A stretch of 64,000 bases of DNA from Gilliamella sp. Lep-s35. Lineage in GTDB: Bacteria > Pseudomonadota > Gammaproteobacteria > Enterobacterales > Orbaceae. The stretch lies in assembly GCF_009795845.1 (NCBI RefSeq), contig NZ_WTEX01000002.1, forward strand, positions 1 through 64,000, read 5' to 3'. The notes under the pieces were generated by a model. The model was not told the origin of the DNA. It saw nothing but the letters and a program-made list of their open reading frames with translations, and ran no database searches. Below, one piece after another: positions 1 through 64,000 of the stretch (the stretch's first letter is position 1; each line of letters starts with the position of its first letter). Position numbers and translations under genes: made by a program.

Positions 1-125
1 AGAATTTATTTTGCTCATCGGACACGCATTTTGTTAAAATGAAAGCCGATGAGTAATATGTGTCTGTCAGATTAAGTTTGAGCTATTATACATGAAGTGT
101 AAACAACATGATGTTTTACTACAAC

Positions 126-1160
126 TTATTTATTTTTCTTCATTTTCATATCAACCACCATACGGCCCCGAATTTTACCTGCTTTCATTTCATCGATCAT
201 GTTGTTGATATCTTCCAATGGTCTTTTTTCAACTATTGGTACAACTTTACCTTCTGCACTAAAACGAAATGCTTCAGCCAAATCTTCACGAGTCCCCACC
301 AGTGAACCTAAAACTTGAATACCATCTAATACTGTTTTAGGAATGCTCAAATCCATATTTTCAGAAGGTAGACCTAATGCAACCACACGCCCTAAAGGTC
401 GCACTGAATTGATAGCTTGATTGAACGCTGTTTTAGTCACAGAAGTTACAACAGCGCCATGAACGCCACCATCAGTATGCTTTTTAATATAAGCACCAAC
501 ATCTTCAACTTTTTTAGGATTAACAACTAAATCAGCGCCTAAGGTTTTACATAATTCTAATTGGCTATCACTATTACTGATTGCAACTACTTTATTGTTA
601 AACACTTTTTTACCGTATTCAATTGCGAGTGTTCCTAATCCACCAATACCAAAAACAGCAAGCCATTGTCCTGGTTTAGTATCCGCCACTTTAATGCCTT
701 TATAGGTAGTCACTCCAGCGCAAGTGACACTAGTTGCTTGTGCAGGATCGAGCCCTTCTGGCACTTTAACTGCATAATCAGCCTTAACAATACACTGTTC
801 TGCCATACCACCATCGACAGTATAACCAGAGTTTAAAGCGCTTCGGCAAAATGTTTCATTGCCTGAAATACAATACTCACAAGTACCACACCCGGCATGA
901 AACCAAGCAATACTAACTCGATCTCCGATTTTCAGACTTTTTACATCAGGAGCGATTTTGGTCACAATCCCTACGCCTTCGTGACCAATAACGCGCCCTG
1001 GCTTTTTACCAAAATCGCCAGCAGCAACATGGAGATCGGTATGGCAAAGGCCACAATATTCAACATCAACAAGCGCTTCCCCGGCTTCTAAAGGACGAAC
1101 TGGAATATCTTTAATTTCGACTTGTCCATCACATTCTTGTTTGATAACAGCAGCTTTCAT
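126..1160 (-). CDS. adhP: zinc-dependent alcohol dehydrogenase AdhP
   Basis: This is a cytoplasmic NAD-dependent, medium-chain zinc alcohol dehydrogenase that interconverts ethanol (and other primary alcohols) and aldehydes. At 344 aa it is close to E. coli AdhP. Visible features are the catalytic zinc ligands Cys39 (GLCHTD), His60 (GHEGVG) and Cys147, the four structural-zinc cysteines at about 91, 94, 97 and 105, and the nucleotide-binding GIGGLG at 171-176. The start is supported by an AGGAG ribosome binding site a few bases upstream of the ATG. The gene stands alone on the minus strand. Its upstream region (1161-1375) is very AT-rich and holds no other gene I can see. The lysine-rich tail is slightly longer than in E. 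coli. The fold and family are certain; the in vivo substrate is inferred. Confidence 0.95.
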
Positions 1161-1375
1161 ATTTTTCTCCTAAATAATTTTAAAGTTAAAATATAATTGA
1201 TTCTCATTCTAAACGAATTATTTTGAAAAAATATGAGTAATTTCACAAAATTATAAAAAAATAATTATTTCTATAGTTGTGTACTTATTATGTAATATTT
1301 GCACAATTATCCGCTTTTCAGGTTATTTTTGTAAAAAATATTCAGGATTCTATGCCGTTTGGTTATCAAAAAGCT

Positions 1376-1590
1376 GAAAATAGCGATAGAGCCTTTAACC
1401 TTTAAACAGCGTTATACGCCACGCCATCAAGAAACGCAAAATTTTTCCAACCGATAACCTCAGTTAAAAAATCATCTATTTAGCAATACAACAAACTTTA
1501 GAAAAATGGACTATGCCGCTCCAAAACTAGAAAAGTGCAATAAGTTGGTTTATTATAGAATTTGGTGACAGAATCAACTGTCACCTTTAA
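1376..1590 (+). pseudogene. IS256-family transposase, C-terminal remnant
   Basis: The reading frame ending at TAA 1588-1590 can be followed back to about 1405. It gives the conserved C-terminus of mutator-type (IS256 family) transposases: VIRHAIKKRKIFP, then IIYLAIQQ, then EKWTMPLQN, ending FGDRINCHL. The frame is broken by TAA at 1465 and by TAG at 1528, where the family has the Trp of the NW motif. Upstream, about 1376-1404 still resembles the NAIESLN stretch but is frameshifted. No 5' part or inverted repeat is visible, so this is a dead fragment. It fills most of the otherwise gene-free 1161-1623 gap. A second, more decayed copy lies at 41075-41172 on the other strand. Confidence 0.78.
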
Positions 1591-1623
1591 CGGGTAAGCA
1601 CATAAAATTTGGGATTAGGTCAA

Positions 1624-1935
1624 TTATAAAATTATTTTACCAGCATTTTTATCTAGTGTTGCTTGACCAATTCCTGAAACTTCTTTTAACTGCTCAACAG
1701 AAACAAAAGGCCCAAATTTTTCCCGATATTCGATAATTTTCTGAGCTTTATTTGCCCCAATTCCAGTCAATACTTTTGATAATTCTTCTGCTGTTGCGGT
1801 ATTAATATTTACCTGAGCAATTTGCTTCTGTTCCTTCTTAATTGGTGAAGATGTTATAGGAGTCGAATCAGCAAAACTTATATTTGGAAAAATGAAACTA
1901 GATAACAGAATAAATAATAGTGAAAATATTTTCAT
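1624..1935 (-). CDS. ybaV: ComEA/YbaV-family helix-hairpin-helix protein
   Basis: This 103-aa protein has an N-terminal signal peptide (cleavage probably after SFA, near residue 22), a short linker, and a C-terminal ComEA-type helix-hairpin-helix pair: VNINTATAEELSKVLTGIG around 43-61 and LKEVSGIGQATLDKN around 82-96. The HhH domain is known to bind DNA non-specifically, and ComEA proteins do so at the outer face of the inner membrane during DNA uptake. In E. coli the equivalent ybaV lies directly downstream of ppiD, as it does here, which supports the name. A role in natural transformation is possible but not shown; no other competence gene is in the window. Confidence 0.9.
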   Translation of the reverse strand: MKIFSLLFILLSSFIFPNISFADSTPITSSPIKKEQKQIAQVNINTATAEELSKVLTGIGANKAQKIIEYREKFGPFVSVEQLKEVSGIGQATLDKNAGKIIL

Positions 1936-2028
1936 TTGATTAACCTCTAAAAATAGTTACGCAAGTAAATTTGCGTAATAACTATCTCACTTAATCAGAT
2001 AAAAAAATTTTATGAATTATAAAAATGG

Positions 2029-2052
2029 GAAAAGTCACCTAAGTGACTTTTC
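2029..2052 (-). terminator. hairpin downstream of ppiD
   Basis: A perfect 10-bp stem (2029-2038 with 2043-2052) closes a 4-base loop between ppiD and ybaV. On the plus strand a run of seven T follows directly. On the minus strand, the strand of ppiD, the tail is CCATTTTT, so the U-tract is less clean. It probably ends ppiD transcription and may let part of it read into ybaV. Confidence 0.5.
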
Positions 2053-2088
2053 TTTTTTTCAATTATTGCTACTATTTTGAGAACTCAA

Positions 2089-3954
2089 TCACAAATTAGC
2101 ATCAGGCATAATTTCTATCTTAACCTTAGAGCGTATATCTGCTGCAAGATAATAATGCGTATTATTAATGAATTTAGGTAACAATTCAGAAGAAATATCA
2201 TTATAGTCTTTCGGTGTGTCTACCTTAGTTAGCACAACAATGTAAGCATTTTTATCATCCAAAAATTCTACACCGTAAACAGGTTTATTCTCTACTGAAG
2301 GATTTAAATTAAAAACCATATCAATAACTTGTTTATTAAGTTCGGTTGAATTTCGATTCAAAGTATAATTCTTTGCAAACTGCACATTTTTAGCTTTTCC
2401 TGTTTCGTTCAATTCCGTCAATATATTATCAACACTAGATTTGAATTTATTCTGAGTCATTTCGGTAACAAGTTTTTTATGGATGTCATCTTTAACTTCA
2501 TCAAATGATGCTATTCCTTCAGGACGATAATCAATTGTTTGTACAACAAAATCATATTTCCCATAATTTCTATCAACAGGTATTAAATCAGAAATGTTAC
2601 CCGTCGTTTTACCATCAATAATCATTTCTTCACTAAATATTACATCTCTCACTTCAGGATAAGAGGCAATTGAAAACTTATCATCGAAAGTAATCCAATC
2701 TGAAGTATTTACTTCCAATCCAACTTTGCTAGCAAGCTCTTCAATGCTATTAGGCGATTGACTCAATGCAGTTCTAATTTTACTTTCTTCATTTTCTAAT
2801 GCTTGCTTAAGTTTTTGGTTAAAGAGTTCTGAATGAATTTGATACCTTATGTAATTAAAATCCATAACCTTCTTAGGTTGGATACCATCTAATTTCACTA
2901 TTGCATAACCGTTATCAATATTGATTGGTGACGAAATTTGTCCTATCTTTTTCAACTTAGCATCTTTAAATACTTGAGGTAAAGAATCATCATCAGCAAA
3001 CCATCCCAATGAACCATTTTTACCATATGGAGAAATACTTTGATTTTGATTCACTGTTTTAACAATATTTTCAAAACTAGTCTTAGCAGAAGAAAGATTT
3101 TTTGCAATATTATTAGCTTGTTCTTTATCGGTAACAAAAATTACACTATAAGCTTTTTTAGCTGGATATGAATAAGCTTTAATATTTTTATCATACTCGT
3201 TTCTAAGCTCGCTTTCTGGAACATCAATTGTTTTTCTTATTGTATCTTCAGAAGTCAAAATATATTTAACTTTTACGCGCTCATTTTTAAAAAACGCTTT
3301 TAAATGTTCGTTATAATATTTTTGTTCATCATCGAACGTGATAGTTGACTCATCAATATCACTTACAGAAGTATTAACCGAAGTAGCGTATACTTTTCTT
3401 GTCTGATTTTTAAGTAAAGATATTTCAGAATCAATTGGCAAAACAAAATTACTATTTGTTAAGGAATTAACAAGCTGTTGTTGCTGTAATACCGTTTTTA
3501 TAACTTCAGCATAACTATCTGAAGTCAAGCCATTCTCAGCCAAAGTTTCTAAATATGTTTGATTATCAAATTGTCCATTTTTGAAAAAAATACTTTGTTT
3601 CTTAATAAAATTTTCAATCTGATCATGACTAATAGCTATACCAATCTCTTGTGAAAATTTATAAGCTAAATAATTATCAATTTGATGAGATAATACCTTA
3701 CGGCGTATCTGTTTAATAAAATAACTACTGCCACCAGATTTTTCTATTTCTGCTTTAGCTTGTGCTTCAAATCCTGCTCGGCTAATACCTTCACCATCAA
3801 CTTTTGCAATGTATTGTTGTTGATCTCGTACACTATTTTTACTACCACCAAAGCCTAAAAATCCGACGCCAGTAAAAATAAAACATACAATAATTATTGC
3901 AAAAATAATCTTAACAACAATACTATTTGCTGCTGTTCGGATTGTTTCCATCAT
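2089..3954 (-). CDS. ppiD: periplasmic folding chaperone PpiD
   Basis: PpiD is an inner-membrane-anchored periplasmic chaperone that sits next to the SecYEG exit and helps newly secreted proteins fold. At 621 aa it matches the E. coli length (623). It starts MMETIRTAANS like E. coli, followed by one membrane segment at about 13-34 that leaves the rest periplasmic. A SurA-like N-terminal chaperone region (about 35-220) and a parvulin-type domain (about 225-360, containing SLGWF) follow, then a long C-terminal region. The family's parvulin domain is often catalytically inactive, so activity cannot be assumed. It is followed by the ComEA-like gene, as in E. coli. Confidence 0.93.
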   Translation of the reverse strand: MMETIRTAANSIVVKIIFAIIIVCFIFTGVGFLGFGGSKNSVRDQQQYIAKVDGEGISRAGFEAQAKAEIEKSGGSSYFIKQIRRKVLSHQIDNYLAYKFSQEIGIAISHDQIENFIKKQSIFFKNGQFDNQTYLETLAENGLTSDSYAEVIKTVLQQQQLVNSLTNSNFVLPIDSEISLLKNQTRKVYATSVNTSVSDIDESTITFDDEQKYYNEHLKAFFKNERVKVKYILTSEDTIRKTIDVPESELRNEYDKNIKAYSYPAKKAYSVIFVTDKEQANNIAKNLSSAKTSFENIVKTVNQNQSISPYGKNGSLGWFADDDSLPQVFKDAKLKKIGQISSPINIDNGYAIVKLDGIQPKKVMDFNYIRYQIHSELFNQKLKQALENEESKIRTALSQSPNSIEELASKVGLEVNTSDWITFDDKFSIASYPEVRDVIFSEEMIIDGKTTGNISDLIPVDRNYGKYDFVVQTIDYRPEGIASFDEVKDDIHKKLVTEMTQNKFKSSVDNILTELNETGKAKNVQFAKNYTLNRNSTELNKQVIDMVFNLNPSVENKPVYGVEFLDDKNAYIVVLTKVDTPKDYNDISSELLPKFINNTHYYLAADIRSKVKIEIMPDANL

Positions 3955-4040
3955 TTCTTGCGATTCTCCATATACCTAATGTTGAACTTTGCAAGTATAG
4001 CATATTTAGCTAAATTGGCTATTAACATAATGTTGAGCTT

Positions 4041-4067
4041 AAAAAAAAGATCAACCAAAGTTGATCT
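4041..4067 (-). terminator. Rho-independent terminator of asmA
   Basis: The stem AGATCAAC/GTTGATCT (4060-4067 with 4048-4055, read on the minus strand) with a 4-base loop is followed on that strand by eight T. This is a canonical intrinsic terminator just after the asmA stop codon. Confidence 0.82.
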
Positions 4068-4099
4068 CAGATTGATGAGTTTAACTCACGTTTTTATTA

Positions 4100-5977
4100 C
4101 TATTTTCTTAGCAACCCACCTAAGATATCGGCTGCTTTTGATTTAGATTTTGAATGTTCTTTAGAATTATGATTATCTAATTTGTCACGGAGTTTTTCTA
4201 AACGTTCTTGTAATTTATCACTTATAACATCGGTAAGTAATTTACTCATATCAATTTGGTAATGAAGTTTAGTAAATTGGCCATAAATACGTAGTGGTAT
4301 TGTCAACTTTTGTAGTTTTGCAATCGTTTCATTTTTAGCGTTCCAACCACCTAACATTTTCAAGTTCAAATTAATATCCAAGTCCCGTTTTAATATTCCA
4401 ACTTGCCCTGAACCATTAATAACATCAAGTGTTTCAGAATTAGCATTTAATGTTGAAAACTCCAAGTTACCTTGCTTCAAATAGCCATTAACCGTAATTT
4501 TATGAAATTCGGTATATTTTTTTTGATTTTCTGGTGTTATGGCTTCTTTAGAATATTTAGCTGCTGCATTTTGGATGATGCTTTGAATATTTAAATTATT
4601 GAGTCTTGCATTCGTCACAACAATAGCAAGATTCCCTTTTAAGCTAGCTAAAAGTGCTGAACCAACTAGACTATTACTTTCTAAATCCCCTGTAGCGTTA
4701 AATAAACCTTCAAGATCATGTGCTATATCTATTTGGTGAAAAAATGAATTTAAATCAATATTAGTTATTTTAGTATTAAGCTTCATTAGGGTATTTTTTT
4801 GTTTGCCATTTGCTAAACCCGTTGCAACTATACGACCTTTGGCAAAATCAAAACTAATATTTTTAAATATTGCAATACCGTCATTATTAGTAATATCAAC
4901 ATCAATATTATTTAATCTTATTTTGTTAGCATTGAACTGTTTAATACTTAACTTAGCTTTAGCATCAAAAGTATTTAAAAAACTTAATTCATTATTGGTT
5001 TTTGTGATATTTGATACCACCGGTGATGTTTGTTGAGTCGGCGCATTTTCATTTGATTTTTCATCTATTTTTAAAAATGAATAAAGATCAATTTTATCTG
5101 AATTTACCTGAAAATCTATATATGGTTTACTGGCTAAATCAGCATTGATATAGCCAGTAAAATAATTTTCATTAACTGAAAAAGATAAATTTTGGCTTTT
5201 TAACGACCTTGGGGCCTGTTGATAGTTAAATACGCCATTTATATTGCCTTTAAGTTCTTTGGCCGAGTTAGCAATGCCTTTATATGTGAAATCAAACTTT
5301 TTTAAGTCAATTATTGCTTGTTCCGGAAATTGATTTAGATCGACATTAGCACGTGCTATATACGATAAATTTTGTTGGTTTTTATCTATATTACCACTTA
5401 AATCAATGGAAATATTTTTATTATTATTTTGTTCTATTATCAGATTAATATTTCTAAAATTAATTAAATCGTTTTTATGTTTGAACACCACTGTACTATC
5501 AACAACTTCAAATTTATTTAAACTAAATTGCCAATTAGATGATTTTTTTGAATCTTTCGAGTTAGTTGATTCATTAGTAGAATTAGATGGTGTTTTAGCT
5601 CCATTTGTTGTAATAGTTCCTTTACTTTCATCAGTAATATTGATGGTTGCTGATCTTATAAATATATTTTTAACTGATAATTTTTTTGAGAAAAGAGGCA
5701 ATAACTCAACATCAAGTCTCATATTATCTGCTGTTAAAATAGGTTTAGCTGCATCAGTCTCAGATAGTTTTACTGAATCGGTTAAAATACTCACTTGTGG
5801 CCATATATGCCAACGCAAATTACCATCAATAGATAATTCATAACCTGTTTTATCTTTCACTGTATCTGAAATAAATCCGCGAAAGTTGTTAGGATCTACA
5901 AAAATAATAAGTGAAAAAATGCTAATTAAAATAGCTAGAATTAAGGCAAATAGAATAATCAATATTTTTTTGATCAT
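4100..5977 (-). CDS. asmA: AsmA family outer-membrane assembly/lipid-transport protein
   Basis: This 625-aa AsmA-like protein has an N-terminal membrane anchor (about 1-27) and a long periplasmic body rich in beta structure. The N-terminus carries the family pattern of ..DPNNFRGFI.. followed by LRWHIWPQ, and the C-terminal part has IPLRIYGQFTKLHYQID. AsmA proteins are related to the VPS13-like bridge-type lipid-transport proteins and influence outer-membrane composition. It lies 33 bp downstream of dcd on the same strand, the same order as E. coli dcd-asmA, so the two are probably co-transcribed. A low-complexity Ser/Thr/Asn/Lys stretch near 120-145 and a Lys-rich tail are not conserved. Confidence 0.9.
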   Translation of the reverse strand: MIKKILIILFALILAILISIFSLIIFVDPNNFRGFISDTVKDKTGYELSIDGNLRWHIWPQVSILTDSVKLSETDAAKPILTADNMRLDVELLPLFSKKLSVKNIFIRSATINITDESKGTITTNGAKTPSNSTNESTNSKDSKKSSNWQFSLNKFEVVDSTVVFKHKNDLINFRNINLIIEQNNNKNISIDLSGNIDKNQQNLSYIARANVDLNQFPEQAIIDLKKFDFTYKGIANSAKELKGNINGVFNYQQAPRSLKSQNLSFSVNENYFTGYINADLASKPYIDFQVNSDKIDLYSFLKIDEKSNENAPTQQTSPVVSNITKTNNELSFLNTFDAKAKLSIKQFNANKIRLNNIDVDITNNDGIAIFKNISFDFAKGRIVATGLANGKQKNTLMKLNTKITNIDLNSFFHQIDIAHDLEGLFNATGDLESNSLVGSALLASLKGNLAIVVTNARLNNLNIQSIIQNAAAKYSKEAITPENQKKYTEFHKITVNGYLKQGNLEFSTLNANSETLDVINGSGQVGILKRDLDINLNLKMLGGWNAKNETIAKLQKLTIPLRIYGQFTKLHYQIDMSKLLTDVISDKLQERLEKLRDKLDNHNSKEHSKSKSKAADILGGLLRK

Positions 5978-6010
5978 ATTAAAGTTCCTTTATTAAGGCA
6001 TATAAAATGC

Positions 6011-6592
6011 TTAGTCTTTATCAATACGACTGGCAACTGCTCCATGTTGGTCTTTATATTTTGCATCTTGCCTTCGATTATATGGTCTTGCAGCAGATCC
6101 TGTTAGTGTTTCAAAACTGAGTGCTCCGATTGTCATGCCAGGTCTAAGTGCTAATGGAATTTTTCCTGAATTGTAAAATTCTAACACAATCTGTCCCTGC
6201 CAACCAGGATCGATACGATGAGCTGTAACGTGAACCATAAGCCCTAGTCTGGCAAGCGATGAACGGCCATCTAACCAACCAACCAAATCATCAGGAATAG
6301 TGACTGATTCTAATGTTACCGCTAATGCTAATTCACCAGGGTGCAAATAAAAAGCATCACCTTCCGGTAAGACTATTTCCTCGCTCATTACTCGTTCTAG
6401 CACTGCTGATACTTCTTCTTTAGGTCCACTTAAATCTATATAGGGTGTGGTATGTTCCCGAAAAGTTCGAAATTGATTGCCCAATCTAACATCAACCGTT
6501 GCACCATTGATACAACTTGCTGCGGGTTGTGGTGTTATTTTTAATTTACCATTTTGTAAATATGCTTCGATATCTCTGTCACATAATCTCAT
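6011..6592 (-). CDS. dcd: dCTP deaminase
   Basis: Dcd deaminates dCTP to dUTP, the main route to dUMP and thymidylate in enteric-type bacteria. At 193 aa it is exactly the E. coli length. The trimeric dUTPase-like fold motifs are present: GRSSLARLG with Arg110, Ser111 and Arg115, the HRIDPGW strand, and the catalytic Glu138 in IVLEFYN. The C-terminal [11 protein letters not shown] that closes over the triphosphate is intact. The start codon is preceded by a weak GGAT-type site. It heads a probable dcd-asmA unit. Confidence 0.97.
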
Positions 6593-6663
6593 GAGTTATC
6601 CTTAATTCAAGCTTATATTACCTTATTCTAACAGGTTCTTTTAATGGCGTCGATGTTAGTTGC

Positions 6664-7752
6664 TTAAGGTTTTAGTACCCATGCACGTCCATAATGGTTA
6701 TAGTATCCCGCTAATTTTCCTGGTTTATCACCAACTCCTAAATAAAGGTCAAAATGTTGACCTTTTATAGCTCCACCAACATCAAGAGCAACCATAAGTC
6801 GAGTTTCTCGTCTACCTCGATATTGGCCATCATCATCAAGAAGTGGTACATCAACTAATACTACAGCTCCTATAGGAATGATCGATTTATCTGAAGCAAC
6901 CGATGCGTTTGCCACTAAAGGTACTTCAGCAGCACCTATGACCTCGGCATTATATTGTGGTTTGAAAAAAACAAATGAACGGTTTTGAATTAATAAAGAT
7001 TTAAGTTGTTCTTCGTTTTGATTTTCTGCCCAATCTTTAATTGATTGTATGGACATGTTTTCTTTTGTTATTTCACCTTGCTCAACTAATAATCTTCCTA
7101 TACTTGAATAACCATGATTATTTTTACCTCCATAGCAAAAAAAGACTAAAGGTGAACCATCTTCAAAATCAATATAAGCACTACCTTGCACTTCCATAAT
7201 AAAGTTATCCATTAAAGAGTTACTATAAGCGATTTCAAGATCCTTTCCTGCTAATGCACCATTATAAATTTGCTCACGATTGGGTAATTGCTCTCCACTA
7301 CTAGTGGGCATTTTGTAGATAGGATATTTAAATTCTGCTGTTGGTTGATGTCTTGCTTTGATTATTGGCGTGTAATAACCCGTTAAATGTACATTACCGT
7401 ATCCATCTTGTCCAACCATTTCATAACTATTAAGTCCAACTTTATCAAATTCATCAGTTTTTAAAGAACGATTAATCCATTCATTTATAGCTTTATATAT
7501 ATGTTCATTTTTACGATACAAAGCAGGAGATGACGATTTAATTTTTTCAACTTGGATAATATAGTCTGATACATTGACAGGGATATTTAATTGAGGATGA
7601 CTGATATTTAGTGGTAAAGATAGTTGTCCATCTTTATATTGTTGACCCTGAGCAGTTGGTTTATTGGTATTTTTTAGGATAATGATTAGAAGAAATAAAA
7701 TAAATAAAATGCATAAAAAATAAAAACGATAATAACGAATGTTTTGTTTCAT
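6664..7752 (-). CDS. mltA: membrane-bound lytic transglycosylase A
   Basis: MltA cleaves the glycan strands of peptidoglycan with formation of 1,6-anhydro-muramic acid ends. The 362-aa protein has the whole MltA domain: NVHLTGYYTP, YSNSLMDNFIMEVQGS, then the C-terminal double-psi barrel (3D domain) ending MVALDVGGAIKG and HYGRAWVLKP. The Asp in VALD and the DLY Asp are the conserved catalytic candidates. The N-terminus is unusual. E. coli MltA is a lipoprotein, but here residues 1-27 are an uninterrupted hydrophobic anchor with no lipobox; the only Cys (14) sits inside the membrane span after Leu. It may therefore be anchored in the inner membrane instead of the outer membrane. Confidence 0.93.
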   Translation of the reverse strand: MKQNIRYYRFYFLCILFILFLLIIILKNTNKPTAQGQQYKDGQLSLPLNISHPQLNIPVNVSDYIIQVEKIKSSSPALYRKNEHIYKAINEWINRSLKTDEFDKVGLNSYEMVGQDGYGNVHLTGYYTPIIKARHQPTAEFKYPIYKMPTSSGEQLPNREQIYNGALAGKDLEIAYSNSLMDNFIMEVQGSAYIDFEDGSPLVFFCYGGKNNHGYSSIGRLLVEQGEITKENMSIQSIKDWAENQNEEQLKSLLIQNRSFVFFKPQYNAEVIGAAEVPLVANASVASDKSIIPIGAVVLVDVPLLDDDGQYRGRRETRLMVALDVGGAIKGQHFDLYLGVGDKPGKLAGYYNHYGRAWVLKP

Positions 7753-7940
7753 TTGAGTAAATAATCATAATAAGTTAAAAAATACTATTATTTATGCTAC
7801 ACAATTCTATTATAAGAAACTACCAATAAATATAATGTAGTTATAAAAATTTTTCATAACAATTAGGCTTGCGATATTATGCTATAGACTTTATAGTCCT
7901 ATCATCCTAAAAATTATGAAAATAAAAGGAAATAATAGCG

Positions 7941-9314
7941 ATGAGCATTACATCCTCAAAACATGATCTAAAGCGTAACCTTTCTAATCGCCATATTCAA
8001 TTAATCGCAATTAGTGGCGCAATTGGTACCGGCTTATTCATGGGCTCAGGAAAGACTATCAGCCTTGCAGGGCCTTCTATTATTTTTGTCTATATGATTA
8101 TTGGTTTCATCTTGTTTTTTGTTATGCGTGCGATGGGTGAAATCCTTCTCTCTAATCTAAATTATAAATCATTTAGTGATTTTTCTAATGATCTTTTAGG
8201 TTCTTGGGCTGGATTTTTTACTGGTTGGACTTATTGGTTTTGTTGGGTTGTAACAGGGATTGCAGACGTTGTTGCCATTGCTGGATATGCTCAACATTGG
8301 TTTCCCGAGTTACAGTCATGGATACCAATGCTGTTAACGGTTGTTTTGCTATTAACTTTAAACTTATTAACAGTAAAAATGTTTGGTGAAACAGAGTTTT
8401 GGTTTTCAATGATTAAAATTATTGCAATTTTAGCCTTGATTGGTATTGGACTTGTACTGATTTTAACTGCGTTTCATTCCGAGCAAACTAATACCACCGC
8501 TGCATTTTCCAATCTATGGGAATACGGTGGATTTTTCCCTCATGGTGCTATGGGCTTTTTTGCAGGCTTTCAAATTGCGATTTTTGCTTTTGTGGGAATT
8601 GAATTAGTTGGTACAACAGCAGCAGAAACAGTCGATCCGAACAAAAATTTACCACGAGCCATTAATTCTGTGCCTGCGCGTATTATTTTTTTCTATGTTT
8701 TTGCTTTAATCATTATTATGAGTGTAACACCGTGGGAATTAATTTCGCCAAACAAAAGTCCTTTTGTTGAGTTATTTACCTTAATTGGTCTGCCTGCTGC
8801 AGCAAGCATCATTAATTTTGTCGTACTAACATCTGCAGCATCTTCAGCTAATAGTGGTATCTACTCAACAAGTAGAATGCTATTTGGACTGGCTAAAAAA
8901 CAAGATGCTCCAGAACCCTTTGGTAAGTTATCCAGTCGTTCGGTGCCAGCAAATGGTTTATTATTTTCGTGTAGTTGTTTATTTGGCGGCGTTGTATTGA
9001 TTTACTTAGTACCTAATGTCATGGAAGCCTTCACCATAGTCACTACAATTTCAGCTATTTTATTTATGTTCATTTGGTCGATGATTCTTATTTCTTATAT
9101 TGCTTATCGTCGTAAAAAAGATAATTTGCATCAGCAATCTCAATTTAAAATGCCAGGTGGAATTTTGATGAGTTATGTTTGTTTAGTTTTTTTTGCTTTT
9201 ATGATTGTGTTACTTAGTTTTGAGGCTGATACTCGTCAAGCGCTAGTGGCTACACCTATTTGGTTTATTATTTTAGGGATCAGTTATTATATTCGCTCTT
9301 TAAAACGTACTTAA
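7941..9314 (+). CDS. cycA: CycA-like D-serine/D-alanine/glycine:H+ symporter
   Basis: This 457-aa member of the amino acid-polyamine-organocation (APC) family has about 12 membrane segments. The N-terminal half is almost identical in pattern to E. coli CycA: LKRNLSNRHIQLIAI, GAIGTGLFMGSGK, YKSFSDFSNDLLGSWAG, GWTYWFCWVVTG. The middle also matches: FAFVGIELVGTTAAET and SSANSGIYSTSRMLFGL. CycA imports glycine, D-alanine and D-serine. An AAAGGA ribosome binding site lies upstream of the ATG. With peptidoglycan carboxypeptidase dacB nearby, recovery of D-alanine released from the wall is a plausible use, but this is inference. Confidence 0.9.
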   Translation: MSITSSKHDLKRNLSNRHIQLIAISGAIGTGLFMGSGKTISLAGPSIIFVYMIIGFILFFVMRAMGEILLSNLNYKSFSDFSNDLLGSWAGFFTGWTYWFCWVVTGIADVVAIAGYAQHWFPELQSWIPMLLTVVLLLTLNLLTVKMFGETEFWFSMIKIIAILALIGIGLVLILTAFHSEQTNTTAAFSNLWEYGGFFPHGAMGFFAGFQIAIFAFVGIELVGTTAAETVDPNKNLPRAINSVPARIIFFYVFALIIIMSVTPWELISPNKSPFVELFTLIGLPAAASIINFVVLTSAASSANSGIYSTSRMLFGLAKKQDAPEPFGKLSSRSVPANGLLFSCSCLFGGVVLIYLVPNVMEAFTIVTTISAILFMFIWSMILISYIAYRRKKDNLHQQSQFKMPGGILMSYVCLVFFAFMIVLLSFEADTRQALVATPIWFIILGISYYIRSLKRT

Positions 9315-9357
9315 CTCTAATAAATGGCAGGGGGACCTGCCTATGATTTATATAACA

Positions 9358-10380
9358 TTAATTTTGATCTTTTTCTGGCCAAATAATACTAGCAATAATG
9401 CCTAAAGTTAGTATACCTAAAATGATATAAAGACTTGTAGTTGCATCTATATTAATACCATATCCAAATAGGTGATGACTTGCATTTAACGCTAATTTTC
9501 CTGCAATAAAAAAAAGTAAGCAGGTAACCGCTTTACCAATGTGAACTAAATATTGCTTCATTGCTTGTAAAATAAAATACATTGTTCTAAGGCCTAAAAT
9601 GGCAAAAATCATGGCACTATAAACGATTAACGGTTCTTGACTAACAGCGATCACAGCAGGAACTGAATCAAATGCAAACATGACATCACTAAGTTCAATG
9701 ACAACAATACATAAAAATAGTGGTGTAGCATAAAAAAAACTTTTAGGTATTTTACCAACTAAATTACTATTTTCAGGTTTTGTAAGTTCTGCATCAAGTT
9801 GCTTTTGTGATAATAAAAAACGATGGCCAACAATTTTTGGATAAGATGGAAAAATACGTTTGGCGATGCGGAAAGCAAAGTGATTTGAGTAATCTTTTAT
9901 ATTTTGTTCATTGTCTTGATTTCTCAACATCATTACTCCTGTGCAAGCAACCAAAATTGAAAACACAAATTCCATCCAAGGACCTAAATATAGCAATCCT
10001 GTACCAAGGATAACAAATATGGCACGAAATATAATAGCACCAATAACTCCCCAATAAAGTAATCGATGGCGATAATTATTTGGTACTGAAAACCATGAAA
10101 AAATCGCCATAATTACAAACAAATTATCGACTGATAAAGCTTTTTCAAGAACGTAGCCTGTAATAAATAAACTTGCTACCTCTCGGCCATGATGGATGTA
10201 CAAAAATAGAGCAAATGCTAATGCAACTATTACCCAAAATACTGACCAGATAATAGCATTGTTTAAACTGATAGATTTATCGCTATGATGGGCGTATAAA
10301 TCAATAATAATTGCAGCCAAGGCTAGTCCAATAAATACCAACATCGTTTCTATTGGAAAACCTAATGAATGTTGAATCAT
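9358..10380 (-). CDS. alx: TerC/Alx family integral membrane protein
   Basis: This is a polytopic membrane protein of the TerC family (about 340 aa, 8-9 membrane segments). Conserved acidic membrane motifs are visible: LEKALSVDNLFV near residue 80 and VIELSDVMFAFDSVPA near 225. These acidic residues are thought to bind metal, and Alx/MntP-linked work implicates the family in manganese export; E. coli Alx is induced by alkaline pH. I chose the ATG at 10380 (MIQHSL) because the upstream TTG would overlap the AGG ribosome binding site. I looked for the manganese/pH-sensing yybP-ykoY-type leader that precedes E. coli alx and could not recognise it in the 180 bp upstream. Confidence 0.82.
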   Translation of the reverse strand: MIQHSLGFPIETMLVFIGLALAAIIIDLYAHHSDKSISLNNAIIWSVFWVIVALAFALFLYIHHGREVASLFITGYVLEKALSVDNLFVIMAIFSWFSVPNNYRHRLLYWGVIGAIIFRAIFVILGTGLLYLGPWMEFVFSILVACTGVMMLRNQDNEQNIKDYSNHFAFRIAKRIFPSYPKIVGHRFLLSQKQLDAELTKPENSNLVGKIPKSFFYATPLFLCIVVIELSDVMFAFDSVPAVIAVSQEPLIVYSAMIFAILGLRTMYFILQAMKQYLVHIGKAVTCLLFFIAGKLALNASHHLFGYGINIDATTSLYIILGILTLGIIASIIWPEKDQN

Positions 10381-10561
10381 AATTATATTACCTAGTTTCA
10401 AAAGTTATATGGGGTTAATTTTGCTTTTTGTTATGTTGCATTTTTCAATCGTACATAATTATAAAAGTGCTTGAGTATATATTGCTAGCTAAATCAAAAA
10501 AAGTTATATTTGCAACTCATATTTAACTGTTTTTATTTAATAACATTTTGAGCCAATATTC

Positions 10562-11998
10562 ATGATAAAATTCAAGGTAATTATTTTTTTCCTTTTCTCT
10601 TTTTTTTCTGGATTATTAAATGCACAACCAGTAGAACCTTATCTATCTTCTTTACCTAAAGGAAGTGATTTATCCATTTTGGTTCAATCGGTGGGGACTA
10701 AACCTAAGACAATAGCAAAATATAAAAGTGATCAATTTAAACAACCAGCAAGTACTCAAAAGCTCATAACTGCTTTAGCCGCTCAACTTGAGCTAGGCAG
10801 TGATTTTCGATTTATAACGCGCATACAAACCAATGGTTCAATAAGTAAAAAACAGTTAAATGGTGATTTAATTATTCAATTAAGTGGTGATCCAACGTTT
10901 ACTCGAGCTCAATTAAAAAATATGATTGCGACTTTACGTCAAAAAGGTATTGAAAAAATTGTAGGAAATGTGATTTTAGATACTTCAATTTTTACAAGCC
11001 ATGACAAAGCTCAAGGGTGGTCATGGAATAATTTAACAGCTTGTTATAATGCCTCTCCATCGGCAGCAATTATTGATGATAATTGTTTTTACGCAACTGT
11101 GACACCTGGGAAAGTAGGCGAAAAAGCTTCTATTTCCGGACCTTCTAATATTCCTGTTGTGGTTATCGGGAGTGTAAAAACTATCGCGAAAAATAGTAAA
11201 GACATCAATGATAGGTATTGTGAATTAGATGTTAATTATTCATATAAAAATCGATATTATCTATCAGGCTGTGTTGCTGCAAGTTCAGATAAAATACCGT
11301 TAAAATTTGCGGTGATTGATGGTGTTGAGTATTTTTCTACTATTTTAAAAAATGAACTTAAATTACAAAAGATAACTTATACAGGATCGCTCTTTGAAAT
11401 TAATCAAAAAAGTAACTCAACGTTAACTTTATTAGCTTCGAACCAATCAGCGCCACTTTCTGATTTATTAACAGTGATGCTCAAAAAATCTAATAATTTG
11501 TATGCGGATATTATTTTTAGAACTTTAGGAGCGCATTATTATAATGTCCAAGGTACATGGCGTAATGGTGGTGATGCCGTTAAACAAATTTTACGCAAAA
11601 AAGCGGGGATTGATCTTGAAAACTTAGTTATTGCTGATGGTTCAGGTTTATCTCGTTTAAACTTGGTGAGTGCTGATAAATTAATGGAAGTTTTACAATA
11701 TATTGCCGCCCATGACAAACAATTAAAAATTATTGAAAAGCTACCAATTGCAGGGGTTGATGGAACTTTACAAAATCGCAAGAGCTTTAACCAAGCACCT
11801 TTTAAGGATTCGATACGTGCTAAAACAGGTTATATTCAAGGATGCTATAATTTAGCTGGATTTATACAAAAATCTGATGGTAAATATATGGCTTTTGTTC
11901 AGTTATTATCGGGTTACCATGCGGATCGTCAAACTGGTCCTAAAAATAGTGCAATTATGCGTTTTGAATCGGAATTTTATAAAAATTTTATTAACTAA
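10562..11998 (+). CDS. dacB: D-alanyl-D-alanine carboxypeptidase/endopeptidase (PBP4)
   Basis: DacB is a periplasmic class C penicillin-binding protein that removes the terminal D-alanine and cleaves D-Ala-mDAP cross-links. The 478-aa product has a signal peptide (about 1-21, cleavage after LNA). All three active-site motifs are present: S64-T-Q-K67, S310-N-N312 and K421-T-G423. The long insertion between the first two motifs, typical of PBP4, is present (about 85-280). It is a single gene converging on thrC; the shared intergenic region holds transposase debris and strong hairpins. Confidence 0.95.
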   Translation: MIKFKVIIFFLFSFFSGLLNAQPVEPYLSSLPKGSDLSILVQSVGTKPKTIAKYKSDQFKQPASTQKLITALAAQLELGSDFRFITRIQTNGSISKKQLNGDLIIQLSGDPTFTRAQLKNMIATLRQKGIEKIVGNVILDTSIFTSHDKAQGWSWNNLTACYNASPSAAIIDDNCFYATVTPGKVGEKASISGPSNIPVVVIGSVKTIAKNSKDINDRYCELDVNYSYKNRYYLSGCVAASSDKIPLKFAVIDGVEYFSTILKNELKLQKITYTGSLFEINQKSNSTLTLLASNQSAPLSDLLTVMLKKSNNLYADIIFRTLGAHYYNVQGTWRNGGDAVKQILRKKAGIDLENLVIADGSGLSRLNLVSADKLMEVLQYIAAHDKQLKIIEKLPIAGVDGTLQNRKSFNQAPFKDSIRAKTGYIQGCYNLAGFIQKSDGKYMAFVQLLSGYHADRQTGPKNSAIMRFESEFYKNFIN

Positions 11999-12009
11999 TT
12001 TTTAGGAAA

Positions 12010-12090
12010 AAGCCGAGTTGTGTACACTTGATGATTAAAATAATCCTATAAAAACGCATAAGGCTTTCTTCTTGAAATCGCTTTATGGGG
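12010..12090 (-). pseudogene. IS481-family transposase, extreme C-terminal remnant
   Basis: Read on the minus strand, this stretch encodes HKAISRRKPYAFL, a stop, then DYFNHQVYTT. It resembles the end of IS481-type transposases (..FYNTVKPHK..GKTP.E.L..YF). The same block recurs at about 41205-41285 and 49951-50030. It is too short to function and has an internal stop. It lies between convergent dacB and thrC. Confidence 0.55.
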
Positions 12091-12104
12091 GGGATTAACG
12101 GTAT

Positions 12105-12166
12105 AATATGCAGAAACAACTCATATTGTTTCTGCATATTACCGTAATTTATTAAATTACGGTAAT
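12105..12166. terminator. overlapping hairpins between convergent dacB and thrC
   Basis: Two perfect hairpins share three bases. The first has a 15-bp stem (12105-12119 with 12126-12140, loop ctcata). The second has a 13-bp stem (12138-12150 with 12154-12166, loop att). They cannot both form fully at once. Their place between convergent dacB and thrC suggests a bidirectional transcription end, although no long T-run follows either stem. A palindromic remnant of a mobile element is the alternative. Confidence 0.55.
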
Positions 12167-12179
12167 AAATGCGAGGGAT

Positions 12180-13469
12180 CTATACATATAAATTAATTAA
12201 AAAATCCCTTAATTTAGCAAAATCATCAGGCATATAATGAGAAAGTAACGTCATATCAGCTCGCTCTGCTAATTCTTTAGGCAATGAAACTGATTTACCT
12301 AAAATATCTTCAACCACTTCTTTAAATTTAGCAGGATGTGCCGTACCTAAAAATAGTCCATATTCACCCTCTTGTAACTGATCACGCAGTGCTCGATAAG
12401 CAATTGCACCATGAGGTTCAGATAAGTAACCTTTTTGATCAAGTTCACAAACAGTTTGCTTAGCAACTTCATCCGAAACAGTAGCATGACCGAGTGATTT
12501 AAGATCCCATCCCTCACGCTTATAAATCTCTTCGATACGGGGCCAGTTATTTGGTTGGCTTACATCCATTGCATTCGATAATGTTGCAATGGTTGTGTGA
12601 GGTTCCCACTTACCGGTTTCTAAATAACGAGGCACGGTATCATTGGCATTCGTTGCGGCAATAAAGCGTTTAATAGGTAGTCCCATTGTTTTCGCAAGTA
12701 GACCTGCTGTTAAGTCACCAAAATTGCCACTCGGTACAGAGATAACCAGCTGTTCACGTTGGGTTGATGTGAGTTGTGCAAAAGCTTCAAAATAGTAACA
12801 GATTTGTGCTAATAATCGGCTAATATTAATTGAGTTAGCGGAGTTTAAACCGATTGTTTTTTTCAAATCTTCATCATCAAATGCTTTTTTAACTAAGGCT
12901 TGACACGCATCAAAGTCACTTTGAATAGCAATTGTATGTATATTATCACCTAAAGTACAAAATAACTTTTCTTGTAATGGACTAATTTTACCTTCTGGGT
13001 ATAAAATCACGACGCGAATATTTGGTAAATGATAAAACGCATGAGCAACAGCCGCACCAGTATCGCCAGAAGTAGCAGTCAAAATAGTAATTTTTTTGTC
13101 AGCAGCAACTTGCACTAAAGCTTGCGCCATAAAGCGTCCACCAAAATCTTTAAATGCTAATGTTGGTCCATGATATAGTTCTAATGAACCAATGTCTGCT
13201 TCCACAGAAGTTACTGGAGCAGGGAATTGAAATGCATTTTTAACAAGTCTATGCATATCATCACAGCTAATCTCATCACCAATAAAAGCAGATAAGATTT
13301 TGGCACTTCGTGTAATGAAATCAAGTTTTAATAACGACTCAATTTCGGATGATGAAAATTTAGGTAATTGTTGAGGAAAGAATAAACCTTGTCCTCTTCC
13401 TAATCCTTGTTGAACTGCTTGTGCAAAGCTAACTTGCTGGGAATGATCTTTTAAGTTATATAATTTCAT
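12180..13469 (-). CDS. thrC: threonine synthase
   Basis: ThrC is a PLP enzyme converting O-phospho-L-homoserine to L-threonine, the last step of the pathway. The 429 aa match the E. coli length. The PLP lysine is Lys107 in TLAFKDFGGRF; TATSGDTGAAVAHAF and SVPSGNFGDLTAG are the phosphate-binding loops. It is the last gene of thrABC and follows thrB after about 110 bp. Expression should therefore follow the attenuator upstream of thrA, unless the gap holds its own promoter. Confidence 0.97.
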   Translation of the reverse strand: MKLYNLKDHSQQVSFAQAVQQGLGRGQGLFFPQQLPKFSSSEIESLLKLDFITRSAKILSAFIGDEISCDDMHRLVKNAFQFPAPVTSVEADIGSLELYHGPTLAFKDFGGRFMAQALVQVAADKKITILTATSGDTGAAVAHAFYHLPNIRVVILYPEGKISPLQEKLFCTLGDNIHTIAIQSDFDACQALVKKAFDDEDLKKTIGLNSANSINISRLLAQICYYFEAFAQLTSTQREQLVISVPSGNFGDLTAGLLAKTMGLPIKRFIAATNANDTVPRYLETGKWEPHTTIATLSNAMDVSQPNNWPRIEEIYKREGWDLKSLGHATVSDEVAKQTVCELDQKGYLSEPHGAIAYRALRDQLQEGEYGLFLGTAHPAKFKEVVEDILGKSVSLPKELAERADMTLLSHYMPDDFAKLRDFLINLYV

Positions 13470-13580
13470 AATATTTTCCGGTTATCTTTATGCTTTACTT
13501 CTGTACTTTTACTGATATCAATCTAATCAATAAAAATTGGAGTTTTTTCTAGATTTAGACCTATCTTTATAATAAAAAAA

Positions 13581-14519
13581 CTAAATAACTCTTGCACCTT
13601 GAGTATCAATTTTACAAATATGAGTAAAACCTTCATCATTTTGCAAATAATATTTTTTAAGTAATAATTCAATTTGCTGAGCTGTTTCAAGTTTATCGGC
13701 AATCACAAACATTGTTGGCCCTGAACCTGAAATCCCCGATGACAAAGCACCAAGTTGCTTAACCCGTTTTTGAGTTTCATCAAAATTAGGTAATAATTGT
13801 TTACGATAAGGCTCAGCAATATTATCAAAAAGCATTGTGGCAGCCAGCTTAGGTTGTTTGGTATAACAAGCATGCAAAAATCCCCCCACATAGCGACCAT
13901 GTGCTACACAATCAGACCTTTGATATTGAGCAGGTAAAATTGCACGTGCTTCAGCCGTTGATACCTTTATTCCTGGATAAGCCATCACCCAATACCAATC
14001 ATCAAAATGCGGAATCGACTCACTAATAATACCCATCTCATTAAGAATAAGTTGCATCCCACCTAAATAGCATGGCGCAACATTATCATAATGCACACTG
14101 CCCGAAATACGACCTTCAAGTTCTCCCATCATGGATAACATTTCAAATTCATTAAAAGGTTTATCAAAAAACTCATTTAATGCAACTAATGCACCAACTA
14201 CTGAGCACGCACTTGAACCTAAACCAGAGCCAATTGGCATATTTTTTTCAAGAGTCATACTAACAGGTAAAGTTTTACCCATTGCTTGACAAAATCGCTG
14301 CCAACATTGAAATACAATGTTACATTTTGGATCACGTGGTAGCTTTTTGACAAATTGACCTTTGCAAGTAAGAGAAAATTCGTTAGCAGATTCAACCGTA
14401 ATACAGTCACCAAGCATAGCGCCACTAATCGGGCTAATTGCTGCGCCCAATATATCAAAACCAACGCTAATATTAGCCATTGATGCAGGCGCATAAACAG
14501 TTAAAGATTTATAACTCAT
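13581..14519 (-). CDS. thrB: homoserine kinase
   Basis: ThrB phosphorylates homoserine with ATP. This 312-aa GHMP-family kinase shows [14 protein letters not shown] at the N-terminus, the ATP-binding [12 protein letters not shown] loop at about 95-105 and [10 protein letters not shown] near the C-terminus. Its ATG follows the thrA stop codon without a gap, and its ribosome binding site (GGAGG) lies within the last codons of thrA, so the two are translationally coupled. Confidence 0.97.
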
Positions 14520-16976
14520 TTAACCTCCAATTTTACCTGATGTTGTACGTAAAATATCAGCAAAAACACCTGCTGCAGTAACATCATTACCAGCACCATA
14601 ACCACGTAATACAAGTGGAATAGGTTGGTAATAACGAGTATAAAAAGCTAAGGCATTTTCACCATTTTTAATTTTATAAAGAGGATCTTCGCTATCGACA
14701 GCTTCAATTCTAACACTACATTGATGGTTTTCTATGCTACCCACATAACGTAGTACTTTACCTTCTTTTGCTGCTTGTTCAGATTTTACTTTAAATTCTG
14801 CATCTAGCTGCGGTAATTTAGCCATAAACTCATCAATGCTACCTTGTGCATATTCAGCAGGTAAAACCGATTCGACATTGATCTGATCCAATTCTAATTG
14901 TAAACCTGATTCTCTAGCTAAAATAAGTAACTTTCTAGCTACATCGGTTCCAGATAGATCGTCTCGAGGATCAGGTTCAGTAAAACCTTTCTCTTTAGCC
15001 AATTTAGTTGCTTCAGATAGTGACATGCCTTCGTCAAGTTTACCAAATATAAAAGAAAGCGATCCTGATAGAATTCCCGAAAACTTGATTAACTCATCAC
15101 CTGCATTAAGTAGATTTTGAAGATTTTCAATTACCGGTAACCCAGCCCCTACATTGGTATCATATTGGAATTTACGCTTACTTTTTGCAGCTTCTTGACG
15201 TAAGCGTAAATAGTAGGCCATTGAGCTGGTATTTGCTTTTTTATTTGGTGTAACGACATGAAAGCCATTAGCTAAGAAATCAGCGTATTTGTCAGATACT
15301 TCGCTACTAGAAGTGCAATCAACGAGAATCGGATTAAGTAATCGATTAGATTTGGCAAACTCAATAATACTATCTAATGAATATTTAGTATCACTTTGTT
15401 TGATTTGATCACGCCAATTACTAAGATCAATACCGTCTCTATTGGTTATGCTGTGTTTAGAGTTAAACAAACCACATACTCGCAAATCAATCTGTTTGTT
15501 TTTAAGCCATTTTTGTTGACGTCCGATTTGGTCGACAAGCGCACCACCAACCCCACCGACACCAATAACAAAGACATCAAGCATTTTATCAGTACCAAAT
15601 AACATTTGATGCGCAACACGAACGCCCATTACAGCAACATCATTATCAACTACAACTGAAATTGAGCGTTCAGATGAACCTTGTGCTATAGCAATAATAT
15701 TAATATTAGCTCTGGCTAATGCTGTAAAGAAATTAGCTGATAAACCACGTAAGGTACGCATGCCATCGCCCACTACAGAGATAATAGCAAGCCTTTCAAT
15801 TACCTCGATCGGTTCAAGTAATCCATCTTTTAATTCTAAATAAAACTCATCACTTAAAGCTTCTTCTGCACGATAAAGTTCTGTTTGTGGCACACAAAAA
15901 CTAATGCTGTATTCAGATGATGATTGAGTAATAAGTACAACTGAAATGCCAGCATAAGACATCGCAGAAAAAACACGTGCCGACATACCAACCATACCTT
16001 TTAATCCTGGGCCTGATACATTGATCATTGCCATATTATTTAAATTAGTGATCCCTTTTACAGGTGTGGTTGAGTCAACAACATTGGCACCAATAAGTGT
16101 TCCTGGCGCATCAGGATTATTGGTATTTTTAATTAAACAAGGAATCTGAAATTGGGCAATAGGTAAAATAGTTCTTGGATGAAGGACTTTGGCACCAAAA
16201 TATGAAAGTTCCATCGCTTCTTGATAAGACATTGTTTTTAGTAATTTGGCATCTGGCACAATACGGGGATCACAAGTATAAACGCCATCAACATCGGTCC
16301 ATATTTCACAGCTATTTGCTCTTAAACAAGCTGCTAATACGGCTGCAGAATAATCAGAACCATTTCGCCCAAGCACAACTAATTCACCTTTTTCATTACC
16401 GGCGGTAAAACCAGGCATTAGTATAAAATTGTCTTGTGGAATGTGCATTTCAGAAATTCGATGAGTCGACTGTGGTATATCAACAGTCGATTCTAAATAA
16501 TCACCTTCTGCAATAAGCATAGCAACAGGATCTATTACCGTGATCATATGCCCTCTTGCTTTGAGAAGTTCTTGCATAATAGCAATTGATAGCTTTTCTC
16601 CACGGCAAATAATTGATGCATTGATACTATCAGGACATTGACCGAGTAAACGGATACCTTCAAGTAATTGCTTAACATGATTTAATTCATTAAGAGCAAA
16701 ATGCTTCATCTCTTCATAAGCAAAATTAGGTTGAGCTTTTGCAAGACCTGCTAATAGATCTGCAAATATTTTTTCAGCATCATAAATGTTACTTTTGATA
16801 TCTTGCCCAGCAATCGTTTTTTCAACCATGGCTACTAAATGGTTGGTAATTTTAGCAGGTGCCGATAAAACAGTGGCGGTTTGCTCTTGTTTAGCATTAT
16901 TTTCAATAATTTCTGCAACTCGCAAAAAGCGTTCTGCGTTAGCAACAGATGTTCCTCCAAATTTTAAAACTTTCAT
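14520..16976 (-). CDS. thrA: bifunctional aspartokinase I/homoserine dehydrogenase I
   Basis: This fused enzyme catalyses the first and third steps from aspartate to threonine. The 818 aa compare with 820 in E. coli. The aspartokinase domain begins [15 protein letters not shown] and includes [14 protein letters not shown]. Two ACT regulatory domains lie in the middle (about 300-460). The NAD(P)-binding start of homoserine dehydrogenase is at about 465 ([11 protein letters not shown]), with [14 protein letters not shown] further on. In the family the ACT region gives feedback inhibition by threonine. It heads thrABC; transcription enters from the leader-attenuator at 17144-17265. Confidence 0.97.
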
Positions 16977-17143
16977 ATCACACCTTACTTATTATTTTAA
17001 TTTATGCCCATTACGATTCAAAATACAGTTTATTCGACCTTGTTATGTCGATAGGTATTAAGAAAACCTTTTAGCGGTATAACGTTAGTTGTAATTTTAT
17101 TTTTTAGCTACATTTACTTTTTATATAAAATTTTTGGATATAA

Positions 17144-17176
17144 CAAAAAAACCCGCCTTGTCTTAGGCGGGTTTTT
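17144..17176 (-). terminator. thr operon attenuator terminator
   Basis: On the minus strand an 8-bp GC-rich stem (17172-17165 pairing with 17158-17151; ACCCGCCT/AGGCGGGT) with a 6-base loop is followed by seven T. It lies 168 bp upstream of thrA and about 20 bases after the leader-peptide stop. The first arm can alternatively pair with the end of the leader reading frame (17197-17205, AGGGCGGGT), which would form an antiterminator. This is the classical arrangement of transcription attenuation. Confidence 0.86.
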
Positions 17177-17193
17177 AATATTTATTGAAAAAA

Positions 17194-17265
17194 TCAACCC
17201 GCCCTAGATCGCATAATAGTACCTAAGGTGTTAATAATTCCTGTCATACTAACTAAAATTATCAT
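17194..17265 (-). CDS. thrL: thr operon leader peptide
   Basis: This short frame encodes 23 residues: MIILVSMTGIINTLGTIMR, then SRAG and TGA. Five isoleucine and three threonine codons make up a third of it, and Thr and Ile are the two amino acids that control the E. coli thr operon. An AGGA ribosome binding site lies six to seven bases before the ATG. Its last codons (17197-17205) are complementary to the first arm of the terminator stem. A ribosome stalled at the Thr/Ile codons would leave this segment free to form the antiterminator; a ribosome finishing at the stop would cover it. The sequence differs from E. coli ThrL, so it is identified by position and design, not by similarity. Confidence 0.82.
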   Translation of the reverse strand: MIILVSMTGIINTLGTIMRSRAG

Positions 17266-17304
17266 GATTTTTCCTAAGAAATATTTAATTAAACTAAAAA
17301 CAAA

Positions 17305-17332
17305 ACAGCCCGACATTTTCATGTCAGGCTGT
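17305..17332 (-). terminator. terminator of the 17337-17666 gene
   Basis: A 12-bp stem with one G-U pair (17305-17316 with 17321-17332) and a 4-base loop lies just after the stop codon of the small upstream gene and is followed on the minus strand by TTTGTTTTT. It should insulate the thr leader from upstream transcription. The thr promoter must then lie between about 17266 and 17305 or overlap the stem; I cannot point to a convincing -35/-10 pair. Confidence 0.75.
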
Positions 17333-17336
17333 AATT

Positions 17337-17666
17337 TTAAAAAAACTTTTTGCTATTTTCGTATTCATTAACAACTTTATTCAATGCTTGATATAAGCAC
17401 TTTTCATCTTGTTTTTTTAATGCTTCATCTAAAATATTAAGATACGATAACATTAGCTTTTGATTATCTTCGGCAAATTGCGGCGATACTTCTTGATCTT
17501 CATATAACATAACATATGTACGAGCAAATCCAAAAATCAAAAAATAAACCGATGCATTTTTTGGATCTTCTTGAATTAATGCTCTCATTGCCTTTCTTAA
17601 CTTTACATAACTATCAGTACCAGGCAAGCTCGTTGCAAATGTTTTCGTTACTTCAGAAAATGTCAT
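17337..17666 (-). CDS. hypothetical protein (small, helical)
   Basis: I do not recognise this protein. It is about 109 aa if it starts at the ATG at 17666 (MTFSEVTKTF), which has a GAGG site nine bases upstream. An ATG at 17672 is too close to that site, and a TTG at 17681 would overlap it. The sequence looks soluble and mostly alpha-helical, with a hydrophobic centre (YFLIFGFARTYVMLY, about residues 41-55) and a charged C-terminus. There is no signal peptide and no metal motif. It has its own terminator and sits between ydfG and the thr leader. Codon use looks like its neighbours, so it is probably a real lineage-specific gene. Confidence 0.7.
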   Translation of the reverse strand: MTFSEVTKTFATSLPGTDSYVKLRKAMRALIQEDPKNASVYFLIFGFARTYVMLYEDQEVSPQFAEDNQKLMLSYLNILDEALKKQDEKCLYQALNKVVNEYENSKKFF

Positions 17667-17805
17667 TGCCATAAACCTCAATCAAAATCACAAGAAGAAA
17701 GAATAGCAACCCATTAGCATAAGTGCAAGTCTATTTTGTTTACTAAGCAATTTTTTTTAATTTTTAGTAAAAATCAAAATGCAACAATCAATGCCAATAG
17801 GTATA

Positions 17806-18564
17806 TTATTCGTTAACTTCTTTACAGACAGATAATCCTGCTGATGCTTGTGCAACAGGCATTATTTCAATTGAGTTAACATTAAAATGATTTGGTGTAT
17901 TAATTAACCAAGAGACAGTATTAGCTATATCTTCAGGAGTAATAAATTCAACACCTTGATAAACCTGTGCGGCTTTCTGGTTATCGCCATGAAAGCGAAC
18001 ATTTGAAAACTCTGTACCACCACATAATCCCGGTTCGATATTAGTGACTCTAACCTTTTTTCCTAACAAATCGGTACGCAAATTAGCACTAAATTGTTTA
18101 ACAAAAGCTTTAGATGCACCATAAACATTTCCGCCTTTATAAGCATAAGTACCAGCCACCGATCCAAGATTAATAATATAACCAAAATTGCGCTCAACCA
18201 TTTCTGGTAAAATTTGTCGAGTTAGATTTACTAGCCCAATAATGTTAGTTTCAATCATTGTTTCCCAATCGTTATAATCTGCTTCATAAGCAGGTTCTAA
18301 ACCTAATGCTAGACCTGCATTATTTATTAAAATATCTATCGGCTTAAATTCATTTGGTAGTTGCAATACAATAGTATTTACTGCATCTTTTTTAGTTATA
18401 TCTAATGGTAATGAAAAGAAATTAGCACCTAAGTCATCTGCAAGGTTTTGTAGTTTATCTGCACGTCTAGCTACGCCTACAACTTTATAACCATCTGCTA
18501 TAAGCTTACGGCAAATAGCTTGCCCAAATCCAGAAGATGCGCCAGTAACCAAAGCTATATTCAC
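17806..18564 (-). CDS. ydfG: YdfG-type NADP-dependent 3-hydroxy acid dehydrogenase (SDR)
   Basis: This 252-aa classical short-chain dehydrogenase has the cofactor motif TGASSGFG at about 7-14, NNAGLALG at about 86-93, the catalytic Ser in NLGSVAG and the YGASK Tyr/Lys pair. The signature NAGLALGLEPA and the C-terminal IEPGLCGGTEFSNVRF closely follow E. coli YdfG, which oxidises L-allo-threonine, serine and 3-hydroxypropionate-type acids and reduces malonic semialdehyde. It starts at GTG 18564 behind an AAGGGG ribosome binding site. Closeness to the thr operon may be coincidental. Confidence 0.92.
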   Translation of the reverse strand: MNIALVTGASSGFGQAICRKLIADGYKVVGVARRADKLQNLADDLGANFFSLPLDITKKDAVNTIVLQLPNEFKPIDILINNAGLALGLEPAYEADYNDWETMIETNIIGLVNLTRQILPEMVERNFGYIINLGSVAGTYAYKGGNVYGASKAFVKQFSANLRTDLLGKKVRVTNIEPGLCGGTEFSNVRFHGDNQKAAQVYQGVEFITPEDIANTVSWLINTPNHFNVNSIEIMPVAQASAGLSVCKEVNE

Positions 18565-18705
18565 ATTAAATCCCCTTATTAAACTAAGTTAAAATTGGAG
18601 TATATTTCGATAAACGACTATATGCATAAACAAAAAGTAGTACATAAAAATATACTGAAACACATAGTTACCTGAAAGTTTTTTACAAAAAACTATCTAA
18701 TATCT

Positions 18706-18733
18706 ATAAAAAAACCCGCTAATTAAACGGGTT
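18706..18733 (-). terminator. terminator of uspA
   Basis: Stem AACCCG/CGGGTT (18728-18733 with 18713-18718) with a 9-base loop, followed on the minus strand by a run of seven T, just after the uspA stop codon. Confidence 0.8.
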
Positions 18734-18746
18734 GATATTTAATACT

Positions 18747-19199
18747 TCATTTAGCAGGTTCTTTCGCTGGTTCTTCATCTTTTAGCGGAACAATTAATGT
18801 ATCAATATGTGTATTATTGATAAGTTGACGAGCAGAAGACATTAACTTACTCCAAAAGTCCTGATGATGACCACACACGACAAGATCAGCGCCATATTCA
18901 TGAATTGCTTCGATTAATACTTGGTCAAATTCACCATTCCCGGAAAGAGTATGAGCTATAGGATAACCTGCATCATCCGCTAATTTATTTAATGCAAGAT
19001 GAGCTTCTTCGGTAATACGATCTTTCATATCATTCATATTAATATCAACTAAACCAGTATAAAGATCTGAATAATTAATACCAACATGAATCAGTGATAT
19101 TTGAGCATTATATGGTCTGGCCATAGAAACAGCTTTTTCGACAAGTACTTCACTTTCAGGTGATAAATCCACTGCGACTAATATATGTTTATAAGCCAT
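18747..19199 (-). CDS. uspA: universal stress protein A
   Basis: This is a 150-aa cytoplasmic universal stress protein, very close to E. coli Usp[21 protein letters not shown] at the start and [19 protein letters not shown] near the C-terminus. I chose the ATG at 19199 because an AAGGAG site precedes it; an upstream in-frame start would add 11 unrelated residues. UspA accumulates in growth arrest and lacks the ATP-binding G-2xG-9xG motif of other Usp classes. It lies 63 bp behind pitA on the same strand. In E. coli uspA and pitA are also neighbours, so the association is conserved although the arrangement differs. The tail EEPAKEPAK is a small repeat not found in E. coli. Confidence 0.95.
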
Positions 19200-19262
19200 G
19201 ATACTTTTCTCCTTCCTATTTTTAACGCTCAAGTAAATTAAACCAGTACTCTACTTTTACTA

Positions 19263-20777
19263 CTAAATCAATTTTTGAGCAAGCCAAAAAAGTGATCCAG
19301 ATAACAAAATCGAAATTGGAAGTGTTAAAACCCATGTTAATGCAATATTTTTAATGGTTTTACTTTGAACGCCACCACCATCAACAATCATTGTACCAGC
19401 AACTGATGAAGAAAGTACTTGAGTTGTTGATACAGGCATTCCAGTATAACTTGCAACCCCAATTGATAAAGCTGTTGTTATTTGCGCTGATACCCCTTGC
19501 GCATAAGTCATTCCTTTTTTACCAATTTTTTCACCAATAGTAATAGCTACACGACGCCATCCTATCATTGTTCCGACAGCCAATGCCGAAGCTACTGCAA
19601 TGATAATCCAAATTGGCGCATACTCAACAGTTTTAAGTAGATCATTATTTAAAGATTTTAAATATTGCTTGTCTTCTGACGATACATTAGGTTGTTTAGC
19701 CACATGTGATACCGTATCAGATAAACACAGTAATATACGCCTGGCTTGTGAACGCTGTTCAACCGTTAATGACTCATAATCATTTATTTTATTAAATAAA
19801 TGGTTAGCAATACCTAGGGTGATAAACGAATGTGAATAATCACAATGATATTTATTTAAGTCATTTATAGCAATACTAGTATCTAATATAGGCTGTTTAC
19901 CAATTACCTCTGTTAGATCATCATTATGCGCCACAAAGTATTCTTCAATTGCGTGAATTGCGTTACGTGTGTTAGTTATATCATAAGTCGAAGCGTTCAT
20001 ATTAACGATAAAACCTGCCGGTGCAATCCCCATTAATACTAACATTAATAAACCAATACCTTTTTGACCGTCATTAGCACCATGTGAAAAACTCACACCT
20101 GCAGCAGAAATAATAAGCATTATTCGAATCCAAAAAGGAGGTTTCTTTTTACCATAGAGTTTTTCACGTTGCTCTGGTGTCATAAAGATGCGTTCGCGTT
20201 TTTTACTACTTTTTTTGCTTTGACTTTTACGAGTCCAATATTTTCGTAATAAAAAAATCATCAACCCTGCAATCACAAGACCTACCATAGGAGAAATAAT
20301 CAATGATAAGAAGATTTGAATCATTTTAGGAATATTAAGTGCATCAATTATTGAGGTATCCATTATAAATGCGTTAGCCAGTGCTACTCCAATAATTGAA
20401 CCAATTAATGTATGCGAGCTTGATGCTGGAATACCAACATACCAAGTACCTAAATTCCAAATAATTGCAGCGAATAAAATGGAAAAGACCATAGCAAGCC
20501 CATGAGCTGAACTTACATTAAGTAATAAATCAGTAGGCAATAGATGAACAATAGCATAAGCAACACTCAATCCACCAAGTAGCACACCAAAGAAGTTAAA
20601 CATGCCCGCCATAAAAACAGCGATTTGCTCTTTTAAGGCTCTTGTATAGATTACAGTTGCAACAGCATTAGCTGTGTCGTGAAATCCATTAATTGCTTCA
20701 TAAAAAAGGACAAAAAATAGCGCCATAACTAATAATATGACGGTAGAAAATTCTAATTCAGCAAATAGATGAAACAT
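19263..20777 (-). CDS. pitA: low-affinity inorganic phosphate transporter PitA
   Basis: PitA is an H+-coupled importer of metal-phosphate complexes. The 504-aa product has two inverted PiT repeats. The first contains [20 protein letters not shown] (about 26-45) and [10 protein letters not shown]; the second contains [17 protein letters not shown] and [16 protein letters not shown] charged cytoplasmic loop with KKPPFW separates them. The E. coli protein has STTHVLSS in the second repeat where this one has STTQ. I chose the ATG at 20777 ([10 protein letters not shown]), which aligns with the E. coli start; a longer frame to 20888 would overlap the yfeH end. yfeH-pitA-uspA may be one transcript. 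Confidence 0.93.
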
Positions 20778-20845
20778 AATATATCTTTCTGTTGTTAATA
20801 GCGCTTCTATTATCCTTGAGAATGAGATAATGAGCAAAACAAATT

Positions 20846-21817
20846 TTACATTTTTCGTTTTGCGTAATGCGCAGCTAACACAGCACAAACCATTAATTGT
20901 ACTTGATGAAAGATCATTAAAGGTAAGATCATTATCCCCATTACCGACATAGGAAAGATAACACTCGCCATAGGAATACCACTTGCTAGGCTCTTTTTTG
21001 AACCACAGAATACAATTGTGATTTCATCTTCTTTATTAAAACCAAGTAATCTTGAGCCATAAGTTGTTATTAATAAAACAACTGTTAATAACATAATAGA
21101 ATAAAAAATAATTTCTAGAAGTGATAACAAACCAACTTGCGACCATATACCATTAACAACCGCATCACTAAAAGCGACATAAACCACTAACAAAATCGAC
21201 AAACGATCTGTTTTAGAAATAATATTTTTATACTTATCTATCCATTTACCAATAAAGCGTCTAGATAAATGCCCAACAACAAAAGGCAACATTAGTTTTA
21301 GCATAATAGAGGTAATGGCATCAATTATGTTCATTGATGCCAAGGTTTGAGTATGTATTAACAATCCAACTAAAAGCGGAGTAATAAACACCCCCAATAA
21401 CGTTGATGCTGAAGCACTGCAAATAGCTGCTGCCACATTACCTTTAGCTATTGAAGTAAATGCTATTGCAGACTGCACTGTTGCTGGTAAAACACAAAGA
21501 TAAACAAAACCTAAATAAATATCATGTGATAAAAATGTGGGCACTAATAACTGCATCATCATGCCTAAAACGGGGAATATTACAAATGTAGTTGTAAATA
21601 TTAACAAATGTAATCGCCAATTTTTTATACCTGTGACAATTGCTTGAAAAGAAAGCTTTGCTCCGTGCATAAAAAATAATAAGCCAATAGCAAATGTGGT
21701 GAAATATTCAAAAATGACTTTAGTTTGCCCTTTACAAGGAAACAGACTAGCTGTAATGACAACACAAATGAGTACCAACAAGAATGAGTCGATCTTAAAA
21801 CGTTGTAGTATATTCAT
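20846..21817 (-). CDS. yfeH: YfeH-like bile acid:sodium symporter family protein
   Basis: This 323-aa membrane protein has about 9-10 hydrophobic segments and belongs to the BASS superfamily (SBF-like). The matches to E. coli YfeH are strong: [85 protein letters not shown]. The transported substrate of YfeH is unknown; bile acid transport should not be assumed. It lies between rpoD and pitA with a terminator before it, so it has its own promoter. Confidence 0.88.
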
Positions 21818-21844
21818 GTTTTTTAATATCTTTGATTAACAAGA

Positions 21845-21872
21845 ATAAAAAAATCGCCACAAAAGTGGCGAT
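21845..21872 (-). terminator. terminator of rpoD (rpsU-dnaG-rpoD operon)
   Basis: Perfect stem ATCGCCAC/GTGGCGAT (21865-21872 with 21853-21860) with a 4-base loop, followed on the minus strand by seven T. It lies 16 bp after the rpoD stop codon. Confidence 0.85.
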
Positions 21873-21888
21873 ATACAAAAAATAAAAT

Positions 21889-23733
21889 TTATTCTAAAAA
21901 GCTACGAAGCACATCAGAACGGCTTGGATGACGTAATTTTCTCAGCGCCTTAGCCTCAATTTGACGAATACGTTCACGAGTTACATCAAATTGTTTACCT
22001 ACTTCTTCCAATGTGTGGTCAGTATTCATATCAATACCAAATCGCATGCGTAACACTTTTGCTTCTCTTGGTGTTAATCCTGATAAAATATCACGTGTAG
22101 CACTGCGTAAGCTTTCAGAAGTCGCCGCATCTAGCGGTTGCTCAAGCGCAGTATCTTCAATAAAGTCACCTAAATGTGAATCTTCATCATCACCAACTGG
22201 CGTTTCCATTGAAATTGGTTCTTTAGCTATTTTAAGTACCTTGCGAATTTTATCTTCAGGCATTTGCATGCGTTCAGATAACTCTTCAGGTGTTGGTTCA
22301 CGACCAATTTCCTGTAACATTTGACGAGAAATACGATTTAACTTATTAATTGTTTCAATCATATGCACAGGAATACGAATTGTCCTTGCTTGGTCAGCTA
22401 TAGAACGCGTAATCGCTTGTCTTATCCACCAAGTTGCATAAGTTGAGAATTTATAACCACGACGATATTCAAATTTATCAACTGCTTTCATCAAGCCAAT
22501 ATTACCTTCTTGGATAAGATCTAAGAATTGTAATCCACGATTGGTATATTTTTTTGCAATTGAAATAACAAGCCGTAAGTTAGCCTCAACCATTTCTTTT
22601 TTGGCTCGACGTGCTTTAGCTTCACCAATAGACATGCGTCGATTAATATCTTTAATTTGCTCAATAGAAAGATTTGTTTCGACTTCTATTTGTTGTAACA
22701 AATTAACCTGAGCTTCTATTTCATTATCAAAATCTGTTAAATTAGCTGCAAATGCATTTTTTGAAGTTAACGCTTTCTTAAACCAATCCATGTTATTTTC
22801 GTTACCAGTAAAATACGTCATAAATTGCTTTTTCGGCATTTTACATTGCTCAACACAGATCTTCATAATTGCACGTTCATGAGTTCTAACACGCTCCATC
22901 ATGCTTCTCATGTTATTGACAAGAATATCAAATTGTTTAGCAACTAAACGAAATTGTTTAAAGATCTCTGATAGATTTTCGATCTCTTTTTGTGCTTTTT
23001 TATGAGCACGGCCATATTTTTTGATCGCATCAGACGTTTTATCATGTTGCTCTTTTAATTCGGCAAATTTAGCTTTTGCAACTTCAGGATCGATAGAAAC
23101 ATCGTCATCAGTAGTTGAAGAATCACTTTCTTCATCGTCACTTTCATCATCACTATCATCAATTTCAATTTCAGCGCCGCTAACCTCTAAATCTTCCGGC
23201 AATTCCTCAGCAACTTCTTCCGCATTTGGATCAACAAAACCAGTGATCAAATCAGATAAGCGAACTTGTCCACTTTCAATTAAATTATATTGCTCTAAAA
23301 GATAAGTAATAGCCTCAGGATATTCTGATACTGAAGTTTGCACTTGATTAATGCCATCTTCAATACGTTTAGCAATATCAATTTCGCCTTCACGTGTTAA
23401 TAGTTCAACCGCACCCATTTCGCGCATATACATACGAACAGGATCGGTTGTTCTACCGATTTCTGACTCAACATTAGATAATACTAATGCTGTAGCTGCC
23501 TCAACGGCTTCTTCATCAGGGACATTATCTGAAAGTAATAACTCATCAGAATCGGGGGCTTCTTCAAGAACTTGAATCCCCATATCATTGATCATTTGGA
23601 TAATATCTTCAATCTGATCTGAATCAATAATCTCTTCCGGTAAGTGATCGTTAACATCAGCATAGGTCAAGTATCCTAGCTCCTTACCTCGGATGATCAG
23701 GAGTTTTAACTGTGACTGAGAATTTTGCTCCAT
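21889..23733 (-). CDS. rpoD: RNA polymerase primary sigma factor RpoD (sigma-70)
   Basis: This is the housekeeping sigma factor, 614 aa like E. coli (613). Region 1.1 begins [18 protein letters not shown]. Region 1.2 has [12 protein letters not shown] very acidic Asp/Glu/Ser stretch lies at about 185-215 in the non-conserved region. Region 2 has [19 protein letters not shown] and [17 protein letters not shown] (-10 recognition), and region 4.2 ends with the helix-turn-helix [17 protein letters not shown]. It is the last gene of the rpsU-dnaG-rpoD macromolecular synthesis operon. Confidence 0.98.
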
Positions 23734-23814
23734 AAAAGGTATCCACTTTAGTTATTTGGTCATCTATATTATAGATATAGAATAATATTAGGAATCTACA
23801 TCTACACTATATAT

Positions 23815-25596
23815 TTAGTCTTTTTTTGATAAAGCAAGTATTAAAGTCGCTAATTCTTTTTTCTCTGCGGTACTTAAGCCGGAGACTCTCTCTTTTGCGA
23901 TCAGTTCATCTTGCCTTTGGGCGAGTATATTATCATACAACTCTCTTAAAGTATGTGAAAATGTTGCATCTATTTGCTCATCTTGATAATGACACTCCCA
24001 TGTTGATAAACGAATTAATTGTTTATAAAACGGTCTATCTATAAACTCTGTTAATATTTGTGCTGTTGTTATATTAGGGTGACGTTGGCATAATTCAAGT
24101 AATTCAATAAAGATCTCTATACCTGCCATTTTAACTTGACGAATCACATTTATATCAGAAACTTGCTCAGCAAGATTAGGGTATTGAAGTAATAAACCGA
24201 TCAAAATACGCATCGTAGTTAGTTTCATTTGTGATACAGGCGCTTTTTCATTTGCCTTATCATCACCTTTAGATCGATTTTCAAGCATTAATTGTTCTAG
24301 TTGAGAGACATCAAGTAAACCTAAATAATTACCAAGTTGTTGTAATAAATTTAATCTAAAGGTTTTTGCCTTAATTTGATCAAGTAACGGTAAAGCTAGC
24401 GAGCTCAATTTAGCTTTTCCTTCGGGTGTTTTTAAGTCGACCTGTTTTAAAATCTCATCAAATAAAAATTTTGATAAATTTGAGGCTTCACTTAAATAAT
24501 TTTCAAACCCCTCTTTACCAATTTTACGCACAAGACTATCTGGATCTTCATCTTGAGGCAAAAATGCAAAAGCAATTTTTTTACCATCGATTAAACAAGG
24601 CAATAACACATTAAGTGCTCGCCAGGCTGCACTTCGCCCTGCGTTATCACCGTCATAACAAAATATTACCGAATCGGTTGCTCTAAACAATAATTTAATA
24701 TGCTCTTCAGATGTTGCCGTACCTAAAGCAGCTACAGCATAATCAATACCATATTGGGCAAGTGACACCACATCCATATAACCTTCAACAACGATCAATT
24801 GCTGAGGATTACGATTAACTTCTAGCGTTTCATAAAATCCGTAAAGTTGAAAGCCTTTATGAAAAATCGGCGTTTCTGGGGAATTCATATATTTTGCCGG
24901 ATCATTAATGATAGTTCGACCACCAAATGCTATAACATTTCCTTGTCTATCACGAATAGGAAACATAATTCGCCCACGAAAGCGGTCATATTGATTACCA
25001 CTATCATTGGTAACTAACATGCCAGCTTGTTCATAAAGTTCTTCTTCGGCTTTTGTTTTAACTACATTTTGTAAAGTTAATCGCCAATCATTAGGCGAAA
25101 ATCCAATTTTGTAGCGTTGTATAATTTCGTCGTTAAGTCCTCGTTGCTTAAGATATTTTTGAGCATTAATGGATGTTGGCAATGTTAATTGTTGCTGATA
25201 AAAAGCTGTGATTTTATCCATTAAAGCATACAAATCACGACGAACATTTCGAGACGCAATATGTTTTGATTGATCGATTTGATTGTTTTCGTTGTCGACA
25301 TAAGGGATCCGAATCCCCTGCATACTAGCCAATTCTTCAATTGCTTCAGGAAAAGATAGGTGCTCATATTGCATTAAAAAATTAACAACAGATCCCGATG
25401 CGCCACAGCCAAAACAGTAATAGATCTGTTTTTTTTCATTAAGCGAAAAAGAGGCTGTTTTCTCATCATGAAAAGGGCAACAACCAAAATAATTATTCCC
25501 TTTTTTTTTCATTTTAACCCGTTTACTAATCACATCAAGAATGTTAGTTCGAGCAATTAGATCTAAGATGAAATCGCGAGGAATAAGACCTTTCAT
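23815..25596 (-). CDS. dnaG: DNA primase
   Basis: DnaG lays RNA primers at the replication fork. It is 593 aa. The N-terminal zinc-binding domain has Cys40, His43, Cys61 and Cys64, the same positions as E. coli. The RNA polymerase core includes the TOPRIM motif VVEGYMDVVSLAQYG with FCYDGDNAGR following. The C-terminal third is the DnaB helicase-binding region and is weakly conserved. It is the middle gene of rpsU-dnaG-rpoD. A strong hairpin between it and rpsU probably lowers its expression relative to S21. Confidence 0.97.
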   Translation of the reverse strand: MKGLIPRDFILDLIARTNILDVISKRVKMKKKGNNYFGCCPFHDEKTASFSLNEKKQIYYCFGCGASGSVVNFLMQYEHLSFPEAIEELASMQGIRIPYVDNENNQIDQSKHIASRNVRRDLYALMDKITAFYQQQLTLPTSINAQKYLKQRGLNDEIIQRYKIGFSPNDWRLTLQNVVKTKAEEELYEQAGMLVTNDSGNQYDRFRGRIMFPIRDRQGNVIAFGGRTIINDPAKYMNSPETPIFHKGFQLYGFYETLEVNRNPQQLIVVEGYMDVVSLAQYGIDYAVAALGTATSEEHIKLLFRATDSVIFCYDGDNAGRSAAWRALNVLLPCLIDGKKIAFAFLPQDEDPDSLVRKIGKEGFENYLSEASNLSKFLFDEILKQVDLKTPEGKAKLSSLALPLLDQIKAKTFRLNLLQQLGNYLGLLDVSQLEQLMLENRSKGDDKANEKAPVSQMKLTTMRILIGLLLQYPNLAEQVSDINVIRQVKMAGIEIFIELLELCQRHPNITTAQILTEFIDRPFYKQLIRLSTWECHYQDEQIDATFSHTLRELYDNILAQRQDELIAKERVSGLSTAEKKELATLILALSKKD

Positions 25597-25633
25597 GATA
25601 AAATTTTAACCAATTATGGTGTTATAGAAAGAC

Positions 25634-25662
25634 AACAAGCCGTATTAAAAATACGGCTTGTT
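25634..25662 (-). terminator. rpsU-dnaG intercistronic hairpin (partial terminator)
   Basis: A perfect 13-bp inverted repeat (25634-25646 with 25650-25662) with a 3-base loop lies between rpsU and dnaG. The T-tract behind it on the minus strand is poor (GTCTTTCTAT). E. coli has a leaky terminator at this place that keeps primase scarce while S21 is abundant, and the position here fits the same role. Confidence 0.65.
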
Positions 25663-25741
25663 AGAATTCTTTATATTAAAAAGGTAATAAATTGATTTTT
25701 AATATCAATTCTAATTTTCAGTATAAATAATCTCGAAAATA

Positions 25742-25969
<228 letters not shown>

Positions 25970-26130
25970 TCAAATTTGTTTAATATCACAAGGGAATAAA
26001 TTAGTGCGCAATTTTACCTCTAATCAATATATCTTGTAAAGTAAAAAATAGAATTATTGTAACAAAGCAAATTAATTTGCTAATCAACATATAGCATCAG
26101 ATAATAAATAAAATCTATAAAAATAATTAG

Positions 26131-27147
<1,017 letters not shown>

Positions 27148-27177
27148 GAATAATATTTATTCAACACAAGTAATTAC

Positions 27178-27206
27178 TGCTCTTTCTAAATTGGAAGGAG
27201 CATTTT
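27178..27206 (+). terminator. terminator of hemB
   Basis: A 9-bp stem with one G-U pair (27178-27186 with 27194-27202) and a 7-base loop followed by TTTTAGTT, 30 bp after the hemB stop. The rest of the 27207-27444 gap holds no gene. Confidence 0.65.
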
Positions 27207-27365
27207 AGTTACCGCTCTAACATATCATGCATATAAAAATTGTATTATAGCTCATATTATTTAGCCGTATGTATCCTTTTTGTTTTTGTATCGACAATAC
27301 AAAATTAATACTTAAAAATAAGTTAGCATTTATAAGAGGTTAGTGATTTTACTTTACATAAAATG

Positions 27366-27407
27366 TAAAAAAGTTTCAGGAATGCTATATGTTTATGTAA
27401 AAAAATG
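27366..27407 (-). repeat. short block shared with IS481 debris at 41.3 and 50.2 kb
   Basis: About 36 bases around GTTTCAGGAATGC and GTTTATGTAAAAAAAT match 41335-41375 closely and 50231-50265 loosely. Read on the minus strand, all three give a similar peptide (FLHKH.AFLKLF or FIHKRSALLNLF), so it may be a transposase coding scrap. It lies about 40 bp upstream of the zinc-ribbon gene and could have supplied promoter sequence. Confidence 0.5.
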
Positions 27408-27444
27408 ATAATATTTAATCAGATAAGTAATAAGGAAATAAAAA

Positions 27445-28215
27445 ATGATTGATGAGCTGATACCAAATGAATTACATGATGAATTTAAAGCTTTTCGTCA
27501 TGAACTACAAAAAATAATATTGCAACATGCAGAATCTTGCCCTTTTTGCAAAAAAATAGAATTTTATATCATTCGTTCAAAACCAACTAAAACATATCAT
27601 TGCAAAAACTGCCATAAATATTTTACCGCTTCAACTAATACGCCATTCAATCGCTTAATACCATTTAATTGGTTGGAAACAATATTTACTAGCCGTATAA
27701 AAAATATTAGCTATACCAATATTGCTAGAAATCTTGAAATTTCATTCGAAAAAGTAATGCGCCGAGAACGTGCGATTATCAATTATCTTCAAACTTATTA
27801 CCCATTATTACATAAGTGGTATACACAACAAAAACAAGCCACATTAATTCCAATCTTAGCAGAACAATATAAAACGATAAAAGCAAAAGTCACAACTTTA
27901 CTAAATGAACAAAACCCAACCTGTATACATTGTGATTCTAACGAAACCGCCAAAATTGGAACTCGTACTTGCTATCGCTGTAAACGCTGTAGAAATAGTT
28001 TTAATATTGTAGGCAATACTAGCTTAAATCGTATTCCTAAACCTGAATTATGGTTACAATTTATCGATCTGCTTGTTTTGGATAAAAATAATTCACAAAT
28101 AGCAACAATACTTAGTTTACACAGTGATACTGTACATAAATGGCGTTCAATTTGGTGCAACATGATGAGATATTGGCATTGTGAAGCGCTGGCCACTTGG
28201 TGTGAACATAAATAA
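27445..28215 (+). CDS. tandem zinc-ribbon/helix-turn-helix protein (DUF746-like, function unknown)
   Basis: This 256-aa protein is built from two copies of one module. Module 1 has zinc-ribbon cysteines 32, 35, 53 and 56 followed by STNTPFNR and a helical region with SYTNIARNLEIS (about 89-100). Module 2 has cysteines 160, 163, 179 and 182, then GNTSLNR and NSQIATILSLHSDTV (about 216-230). In each, CxxC..CxxC is followed by a helix-turn-helix-like segment. This layout recalls the DNA-binding front half of IS1/IS1595-type transposases and the DUF746 domain found in transposon proteins. There is no DDE catalytic domain. A good AAGGA site precedes the ATG. It may be a domesticated regulator; no function can be assigned. 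Confidence 0.8.
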   Translation: MIDELIPNELHDEFKAFRHELQKIILQHAESCPFCKKIEFYIIRSKPTKTYHCKNCHKYFTASTNTPFNRLIPFNWLETIFTSRIKNISYTNIARNLEISFEKVMRRERAIINYLQTYYPLLHKWYTQQKQATLIPILAEQYKTIKAKVTTLLNEQNPTCIHCDSNETAKIGTRTCYRCKRCRNSFNIVGNTSLNRIPKPELWLQFIDLLVLDKNNSQIATILSLHSDTVHKWRSIWCNMMRYWHCEALATWCEHK

Positions 28216-28278
28216 TTACTCAATTTTACGTTTTATTATAAATATTTTTAAACAATAGGATAAGTGGGAATCAGTTTT

Positions 28279-29091
28279 ATGAAAAAGAATATTTTATCCA
28301 TATGTGTCATTAGCAGTGTATTATTAATTACTGGTTGTGACGATAAGAAAATACCTGATAAAAAAATATCAGAACAATCATTTGCTCAATTACCAACAGC
28401 AGTTATTAATAGTTATCTTTTTCATACTGAACCAGAGCTATTACCAAATAATAAATTAATTAAACAACAAAAAATAATGGGAAGTGGGTCAAATAAAATC
28501 ATCAACTACAATATACAAGGCTATGTTGCTAATTATGATTTAGATGGTCTTTATGGCGAAGTGAATTATGATTCGGCTAAGTATATTTACGGTAATAATC
28601 GAGAGAAATATAATATTACTTTTGATACAAAAAAAAATATCCTTACAATGCAAGATAGTGACGGTGATATTGTCGCTAATTCTGAGTTTGATGAGCAAGG
28701 ACATTTAGTTGAAACAACTTTAACTCATTTTGCTGGGAATAATGTTATTTTTAACAACCAGATTATATATGAAAATAACCGTGTAGAACTTGTCTCATAT
28801 AATGCCTATGTTCCAGTTGATGATAAAACAAAGTTTCCAATTTTAGCTCAACAAAAAGAGATCATTTATAATACAAATAACCAAGTAGAAAAGACCATTA
28901 CCAAAACATATAAGTTAACCTCAAATGGTGAGATCATTATTAATAACCAAAATGAACAAGAAGTTGAATTAACTGAAACCTGTACTTACGACAACTACAA
29001 TGAAAATCAAGATTGGACTAAAGCCATTTGTGTCAAAACAGGGGTTGAGTCAGGAACAGTTGAGCTAACTCGTACTATTGAGTATCAATAA
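28279..29091 (+). CDS. predicted lipoprotein, possibly YnfC-like
   Basis: The ATG at 28279 gives a clean lipoprotein signal peptide: MKKNILSIC, a hydrophobic core, then the lipobox LITGC with Cys at about residue 20, followed by Asp-Asp, which would favour inner-membrane retention by the Lol +2 rule. A GTG at 28264 would add five residues. The mature part (about 250 aa) is beta-rich with many Asn/Thr/Tyr and phrases such as FDEQGHLVETTLTHF. The C-terminal CTYDNYNENQDWTKAICV and TRTIEYQ resemble the end of E. coli YnfC (UPF0257), so a distant relationship is possible. Function unknown. It follows the zinc-ribbon gene after about 60 bp and may be co-transcribed. Confidence 0.78.
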   Translation: MKKNILSICVISSVLLITGCDDKKIPDKKISEQSFAQLPTAVINSYLFHTEPELLPNNKLIKQQKIMGSGSNKIINYNIQGYVANYDLDGLYGEVNYDSAKYIYGNNREKYNITFDTKKNILTMQDSDGDIVANSEFDEQGHLVETTLTHFAGNNVIFNNQIIYENNRVELVSYNAYVPVDDKTKFPILAQQKEIIYNTNNQVEKTITKTYKLTSNGEIIINNQNEQEVELTETCTYDNYNENQDWTKAICVKTGVESGTVELTRTIEYQ

Positions 29092-29124
29092 ACCTAACGC
29101 CTATTGATAGTAAAGTGAATATGG

Positions 29125-29928
29125 TTAATTTTGCCCTAATTCATCATATTCACGACACAAAGCAATCGTCTCTTCTATTAAACGTCTTGCAATAGTGCCA
29201 TATTCAGGAATTTTAGGCAACTGTGTATAATGGTACCAATTTGCCTCAACAAGCTCGTTTTTATCTACTATTATTTCACCACTATCATAATCAGCTAAAT
29301 AAGCCATCATTAGTGAATTTGGGAAAGGCCAAGGCTGGGAGCCAATATAACGGACATTTTTAATTTTAAGCTTCGACTCTTCAAAAACTTCACGCTCAAC
29401 AGCTGTTTCCATGGTTTCACCAATTTCAGTAAACCCTGCTAAAACAGTATATAAATTATCTTTATTATGCCTAACATGCTTGGCTAACAAAATTTTATTT
29501 TGATGGCGAATTGCCACAATAATTGATGGCGAAATTTGTGGGTAATAACGCTCTTTGCAGTGAGCACACATACAACACCATTCTGTGCTACTAATATACA
29601 TTTCATGCCCGCAATATCCACAATATTTATGGGAACGATAAAATTCAGAAAGTTGCACAGCTCGACCAGCCATATTAAATAAAGATAGATCACTGCTATC
29701 AAGTAATGAACGAATTGAGCTCATAGCATTTTTCATATCATGACAAATCAACCACGCAGTCTGTCCATTCCATTCACCAATTGGTTGAGCACGTTGATTT
29801 GTAAAACCTAACTCCTTAGCGCAACCTACAGGCACTTCGCCATTTGGTAACCATAACCGACCATTAGCACTCACAAACCAATAACCTATTTCACTACCTA
29901 TTAAATTAAATTGTTGCTGTATATTCAT
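29125..29928 (-). CDS. nudC: NAD+ diphosphatase / NAD-cap decapping hydrolase NudC
   Basis: NudC hydrolyses NAD(H) to NMN(H) and AMP and removes NAD caps from RNA. The 267-aa protein has a zinc ribbon (CGYCG at about 104-108 and CCMCAHC at about 120-126), the Nudix box and the family-specific SQPWPFPNS. In the Nudix box the REVFEES core is intact, but the usual Gly after EES is Lys. I chose the ATG at 29928 (MNIQQQF), since the upstream GTG lies inside the GGGTGG ribosome binding site. Confidence 0.93.
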
Positions 29929-29944
29929 TATAACCACCCAAAAT

Positions 29945-29971
29945 GAAAAAGGAGGATTTTACCCCTCCTTT
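29945..29971 (-). terminator. terminator of yidC
   Basis: Stem AAAGGAGG/CCTCCTTT (29964-29971 with 29948-29955) with an 8-base loop and trailing T on the minus strand, just after the yidC stop codon. Confidence 0.75.
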
Positions 29972-29978
29972 ATTTATA

Positions 29979-31604
29979 TTATTTCTTTTTCTTTTCGTGA
30001 AGTCCTTTTTTCTCAAGTTCCCAGTAGATAATGCGCTGCTGAGCAATTGTGAATAAATTACTAACAATATAATATAAAACCAAGCCTGATGGAAACCACA
30101 AGAAAAATACCGTAAAGATTAATGGCATGTAAGTCATCAATTTTTGTTGTAATGGATCAGTGGCTGGTGTTGGTGACATCTTCTGAATTAAGAACATGGT
30201 CCCACCCATCAATAATGGTAGGATATAATATGGATCTTGCGCTGATAAGTCATGAATCCAAAGTGCAAATGGCGCATGACGCAGCTCAACCGTATTACCT
30301 AACATATAGAACAAAGACAAGAAAATTGGCATTTGAATAAGCAATGGCAAACACCCACCTAATGGGTTCACTTTTTCTTGTTTGTAAAGCGCCATTGTTT
30401 CTACACTCATTTTTTGTCGATCATCACCATAACGCTCTTTCAAGGCTTGTACTCGAGGTTGTAATAGTTTCATCTTAGCCATAGAACGATATTGGGCACG
30501 TGTTAATGGGAACAAAACACCACGTACAATAAATGTAATAACTATAATTGCAAAACCCCAGTTACCAATAAAACTATGGATAAACTTCAGTAAGTAGAAT
30601 AAAGGTTGCGACAAAAACCATAACCAACCATAGTCAACAACTAAATCTAGGTGGTTAGCTGTCTCTTTTAATTGGCTTTGAATTTCTGGGCCCAACCACA
30701 ATTTTGCACCAATCGTTTCTGTATGTCCAGGTTGAATAACGGTGGGTTCACCTTTGAAGCCAATAGCTGCTTGGGTGTTTTTAACCGATGTACGGGAATA
30801 AAATAAAGTATTTTTATCCTGAGCTGGCACCCATGCCGATGCAAAATAGTGCTGCAACATCGCAATCCAACCAGTTTGGGTTTCAACAGCTAATGCTTTA
30901 TCTTTAATATCATCAAAACTATATTTACTATAGTTAGTACTAGAACTAGAGTAAGCCGTACCACGGAATGCACTTTGACCTAAACCACCACCACCTTCGG
31001 TTGGGATATCCTCAGGTAATTTAATGGTTTGTTTTAGTTGACCGTACATTGCAATCTCAATCGGAACGCCACTTTGGTTATTAATATCATATTGAACATC
31101 AACCGCATAATTACCACGATGCAACACATAATATTTAGTATAAGTAACACCATTAACTTGATAAGTTAATGGTACTCGTAATTCATCTTGGCCATCAGCT
31201 AAAACATATTCGGCTTGTGTAGCTTGATAGATGGGACGTTTTGAGCCTTGCATCGCATTATCAGGACCGTCTTTACCCGTTAAACCACTTTCCGCAATAT
31301 AAATAAAATCAGGGCGAGAGGTTAATAATTGAAAAGGTGTACCTGAGTGAAGTTTTTGCTCATATTTTAATAATTGAGCAGCTTGGACATCACCGCCATA
31401 AGTATTAATAGTGAGTGACAATACGTCAGATTTCACGGTGATTGTTTTACCTTGTGTTGAACCATCGATAGAATCATCACTGGCTGATTGCGCCAACTGA
31501 TTAGCGATAGGTGGTTTTGGTGCATGGTCTTCTTCCCACGCTTTCCAAATAAAAAAAGATATAAAAAGTAAAACAATGACTAAAATATTACGTTGCGATC
31601 CCAT
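29979..31604 (-). CDS. yidC: membrane protein insertase YidC
   Basis: YidC inserts and folds inner-membrane proteins alone or with SecYEG. The 541-aa product starts [23 protein letters not shown] (first membrane segment, as in E. coli), followed by the large periplasmic beta domain (about 55-340) and the conserved five-helix core: [20 protein letters not shown] with the key Arg, [15 protein letters not shown], then [13 protein letters not shown]. The Lys-rich C-terminus ends [11 protein letters not shown]. Its ATG overlaps the yidD stop codon by one base, so the two are coupled. It is the last gene of rpmH-rnpA-yidD-yidC. Confidence 0.97.
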
Positions 31605-31846
31605 TAGTGTTTTTCTCTATTGGTTTTAGTTTTGGGAGGAACAAGATCTTCTCCTCCTTCATGTAAAGGGTGACATTTTAATACACGTTTCGCTGTTAGC
31701 CAACCACCTTTTATTAATCCAAAGCGTCTTAATGCAATTATTGCATATTGCGAACATGTCGGTGTAAAGCGACATTTAGGACCTAATAAAGGACTAATAA
31801 CACGTTGATAAACACGAATAAAAAATACAAAAACATTAACTATCAT
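31604..31846 (-). CDS. yidD: membrane protein insertion efficiency factor YidD
   Basis: YidD is a small protein that aids YidC-dependent insertion. From the ATG at 31846 it is 80 aa: an N-terminal amphipathic/hydrophobic helix, then [32 protein letters not shown] and [14 protein letters not shown], all family signatures with three conserved cysteines. An AAGGA site lies very close to this ATG. A longer in-frame form to 31927 would overlap rnpA by 34 bases; rnpA-yidD overlaps are common, so the true start is not certain. It overlaps yidC by one base. Confidence 0.9.
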
Positions 31847-31893
31847 ATCCTTACATGCACAAACATGCAATTTGATAATCAATATAAATTTAT

Positions 31894-32250
31894 TTAATCC
31901 TTTTGCTTGGCGATGATTCGTTGGCATAATTGATTAAGTGTTTCTACAATTTGTTGATTATCTAAATCTATAACCGGCTCTTTAGCCATCAGAATAAAAT
32001 CAATATTAGGAAACTGATGTTGATGATGCCGAAAGTACTCTTTAGCAAGCCGCTTAATACGATTACGTTCGTGAGCTCGTTTTACCTGTTTTTTAGCGAT
32101 AGCAAACCCTAATCGAGGATGATCTAAGGTGTTTTTTCGTGTAACTAAAGTAAGAAAAGGAGAGCCTACTCGAACAGACTCTTGAAAGACATGATTAAAA
32201 TCAGAGGGAGTTAACAAGCGCAACTCCCGAGAAAAAGTGAGCTTAATCAC
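31894..32250 (-). CDS. rnpA: ribonuclease P protein component
   Basis: RnpA is the basic protein subunit of RNase P, which trims the 5' ends of tRNAs. It is 118 aa starting at GTG 32250 ([18 protein letters not shown]). The RNA-binding RNR motif is visible as [19 protein letters not shown] at about 73-91. It follows rpmH after 11 bp and is followed by yidD. Confidence 0.96.
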
Positions 32251-32261
32251 CCAACTTTAAA

Positions 32262-32408
<147 letters not shown>

Positions 32409-32478
32409 TTATATCCAAATCTAATTTATCAACAAGGCGTAGAGTAAAAACTCCACAGCATTAATTAAAGAGGTCGGA

Positions 32479-32507
32479 ATTATAGTGCCAATTTTGTTTT
32501 TCGTCAA
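32479..32507 (-). promoter_or_regulatory. sigma-70 promoter of rpmH operon
   Basis: On the minus strand, -35 TTGACG (32507-32502) and -10 TATAAT (32484-32479) are separated by exactly 17 bases. This is the best promoter match I see in the window and fits a strong ribosomal-protein promoter. Confidence 0.85.
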
Positions 32508-32613
32508 TGAGATTTTTACAGATAAATCCCATTAATATCTAATTACCATGCGATAAAATAAAATAGAGCAAATAACTTATAACATAATAATTTATAACGT
32601 AAAACATAATTAA

Positions 32614-33642
32614 CTAATTCCAAAAAGTAAGTACTTGTTTACTTTTCTCGCCACCGATTTCGCGCGCTAATTTAGGTACTAAATAGCCTGATACTTTCTC
32701 GGCAAGTTGTTTCATAATAACTTTAGCGGACTCATCATCAACCCAAAAATGAGCTGCACCTTGTACTTTATCTAATAAATGAATGTAATAAGGTAAAATA
32801 CCAACATCAAAAAGTCGATTACTTAACGTTGCCAACACATCGACATTATCATTCACGTTTTTTAACAAAACACTCTGATTAAGCACCGTCACGCCATGCT
32901 GTTTTAATAACGAAACCGCTTGAGCAACATCATCATCAATCTCGTTTGGGTGATTAATGTGAGTAATCACCACACATTGCAAGCGACTTTTAGCAAACAA
33001 CTGACATAATGCAAAGGTAATACGCGACGGAATCACTACTGCTAAACGCGTATGAATGCGCAACCGTTTAACGTGAGGGATTTTTTCTAACTCGCTTATC
33101 AAAAACGCCATTTCATGATCTTTAGCCATTAACGGATCCCCCCCTGAAAGGATAATTTCATCAAGTTCAGGATGGTTAGCGATATATTCAAGTGCCACAG
33201 TAAGATTCTGCTTACTGCCTTGATTATCATGATAAGGAAAATGCCGCCGAAAACAGTAACGACAATTAATTGCACACCCCGTCTTTGTGATTAATAACGC
33301 ACGGTTATGGTATTTATGCAGCAATCCCGGAATGGCATTATCCTGCTCTTGCAAGGGATCATGACTATAGCCCTTTACATTTAACAGCTCCTCTTCATGA
33401 CAAAGCACCTGTAACAAAAGCGGATCAGCGTTATCACCCTTTTTCATTCGGCAAATAAACGCCATCGGTACACGAAGTGGAAACCGCTTTCTTGCCTGCA
33501 ACATCGGGCTCGAAATTGTGTCAGTATTCAATCCTAAATAAGAATATAAAACTTTGATATCTGTCACAACATTAGCAAGATCAACAATCCATTTATCTTT
33601 ATTATTTGGTAGTTCAATTTTTTGCTGTATAATATGGGTCAT
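32614..33642 (-). CDS. epmB: EF-P beta-lysylation protein EpmB (lysine 2,3-aminomutase)
   Basis: EpmB converts alpha-lysine to beta-lysine for attachment to EF-P Lys34. The 342-aa radical SAM protein has the CxxxCxxC iron-sulfur motif in CAINCRYCFRRHFPY at about 123-137, then SGGDPLMAKD and RIHTRLAVVIPSRI. It lacks the long C-terminal extension of catabolic aminomutases, as expected for EpmB. It is divergent from efp, its target, across only 32 bp. No clear ribosome binding site precedes the ATG. Confidence 0.95.
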   Translation of the reverse strand: MTHIIQQKIELPNNKDKWIVDLANVVTDIKVLYSYLGLNTDTISSPMLQARKRFPLRVPMAFICRMKKGDNADPLLLQVLCHEEELLNVKGYSHDPLQEQDNAIPGLLHKYHNRALLITKTGCAINCRYCFRRHFPYHDNQGSKQNLTVALEYIANHPELDEIILSGGDPLMAKDHEMAFLISELEKIPHVKRLRIHTRLAVVIPSRITFALCQLFAKSRLQCVVITHINHPNEIDDDVAQAVSLLKQHGVTVLNQSVLLKNVNDNVDVLATLSNRLFDVGILPYYIHLLDKVQGAAHFWVDDESAKVIMKQLAEKVSGYLVPKLAREIGGEKSKQVLTFWN

Positions 33643-33674
33643 TTTTGTAATTCAGAATTTTAGTTGGAGCTTTT

Positions 33675-34241
33675 ATGGCGTCTTATAGTACAAATGAGTT
33701 TAAAGCCGGTCTTAAAATAATGCAAGATGGCGAACCATGCGTTATTGTTGAAAATGAATTTTACAAGCCGGGTAAAGGGCAATCTATTAACCGAGTAAAA
33801 ATTAAAAAATTACTTTCAGGCAAAACTGTCGACAAAACATTCAAATCTGGCGAATCTGTTGAAGCTGCTGACGTGGTTGATATGAATCTAACTTATCTTT
33901 ATACCGACGGTGAGTTTTGGCACTTTATGAACAACGACACATTTGAGCAACTTTCTGCTGACGCAAAAGCCGTTGGTGACAATGCAAAATGGCTAGTTGA
34001 TCAAGCTGAGTGTATTTTAACATTATGGAACGGCCAACCAATTGCGGTCACACCACCAAATTTTGTTGAACTTGAAGTGATCGAAACCGATCCTGGCTTA
34101 AAAGGTGACACAGCTGGCACTGGTGGCAAACCTGCAACATTATCAACAGGTGCTGTTGTTCGTGTGCCGCTATTTGTACAAATTGGTGAAATCCTTAAAG
34201 TGGATACGCGTTCCGGTGAATACGTATCACGCGTTAAATAA
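33675..34241 (+). CDS. efp: translation elongation factor P
   Basis: EF-P rescues ribosomes stalled on polyproline. The 188 aa equal the E. coli length. The modified lysine is Lys34 in the YKPGKGQ loop, flanked as in bacteria that use EpmA/EpmB beta-lysylation. The body ([37 protein letters not shown]) is nearly identical to E. coli. A GGAG site lies five bases before the ATG. The divergent epmB supports the modification; epmA is not in this window. Confidence 0.98.
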
Positions 34242-34259
34242 GTTAACTTTTATCGAAAA

Positions 34260-34280
34260 AGAGAGGTTTTTAACCTCTCT
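34260..34280. terminator. bidirectional terminator between efp and tag
   Basis: A perfect 9-bp stem AGAGAGGTT/AACCTCTCT with a 3-base loop lies between the stop codons of convergent efp and tag. Five T follow it on the minus strand; on the plus strand the tail is not T-rich. Confidence 0.78.
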
Positions 34281-34283
34281 TGC

Positions 34284-34865
34284 CTACCTAAATAGCTTAA
34301 TTTCTTTTTTAAAACAATCTTCAAAATGGTCATTGACTAACCCCATAGATTGCATAAATGCATAACAAATGGTGGAACCAACAAAACTAAAGCCTTTCTT
34401 TTTAAGTGCTTTTGACATTTTGTCGGATATTTCAGTGCTAACTGGAAGTTCGCTTTTGTCTTTGTAATGGTGAATGATCGGTTTACCATCAACAAAAGAC
34501 CAAATAAATTGAGAAAAGTCTTCATGATTTTTTTGCATCAATAAATAAGCTTGGGCATTTTTGATTATACTATTGAGCTTTAATCGATTGCGTATTAATC
34601 CTTTGTTCTGCATAAGTAATTCAATATCTTGTGCAGTTAGTTGGACAATTTTTTCAGGATTAAAATCAAAAAAACAACGGCGATACTCGTTTCGTTTTTT
34701 CAGTACCGTAATCCAAGATAATCCCGCTTGCTGCCCTTCCAAGCAGATTTTTTCAAATAACTTAAGGCTATCATATTGAGGCGTGCCCCATTCGTTATCA
34801 TGATAAGCAATATAGAGTGGATCGTTTGTAACCCAACTGCAACGTTGTACTTTTTGATTTGTCAT
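34284..34865 (-). CDS. tag: DNA-3-methyladenine glycosylase I
   Basis: Tag excises 3-methyladenine from alkylated DNA. From the ATG at 34865 (AAGGAG site upstream) it is 193 aa. The zinc-binding residues are recognisable: Cys9 (QRCSW), the His in YHDNEWG, and the C-terminal His/Cys in VNDHFEDC. LEGQQAGLSWITVLKKR and KKKGFSFVGSTICYAFMQS are family signatures. An upstream in-frame ATG (34892) would add nine residues ahead of the ribosome binding site and is less likely. Confidence 0.95.
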   Translation of the reverse strand: MTNQKVQRCSWVTNDPLYIAYHDNEWGTPQYDSLKLFEKICLEGQQAGLSWITVLKKRNEYRRCFFDFNPEKIVQLTAQDIELLMQNKGLIRNRLKLNSIIKNAQAYLLMQKNHEDFSQFIWSFVDGKPIIHHYKDKSELPVSTEISDKMSKALKKKGFSFVGSTICYAFMQSMGLVNDHFEDCFKKEIKLFR

Positions 34866-35099
34866 TAAATGCTCCTTTTGGATTAACCACATGATAAATG
34901 ATAAGATAGATTATCCAATAAAATATAAATAATTTAAGATGATAAATCAAATATGCAGTTTAATGTTATTCATTAAATTTTTTTATGATGAAAAAAAGAC
35001 TTTTTTTGTGGCAAAATGGTGACTCTTTATAAGGTCAGTCAAAAAGATACATTTTATTGATTTTCTATCTCAATTTAACAATAAGAATAAGGTTAGTTC

Positions 35100-36449
35100 A
35101 TGAATCAGTTTCAAAACAATGTACAATGGCAACCCAATGCACGGCCATTAAATAGTAAGGATTTAAAAACATTAGTGTTATCGTCTTTAGGCGGTACGCT
35201 CGAATTTTATGATTTTGTTATTTACGCACTTTATATTGATACCATCGTTAAACCACTATTTTTGCCTCATACATTATCTCCTTTAACGTTAGATCTTTTT
35301 GCTTGGGGTATTTTTGCTGCTGGTTATTTAGTTCGCCCTGTGGGAGGTATTATTATGGCGCATTTTGGTGATAAAGTGGGACGTAAAAAGATGTTTACCC
35401 TAAGTGTCGCAATGATGGCATTACCGACGTTTATCATCGGGATTTTACCCACTTATGAAATGATCGGCATTTTTGCACCGCTATTGCTTTTAGTTATGCG
35501 CATGTTGCAAGGTGCCGCCATTGGTGGAGAAATGCCAGGAGCTTGGGTATTTATTGCCGAGCATGTACCAAAGCAACGTTATGGACTTGGTGTCGGCACA
35601 TTAACATCTGGGATTACAGGCGGTATTTTACTTGGTTTTATTGTCACCATTATTATTGATCTATGCTTTACTAAGCAAAATATCTTAGATTATGCATGGC
35701 GTATTCCGTTTATTATTGGCGGTATTTTTGGGGTGATTTCAGTTTATTTGCGTCGTTTTTTATCAGAAACACCTATTTTTAAGGAATTAGCCGCTCGCAA
35801 AGCGATTGAAAAAAACATCCCTGTTGTTACTGTACTACAAAAACACAAAACCGCTTGCCTGATTGTTGCATTGTTAACATGGTCATTGTCCACAGCAATT
35901 ATGGTGGGAATTTTAATTACGCCGGGGCGTATAGTTGGCAATATGTATCATTTTGCTAACCTTGATTGGCGGATCGGTGGTTGTATTGCAGCTTTAACTT
36001 TAACATTAGGTTGTATTATTTTTGGTTGGTTAGATGATAAACTTGGCTCTACAAAAACCGTAGTTATTTGTTGGGGTGGGCTTGCTATTTCTAGTTTGTG
36101 TTTTTATAGTTCTTTATCGCCTGATATGTCTATCACCAAACTTTATTTGATTTGGGCTGTATTTGGGCTTTTTATTGGTTCTGTCGCTATGACACCAATA
36201 ATTGGAACAAGAACGTTTCCACCAGCAATCCGCTATTCAGGTCTGTCGTTTTCTTATAATTTAGCTTATGCGTTATTTAGTGCCATTACGCCAACGTTAA
36301 CACTTTATCTATTAAGTCCTGAACATTTATTAGGAAAGTATAGTTATTTGGGAGCAGGTATTTACATCTCTTTTGTGGCATTAATTGCAGTAGCGGTCGG
36401 TTTTTATCCATTAGCCAAAAATGGTTGGCGTAATCAATCGACCAATTAA
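35100..36449 (+). CDS. MFS transporter, metabolite:H+ symporter (MHS) type
   Basis: This 449-aa, 12-segment major facilitator protein belongs to the metabolite:H+ symporter group (ProP/ShiA/KgtP-like). The group marks are visible: GGTLEFYDFVIYALY in segment 1, YLVRPVGGIIMAHFGDKVGRKKMF at loop 2-3, then MRMLQGAAIGGEMPGAWVFI. Substrates of this group include proline/betaine, shikimate, oxoglutarate and citrate; the sequence alone does not decide. It lacks the C-terminal coiled coil of osmosensing ProP, so an osmolyte sensor is unlikely. It stands alone, convergent with gor. Confidence 0.85.
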   Translation: MNQFQNNVQWQPNARPLNSKDLKTLVLSSLGGTLEFYDFVIYALYIDTIVKPLFLPHTLSPLTLDLFAWGIFAAGYLVRPVGGIIMAHFGDKVGRKKMFTLSVAMMALPTFIIGILPTYEMIGIFAPLLLLVMRMLQGAAIGGEMPGAWVFIAEHVPKQRYGLGVGTLTSGITGGILLGFIVTIIIDLCFTKQNILDYAWRIPFIIGGIFGVISVYLRRFLSETPIFKELAARKAIEKNIPVVTVLQKHKTACLIVALLTWSLSTAIMVGILITPGRIVGNMYHFANLDWRIGGCIAALTLTLGCIIFGWLDDKLGSTKTVVICWGGLAISSLCFYSSLSPDMSITKLYLIWAVFGLFIGSVAMTPIIGTRTFPPAIRYSGLSFSYNLAYALFSAITPTLTLYLLSPEHLLGKYSYLGAGIYISFVALIAVAVGFYPLAKNGWRNQSTN

Positions 36450-36462
36450 TCAATAAAAAATA

Positions 36463-36489
36463 AAAAAGCAGGACAATTGCCTGCTTTTT
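36463..36489. terminator. bidirectional terminator between MFS gene and gor
   Basis: Stem AAAAAGCAGG/CCTGCTTTTT (36463-36472 with 36480-36489) with a 7-base loop, T-rich in both directions, lies between convergent genes. Confidence 0.85.
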
Positions 36490-36510
36490 ATTTTTGCAAT
36501 CATGATTAAA

Positions 36511-37863
36511 TTAACGCATAGTAACAAATTCTTCAGCAGCTGTTGGGTGAATAGCAACGGTATTATCAAAGTCTTTTTTCGTTGCACCCATTTTTAGTGC
36601 TACCGCAAAGCCTTGTAACATTTCGTCCATGCCATAACCAATACCATGAATGCCAACAATTTTTTCGTTATCCCCGACACAGACTAATTTCATTCTACAA
36701 GGCTGGCGGTGCGTTGTTACTGCGGTGTACATAGCAGTAAAAGTAGAGGTATAAACTTTGACATTTTGTTTACCAAATTGCTGTATAGCTTCTGGTTCAG
36801 TTAAGCCCACTGTTCCAATAGCAGGGTGGGTAAATACCACTGTTGGAATATTGCTATAATCTAAATGTTCATCAGGCTTATTGTTAAAAAGCCTTTCTGA
36901 TAAGCGGCGACCGGCTGCAACAGCAACGGGCGTTAATGCCATAGCCCCTGTGTCATCACCAACAGAATAAATACCCGGCACATTGGTGTTTTGGTATTTA
37001 TCTACAACAACAAAGCCTTTATTATCAACGTGAATACCTGCGGCATCTAAGTTCATATCATCAGTTGCTGGCTGACGCCCTATCGCCCAAATAAGGCAAT
37101 CTACTGTGTGACTTTCGCCATTTTCTAGTGTTAAAGTTAACGATTCATCACTATTTTTAGTAACAGATTTTGGAATGGCAAAAGTGTGAAGTTGTTGCCC
37201 TTCTGTTTTAATGACTTCCATTAAAGTTTCAATAATTAATGGGTCAAAAGTGCGCAATGGTGTGGCATGACGAATAAATTGGTGCGTTTGCGCGCCAAGC
37301 GCATGCAATACGCTAGCAATTTCACAAGCAATATAGCCAGCCCCAACAACTGCAACCCGTTTAGGTAATGCGTTTAGCGCAAAAAAACCATCCGATGTAA
37401 TGCCATATTCTGCACCAGGAATATTAGGAATGGTTGGTTTACCACCAACAGCGATCAATATGTGATCGGCACTATACTGCTGACCATTAACTTCAACAGT
37501 ATGAGCATCAACAAATTTAGCATAGCCTTGAATCACATCAACATTATTATTAGTCAATACGCGATCATAAGATTGGTGAATTCGATCAATATAAGCGCTT
37601 CGGCTAGCAATTAATTTATCCCAACTAAATTGATTAATAGTCGTATCAAAACCATAATCAGGTCCATAATGATTAATCGCTTCGGCTATTTGTGCCCCAT
37701 ACCACATCACTTTTTTGGGAACACAACCAACGTTAACACATGTACCACCTAATAATTTTGCCTCAATAATTGCACACTTTTTACCATAAGATGCCGCTCG
37801 ATTAACTGATGCAATCCCTCCACTACCACCACCAATGGCGATATAATCATAATGTTTGGTCAT
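36511..37863 (-). CDS. gor: glutathione-disulfide reductase
   Basis: Gor reduces oxidised glutathione with NADPH. The 450 aa equal the E. coli length. FAD motif GGGSGG at about 8-13, redox disulfide in [13 protein letters not shown] at about 40-52, the NADPH fold [10 protein letters not shown], the second FAD motif YSVGD, and the C-terminal active-site base in [12 protein letters not shown] are all intact. An AGAGGA site precedes the ATG. Confidence 0.96.
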
Positions 37864-38116
37864 TAAATATCCTCTGTACTGATTTTTCTATATTGTGCAC
37901 TAGCTTTACACAAAGTGAATAATAAAAAAAGTGTTAATTTTTAAATTTAATAATAGTTATTAACGATTGATTATTGTAATAATTGGTCTGCTTTTATTAT
38001 TTTTAGTAATATAATTTGGCTCAATCAACAAAATATGATTTTGGATCGGCCACACTAATTCATACAACTTTTTTAAGGGGTAAGGTAAACTTATCACCAC
38101 TAAAAAAGGAACAAAT

Positions 38117-38416
38117 ATGAATAAGATTAAACGCAAAAGACGAACATTCACAGATGATTTTAAACAGCAAATGGTCAGTCTTTATCAACATGGTAAATCA
38201 CGTAGTGAAATCGTTGCAAAATAGGAATTGACACCATCAGCATTGGACCGTTGGATAACGCAAGCAAGCCAAAGCGGCTCATTTAAAACAAAAGATAATC
38301 GCAGTCCACAAGAACAAGAGTTAATCGCGTTGCGCAAAGCGCTTAAACAACTCCGTATGGAAAACGATATCATAAAGCAAGCAGCACTGATAATAGGGCG
38401 AAAATCGCTATCCTAA
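38117..38416 (+). pseudogene. IS3-family transposase OrfA, nonsense mutation
   Basis: The frame matches the intact OrfA at 49576-49875 almost base for base (KRKRRTFTDDFKQQMV start, helix-turn-helix SALDRWITQASQ, leucine-zipper-like LRKALKQLRMENDI). A TAG at 38222-38224 replaces the TAT codon of the intact copy, so only about 35 residues can be made. Confidence 0.88.
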
Positions 38417-38838
38417 AAGCAAATCGACATCGTTATAGCATAACAAAACTATGTCAATATTTAGGATTATCAAGATATTATGCTTATTATTAGTGTAAAT
38501 TGAATAGACAAAAATCACTAGGGCTTTATGCTAATAAAATCGTGACGCTATTTAATCGTAGCTATCAGCCTTATGGCACAAGGCGAATTCGTTTTGATTT
38601 ACAGAAAGAGAATATTTGGGTGTCACGCCGTTACATTGCTCGGGTGATGAAAGCTTTATTGCTGGTATCAAAATACACCGTTAAACGTTATCAATCTCAC
38701 ACTACGGAAGTGAATGAAACCGCCACAGAAAATCACCTGCAACGACAATTTGATGTCGGTGATAAAAAACAAATTGTTGTTGCGGATTTAACGTATATTC
38801 AAGTTAAGCAACGTTGGAACTATTTATGTGTTTTAGTG
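38398..38838 (+). pseudogene. IS3-family transposase OrfB, truncated
   Basis: The -1 frame relative to orfA gives AKIAILKANRHRYSITKLC and continues through a TAG at 38491-38493 (CAG in the other copy) to VADLTYIQVKQRWNYLCVLV, the start of the integrase core with its first Asp. After that the sequence is unrelated, so most of the DDE domain is lost. Confidence 0.85.
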
Positions 38839-38922
38839 AGGAGCAAGTTAAATCGTATCAAACTGGTGTTTTATTAGAGTAGATCCTTTAAAAAATATTT
38901 TTATAAAAAATAACAGCAGTCT

Positions 38923-40260
38923 CTATTTTTTAGATTTATAACGTTGAATAGCGCTAGTACGATTTTGTTCTTCTATCCAAGATAATTTTTCAGCATAATT
39001 TTTTTCTGCACCACGAGTTGTTGGGTGATAATATTTTGTATCAGCCATTTCTGGCGGAAAGTAATTTTCACCTGCCGCGAAAGCATTGGGTTCATCATGG
39101 GCGTAACGATACTCAGCGCCATAACCTAAGTTTTTCATTAAGCTTGTTGGAGCGTTGCGTAAATGCTCAGGAACATCGTAATCAGGTTTTGATTCGGCAT
39201 CAGTCATTGCTTGTTTAAATGCAAGGTAAACTGCATTACTTTTTGGTGCACAAGCAAGATAGATGATTGCTTGTGCAATCGCACGTTCACCTTCAGCAGG
39301 ACCAACTCTTGTAAAGCAGTCCCATGCGGCAAGCGCGACTTGCATAGCTCTAGGATCGGCATTACCAACATCTTCCGAGGCAATGGCTAATAATCGACGT
39401 GCAACATAAAGCGGATCCCCCCCAGCAGAGATAATTCTGGCATACCAATAAAGAGCGGCATCAGGTGCGGAACCACGTATTGATTTATGTACCGCAGAAA
39501 TTAAATTGTAAAAACGATCGCCTTGATTATCGAATCTCGCACTACGTTCCCCCATAACTTCTTTGAGTAAATCAGGTGTAAGTTCATGCCCATCTGACAT
39601 GTCAATTAATAGTTCAAGTGTGTTGAGTGCTCGCCTTGCATCACCACCGACAAATTCAGCAATTTGTTTTTTTGTTTCTTCGGGTAGATTGATGTTTTTA
39701 TTACCATAACCACGGTTAGGATCGTCCATTGCCTGTTGTAAAATTTGCTCAATGTCATGGTTGGTTAATGATTTGAGCAAATAAACTCTTGCACGAGATA
39801 ATAACGCAGAATTTAATTCAAATGATGGATTTTCAGTTGTTGCTCCAATAAACGTAACAGTACCGTTTTCGACATAAGGCAAAAACGCATCTTGTTGACT
39901 TTTATTAAAACGATGAACTTCGTCAACAAATAATATAGTGCGCATCCCTGCTTGCTGATTAATTTTAGCACGTTCAATTGCTTCACGAATATCTTTTATG
40001 CCAGATGTAACGGCAGAAACTCGTTCAACTTTAGCATTAGCATGATGAGCAATAATTTCAGCCAACGTTGTTTTGCCCGTGCCTGGCGGACCCCAAAGGA
40101 TCATTGAGTGTAAATTTCCAGCTTCAATGGCTTTGGGTAGCGGTTTATCTTTCCCCAATAGATGAGATTGACCTATATATTCAGCTAGATTACGTGGGCG
40201 CATTCTAGCTGCTAATGGTTTAAATTCATCAGTAGAAAAATCAAAAGACATACTCGGCAT
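38923..40260 (-). CDS. rarA: replication-associated recombination protein A (AAA+ ATPase)
   Basis: RarA (MgsA) is a AAA+ ATPase of the clamp-loader/RuvB type acting at stalled forks. It is 445 aa. Walker A is [12 protein letters not shown] at about 56-67, Walker B is [15 protein letters not shown], sensor 1 is [10 protein letters not shown], and the C-terminal tetramerisation region has [15 protein letters not shown]. In E. coli it lies downstream of lolA on the same strand; here the two are divergent, which points to a local inversion. Confidence 0.96.
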
Positions 40261-40438
40261 GGCAGGTATTTATCCGCATTTATAAAATAAAATCTATTAT
40301 ATACTTGTTATTCATTAAGTGAAAAAAGAAAAGAAAATATCTTTCGCGACTAAAATAAAAACGGTAATATTTTGACCTTATAAACTAATCAACATATATT
40401 TAACATATTTTTGTAGAATAAATACCTAAGGATTGATT

Positions 40439-41032
40439 ATGAAAAAGTTTTTACTGTTAATCGGAGTATTAGTTAGTTTATCAGCGTGGGCAAGCGATAA
40501 AGAATTATTACAACAACGTTTAGATAAAATTGACGGGTTTTATGCTAGGTTTTCGCAAGATGTGAAAACGGCTGATAATCAGCAAGTACAAGATGGCAAA
40601 GGTGATTTATGGGTGAGTAGACCTTACTATTTTAATTGGACGATGAATGAACCTGATGAAACCTCAATTATTTCTGATGGGAAGAATATGTGGGTATACA
40701 CACCAGCAGTTCAACAAGTTAGCGTGATGGACTTGAAAAAAGCGGTTGATAACCGATTAATGTTACTTATTACTGATAGCCACAATTCCATTTGGGATGC
40801 TTATCATGTTACACGTAAGCAAAACTCATTTACACTTAAAGCGACTGATGGTTCTAATCAAGACTTTGTGATTTCGGTTTTACCAACTGGAATGATCTCA
40901 AATTTTACGATAATTGAAGAAGATGGTCAGCGTAGCTTTTATGACTTGTCTCATCAAAAACTAGGTAAAGTCGATCTAAATAAATTTAAATTTACCCCAC
41001 CTGCAGGTGTAACTGTCGATGATCAACGTTAA
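40439..41032 (+). CDS. lolA: outer-membrane lipoprotein carrier protein LolA
   Basis: LolA carries lipoproteins across the periplasm from LolCDE to LolB. From the ATG at 40439 (AAGGA site six bases upstream) it is 197 aa with a signal peptide cleaved after SAWA (about residue 18). The family's hydrophobic half-barrel signatures are visible: GFYARFSQDVKTADNQ, GDLWVSRPYYFNW, ISDGKNMWVYTPAVQQV. It is divergent from rarA. ftsK, its usual upstream neighbour, is absent. Confidence 0.95.
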   Translation: MKKFLLLIGVLVSLSAWASDKELLQQRLDKIDGFYARFSQDVKTADNQQVQDGKGDLWVSRPYYFNWTMNEPDETSIISDGKNMWVYTPAVQQVSVMDLKKAVDNRLMLLITDSHNSIWDAYHVTRKQNSFTLKATDGSNQDFVISVLPTGMISNFTIIEEDGQRSFYDLSHQKLGKVDLNKFKFTPPAGVTVDDQR

Positions 41033-41074
41033 TTGATTTTACAATCCCAATTTTAAATTTTATAAATTTTCCAG

Positions 41075-41172
41075 TTAAAGGTGACAGTTAGCCCTGTTAC
41101 CAAATTATATAATAAGCTGACTCAATTGCGTTTTGCCTGTTTTTAATCGGTATAATCCATTTTTTACAAGTG
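41075..41172 (-). pseudogene. IS256-family transposase, C-terminal scrap
   Basis: On the minus strand this reads KWIIPIKNRQNAIESAYYII, then after a frameshift FGNRANCHL and a stop. It corresponds to EKWTMPLQN..FGDRINCHL of the remnant at 1376-1590. DNA similarity is obvious over about 100 bases in opposite orientation. Confidence 0.65.
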
Positions 41173-41204
41173 TGTTAATTTAGCCGTAGGAAAACGCCGA
41201 TAGG

Positions 41205-41644
41205 TTACACTTCATGATTAAATTAATTCGCTAAAAACGCATAAGGTGTTTTACCAAAAGTTGCTTTATGCAGTTTATCTAAATAAACATTTATCTAATA
41301 TCTAACAAACAGCAAAGACTGCGTTATTGTTGTTAAAAAGTTTCAGGAAAGCACCGTGTTTATGTAAAAAAATCAAAAAAATCAAATATTATCTAAATTG
41401 CTGTTTTAATTTATCTTCAATGGATTTTTTTACTTTAACCAACGTTTAATTCTATAACTGATGGTTTTATCACATTTGTTCTGACTACTTAAAGGACAAA
41501 AGCTTCAATCGGGGTTTCTTTAAGCATGTTATAAATGGTAGGAAGACTGACCATAAAACGTTTTGCCAAATCAGTGACCGTTATTTTTTCTTTATGATAT
41601 AAGCGCCCTATCGCTTGTTTGTGATAGGGTGTTAGTTTTGTTTT
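41205..41644 (-). pseudogene. IS481-family transposase, decayed
   Basis: The minus strand holds, in order, pieces of one transposase. First is a helix-turn-helix start (41644-41489, about 51 codons: TKLTPYHKQAIGRLYHKEK, then ITVTDLAKRFMVSLPTIYNM, ending FVL-stop). Next, in another frame, comes VKKSIEDKLKQQF near 41425. Then comes HKHGAFLKLFNNN near 41350. Last is the C-terminal KLHKATFGKTPYAFLAN near 41275. Between them are many stops and frameshifts. The order fits the HTH plus integrase-core plan of IS481-type transposases. This explains most of the 41033-41767 gap; the remaining bases to xerD hold nothing I recognise. Confidence 0.68.
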
Positions 41645-41767
41645 TTATGGATATTTATTACAGTCGTTTCTCGAATAACAGTAAACAACGTGAGCAATTG
41701 CTACAAGTAACTTATTGACAGCTAGTATATAATATAAAAAAATAATAGTAATGTAGAGATAATTTTG

Positions 41768-42682
41768 ATGGTTAGTCAAAACACAACCGCCCAAAGCAAA
41801 ATGCTAATAGAACAGTTTTTAGATTCATTATGGTTAGAAAGAAATCTTGCAGAAAATACTATTGAATCTTATAAACTTGATTTGTTAGCATTAAACCAAT
41901 CCTTACAACAACAAAATACTACACTTTTAATAGCTCAAACGATTGATTTACAAAAATTTTTAATGCAACGAGTAGAGGATGGATATAAAGCAAGTAGTTC
42001 AGCACGCTTACTTAGTGCAACCAAACGATTTTTTCAGTATTTATATCAAGAAAATTACCGAACCGATGATCCATCAGCAGTATTGTCATCACCCAAACTA
42101 CCTAAAAAGTTGCCTAAAGATTTAACTGAATCACAAGTTAGTGCTCTACTTGAATCTCCTAGTATAGAAGATCCTATCGAACTTAGAGATAAAGCCATGT
42201 TAGAAGTGCTTTATGCAACAGGTTTACGCGTGTCAGAGCTAGTAAACTTAGAAATGAGTGATATTAGCTTACGACAAGGAGTTATAAGAGTTATTGGAAA
42301 AGGGAATAAAGAACGTTTAGTACCACTAGGTGAAGAAGCTGTTTATTGGCTTGAATATTATTTAAAATATGCCCGAAACGATCTTTTAAAAAATAGCGCT
42401 ATTGATGTACTATTTCCGAGTCGATTAGGCAAAAAAATGACACGACAAACCTTTTGGCATAGAATAAAATACTATGCCATATTGACTGGCATTAATGTTG
42501 AAGCTCTTTCACCGCATGTTGTTCGGCACGCTTTCGCAACCCATTTACTTAATCATGGGGCGGATTTGCGTGTTGTGCAAATGTTGCTTGGACACAGTAG
42601 TCTATCAACAACACAAATTTATACACATGTAGCAACAGAAAGATTAAAACAGTTACATAGCAAACATCATCCTCGAGCATAA
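41768..42682 (+). CDS. xerD: site-specific tyrosine recombinase XerD
   Basis: XerD works with XerC at dif to resolve chromosome dimers under FtsK control. From the ATG at 41768 it is 304 aa. The six catalytic residues are Arg154 (GLRVSEL), Lys178 (IGKGNKE), His250 and Arg253 (PHVVRHAF), His276 (LGHSS) and the nucleophile Tyr285 (TQIYTH). The N-terminal SAM-like core-binding domain is complete. xerD-dsbC-recJ is the E. coli order. Confidence 0.97.
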   Translation: MVSQNTTAQSKMLIEQFLDSLWLERNLAENTIESYKLDLLALNQSLQQQNTTLLIAQTIDLQKFLMQRVEDGYKASSSARLLSATKRFFQYLYQENYRTDDPSAVLSSPKLPKKLPKDLTESQVSALLESPSIEDPIELRDKAMLEVLYATGLRVSELVNLEMSDISLRQGVIRVIGKGNKERLVPLGEEAVYWLEYYLKYARNDLLKNSAIDVLFPSRLGKKMTRQTFWHRIKYYAILTGINVEALSPHVVRHAFATHLLNHGADLRVVQMLLGHSSLSTTQIYTHVATERLKQLHSKHHPRA

Positions 42683-42707
42683 TGCTCGAAAAAATAAGGA
42701 TAATTAA

Positions 42708-43406
42708 ATGAAAAAATTAGTTTTAGGTTTAGGTTTAGCGTTAATATCAACTACCGTACTAGCTAATAATACCGATATTATTAATACAATGGCTAAATTA
42801 GGCTACAGTGATAAAGATATTAAAATTACAAATAGCCCTGTAAACGGTCTAAAAAGTGTTGACACACCTGATGGGGTTTTTTATGTCACAAATGATGGTA
42901 AATACTTAACTCAAGGCCCTATTTATAATTTTCAAAGTGATAAACCTGAAAATATCGCTAATAGCTACAATCTTAAGTTAATAAAATCAATTGAAAACGA
43001 TGCTATCGTTTACAAAGCCAAAAATGAAAAATATATCATTTCAGTCTTTACTGATTATACTTGTCATTACTGTAAACTACTACACGAAAATATCGATAAA
43101 TATTTAGAAGCAGGTATTTCAGTGCACTATTTTGCATTTCCTAGGGCTGGTGCTGATAGTGATGTGGGTAAAAATATGCAATCTATTTGGAGTATGACTA
43201 ACCGAAAGGCAGCATTTGAAAATGCGTATAAAGGCAATACTATTACTCCTGCTAATAGTATGGTTCCTTATGTAACACAACAATTTAATGTTGGTAAAAG
43301 ACTTGGAATTAATGGTACACCTGCAATTATTTTACCTAACGGGCAGTTGGTTTCTGGCTTTGTACCTGCTGATAAATTAATTGGAATTTTAGATAAAAAT
43401 AACTAA
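42708..43406 (+). CDS. dsbC: periplasmic disulfide isomerase DsbC
   Basis: DsbC is a V-shaped dimeric isomerase that corrects wrong disulfides. It is 232 aa: signal peptide (about 1-19, cleavage after VLA), N-terminal dimerisation domain, then a thioredoxin domain with Cys119-His-Tyr-Cys122 and the cis-Pro loop GINGTPAI. E. coli DsbC has a second, structural disulfide (Cys141-Cys163). The matching positions here read SIWSMTN and ANSMV, with Ser at both, so the pair has been lost together. It lies 26 bp behind xerD. Confidence 0.95.
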   Translation: MKKLVLGLGLALISTTVLANNTDIINTMAKLGYSDKDIKITNSPVNGLKSVDTPDGVFYVTNDGKYLTQGPIYNFQSDKPENIANSYNLKLIKSIENDAIVYKAKNEKYIISVFTDYTCHYCKLLHENIDKYLEAGISVHYFAFPRAGADSDVGKNMQSIWSMTNRKAAFENAYKGNTITPANSMVPYVTQQFNVGKRLGINGTPAIILPNGQLVSGFVPADKLIGILDKNN

Positions 43407-43491
43407 ATAACAATTAGTAACTTATCACTTGTTGAAAATTGAAATATAACGACAAAATACATGCTAGTGCCAATACGCTAGCATATAAAAT

Positions 43492-45228
43492 ATGAAAAAA
43501 AATAAATTAAAACATCGTAAATTATCAGGATTGCATCCAAAGTTTTCTGATGATATCCCATTATTGTTACAACGAATTTATGCTTTACGTGGCGTTACTA
43601 GTATGCAAGAGCTTGACTACGCTACACGTAATTTATGTAATTACGATAAACTAGATGGTATAAAAAAAGCCGTTGAAATTCTTTATTTAGCGATGAAGAA
43701 TAATGAAAAAATCATAATTGTTGGTGATTTTGATACAGATGGAGCAACAAGTACGGCTTTAATCATCAAAGCACTTAAAAATATGGGGTGCCAGTTTGTT
43801 GATTATATCATACCTGATCGCTTTGAAGATGGTTATGGATTAAGCGTTTCAATTGTAAAAAAAGCTATTTTACAAAATGCACAGCTTATTATTACTGTTG
43901 ATAATGGTATTTCTGCCATTGAAGCTGTTGATTTTGCTAAACAATCAAACTTATTTGTTATTATTACTGATCACCATTTATGTCCAGAACAATTACCCAA
44001 TGCAGATGCGATAATTAATCCTAATTTACCCAATTGCGATTTTCCATCTAAGCATTTAGCAGGAGTGGGTGTAGCTTTTTATTTTATGCTTGCTTTACGT
44101 GCAAAATTACGTAAAGAAAATTGGTTCACTGATAATAATTTGACCGAATATAATGTAACAAATTTACTCGATTTAGTGGCACTAGGTACGATTGCTGACG
44201 TAGTTAAACTAGATCACAATAATCGTATTTTAGTATACCAAGGCGTGAATAGAATTAGAGCAGGCTATTGTAGCGAAGGAATCAAAGCCTTATTACATGT
44301 AGCCAAAAAGGAGCCTGCTAGTGTTACTTCAACAGATTTAGCTTTTTATATTGCACCTAGATTAAATGCTGCTGGCAGAATGGATAATATGACATTAGGT
44401 GTCGAATTGTTGCTTTGTGATAATTATGATTTAGCAATCAGCAAAGCAACCGATCTTGATAACCTCAATAGCGATAGAAAATTGATTGAGCAAACGATGC
44501 ATCAAGAAGCTTTATTATTTATTGATGAAATTGAAAAACAAAACATATCAATTCCTAGCTTACTGGTTTTTCATCACCCTGAGTGGCATCAAGGTATTAT
44601 TGGTATTTTATCTTCACGTTTAAAAGATAAATATCATCGGCCTGTTATATCTTTTGCTTCCACTCAAGACGGTTTTTTAAAAGGTTCTGGGCGCTCAATT
44701 AAGGGAGTTCATTTGCGTGATCTTATGGATGAATTAAATCATCAACACCCTGATTTAATAGTAAGTTTTGGTGGTCACGCAATGGCAGTTGGATTAACCA
44801 TACGAGAAGAAGATTTAGCGCGTTTTAGAAATAGCTTTGAGGCCCTTTTAAACACACGATTACATCCCGAATTACTAGATCCTATCATTGAAACTGATGG
44901 TGAAATAGATACTCAAGATTTTACTTATGCAATTGCCAAACAGTTAAAAGAATCAGGGCCATGGGGAGAAGGGTTTTATACGCCAATTTTTGATGGTGAG
45001 TTTATTATTCATCAACAGCGATTATTTGCTGATAAGCATCTGAAACTACTACTAGAACCTTTAAATGGAGGCCCACTCATCGAAGGCGTTTTTTTCAATG
45101 TGAATCGACAGCTATGGCCAGATCACTCAATAAAAAATGTAAAAGTGGTTTATCACTTAGATGTCGATGAATTTCGTGGCAATCAAGCTCCGCAATTAAT
45201 GATTAAACATCTATGGCCTATCGCATAA
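43492..45228 (+). CDS. recJ: single-stranded-DNA-specific 5'-3' exonuclease RecJ
   Basis: RecJ degrades single-stranded DNA 5' to 3' in RecF-pathway recombination and mismatch repair. It is 578 aa. DHH-family motifs are GDFDTDGATST (about 83-93), TVDNGISA, ITDHHLCP (the DHH) and the DHHA1 motif SFGGHAMAVG; the C-terminal OB-fold is present. A small inverted repeat (ATGCTAG/CTAGCAT, 43461-43484) stands just before the start codon, and no ribosome binding site is obvious, so translation may be low or coupled. Confidence 0.96.
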   Translation: MKKNKLKHRKLSGLHPKFSDDIPLLLQRIYALRGVTSMQELDYATRNLCNYDKLDGIKKAVEILYLAMKNNEKIIIVGDFDTDGATSTALIIKALKNMGCQFVDYIIPDRFEDGYGLSVSIVKKAILQNAQLIITVDNGISAIEAVDFAKQSNLFVIITDHHLCPEQLPNADAIINPNLPNCDFPSKHLAGVGVAFYFMLALRAKLRKENWFTDNNLTEYNVTNLLDLVALGTIADVVKLDHNNRILVYQGVNRIRAGYCSEGIKALLHVAKKEPASVTSTDLAFYIAPRLNAAGRMDNMTLGVELLLCDNYDLAISKATDLDNLNSDRKLIEQTMHQEALLFIDEIEKQNISIPSLLVFHHPEWHQGIIGILSSRLKDKYHRPVISFASTQDGFLKGSGRSIKGVHLRDLMDELNHQHPDLIVSFGGHAMAVGLTIREEDLARFRNSFEALLNTRLHPELLDPIIETDGEIDTQDFTYAIAKQLKESGPWGEGFYTPIFDGEFIIHQQRLFADKHLKLLLEPLNGGPLIEGVFFNVNRQLWPDHSIKNVKVVYHLDVDEFRGNQAPQLMIKHLWPIA

Positions 45229-45349
45229 GCAAGTGGAATGGATTATAATTACATAATTACGTTAAATTTACACCTAATTACTAGCTAAATTGACAATAGT
45301 TATCCAACATTACCAATATAAAAATTATACTACGTATTAAGGACTAAAA

Positions 45350-46741
45350 ATGCATATTCATATTCTTGGAATTTGTGGCACATTTATGGCAGGGATTGCA
45401 TTAATCGCCCGTTCTTTAGGTCATAAAGTAACTGGATCTGATAAAAATGTTTACCCACCAATGAGTACGCTTTTACAAAAAGAGCATATTGATATTATTG
45501 AAGGGTATGATCCATCACAACTGACGTCTACACCTGATTTAGTCATTATCGGCAATGCCTTATCAAGAGGAAATCCTTGTGTTGAATATATTTTAGATAA
45601 TAATATTCCTTATATTTCAGCACCCCAATGGCTACATGATAATGTGCTATGCAACCGCTGGGTTATTGCGGTTGCAGGTACTCATGGTAAAACCACAACT
45701 GCAGGAATGGTCAATTGGATTTTAGAAAAACAAGGCTATAAACAAGGCTTTGTGATTGGTGGAGTACCGGGTAATTTTGAAGTTTCAGCAAGATTAGGCG
45801 AAGGCAACTTTTTTGTTATTGAAGCTGACGAATATGACTGCTCATTTTTTGATAAACGTTCAAAATTCATGCACTACTGCCCTAAAACACTTATCATGAA
45901 TAATTTGGAATTTGATCATGCTGATATTTTTGATGATCTCAGTTCAATCCAAAAACAATTCCATCATTTAGTTCGTTTAGTGCCAAGCAAAGGGCTTATT
46001 ATTTCTCCGCAAGAAGATATAAATTTAAAACCGGTATTGGCAAAAGGTTGTTGGAGTGAACAAACATTTACTGAATCAGAAACAGGTTGGTTAGCACACC
46101 GCATCAATAACGATGCAAGCCATTTTGCTGTTTACTATAAAAATCAAAAAGTAGGCGAAGTAGAATATTCATTAGTAGGCGAACATAATATGCATAATGC
46201 TTTAATGGCAATCGCAGCTGCTCATAACGTAGGAATTGCTCCTGCGGATGCTTGTTTAGCATTAGGCTCATTTGTCAATGCCAAAAGACGCTTAGAACTC
46301 TATGGGGAAGTTAATAATATCGAAATCTATGACGACTTTGCTCATCACCCAACAGCAATTTTAGCAACATTAGAAGCATTACGTAGCAAAACTGGAGCAA
46401 ATCGTCGTATATTAGCTGTTCTCGAACCGCGTTCAAACACTATGAAATTAGGTGTATCTAAAGATGAGCTTGCTCCATCACTTGGCCGTGCTGACGAAAT
46501 ATTTATCTTTCAACCAGAACAATTGCCTTGGTTAGTTGCCGATGTCGTTGATGCTTGTATTCAACCTGCTCACTGGACGGGTGATATTGATTTACTGGTT
46601 GAAATGATCACAAAATCAGCTAAACCAACAGATGCTATCTTAATTATGAGCAACGGTGGTTTTAATGGCATCCATAAAAAGATTTTAGATAGTCTAGAAA
46701 AAAAGCAAATCAAAGCGCAAGAAGAACAACCATTAATTTAA
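45350..46741 (+). CDS. mpl: UDP-MurNAc:L-Ala-gamma-D-Glu-mDAP ligase (Mpl)
   Basis: Mpl re-attaches the recycled tripeptide to UDP-MurNAc, short-cutting wall synthesis. It is 463 aa. The Mur-ligase ATP loop is [12 protein letters not shown] at about 111-122. MHIHILGICGTFMAGIALIA is the Mpl-type N-terminus that separates it from MurC, and the C-terminal DDFAHHPTAI is intact. It is a single gene between recJ and the dead XRE gene and complements the de novo ligases in the dcw cluster. Confidence 0.96.
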   Translation: MHIHILGICGTFMAGIALIARSLGHKVTGSDKNVYPPMSTLLQKEHIDIIEGYDPSQLTSTPDLVIIGNALSRGNPCVEYILDNNIPYISAPQWLHDNVLCNRWVIAVAGTHGKTTTAGMVNWILEKQGYKQGFVIGGVPGNFEVSARLGEGNFFVIEADEYDCSFFDKRSKFMHYCPKTLIMNNLEFDHADIFDDLSSIQKQFHHLVRLVPSKGLIISPQEDINLKPVLAKGCWSEQTFTESETGWLAHRINNDASHFAVYYKNQKVGEVEYSLVGEHNMHNALMAIAAAHNVGIAPADACLALGSFVNAKRRLELYGEVNNIEIYDDFAHHPTAILATLEALRSKTGANRRILAVLEPRSNTMKLGVSKDELAPSLGRADEIFIFQPEQLPWLVADVVDACIQPAHWTGDIDLLVEMITKSAKPTDAILIMSNGGFNGIHKKILDSLEKKQIKAQEEQPLI

Positions 46742-46766
46742 TAACAGTATATTAATCGCGAGAAAA

Positions 46767-46790
46767 GATATGCCTGTCACATGGCATATC
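46767..46790. promoter_or_regulatory. 24-bp palindrome upstream of the XRE remnant
   Basis: A perfect 8-bp inverted repeat GATATGCC/GGCATATC separated by eight bases lies 16 bp before the ATG of the broken XRE-type gene. Such positions often hold the autoregulatory operator of XRE/HipB-type repressors. It could instead be the transcription end of mpl, but no T-run follows. Confidence 0.4.
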
Positions 46791-46806
46791 CTACAAAGGA
46801 TATATC

Positions 46807-47200
46807 ATGAATGAAAATATCGACATAATTGCCATGTTATGTCGCAGAATAAAAATGGCTAGAATTGAAAAGAACTTATCTCAGCAAGAACTTGCTAGAA
46901 AAGCTGAAATTGGGATTGCAACAATCAAACGAATTGAGTAAGGTGAATCAATTACATTCCTAGATTACAAACATTAATTTCTGTTCTGCGTGGATTAGAT
47001 GAGCTTGATCAGTTTAATAATTTACTTGCTTATAATGAACTTATTCACAACACATCGATAGAACAACCAAAACGAAAAAGAAGACAAAAAACAATAAAAA
47101 CAGAAAAAGTAAATGTGCTAACAGAAAATGATTTTCTGCGTTCTGAAGTCAATACTATGCGCTGGAAGCATTAAATCAAATCAACCAAGTACACTTATAA
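46807..47200 (+). pseudogene. XRE-family transcriptional regulator, frameshifted
   Basis: The frame starts MNENIDIIAMLCRRIKMARI and gives a good XRE helix-turn-helix (NLSQQELARKAEIGIATIKRIE). A TAA at 46938-46940 stands where family members have Gln, and a frameshift follows within about 20 bases. The continuation LQTLISVLRGLDELDQFNNL and a basic stretch (QPKRKRRQK) are in another frame, and a last shift leads to ALEALNQINQVHL. The layout resembles HipB-like antitoxin or standalone regulators; no HipA partner is present. It fills the 46742-47228 gap. Confidence 0.8.
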
Positions 47201-47228
47201 TTAACTACCGCTGATTAAAACTATTTAA

Positions 47229-47258
47229 GTCTTGGCCGATTACAAAATCGGCCAAGAC
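47229..47258 (-). terminator. hairpin terminator of sdaA
   Basis: A perfect 13-bp stem (47229-47241 with 47246-47258) with a 4-base loop lies 20 bp after the sdaA stop. The tail on the minus strand is only TTAAATAG, so termination may be incomplete or the hairpin may protect the mRNA end. Confidence 0.65.
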
Positions 47259-47278
47259 AATACAACAAATAACGAAAG

Positions 47279-48646
47279 CTAATTACAATGAACAGTAATT
47301 GCAAGTCCACCACGCGATGTTTCTCGATATTTGGCATTCATATCTTTACCTGTTTCATACATCGTTTTAATTACTTTGTCTAACGATACTTTGGCGGCTG
47401 TGATTCGTCTTAAAGCCATTCTTGTTGCATTGATTGATTTTACTGCAGCAATCGCATTACGCTCAATACAAGGTACCTGCACTTGACCAGCAACAGGATC
47501 ACAAGTCAATCCTAAGTTATGCTCCATCGCAATTTCAGCAGCCATACAAACTTGCTCAGGATTCCCACCTAAAAGTTCAGCAAGTCCAGCTGCAGCCATA
47601 GAACAAGCAACGCCAACCTCGCCTTGACAACCAACTTCTGCACCAGAAATCGATGCATTAATTTGGTAAAGTTGCCCAATAGCACCACATGTCAAAAAGA
47701 ATCGAATGTAAATATCAGGTGTTACTTCGTTGATAAATTTATCATAATAAGCAAGTACTGCAGGAATAATGCCACATGCCCCATTTGTTGGTGCTGTCAC
47801 CACACGTCCACCCGCGGCATTTTCTTCACTTACGGCAAGTGCAAACATATTTACCCAATCAATAATAACCATTGGATCACTAATAATTTTATCTTTAGTA
47901 GTAGACAATTGACGATATAATGAAAACGCACGACGAGGAACTTTAAGAGGCCCAGGTAATAACCCTTCGGTATTCATTCCACGCTTAATACACTCTAAAA
48001 TAGTCTGCCCAACACGAGAAAAATACGCATCAATCTCTTCATAAGAGTGCAGTTGCAGCTCATTTTTCATCATAATACTAGAAATTGATAATGAGTGATC
48101 TTCACAATGTTTTAATAATTGCTCAGCTGAAGCGAATGGATAAGGAAGTTTTACAGAATCTTGCTCTTGTTGACCAAATTTTTCCTCTTCAACAATTTTG
48201 CCTCCTCCGACAGAGTAATATGTTTTTTGAAATAATAATGTATTTCCATTATAGGCACTTAGCGTCATACCGTTTTCGTGTAACGGTAAAAATTTTGAAT
48301 GAAACATCATACAACTATCCAAAGGAAAATCGATTTCATAACGATTATTATAAATAGGTAAGCGGCCAGTTTGGCTCAATTTCTCGATAAAAACAGGGAT
48401 ATTATCAATATTAACAATATCAGGCATTTCACCAGCTAACCCCATAATGATAGCAATATCAGTTTGATGGCCTTTACCAGTTAACGACAAAGAACCATAA
48501 ACATCCGCCACAATTTTTGTTACTGACGGCATTATTTCGTTACTAATAAGTTGATCTATAAATGCTTTCCCTGCTCTCATTGGTCCTACTGTATGCGAAC
48601 TTGAAGGTCCAATACCAATTTTAAATATTTCAAATACCGAACTCAT
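47279..48646 (-). CDS. sdaA: L-serine dehydratase (iron-sulfur type)
   Basis: This enzyme deaminates L-serine to pyruvate and ammonia with an oxygen-sensitive [4Fe-4S] cluster. From the ATG at 48646 (AAGGA site) it is 455 aa. The N-terminal [20 protein letters not shown] and the cluster cysteines in [18 protein letters not shown] and LTCDPVAGQ are visible. It is the single-chain SdaA/SdaB type; the position behind an sdaC-like gene matches E. coli sdaC-sdaB. Its upstream transporter partner is destroyed, so any shared promoter is gone and expression must come from the 48647-48811 gap or from the IS. Confidence 0.95.
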
Positions 48647-48811
48647 ATTTTTTCCTTTTTGAGGCTGCACAAATAAATCGTGCTAGCCTAATTATATCTT
48701 TATAAATTTACTTATAATCTATTTTATTAATAAAACACCACTCATCGACATATACTAACCAATTTTGCCGATCAAAAACGAATAAATTATCTATAGTCAA
48801 TTAAGCAAATT

Positions 48812-49044
48812 TTACAATAAATTATAGATAGCTGCTGAAATCGCAACAACACCCATCACAACAATAAAAATATTACTTAACTTGCCACAATATTTTGCCA
48901 AAACAGGTAATTTATGAATGGCATACATTGGCATCAAAAACAATAATATTGCTAAAATTGGACCGCCAAGTGACTCAATCAAACCTAAAATGCTTGGATT
49001 AAGCGTTGCAACGCCCCATGCTGTTACAAACATAAAGACAATAG
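48812..49044 (-). pseudogene. sdaC: serine transporter SdaC, C-terminal stub
   Basis: The last 77 or so codons of an SdaC-type serine:H+ symporter remain: VTAWGVATLNPSILGLIESL, FLMPMYAIHKLPVLAKY and two membrane segments to the stop. The full protein is about 430 aa; everything before this point is replaced by the IS3 right end at 49045. The other side of the IS (49951 on) is not sdaC, so the 5' part was deleted, not just separated. An open frame continues from inside the IS into the stub but cannot give a working transporter. Confidence 0.92.
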
Positions 49045-49062
49045 TGGAATGGCAACACATTT

Positions 49063-49594
49063 TCAAACAAAACAATTAAAGGGTAAGTGTTTTTTAAATT
49101 CAACGGGAGGCAAGTAGCCTAGCGAAGAATGTAATCGTTTATGATTATACCAATAAGCATAAGCCGAAAAAGCTCGTTGTAACTCAGCCGTTGAGTTAAA
49201 ACGTTGGCCTTTTACAAATTCCGTTTTAATTGTTTTAAATGTCGCTTCCGCTACCGCATTGTCATGCAGCGGTTTCATTCACTTCCGTAGTGTGAGATTG
49301 ATAGCGTTTAACGGTGTATTTTGATATTAACAATAAGGCTTTCATCACCCGAGCAATGTAACGGCGTGACACCCAAATATTCTCTTTCTGTAAATCAAAA
49401 CGAATTCGCCTTGTGCCATAAGACTGATAGCTACGATTAAATAGTGTCACGATTTTATCGGCATAAAGCCCTACTGATTTTTGTCTATTCAATTTACACT
49501 GATAATAAGCATAATATCTTGATAATCCTAAATATTGACATAGTTTTGTTATGCTATAACGATGTCGATTTGCTTTTAGGATAGCGATTTTCGC
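49063..49594 (-). pseudogene. IS3-family transposase OrfB with internal deletion
   Basis: The first part (to TVKRYQSHTTEVNET) matches the 38-kb copy. At about 49270 it jumps to HDNAVAEATFKTIKTEFVKG and ends YLPPVEFKKHLPFNCFV, in a shifted frame. The missing stretch would hold the first two catalytic Asp residues; only the Glu region remains. A complete OrfB of this type is near 280 aa. Confidence 0.88.
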
Positions 49595-49875
49595 CCTATT
49601 ATCAGTGCTGCTTGCTTTAGGATATCGTTTTCCATACGGAGTTGTTTAAGCTCTTTGCGCAACGCGATTAACTCTTGTTCTTGTGGACTGCGATTATCTT
49701 TTGTTTTAAATGAGCCGCTTTGGCTTGCTTGCGTTATCCAACGGTCCAATGCTGATGGTGTCAAATCATATTCTGCAACGATTTCACTACGTGATTTACC
49801 ATGTTGATAAAGACTGACCATTTGCTGTTTAAAATCATCTGTGAATGTTCGTCTTTTGCGTTTAATCTTATTCAT
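49576..49875 (-). CDS. IS3-family transposase OrfA
   Basis: This is an intact 99-aa OrfA with an N-terminal helix-turn-helix (RRTFTDDFKQQMVSLYQ, SALDRWITQAS) and a heptad-like C-terminus (LIALRKELKQLRMENDILKQ) for multimerisation with OrfB. GGAAC precedes the ATG. It overlaps the start of the orfB frame, as needed for the programmed -1 frameshift of IS3 elements. Without a whole OrfB it could act only as a repressor or on related copies. Confidence 0.92.
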   Translation of the reverse strand: MNKIKRKRRTFTDDFKQQMVSLYQHGKSRSEIVAEYDLTPSALDRWITQASQSGSFKTKDNRSPQEQELIALRKELKQLRMENDILKQAALIIGRKSLS

Positions 49876-49950
49876 ATTTGTTCCTTTTTTAGTTGTGATA
49901 AGTTTACCTTACCCCTTAAAAAAGTTGTATGATTTAGTGTGGCCGATCCA

Positions 49951-50280
49951 GGCTGACTGATCCTCTAAAAACGTATAAAGCGTTTTCCTTGAAATCATTT
50001 TGTGCAGTTTAACGGTATTATAAAAATTAATAAAACATTTAAGTTTTTGTTGTCTTTTTTATCACTAAATATTTGTTGATTATGCCACATTTCAATTTAA
50101 AGTTCATATTACGTTTTCGGTTTTCCATTTTCCATTTGTTTGTGAGCAGGTGATTTTTGTCGATTTTTGATTGATACGCTGGTTATCACACAGTTTATCT
50201 AAATAAATCAAAACAGTAGAGTTTTTGTTAAAAAGGTTCAGAAGTGCACTACGTTTATGTATAAAGACAATAAAAATCAG
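49951..50280 (-). pseudogene. IS481-family transposase, C-terminal half, decayed
   Basis: Read on the minus strand in broken frames: FIHKRSALLNLFNKN, LDKLCDNQRINQKSTKI, QTNGKWKTENVI, then FINFYNTVKLHKMISRKTLY and TFLEDQSA. This matches the order NGINQKFTK..RPQTNGKAERVI..FVNFYNTVKPHK..GKTP of IS481-type transposases. The open frame ends at 49951, exactly where the IS3 left end begins, so IS3 has cut or captured the IS481 end. The remaining 50281-50394 shows no gene. Confidence 0.72.
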
Positions 50281-50394
50281 ATAGATAAAAATTAGTGAAT
50301 ATTCTCTAGTCTACTGCTTCGTTTGATTTTTAAGTAACGGCAAACCTTAGGTATCAGTGTAGAATTATTTTATTTTGATAATAAAATCAATCTA

Positions 50395-50423
50395 TTGTAA
50401 ATAATTAATTAACGACCTATTAT
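50395..50423 (+). promoter_or_regulatory. probable mraZ (dcw) promoter
   Basis: TTGTAA (50395-50400) and TATTAT (50418-50423) are 17 bases apart. Transcription would begin near 50430, just before the MraZ-type repeats and about 105 bases upstream of mraZ. Confidence 0.6.
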
Positions 50424-50437
50424 TTTGTGAAAAATTG

Positions 50438-50462
50438 TGGTAAAAAGTGGGGGTAAGTGGTA
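50438..50462 (+). promoter_or_regulatory. MraZ operator repeats
   Basis: Three direct repeats, TGGTA (50438), TGGGG (50448) and TGGTA (50458), occur with an exact 10-bp period. MraZ proteins are known to bind TGGGN-type repeats spaced by five bases upstream of their own gene. The sites lie directly downstream of the likely start point, so binding should repress the dcw cluster. Confidence 0.72.
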
Positions 50463-50537
50463 AAAATAAGTTTTTAACTAACATTTTGATTTTTAGAATT
50501 TAAAAATAACAGAAAATTTATAAATAATGATACTTTT

Positions 50538-50984
50538 ATGTTCAGTGGTGCAATTTCAATCAATCTAGATAATAAAGGGCGGTTAGCTATTCCTACTCGC
50601 TACCGTGAATCTTTATCTGAAGGTATGGTTTGCACAATTGGTTTATACCATCCTTGCTTAACTCTCTACTCTTTATCTGAATGGAAATGTATAGAGCAGC
50701 AACTTGCGACATTATCAACGATTGTAGAAGCTGAACGTAGAATTAAGAGGCTATTATTGGGTTATGCAACTGAGTGTTTAATGGATAATTCAGGTCGAAT
50801 TTTATTACCACCTACGTTACGTACTTATGCTAAATTAGAAAAAAATACAATGTTTGTTGGTCAATCTAATAAATTCGAAATTTGGGATGAGGTAATTTGG
50901 TATCAACAAATTAAAGACGATATTGCCGCATTACCAACGGATATTGAAAACTTATCAGATAATTTAAAAAATTTAACTATTTAA
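50538..50984 (+). CDS. mraZ: transcriptional regulator MraZ
   Basis: MraZ is a ring-forming DNA-binding protein that represses the dcw operon. The 148 aa carry two SpoVT/AbrB-like halves: [18 protein letters not shown] (about 7-24) and [15 protein letters not shown] (about 86-100). It is the first gene of the cluster, 75 bp behind its putative operator. The ribosome binding site is weak. Confidence 0.96.
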
Positions 50985-51000
50985 TAAGAGTAAAAGATTG

Positions 51001-51936
51001 ATGGATTACCAACACAAAACTGTTTTATTAAACGAAGCTGTAAACGCACTAAATATAAAAAAAGAGGGTATTTATGTTGATGGTACCTTTGGGCGAGGCG
51101 GTCATTCTCGTTTAATACTTGAACAACTTGGTCCACAAGGTCGATTAATTGCGATTGATCGTGATGAGCGTGCTGAGCAAGTTGCTTTACAAATAACAGA
51201 TCCTCGATTTACTTTTATTAGGGGCGAGTTTTCAAATATTTACCAATATATTAATAATTTTGAACTATTAGGTAAGATTGATGGACTTTTGTTAGATCTT
51301 GGTGTTTCATCCCCACAACTTGATGATCCTGAAAGAGGGTTTTCATTTATGCGAGATGGGCCACTTGATATGCGCATGAATAACCATAAAGGTTTAACAG
51401 CAAGCGAATGGTTACTTAGCAGTGATGAAGATGATATTTCATGGGTGTTAAAAACATTTGGTGAAGAAAAATTTGCCAAACGTATTGCTCGATCGATCGT
51501 GGAGCAAAATAAAGTTTCGCCAATCACCCGTACTTTAGAGTTGGCTAATTTAATTGAAAAAGCAACACCAAGAAAAGATAAAAATAAGCACCCTGCTACA
51601 CGTAGTTTTCAGGCTATCCGTATTTATATTAATAGTGAATTGGAAGAGATTCAGCAAGCATTAAATAGTAGTTTATCTGTACTTGCTCATCATGGAAGAC
51701 TTGCAGTTATTAGCTTTCATTCCTTAGAGGATAGAATTGTAAAGCAATTTATTAGCAAGCAAAGTAAAGGCCCTAATTTACCAGCTCGACTACCTTTGAC
51801 AGAACAACAAATTAAACAATATGGTGATGCTAAATTAAAATCCCTTGGAAAAATTAAACCAAGTGCTATTGAAATTAAAAATAACCCGCGTTCTCGAAGC
51901 GCAATATTAAGGGTAGCAGAAAGAAAAAATGGATAG
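51001..51936 (+). CDS. rsmH: 16S rRNA m4C1402 methyltransferase RsmH
   Basis: RsmH methylates N4 of C1402 in 16S rRNA with S-adenosylmethionine. From the ATG at 51001 it is 311 aa: [13 protein letters not shown] start, SAM motif [11 protein letters not shown] (about 27-37), [20 protein letters not shown] and [16 protein letters not shown] one codon upstream is the alternative. It overlaps ftsL by eight bases. Confidence 0.97.
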
Positions 51937-52312
51937 CAACCAATACAATGATACTTTTCGAGATAACACCTATATTGATAAAGAGATTCAAAAAAGGCCA
52001 AGTAGAAGTTTATGTGGCTTAATTATTAGTGATTTATTTGGTCATCAAAAACTTTCATTATTATTACTTGTAATGATTGTTATTTCTGCTGGTGCGGTAT
52101 TAATAACAACTCAACAGGTTCGTAAGCAGCTCTTTGAGCGTGAGCAACTTTTATTAGAACAAGATGTATTAGAAAGTGAATGGCGAAATCTAGTTATTGA
52201 AGAAAATGTCTTAGCCGATCCCAAACGAGTGGAAGAAAGAGCTAAGAATCAATTAGGTATGTCTTATGTCATACCGCAAAATGAAACAGTTATTGTGATA
52301 AAGAGTAAATAA
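51929..52312 (+). CDS. ftsL: cell division protein FtsL
   Basis: FtsL is a small bitopic divisome protein acting with FtsB and FtsQ. It is 127 aa: a cytoplasmic N-terminus, one membrane segment ([18 protein letters not shown], about 44-61) and a periplasmic coiled coil ([18 protein letters not shown]) ending in ERAKNQLGM, the usual FtsL C-terminal motif. Its stop overlaps the ftsI start by one base. Confidence 0.95.
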
Positions 52313-54090
52313 TGAAACCCGTCACTAAATATAAAAACAATAAAGTAAAAAAGGCTACAAAAACAACTAAAGCCAATAAGTTGAATAGTAAAAAGCAGTT
52401 TTTTACACCCAATCGTTTTTATATTATATATGGTTTAATTATTTTTGCGATTATTTGCCTTATTGTTCGAATGGCATTGTTACAAATTATTGAGCCTGAA
52501 AAGCTTATTGCTGAAGGTAATAAACGCTCACTTCGTCACCAAGAAATGGATGCACCAAGAGCAATGATTACTGATCGTAATGGGCGTGCGTTAGCCGTAA
52601 GTGTACCGATGTTTGATGTTTGGGCAGATCCCAAAATCGTTGTAAAAAAAGGAGGGGTTAAAGCGGATGATATTCGGTGGCAGGGATTAGCTAAAACATT
52701 AAATATTCCAATGCCAATATTAAAACAAAAATTAACTAACTCATCGATGCGATTTGTTTATTTATCTAGGCAAGTAACACCAACGATATCTGATTATTTA
52801 AAAAAACTAAAATTACCAGGAATATCATTTGCAAAAACATCTAAACGTTACTATCCAGCAGCAGAAAATATTGCTCAATTAATTGGTTTAACAGAAATAG
52901 ATGAAAATGGAACAGAAAAAGGTTCTGAGGGGATCGAAAAAAGCTTTAATCAGTGGTTAATTGGTGAAGCAGGGCAAAGAATAGTTCGCCGAGATCGAGT
53001 AGGTCGTGTAATTGAGGAATTGCAACGTACAGAAAGCGAAAAGGCATCAGACTTAATATTAAGTATAGACGAGCGTTTACAATCACTTGTATATAGTGAA
53101 CTTAGTCAAGCAGTTAAATTTAACAAAGCAGACAGTGGAACAGCGGTATTGATTGATGTACATACTGGTGAGATTTTAGCGATGGCAACTAGCCCATCTT
53201 ATAATCCTAATAACCGTTCATCAATTGATTATAATTTATTGAGAAATAGAGCTGTTACTGATGCGTTTGAACCAGGCTCTACGGTTAAACCGCTAGTTGT
53301 AATGGCTGCTTTAGAAAAAAAAATTGCTAACTTAAATACTATTATTGATACTAGACCGTTTTATGTTAATCGCTATGAAATTAAAGATGTGTCATATCAA
53401 AAAACATTAAATTTGGCTGGTATCTTAGAAAAATCAAGTAATGTTGGCGTAAGTAAGCTCGCTTTGCAAATGCAGCAGGGTGATCTGGTAGAGTTCTATA
53501 GCCGGTTTGGATTGGGGCAACCAACAGGGCTTGGCCTAGGTGGGGAAGTGAGCGGTTCTATTGCAGCAGATAGAACCAGAAAATGGGCGGATATTGAACG
53601 AGCAACATTTGCTTTTGGATATGGGTTAAGTGTGACTCCATTACAATTGGCAAGAGCTTATGCGACCATTGGTAGTTATGGTATCTATCGACCTGTTTCT
53701 ATTTTAAAAGTCAACAAACCTGTTAAAGGTGAACGTGTGGTTTCAGAAAAAGTAGCTAAAACAGTTGTGCAATTGATGGAAGCGGTAGCTGTAACAGGGG
53801 GGGGTACCAAAGCATCAGTTCCTGGGTATAGCGTAGGTGTTAAAACAGGAACAGCTAAAAAATTAGCTGGTGGCAGATATGTTAATCAATATTTAGCGTA
53901 TACCGCAGGTATTGCACCAGCAACAGGACCAAAATACTCCCTTGTAGTTGTGATTGATAATCCTAAAGCGGGTCAATATTATGGTGGTTCGGTTTCAGCC
54001 CCCGTCTTTAGCCGTATTATGGGCGGAGTATTAAGAACAATGAATGTAAAACCCGATCGTCAAGTTGATGGTCAAATGATTATTTATTAA
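52312..54090 (+). CDS. ftsI: peptidoglycan D,D-transpeptidase FtsI (PBP3)
   Basis: FtsI cross-links septal peptidoglycan. The 592 aa comprise a basic cytoplasmic tail (Lys-rich, about 1-30), a membrane anchor (about 38-60), a dimerisation/pedestal domain and the transpeptidase domain with S323-T-V-K326, S375-S-N377 and K511-T-G513. The target of PBP3-specific beta-lactams is thus intact. Confidence 0.97.
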   Translation: MKPVTKYKNNKVKKATKTTKANKLNSKKQFFTPNRFYIIYGLIIFAIICLIVRMALLQIIEPEKLIAEGNKRSLRHQEMDAPRAMITDRNGRALAVSVPMFDVWADPKIVVKKGGVKADDIRWQGLAKTLNIPMPILKQKLTNSSMRFVYLSRQVTPTISDYLKKLKLPGISFAKTSKRYYPAAENIAQLIGLTEIDENGTEKGSEGIEKSFNQWLIGEAGQRIVRRDRVGRVIEELQRTESEKASDLILSIDERLQSLVYSELSQAVKFNKADSGTAVLIDVHTGEILAMATSPSYNPNNRSSIDYNLLRNRAVTDAFEPGSTVKPLVVMAALEKKIANLNTIIDTRPFYVNRYEIKDVSYQKTLNLAGILEKSSNVGVSKLALQMQQGDLVEFYSRFGLGQPTGLGLGGEVSGSIAADRTRKWADIERATFAFGYGLSVTPLQLARAYATIGSYGIYRPVSILKVNKPVKGERVVSEKVAKTVVQLMEAVAVTGGGTKASVPGYSVGVKTGTAKKLAGGRYVNQYLAYTAGIAPATGPKYSLVVVIDNPKAGQYYGGSVSAPVFSRIMGGVLRTMNVKPDRQVDGQMIIY

Positions 54091-54100
54091 TAGGTAGGAA

Positions 54101-55654
54101 ATGATAGCTATAAGCACTTTTAAGAGATTGTTTGAATTGTTAGGCGGAAGTAATCAACTAAAATTAGAGGACTTTCCGCTTAATCATTTACGCATTGATA
54201 GTCGTAAAGTAGAAAAAGGTGATGTGTTTGTTGCTATCAAAGGACATACGGTTGATGGACGAGAATTTATTCCTCAAGCCATTTCATCTGGTGCGGTTGC
54301 TGTTATAGTTGAAACAAATCGAAAATCAAGTAATTTAACAATTAAGTATCTTGAGCACGATAATAAATCAGTAATCCCACAAATTAGTGTTTTTCAGCTT
54401 TCACAACGCCTATCTGTGATTGCTAATGAGTTTTATCATTCTCCATCAAAAAAATTATCTGTTATTGGGGTAACAGGAACCAATGGAAAAACAACCGTTA
54501 GTCAGCTTATTGCTCAATGCACAACATTGTTAAATAAAAAAACAGCACTAATGGGAACTATTGGTAATGGAATTTATAATGAACTTGAGCCATCAGTTAA
54601 TACAACGTTATCGGCAGTAGATGTGCAAACTTTATTAGCTGAATTTGTAGAGAAACAGGTCAAAGTTGTAACGATGGAAATTTCCTCACATGGACTTGCC
54701 ATGGATCGGGTTAAAGGGCTAAATTGTGCAGCTACCGTATTTACCAATTTGAGTCGCGATCATCTTGATTACCATAAGACAATGAGTAAATATGCAAAAG
54801 CAAAATGGTCGTTATTTAGTTCTGATGAAAAAGAAAAACAAGTTTTAAGTTCAGGTAAATCAATTGTTAATTATGATGACAAATATGGTAAACGATGGAT
54901 TGATAAACTACGAGATGTAACAGCTGTATCATGTCAGCCTAAATCATTGCGCCAGTTGAAGTCTTTAAACAAGCCTTATGTTGGAGTTTCGATGATCGAA
55001 TATCATGATAAAGGTGCTAAAATTCATATAGATTCAAGTTGGGGAAATGCTATTGTCAACAGCCGGTTATTAGGTGAATTTAATGTTTCTAATTTGTTAT
55101 TGGCTATAGCGACACTTTTAACATTGAACTATCCATTTTTTTCTGTAGTGAATATGGCCTCTTTTTTGACTCCCATTTGTGGACGAATGGAAGTTTTACA
55201 TGTAAAAGATAATCCAACAGTTATTGTTGATTATGCTCATACCCCAGATGCTTTACAAAAAGCGTTGCAAGCAAGCCGAATTCATTGCCAAGGAACGCTA
55301 TGGGTGATTTTTGGTTGTGGTGGTGATAGGGATACAGGTAAAAGACCTTTGATGGCAAAGGTAGCTGAACAATTTGCTGATAAAATTGTTTTGACTAATG
55401 ATAATCCACGCACTGAAGATGAAATGAAGATCATTGATGATATTCAACAAGGTTTACATCGTACTGGCAACATACAAATCATTACCGATAGGGTTGAAGC
55501 TATTAAACAAACATTGAATCAAGCAGAACCAAATGATGTAATTTTAATTGCAGGTAAAGGACATGAGGACTACCAAATAGTTGGTAAAATCAAATATCAC
55601 TATTCAGATCAAGAAACAGTGAAAAAACTTCTAGGAGTAGAGAATCAATCATGA
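54101..55654 (+). CDS. murE: UDP-MurNAc-tripeptide (mDAP) ligase MurE
   Basis: MurE adds meso-diaminopimelate to UDP-MurNAc-L-Ala-D-Glu. It is 517 aa, with ATP loop GVTGTNGKTTVSQ at about 125-137, HLDYHKTM, VDYAHTPDAL and the mDAP-specific motif DNPRTED near residue 432. This indicates a normal Gram-negative mDAP wall. It overlaps murF by ATGA. Confidence 0.97.
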   Translation: MIAISTFKRLFELLGGSNQLKLEDFPLNHLRIDSRKVEKGDVFVAIKGHTVDGREFIPQAISSGAVAVIVETNRKSSNLTIKYLEHDNKSVIPQISVFQLSQRLSVIANEFYHSPSKKLSVIGVTGTNGKTTVSQLIAQCTTLLNKKTALMGTIGNGIYNELEPSVNTTLSAVDVQTLLAEFVEKQVKVVTMEISSHGLAMDRVKGLNCAATVFTNLSRDHLDYHKTMSKYAKAKWSLFSSDEKEKQVLSSGKSIVNYDDKYGKRWIDKLRDVTAVSCQPKSLRQLKSLNKPYVGVSMIEYHDKGAKIHIDSSWGNAIVNSRLLGEFNVSNLLLAIATLLTLNYPFFSVVNMASFLTPICGRMEVLHVKDNPTVIVDYAHTPDALQKALQASRIHCQGTLWVIFGCGGDRDTGKRPLMAKVAEQFADKIVLTNDNPRTEDEMKIIDDIQQGLHRTGNIQIITDRVEAIKQTLNQAEPNDVILIAGKGHEDYQIVGKIKYHYSDQETVKKLLGVENQS

Positions 55655-57006
55655 TTCCAGTAAAAATTAAACAAATAAAAGAAATAGTGAATGGTAACTC
55701 TTATTATATTCAAGACGAAAATAGTGTTATTGACGCTATTTGTACCGATTCTCGAATGATTACTAAACAATCTTTATTTATTGCACTTGTTGGTAATCAT
55801 TTTGATGGACATGCTTTTGCAGTGCAGTCTATTAAAGATGGTGCTATAGCTGTGATCGTAGATCATAAACTTGATAAAACAATACCGCAGATTGTTGTCA
55901 AAGATACTCGCCTAGCTTTAGGGAAAATTGCGAATTTTGTCCGCCAACAAAGTGCTGCAAAAATTGTGGCACTTACAGGCTCATCAGGTAAAACATCAGT
56001 TAAAGAAATGACTGCTGCCATTTTACAAAATTGCGGGCAAACCCTCTATACACAAGGTAATTTCAATAATGATATTGGCGTGCCATTGACAATGTTGAGA
56101 TTAACTAAACAAGATCAGTTTGCTGTAATAGAATTAGGTGCAAATCATATCGGTGAAATTGCTTATACTACAAATATTGTAAAACCTGATAGTGCTTTAA
56201 TTAATAATATTGCTGAAGCACATATAGAAGGTTTTGGTTCACTTGATGGCGTGGCAGTGGCTAAAGGTGAGATTTTTGAAGGTTTATCTAAAGATGGTAT
56301 TGCTATCATTAATTTGGATAGTTGTTCTGATAAATGGTCTACTCAGTTAACAAATAAGATTGTTTGGACATTTTCGTTGGCAAACTTGTCGGCCGATTTT
56401 TACGCAAGTAACATTCAATATGCTGAAAATACAACTTTTACATTACATACACCAAACGGTGAATGCCCTATTATATTACCTTTAATTGGTGAGCATAATG
56501 TTTCAAATGCTATCGCAGCATCAGCTTTAGCACTCTCTGTTGGTGCAACATTTAATCAGATACAGCAAGGTTTAGCCACTTTAAAACCAGTAAAAGGTCG
56601 ATTATTCCCAATAAGATTAAATCAAACCCAATTAATTTGGGATGATTCTTATAATGCTAATGTTGGCTCAATGTCGGCAGCAATAAAAGTGTTGGCAAAA
56701 CAGCCAGGCTATCGAGTTTTGGTCGTTGGCGATATGGGGGAACTAGGGCCTGAATCTGAAAAATATCATCGACAAATAGGCGAACTTGCTCGCGATGAAA
56801 AGCTTGATTGTGTAGTAAGTATTGGCAAATTAAGTCAATTTATTAGTCAGTATAGTGGTGAGGGGCACCATTTTAATAACAAACAAGATGCAGCAAATTT
56901 TCTGTTAACGTTATTACGTCAACACCCAACTTTAACTATGCTAGTTAAAGGTTCTCGTAGTGCAAAAATGGAAGAAATCATCGAAAAAATTCAAATTAAG
57001 CAATAA
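55651..57006 (+). CDS. murF: UDP-MurNAc-tripeptide:D-Ala-D-Ala ligase MurF
   Basis: MurF adds D-Ala-D-Ala to finish the pentapeptide. It is 451 aa: ATP loop ALTGSSGKTSVKEM at about 108-121, ELGANHIGEI, LIGEHNVSNAIAA and WDDSYNANVGSM. Translationally coupled to murE through the four-base overlap. Confidence 0.97.
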   Translation: MIPVKIKQIKEIVNGNSYYIQDENSVIDAICTDSRMITKQSLFIALVGNHFDGHAFAVQSIKDGAIAVIVDHKLDKTIPQIVVKDTRLALGKIANFVRQQSAAKIVALTGSSGKTSVKEMTAAILQNCGQTLYTQGNFNNDIGVPLTMLRLTKQDQFAVIELGANHIGEIAYTTNIVKPDSALINNIAEAHIEGFGSLDGVAVAKGEIFEGLSKDGIAIINLDSCSDKWSTQLTNKIVWTFSLANLSADFYASNIQYAENTTFTLHTPNGECPIILPLIGEHNVSNAIAASALALSVGATFNQIQQGLATLKPVKGRLFPIRLNQTQLIWDDSYNANVGSMSAAIKVLAKQPGYRVLVVGDMGELGPESEKYHRQIGELARDEKLDCVVSIGKLSQFISQYSGEGHHFNNKQDAANFLLTLLRQHPTLTMLVKGSRSAKMEEIIEKIQIKQ

Positions 57007-57024
57007 AGCGTTAGGATTAAAATT

Positions 57025-58107
57025 ATGTTGGTGTGGATATCAGAATATTTAGTGAAACATTTTACCTTTTTTAATGTTATCTCTTATTTAACTGTAAGAG
57101 CTATTTTAGGGTTATTAACTTCTTTAGCAATTTCTTTATTTTTTGGTCAGAAAGTTATTGATAGATTGCAAAAATTGCAAATTGGGCAAGTCATCCGTCA
57201 TGATGGACCAGAATCACATTTAAGTAAAAAGGGAACTCCCACTATGGGAGGAGTGCTTATTTTAGCATCTATCGTATTATCGGTACTTTTATGGGCAAAC
57301 CTTCGTAATCCTTATGTTTGGGTAACCTTATTTGTTTTAATTGGTTATGGCATTATTGGCTTTATTGATGATTATTTAAAGGTAATCCGCAAAAATAGTG
57401 CAGGCCTTATTGCAAAATGGAAGTATTTTTGGCAATCGGTTATTGCGTTAATTGTTGCTTTTGGTCTTTATGTTTACGGAAAAGATAGCTCGGTAACCGT
57501 ACTTGTTTTACCATTTTTTAAAGATGTTATGCCTCAATTAGGATTATTATTTATTCTACTTAGTTACATTGTGATTGTTGGGGCTGGAAATGCTGTTAAT
57601 TTAACCGATGGGCTTGATGGGCTTGCCATTATGCCAACTGTTTTTGTTGCTGCTGGTTTTGCCCTTGTCTCTTGGGCAACAGGAAATGTTAATTTTGCTG
57701 ATTACCTACATATTCCTTATATCAAATTCAGTGGCGAATTAATGATTGTCTGTACCGCAATTATTGGCGCAGGACTTGGTTTTTTATGGTTTAACACCTA
57801 TCCTGCTATGGTTTTTATGGGGGATGTTGGCTCATTAGCTTTGGGTGGTGTGTTTGGAATTATTGCTGTTTTATTACGACAAGAATTTTTATTACTAATT
57901 ATGGGTGGAATTTTTGTTATCGAAACTTTATCTGTGATTCTACAAGTAGGTTCATATAAATTACGAGGTAAACGGATATTTAAAATGGCACCGATTCATC
58001 ATCACTATGAATTAAAAGGTTGGCCAGAGCCTAGAGTTATTGTGCGTTTTTGGATTATTTCATTAATGTTAGTTTTAATTGGATTATTAACTCTAAAATT
58101 ACGTTAA
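57025..58107 (+). CDS. mraY: phospho-MurNAc-pentapeptide translocase MraY
   Basis: MraY transfers phospho-MurNAc-pentapeptide to undecaprenyl phosphate, giving lipid I. The 360-aa membrane protein has ten segments. [25 protein letters not shown] (the catalytic DD pair), [16 protein letters not shown] and [13 protein letters not shown] are all present. AGGA site before the ATG. Confidence 0.98.
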
Positions 58108-58132
58108 TTTAAACATAGATCAGGATTGAATC

Positions 58133-59467
58133 ATGGTTAGCTATCAGGGCAAAAATGTTGTAATTATTGGATTAGGTATTACAGGTCTTTCTTGTGTTGA
58201 TTATTTTCTTGATCAAAACGTTATCCCCAAGGTAATTGATACTCGTTTAAAGCCACAAGGATTAGAGCAATTAGATAATCGTGTTAATTATCATTTAGGT
58301 GACTTAAATATTGATTGGTTGTTAAAAGCTGATTTAATTATCACTAGCCCAGGCATTGCATTATCAACTCCAGAATTGAAAAAAGCAGCTGAAAAAGGTA
58401 TCGAAATTATTGGTGATATAGAACTTTTTTGTCGTGAAGTTAATCTGCAACCAAATAAAAAAATTGTTGCGATCACAGGAGCTAATGGTAAAACAACGGT
58501 GACAACGTTGGTTGGTGATATAATCAAATCATCTGGTATTAAAGTTGGGGTTGGCGGAAATATAGGCGAACCTGCATTATCCCTTTTAAAGCAGGAATAC
58601 GATGTATATGTTCTTGAATTATCAAGTTTCCAGCTAGAAACAACATATAATTTGCAAGCAACTGTTGCAACAATTTTAAATATTTCAGAAGATCATATGG
58701 ATCGGTATCCTCTTGGTTTAATGCAATATGTCGAGGCTAAGCAACGTATTTATCATAATGCAAAATATTGTGTAATTAACCATGATGATAAATTAACTAT
58801 TCCAACTGATAAACAAAGCAACTGTGTTTCATTTGGTGTGAATAAAGGTGATTATCATTTAGATATCTATTATGAACACCTAATTGCACAAGAACAAAGC
58901 GTATTAGAAACTAAAGTAATAAAACTAATTGGGTGCCATAATTATCTTAATGCATTGGCAGCTTTAGCAATTGCTGATAAATTAAATATTCCACGACAAT
59001 CAAGCTTAGCAACAATTGCTTCGTTTCAAGGTTTGCCACATCGTTTTGAACTTGTTTTTGAGCAAAACGGGGTAAAGTGGATTAATGATTCTAAAGCGAC
59101 CAATGTAGGTAGTACTCAAGCAGCGCTAAAAAGTGTGATTTGCCACGGTAAACTATACTTATTATTAGGGGGAGATGGCAAATCAGCTGATTTTTCTCCT
59201 CTATTACCTTACTTACAAAATAACAATCTTGAGGTTTTCTGTTTTGGGCGAGATCGTTATTTGCTTGGTAAATTAGCTCCTAATATAACAACAATAACTG
59301 AAACAATGGCTGAATCGATGCAAATCATTGCTCAAAAAGCAATATCAAATGATGTAGTATTACTTTCTCCTGCTTGTGCAAGTTTAGATCAATTTAAAAA
59401 TTATATTGAACGAGGAAATCAATTTGCAAAATTAGCCAAAAAATATGCTCAAAGAGGTAAAAAATGA
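58133..59467 (+). CDS. murD: UDP-MurNAc-L-Ala:D-Glu ligase MurD
   Basis: MurD adds D-glutamate to UDP-MurNAc-L-Ala. It is 444 aa: [17 protein letters not shown] start, ATP loop [13 protein letters not shown] at about 114-126, [18 protein letters not shown] and [13 protein letters not shown]. The stop overlaps ftsW by ATGA. Confidence 0.97.
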
Positions 59468-60615
59468 CATTTTTTTGGTTAAAAAAACAAGTTAACCCAC
59501 ATGTACCATTTGATAACCAACTACTTTGGACTGTGCTAGGTTTAATGATATTTGGTTTGATTATGGTGACATCAGCTTCGATGTCATTTAATGAAAGTAA
59601 CCCTTTTTTTTATACACAACGAGAGCTCATTCAGTTAGGACTATCGTTATTTTTAATGTTTATTACATTGTATATTCCGATGCAGCGTTGGCAACAGTTT
59701 AGCTCAATATTACTGATTGTTGCTATTATTATGTTAGTTGTTGTACTTGGTATTGGTGCTTCAATTAACGGAGCATCTCGTTGGATACCTCTAGGTGTGT
59801 TTAATTTTCAGCCTGCAGAGCTTTCAAAGTTAGCTTTATTTTTATTTTTAGCCGGTTATTTATCACGTAAATGTGAAGAAGTAAAAAATGGCTTTTGGGG
59901 CTTTTTTAAACCAATGGTTGTTATGGCCATACTCTCAGTTTTGTTACTTAAACAACCTGATTTAGGTACAGTTATCGTCTTATTTATGGTAACTATCGGT
60001 ATTTTATTTATTGCTGGTGCACAATTGTGGCAATTTATTGCTATTTTGTTAACGGGGGTTGGTGTTGTAATTTGTTTGATTTTATACGAAGCATACCGTT
60101 TAACAAGGCTGTTAACTTTTCTTGACCCTTGGCAAGATGCAACAGGTTCTGGTTATCAACTAGTTGCATCATTAATGGCAATTGGTAGTGGCGGTATTAC
60201 TGGGCAAGGTATGGGGAATTCTATCTTAAAATTAGGTTACCTACCTGAATGTCATACTGATTTTATTTTTTCGATTATTTCTGAAGAATATGGATATATA
60301 GGGGTAGTTGCTTTATTGTCATTACTTTTCTTTTTGACATTTAAAGCGCTAGCAATTGGTTATCGAGCGTTGAATGAAGGCTCACTGTTTTCAGGTTATT
60401 TAGCCTGTGAAATAGGTATATGGTTTGGTTTTCAAACGTTTGTTAACGTCGGAGTTACATCCGGTATGTTACCAACTAAAGGATTAACATTACCATTTAT
60501 CAGTTATGGTGGTTCAAGCCTTATTGTGATGAGTATTGCAGTTGCAATACTGCTCAGAATAGATTTTGAATTTAGACAACAACAAGCGCAAGCACGAATA
60601 AGGTTAATAAAATAA
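59464..60615 (+). CDS. ftsW: septal peptidoglycan glycosyltransferase FtsW (SEDS)
   Basis: FtsW polymerises lipid II at the septum with FtsI. The 383-aa SEDS protein has about ten membrane segments. [45 protein letters not shown] and [11 protein letters not shown] are the family signatures, including the catalytic Asp in the periplasmic loop region. It shares one base with murG. Confidence 0.97.
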
Positions 60616-61667
60616 TGAAAAAGTTATTAGTTATGGCAGGTGGAACTGGGGGGCATGTTTTTCCTGGTATTGCTGTGGCGCAATATTTAATGAAGCAAGG
60701 TTGGCAAGTAAGATGGTTAGGGACTGCCGATCGAATGGAAGCACACTTAGTTCCTGAAAATGGTATTGATATTGATTTTATCGAAATATCAGGGTTACGA
60801 GGCAAAGGTGTGATGGCATTATTAAAAGCGCCTTATAAAATTTTAAAAGCAGTTTTGCAAGCTAGAAAAATTTTAAAAACTTATCGCCCCGATGTTGTTC
60901 TAGGCATGGGAGGATATGTTTCAGGCCCAGGGGGGATTGCAGCCAAAACACTTGGTATACCGGTTGTAGTGCATGAACAAAATGGTATAGCCGGTTTAAC
61001 CAACAAGTGGCTAGCTAAAATTGCAACTAAAGTTTTGCAGGCATTTCCTACCGCTTTTTCTAAGGCTGAAGTAGTTGGTAACCCTGTACGAAGTGATCTT
61101 TTAACGGTTGCAAAACCTGAAGAAAGATTTAAAAATCGTAATGGATCAATTAGAGTGTTGGTCATGGGGGGAAGCCAAGGAGCTAAAATTATTAATGATA
61201 TTGTACCTCAAGTGATGGCAAAATTGTCCGATAAATATGAGGTATGGCATCAAACAGGTAAAGGAATGTTAGATTCGGTAACTCAGTCTTATCAAAATTG
61301 TGATATGACCAATAATAAAGTGACGGAATTTATATCTGATATTGCAGATGCATACAATTGGGCTGATGTTGTGATTTGTCGCAGTGGTGCATTAACTGTT
61401 AGTGAAATTGAGGTCGTTGGTATTGGCGCTATTTTTGTGCCATTTATGCATAAAGATCGCCAGCAGTTTTGGAATGCAAAATCATTAGCGGATATAGGCG
61501 CTGCCCATATTATAGAGCAACCAGATTTTAACGTTGAATCACTATCAAATTTGTTATTAAATTTGCATCGCAATAAGTTACTTGAAATGGCAATTAAAGC
61601 TAAAAGCCTATCTATTGTAAATTCCACTGAAAAAGTAGCTAAAAACCTTGAGTCAGTGATAAAATAG
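60615..61667 (+). CDS. murG: lipid II synthase MurG
   Basis: MurG adds GlcNAc to lipid I on the cytoplasmic face. It is 350 aa: [15 protein letters not shown] at about 8-22, [39 protein letters not shown] and [11 protein letters not shown]. It starts within the ftsW stop codon. Confidence 0.97.
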
Positions 61668-61803
61668 TAGAATTTAGATATAAATCTTATGTAGTTGGAG
61701 CAATAATTTGTGTAAGCTAAGAAAAATAATTGCGATACAAATAAGCCATGATGATATAAGGCATTACACTACACAATAAAAAGAAGAATTTAGGAGTCCA
61801 ATA

Positions 61804-63252
61804 GTGAATACAAGGGAGTTAGCGGAGTTAAGAGCAATTATTCCTCAAATGAAACGAGTCAATCATATCCACTTTGTGGGGATTGGTGGCGCCGGTATGG
61901 GGGGAATCGCTGAAGTTCTAACTAATGAAGGTTACAAAATCAGTGGTTCAGACATCGCTGAAAATGCGGTCACTCAACATCTTGAAACATTAGGTGCAAA
62001 AATTGTTATTGGTCATGCTGCTGAAAACGTGCTTAACTCTAGTGTTGTTGTTATATCTTCGGCTATTTCACAAGATAACGTTGAAGTAATTGCAGCACGT
62101 GAAGCGCGTATCCCTGTGATTCAACGTGCTGAAATGTTGGCTGAACTAATGCGTTTTCGTTATGGAATAGCTATTGCTGGTACACATGGAAAAACTACCA
62201 CTACCGCAATGGTTACTGCTATTTATGCCGAAGCAAAACTTGATCCAACATTTGTCAATGGTGGCTTAGTTAAGGCGGCAGGAACACATGCTAGATTAGG
62301 TAATAGTCGTTATTTTATTGCTGAAGCAGATGAAAGCGATGCATCATTTCTTCATTTGCAACCAATGGTCTCTATTGTAACAAATATCGAGCCAGACCAT
62401 ATGGATACATATCAAGGAAGTGTTGATAATCTTAAACAAACATTTATTTCATTTTTACGTAATCTTCCATTTTATGGCTTAGCTATTATGTGTTACGACG
62501 ATTCTATTAATCGTGAATTATTACCGATTGTAGGACGTAAAATAATTACTTATGGGTTTAGTGAAGATGCTGATGTTGTCATTAAAAATTATCGTCAGAA
62601 ACAAGGAGTCAGTTATTACACCGTTTGTCGCCCAAACTGCCCAGATTTGCAGATTGAACTAAATGCACCCGGTAAACATAACGCCTTAAATTCGGTAGCT
62701 GCAATTATTGCGGCAACTGAAGATGGCATTGATGATGAATCAATTATCAATGCATTGGCTAAATTTGCTGGTACTAGTCGACGTTTTGATTTATTAGGTG
62801 TTTTTCCTCATGTTGATGGTGGTGATATTATGGTGGTTGATGATTATGGTCATCATCCTAGTGAGGTTAATGCAACAATTCAGGCTGCAAAAAATGGTTG
62901 GCCAGATCGACGGCTTGTAATGTTATTTCAACCCCATCGATATACACGTACTCGCGATCTATTTGATGATTTCGCACAAGTACTTTCTCAAGTTGATGCA
63001 CTTGTAATGTTAGATGTTTATTCAGCAGGGGAACAACCTATTGCTGGTGCAGACAGCCGCTCTTTGTGCCGTTCAATACGTAATCGAGGCAAAGTTGATC
63101 CAATTTATGTTTCTGATTTAAATTTATTGCCAGAAATTATGCAAGAAATATTACAAGGTGGTGATTTGTTAATTACACAAGGAGCCGGTAGTGTTGGTCG
63201 TATTGCGCGCCAATTAGCCCAAACTCAATTATTTTCAAAAGAGGATTTATAA
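61804..63252 (+). CDS. murC: UDP-MurNAc:L-alanine ligase MurC
   Basis: MurC adds the first amino acid, L-alanine, to UDP-MurNAc. It is 482 aa from the GTG at 61804, with a good AGGAG site. [20 protein letters not shown] loop [13 protein letters not shown] and [10 protein letters not shown] are seen. The 136-bp gap after murG is the largest inside the cluster and could hold an extra promoter; I see no other gene in it. Confidence 0.97.
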
Positions 63253-63254
63253 AA

Positions 63255-64000
63255 ATGGTTGATAAAGTTGCTGTATTGTACGGTGGTACTTCTGCTGAGC
63301 GAGAAGTATCACTTAAGTCAGGTAAAGCAGTGCATGCAGGATTGTTGGCAAATGGTATTGATGCTCATCTTATTGATACAAAAGAGCTTCTTGTTACCAA
63401 TTTGAAAGAACAAGGTTATACAAAAGCTTTTGTTATTTTGCATGGGCGAGGTGGCGAAGATGGTATTATTCAAGCAATTTTGACTTATCAAAATATCCCT
63501 TATACAGGTAGTGATGTTTTATCATCTGCGTTAACGATGGATAAGTTAAAAACTAAATTAGTTTGGAAATCACTTAATTTACCTGTTGCTGATTATGTTA
63601 TAATAGACAAATCACAATCAATTGATACAGATGCTATTGTTAAACAACTTGGTTTACCATTGTTTGTAAAACCAAGTCATGAAGGTTCAAGTGTTGGTAT
63701 GACCAGAGTTAATGAAGCATCTGAATTACAGTCTGCTATTAATGTAGCTTTCAAATATGATAGCATTGTAATGGTTGAGTCATTTTTAGCAGGTCCAGAA
63801 TTTACAGTTGCAATTGTAGGCGAAGAAGTTTTACCTACAATTCGCATTCAACCCACTACTGAATTTTATGATTATGATGCAAAGTATTTATCAAACTCAA
63901 CACAATACTTTTGCCCTAGTGGATTGTCAGATAATAAAGAGCAAGAGATTCGTAAATTAGCATTAGAGGCTTATAAAGCTGTGGGATGCAGAGGTTGGGG
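63255..64000 (+). CDS. ddlB: D-alanine:D-alanine ligase DdlB (partial)
   Basis: An open frame from the ATG at 63255 runs off the window after 248 codons. It begins VDKVAVLYGGTSAEREVSLK and contains LHGRGGEDGIIQAIL, YTGSDVLSSALTMDK, VKPSHEGSSVGM and MVESFLAGPEFTV, the ATP-grasp signatures of D-Ala-D-Ala ligase. It follows murC by two bases, the normal dcw order. ftsQ, ftsA and ftsZ would be expected beyond the end. Confidence 0.96.
   Translation, partial: MVDKVAVLYGGTSAEREVSLKSGKAVHAGLLANGIDAHLIDTKELLVTNLKEQGYTKAFVILHGRGGEDGIIQAILTYQNIPYTGSDVLSSALTMDKLKTKLVWKSLNLPVADYVIIDKSQSIDTDAIVKQLGLPLFVKPSHEGSSVGMTRVNEASELQSAINVAFKYDSIVMVESFLAGPEFTVAIVGEEVLPTIRIQPTTEFYDYDAKYLSNSTQYFCPSGLSDNKEQEIRKLALEAYKAVGCRGW

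Follow-up and report, generated by a model that had tools for sequence, protein, structure and literature searches.

The DNA analysed here, a window of 64,000 nt, comes from a bee-gut Gilliamella genome (Orbaceae; G000 in our set) and holds a gene, which we call gene X, between two genes that we take from their sequences to be hemB and nudC. The open reading frame of gene X begins with ATG, and nearly the whole of the encoded protein consists of two copies of a single module, a zinc ribbon followed by a helix-turn-helix (HTH). The frame stops after the second HTH. A terminator-like hairpin behind hemB suggests that X is probably transcribed separately. These features, and the other features of the window discussed below, are collected in Table 1.

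Table 1 Features of the window around gene X and copies of the dispersed motif.
Feature	Position	Strand	Evidence or remark
Dispersed copy of the paralog-type (P-type) motif	1330..1360	+	Motif match
Dispersed motif copy	18657..18687	-	Before a short-chain dehydrogenase gene
Terminator-like hairpin after hemB	27178..27202	+	1 found against 0.5 expected from shuffles
Conserved upstream block, bipartite motif plus extended -10-like TGATAATAT (27406-27414)	27364..27416	+	23/23 orthologs
Gene X, tandem zinc-ribbon/HTH protein	27445..28215	+	256 aa
Zinc ribbon 1 (Cys 32, 35, 53, 56)	27538..27612	+	Invariant in 24/24 aligned homologs
HTH 1, model helices at residues 75-118	27667..27798	+	Fold match weak, best Z 7.1 to a sigma factor
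Zinc ribbon 2 (Cys 160, 163, 179, 182)	27922..27990	+	Invariant in 24/24 aligned homologs
HTH 2, model helices at residues 200-243	28042..28173	+	HTH_23, E 0.012
Lipoprotein-like gene	28264..29091	+	Neighbour of X in 19/24 genomes
Dispersed motif copy	41331..41362	+	Sequence shared with longer repeats
Dispersed motif copy, 3 mismatches	50226..50257	+	~280 nt before an mraZ-like ORF

An earlier note on this DNA had proposed that X is made of two zinc-ribbon/HTH modules that arose by internal duplication, and both points were borne out, the first by the reading frame and its eight invariant ribbon cysteines. The sequences NTPFNR (residues 65-70) and NTSLNR (191-196) do follow ribbons 1 and 2, respectively, as that note had read them. 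A local alignment of the two halves scored 73, compared with a maximum of 57 among 1000 shuffles, and comparison of their profiles gave 97.5% with an E-value of 2.3e-11 over 122 columns. Structure prediction, a check proposed in that note, is in agreement: in an AlphaFold2 model built from 8 sequences (mean pLDDT 74.4, pTM 0.50), both halves run in the same order through a helix, a three-strand ribbon and the HTH helices, and the modules are connected by a long helix. The families found by a Pfam scan at E<=10 were zinc-ribbon and HTH families, with weak extra matches to eIF-5_eIF-2B (E 0.16) and Ima1_N (E 0.83); the HTH_23 match is stronger in the G011 ortholog (E 2.4e-7). The same scan showed neither a DDE domain nor any other catalytic domain of a transposase in X, consistent with the lack of a catalytic core noted before. 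The best match to a solved structure in a search by sequence was a ribosomal zinc ribbon at only E 0.078, and Foldseek with the X model returned nothing at E<=0.001. Rescoring of Foldseek's matches gave a best Z of 7.1, with HTH chains of sigma factors and LuxR-type proteins ranking near the top. These searches reveal no function, and the lack of a fold match rules nothing out.

Several comparisons point to the N-termini of IS1595-type transposases, the kinship that had been suspected from the sequence. Zn_ribbon_IS1595 is the top Pfam match of X (E 2.2e-5; 24.8 bits, just below the cut-off of 25.4), the NCBIfam model IS1_IS1595_Zn also matches below its threshold (E 1e-4), and the second module aligns at 29-30% identity with the N-termini encoded by a 12-copy gene of G036, one scanned copy of which (L041) carries DDE_Tnp_IS1595 (E 1e-16). 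Beyond the Orbaceae, too, the matches of the second module are to IS1595-type N-termini. Like IS1595/ISXO2-type transposases, X starts with a zinc ribbon followed by an HTH; unlike them, it has no DDE domain, is single-copy, lacks flanking inverted repeats and has two modules. From this similarity we infer that X may descend from the N-terminus of an IS1595-type transposase which lost its DDE domain and whose zinc-ribbon/HTH module was duplicated in tandem.

The likeness to DUF746 proteins, also proposed earlier, holds for the layout but not for the family model. The Pfam model of DUF746 (PF05344) gave no match to X at E<=10, yet the profile of X aligned at 94.7% over 224 columns, spanning both modules, with that of the one DUF746 protein compared, P0002 from a Burkholderia pyrrocinia plasmid (PF05344, E 4.7e-54). 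P0002 shares with X the tandem zinc-ribbon/HTH modules, and a catalytic domain was not found in it either; it differs from X in a further C-terminal CxxC pair and in its gene, whose start overlaps the final base of a ShlB/FhaC-type gene. At L110 (6440-7489), a DUF746 gene ends a set of hemagglutinin, SMI1/KNR4 and ShlB/FhaC genes that looks like contact-dependent inhibition. Fusions of a zinc-ribbon/HTH region with MucR, found on Buttiauxella and Enterobacter plasmids, carry a single N-terminal region related to X; unlike X, their second half is a ROS/MUCR domain and their gene overlaps the end of tssG. Such ROS/MUCR fusion genes (L097 5980-6774 and L111 4989-5942) overlap the tssG end in plasmid type VI secretion clusters. 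Literature searches found no paper on DUF746, on domesticated IS1595 zinc ribbons or the IS1595/ISXO2 helix-turn-helix, on zinc-ribbon transcriptional regulators of Gilliamella, or on interspersed or intergenic repeat elements of this genus.

X is single-copy in G000, and an intact ortholog, with an identity of 52% or more, is present in 24 of the 35 Gilliamella genomes (G000 included). The gene is broken in G028, and the other ten genomes have none; among these ten, G004 has a distant homolog only, and the incomplete G015 and G031 are missing their hemB match too. The locus is conserved, spread and synteny being two checks that the earlier note had suggested. nudC flanks X on one side in 24/24 genomes, with the lipoprotein-like gene intervening in 19, and hemB lies on the other side in 21; of the remaining three loci, that of G017 ends at a contig end, and those of G018 and G011 have different neighbours on the hemB side. 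When placed on a hemB tree of 34 genomes (G011, G015, G017, G018 and G031 are absent from it), the absences of X fall into one six-genome clade and G008, and the break in G028 is recent; G004 sits on a long branch and its placement is unsure. In G006, G026 and G030, the interval from hemB to the lipoprotein gene shows weak traces of X that fall within residues 186-213 (E 0.001 to 0.04), and the other X-less genomes gave chance-level matches (E 0.2 or more) or nothing. X is under purifying selection, with a median dN/dS of 0.16 over the 47 usable of 253 pairs.

Other origins and roles were considered and rejected. That X is an open reading frame of a transposon, which the earlier note had named as grounds for discarding its reading, is not what we found: the gene has one copy and a fixed synteny, and no inverted repeats of at least 14 nt occur around it (27140-28280). 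Frequent disruption in relatives, the other such ground, was not seen either, with a single broken copy and a few absences. An obligate pairing with the lipoprotein-like gene was rejected, each of the two having been lost or having decayed without the other. The lipoprotein-like gene stays beside hemB without X in four relatives, and a weak B_lectin hit is its only Pfam match. Phages and viral contigs gave no match to X, which speaks against a phage or viral origin; a PHROGs search returned one match without known function (E 2.3e-5), followed by weaker ones. For a role in anti-phage defence, no PADLOC match was obtained at E<=1.

Beyond what the earlier note had described, X is preceded by a conserved block, and part of this block recurs as a dispersed motif. 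The block, 82-26 nt 5' of the start codon, can be aligned across the whole set of 23 orthologs examined, which omits L002 (near-identical), L025 (broken) and L026 (distant). About 55 nt are conserved, with a mean pairwise identity of 79%, compared with 33% in the more distal part of the spacer (22 sequences) and 41% at the four-fold degenerate sites of these genes; the block is most divergent in G023 and G018, and the remaining spacer aligns poorly. It ends in an extended -10-like element, read by eye, a -10 that a promoter scan did not list. We propose that this block is the promoter and autoregulatory operator of X, and consider autoregulation likely from its position and conservation.

The motif of this block occurs 53 times in the G000 genome (up to 3 mismatches), and the reversed pattern does not occur at all. 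A second pattern, which favours TTTCAGG, gave 86 matches in G000 and from 0 to 184 across 44 Orbaceae genomes, with its reversed control matching once in all 44 together. In copies of ~43 nt the consensus reads TTTTGTnAAAAAGTTTCAGGAA, 7-8 variable nt and GTTTnAGTATAAAA. The two half-sites have GTTTnAG in common, in the same orientation and 17-18 nt apart, and such direct half-sites would fit a protein whose two modules are arranged head to tail; in the copy before X, the second half-site reads GTTTATG. Fifty of the 53 G000 sites were analysed in detail (3 were omitted). Only three of these 50 lie inside an ORF of at least 80 aa. In 33 of 48 cases the first ORF downstream of the motif shares its strand (p 0.013), seven sites, that of X included, stand at most 100 nt before a same-strand ORF of at least 80 aa, and one has an inverted motif copy within 450 nt. 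About half of the copies are core-only (~43 nt), and the rest have longer common flanks that look IS-like by eye, the division into 25 core-only and 25 longer copies also having been made by eye. The copy at 18657..18687 is in the same place in 6 of 7 relatives compared and is absent there in G023; the ORF that follows the copy at 50226..50257 is presumably mraZ. Tandem arrays in G012 and G018 (L192-L195) consist of units of ~150-200 nt that start at the motif, and one G012 array has inverted partial motif copies, as judged by eye. No known RNA element was identified, with no Rfam match at gathering scores for six motif-holding loci, and none of five motif sequences folded as RNA better than its own shuffles. 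Viral contigs contained no exact match to the motif.

The family profile of X was matched in 37 of the 44 Orbaceae genomes. A paralog family, P, has lost zinc ribbon 1 and kept the second ribbon, and its genes are preceded by a related block: at six of nine P loci, which are related sequences and not independent tests, the match reached a nominal p<0.02 against shuffles, and at three it did not, using a motif matrix of 23 strings in which that of L021 was offset from the true site. Among 10 other homologs tested for a P/X-like block, L049 (p 0.009) also fell below 0.02. A third subfamily, with one gene each in G004, G011 and G198 (two genera), has a different shared block, recognised by eye. 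The pattern derived from these gene-linked copies found one copy in G004, two in G011 and one in G198, with no genome-wide amplification and zero copies in 11 other genomes. The extra G011 site, with 3 mismatches, lies ~410 nt before an opposite-strand ShlB/FhaC-type gene and also ~200 nt before an unrelated same-strand gene. In other genera, homologs have four CxxC at different positions. A conserved block specific to each subfamily would be expected from autoregulation by proteins of changing specificity, although it is not proof of it.

The surroundings of P genes were also recorded. A PAAR-motif protein (Pfam E 3.2e-15) adjoins P in L044, where the genes around P are presumably treC and rtcB. 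Near P in L044, L046, L042 and L043 are copies of genes for a family of small membrane proteins, possibly orphan immunity genes. The P loci of L089 (G375) and L045 (G015), from two genera, are near-identical by eye, which suggests recent transfer or assembly mixing. P-type motif copies in G375 recur at several-kb spacing, and those of L250-L252 lie ~300 nt from opposite-strand genes that are VgrG-like, a Phage_GPD match having been tested for L250 only.

Genomes with and without X differ in the number of dispersed copies. With the second pattern, 22 genomes with intact X had a median of 81 matches (range 1-184), and eight without intact X, including G028 with its broken gene and G004 with its distant homolog only, had a median of 1 (range 0-12). 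The Mann-Whitney p of 0.0003 is uncorrected for relatedness, and the test omits the incomplete G005, G015, G019, G025 and G031. The losses of X amount to about three events, of which the six-genome clade and G028 fit the contrast and G008 goes the opposite way, so that the contrast is only weakly independent. Variants of the site before X are in part shared with the dispersed copies of the same genome. In G024, four of the eight other listed matches have the same AAAAT variant as its X site, a post hoc observation in which the four are those keeping TTTCAGG; none of the 52 other listed matches in G000 has this variant. The GTTTAAG of the G014 X site is common to four of nine other listed matches, again post hoc, and that of the G012 X site to one of 89, among matches to a pattern that favours TTTCAGG.

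Some genomes contradict a tight link between X and the motif. G013 and G029, both with intact X, have 4 and 4 matches compared with 3 and 8 for the reversed control, no excess that would indicate a diverged dispersed motif. G008, which has neither X nor P, has 16 matches, 13 of them with TTTCAG, and none for the control, and P-type copies are present in three genomes that yielded no P gene (G000, G023 and G028). On balance we hold autoregulation to be likely, and X may or may not act genome-wide.

Our preferred reading, to which we give an even chance, is that X is an autoregulating, catalysis-free regulator derived from a transposase, which may act at dispersed sites too. X would be a vertically inherited, single-copy regulator whose head-to-tail modules probably grip a bipartite site, the direct half-sites TTTTGTnAAAAAGTTTCAGGAA and GTTTnAGTATAAAA with 7-8 variable bases between them. 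With this site just before its own gene, X most likely controls its own expression, and it may also bind the dispersed motif, which in many Gilliamella genomes numbers from tens to nearly two hundred copies, most of those examined being intergenic. The view of X as a domesticated DNA-binding protein, already voiced in the earlier note, is thus supported by the analysis, with DNA binding as its presumed activity.

A clearly less probable reading keeps X as a domesticated regulator, with the block as the site of another global DNA-binding factor and X as one member of the set it controls. The copies in G008 without X or P, the two X-bearing genomes without a dispersed population and the motif sites near unrelated genes all fit such a factor. 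However, in two paralogous subfamilies of one protein family the genes have the motif ahead of their start codons (six of the nine P loci nominally), and just the seven of 50 G000 sites mentioned above, that of X included, stand close before a same-strand ORF.

It is rather doubtful, and slightly more so than the action of another factor, that the motif belongs to a mobile repeat of REP or MITE type whose movement depends on some unrelated enzyme, such as a RAYT or an IS, and that a copy inserted ahead of an ancestor of X and P became their promoter. Such mobility would account for the 47 of 50 sites outside ORFs of at least 80 aa, the longer repeated flanks of about half of the sites, the tandem arrays in relatives and the copies that fill narrow spacers, for example one between genes that look to us like rbfA and truB. 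Yet we came across no insertion matched by a clean empty site, and G013, in which we saw no dispersed population, retains the X site.

We also consider it possible, though unlikely, that X and the motif form a partnership like that of RAYT and REPIN without catalysis. RAYTs are described as single-copy, vertically inherited, transposase-derived genes, with dispersed repeats more numerous where the gene is present (PMC8049555). X is likewise a single-copy gene kept at one locus and flanked by a copy of a dispersed repeat (23/23 orthologs examined). The motif may also be more abundant where X is present, with medians of 81 versus 1 but about three independent losses and one contrary contrast. 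Unlike REPINs, the motif copies are not inverted pairs (1 of 50 G000 sites), and the Y1 (HuH) transposase domain of RAYT was absent from the Pfam scan of X at E<=10. The partnership would consist of a vertically inherited two-grip protein, a cognate site preceding its gene and as many as almost two hundred copies per genome, mostly intergenic, whose sequence changes along with the protein, making X a genome-wide binding factor, either a regulator or a chromosome organiser. Least of all do we favour X as a decaying transposase leftover without present function, a reading already disfavoured and very improbable: the broken gene in G028 and the absence from the six-genome clade and G008 would fit it, but the low dN/dS, the eight invariant cysteines and the intact gene in 24 of 35 genomes stand against it.

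Taken as an autoregulating, transposase-derived regulator, X is probably a variant of the DUF746-like layout for which a specific binding site can be predicted. Regulators have repeatedly arisen from transposase-derived DNA-binding domains, and to our knowledge few bacterial examples come with a predicted recognition site. X offers a layout for which our literature searches found no study, together with a site prediction that is testable in vitro. It could also help to approach related proteins whose role is unknown, two of them encoded at plasmid loci of contact-dependent competition. If the dispersed copies are targets of X, they would represent a new kind of protein-repeat partnership in this genus of symbionts.
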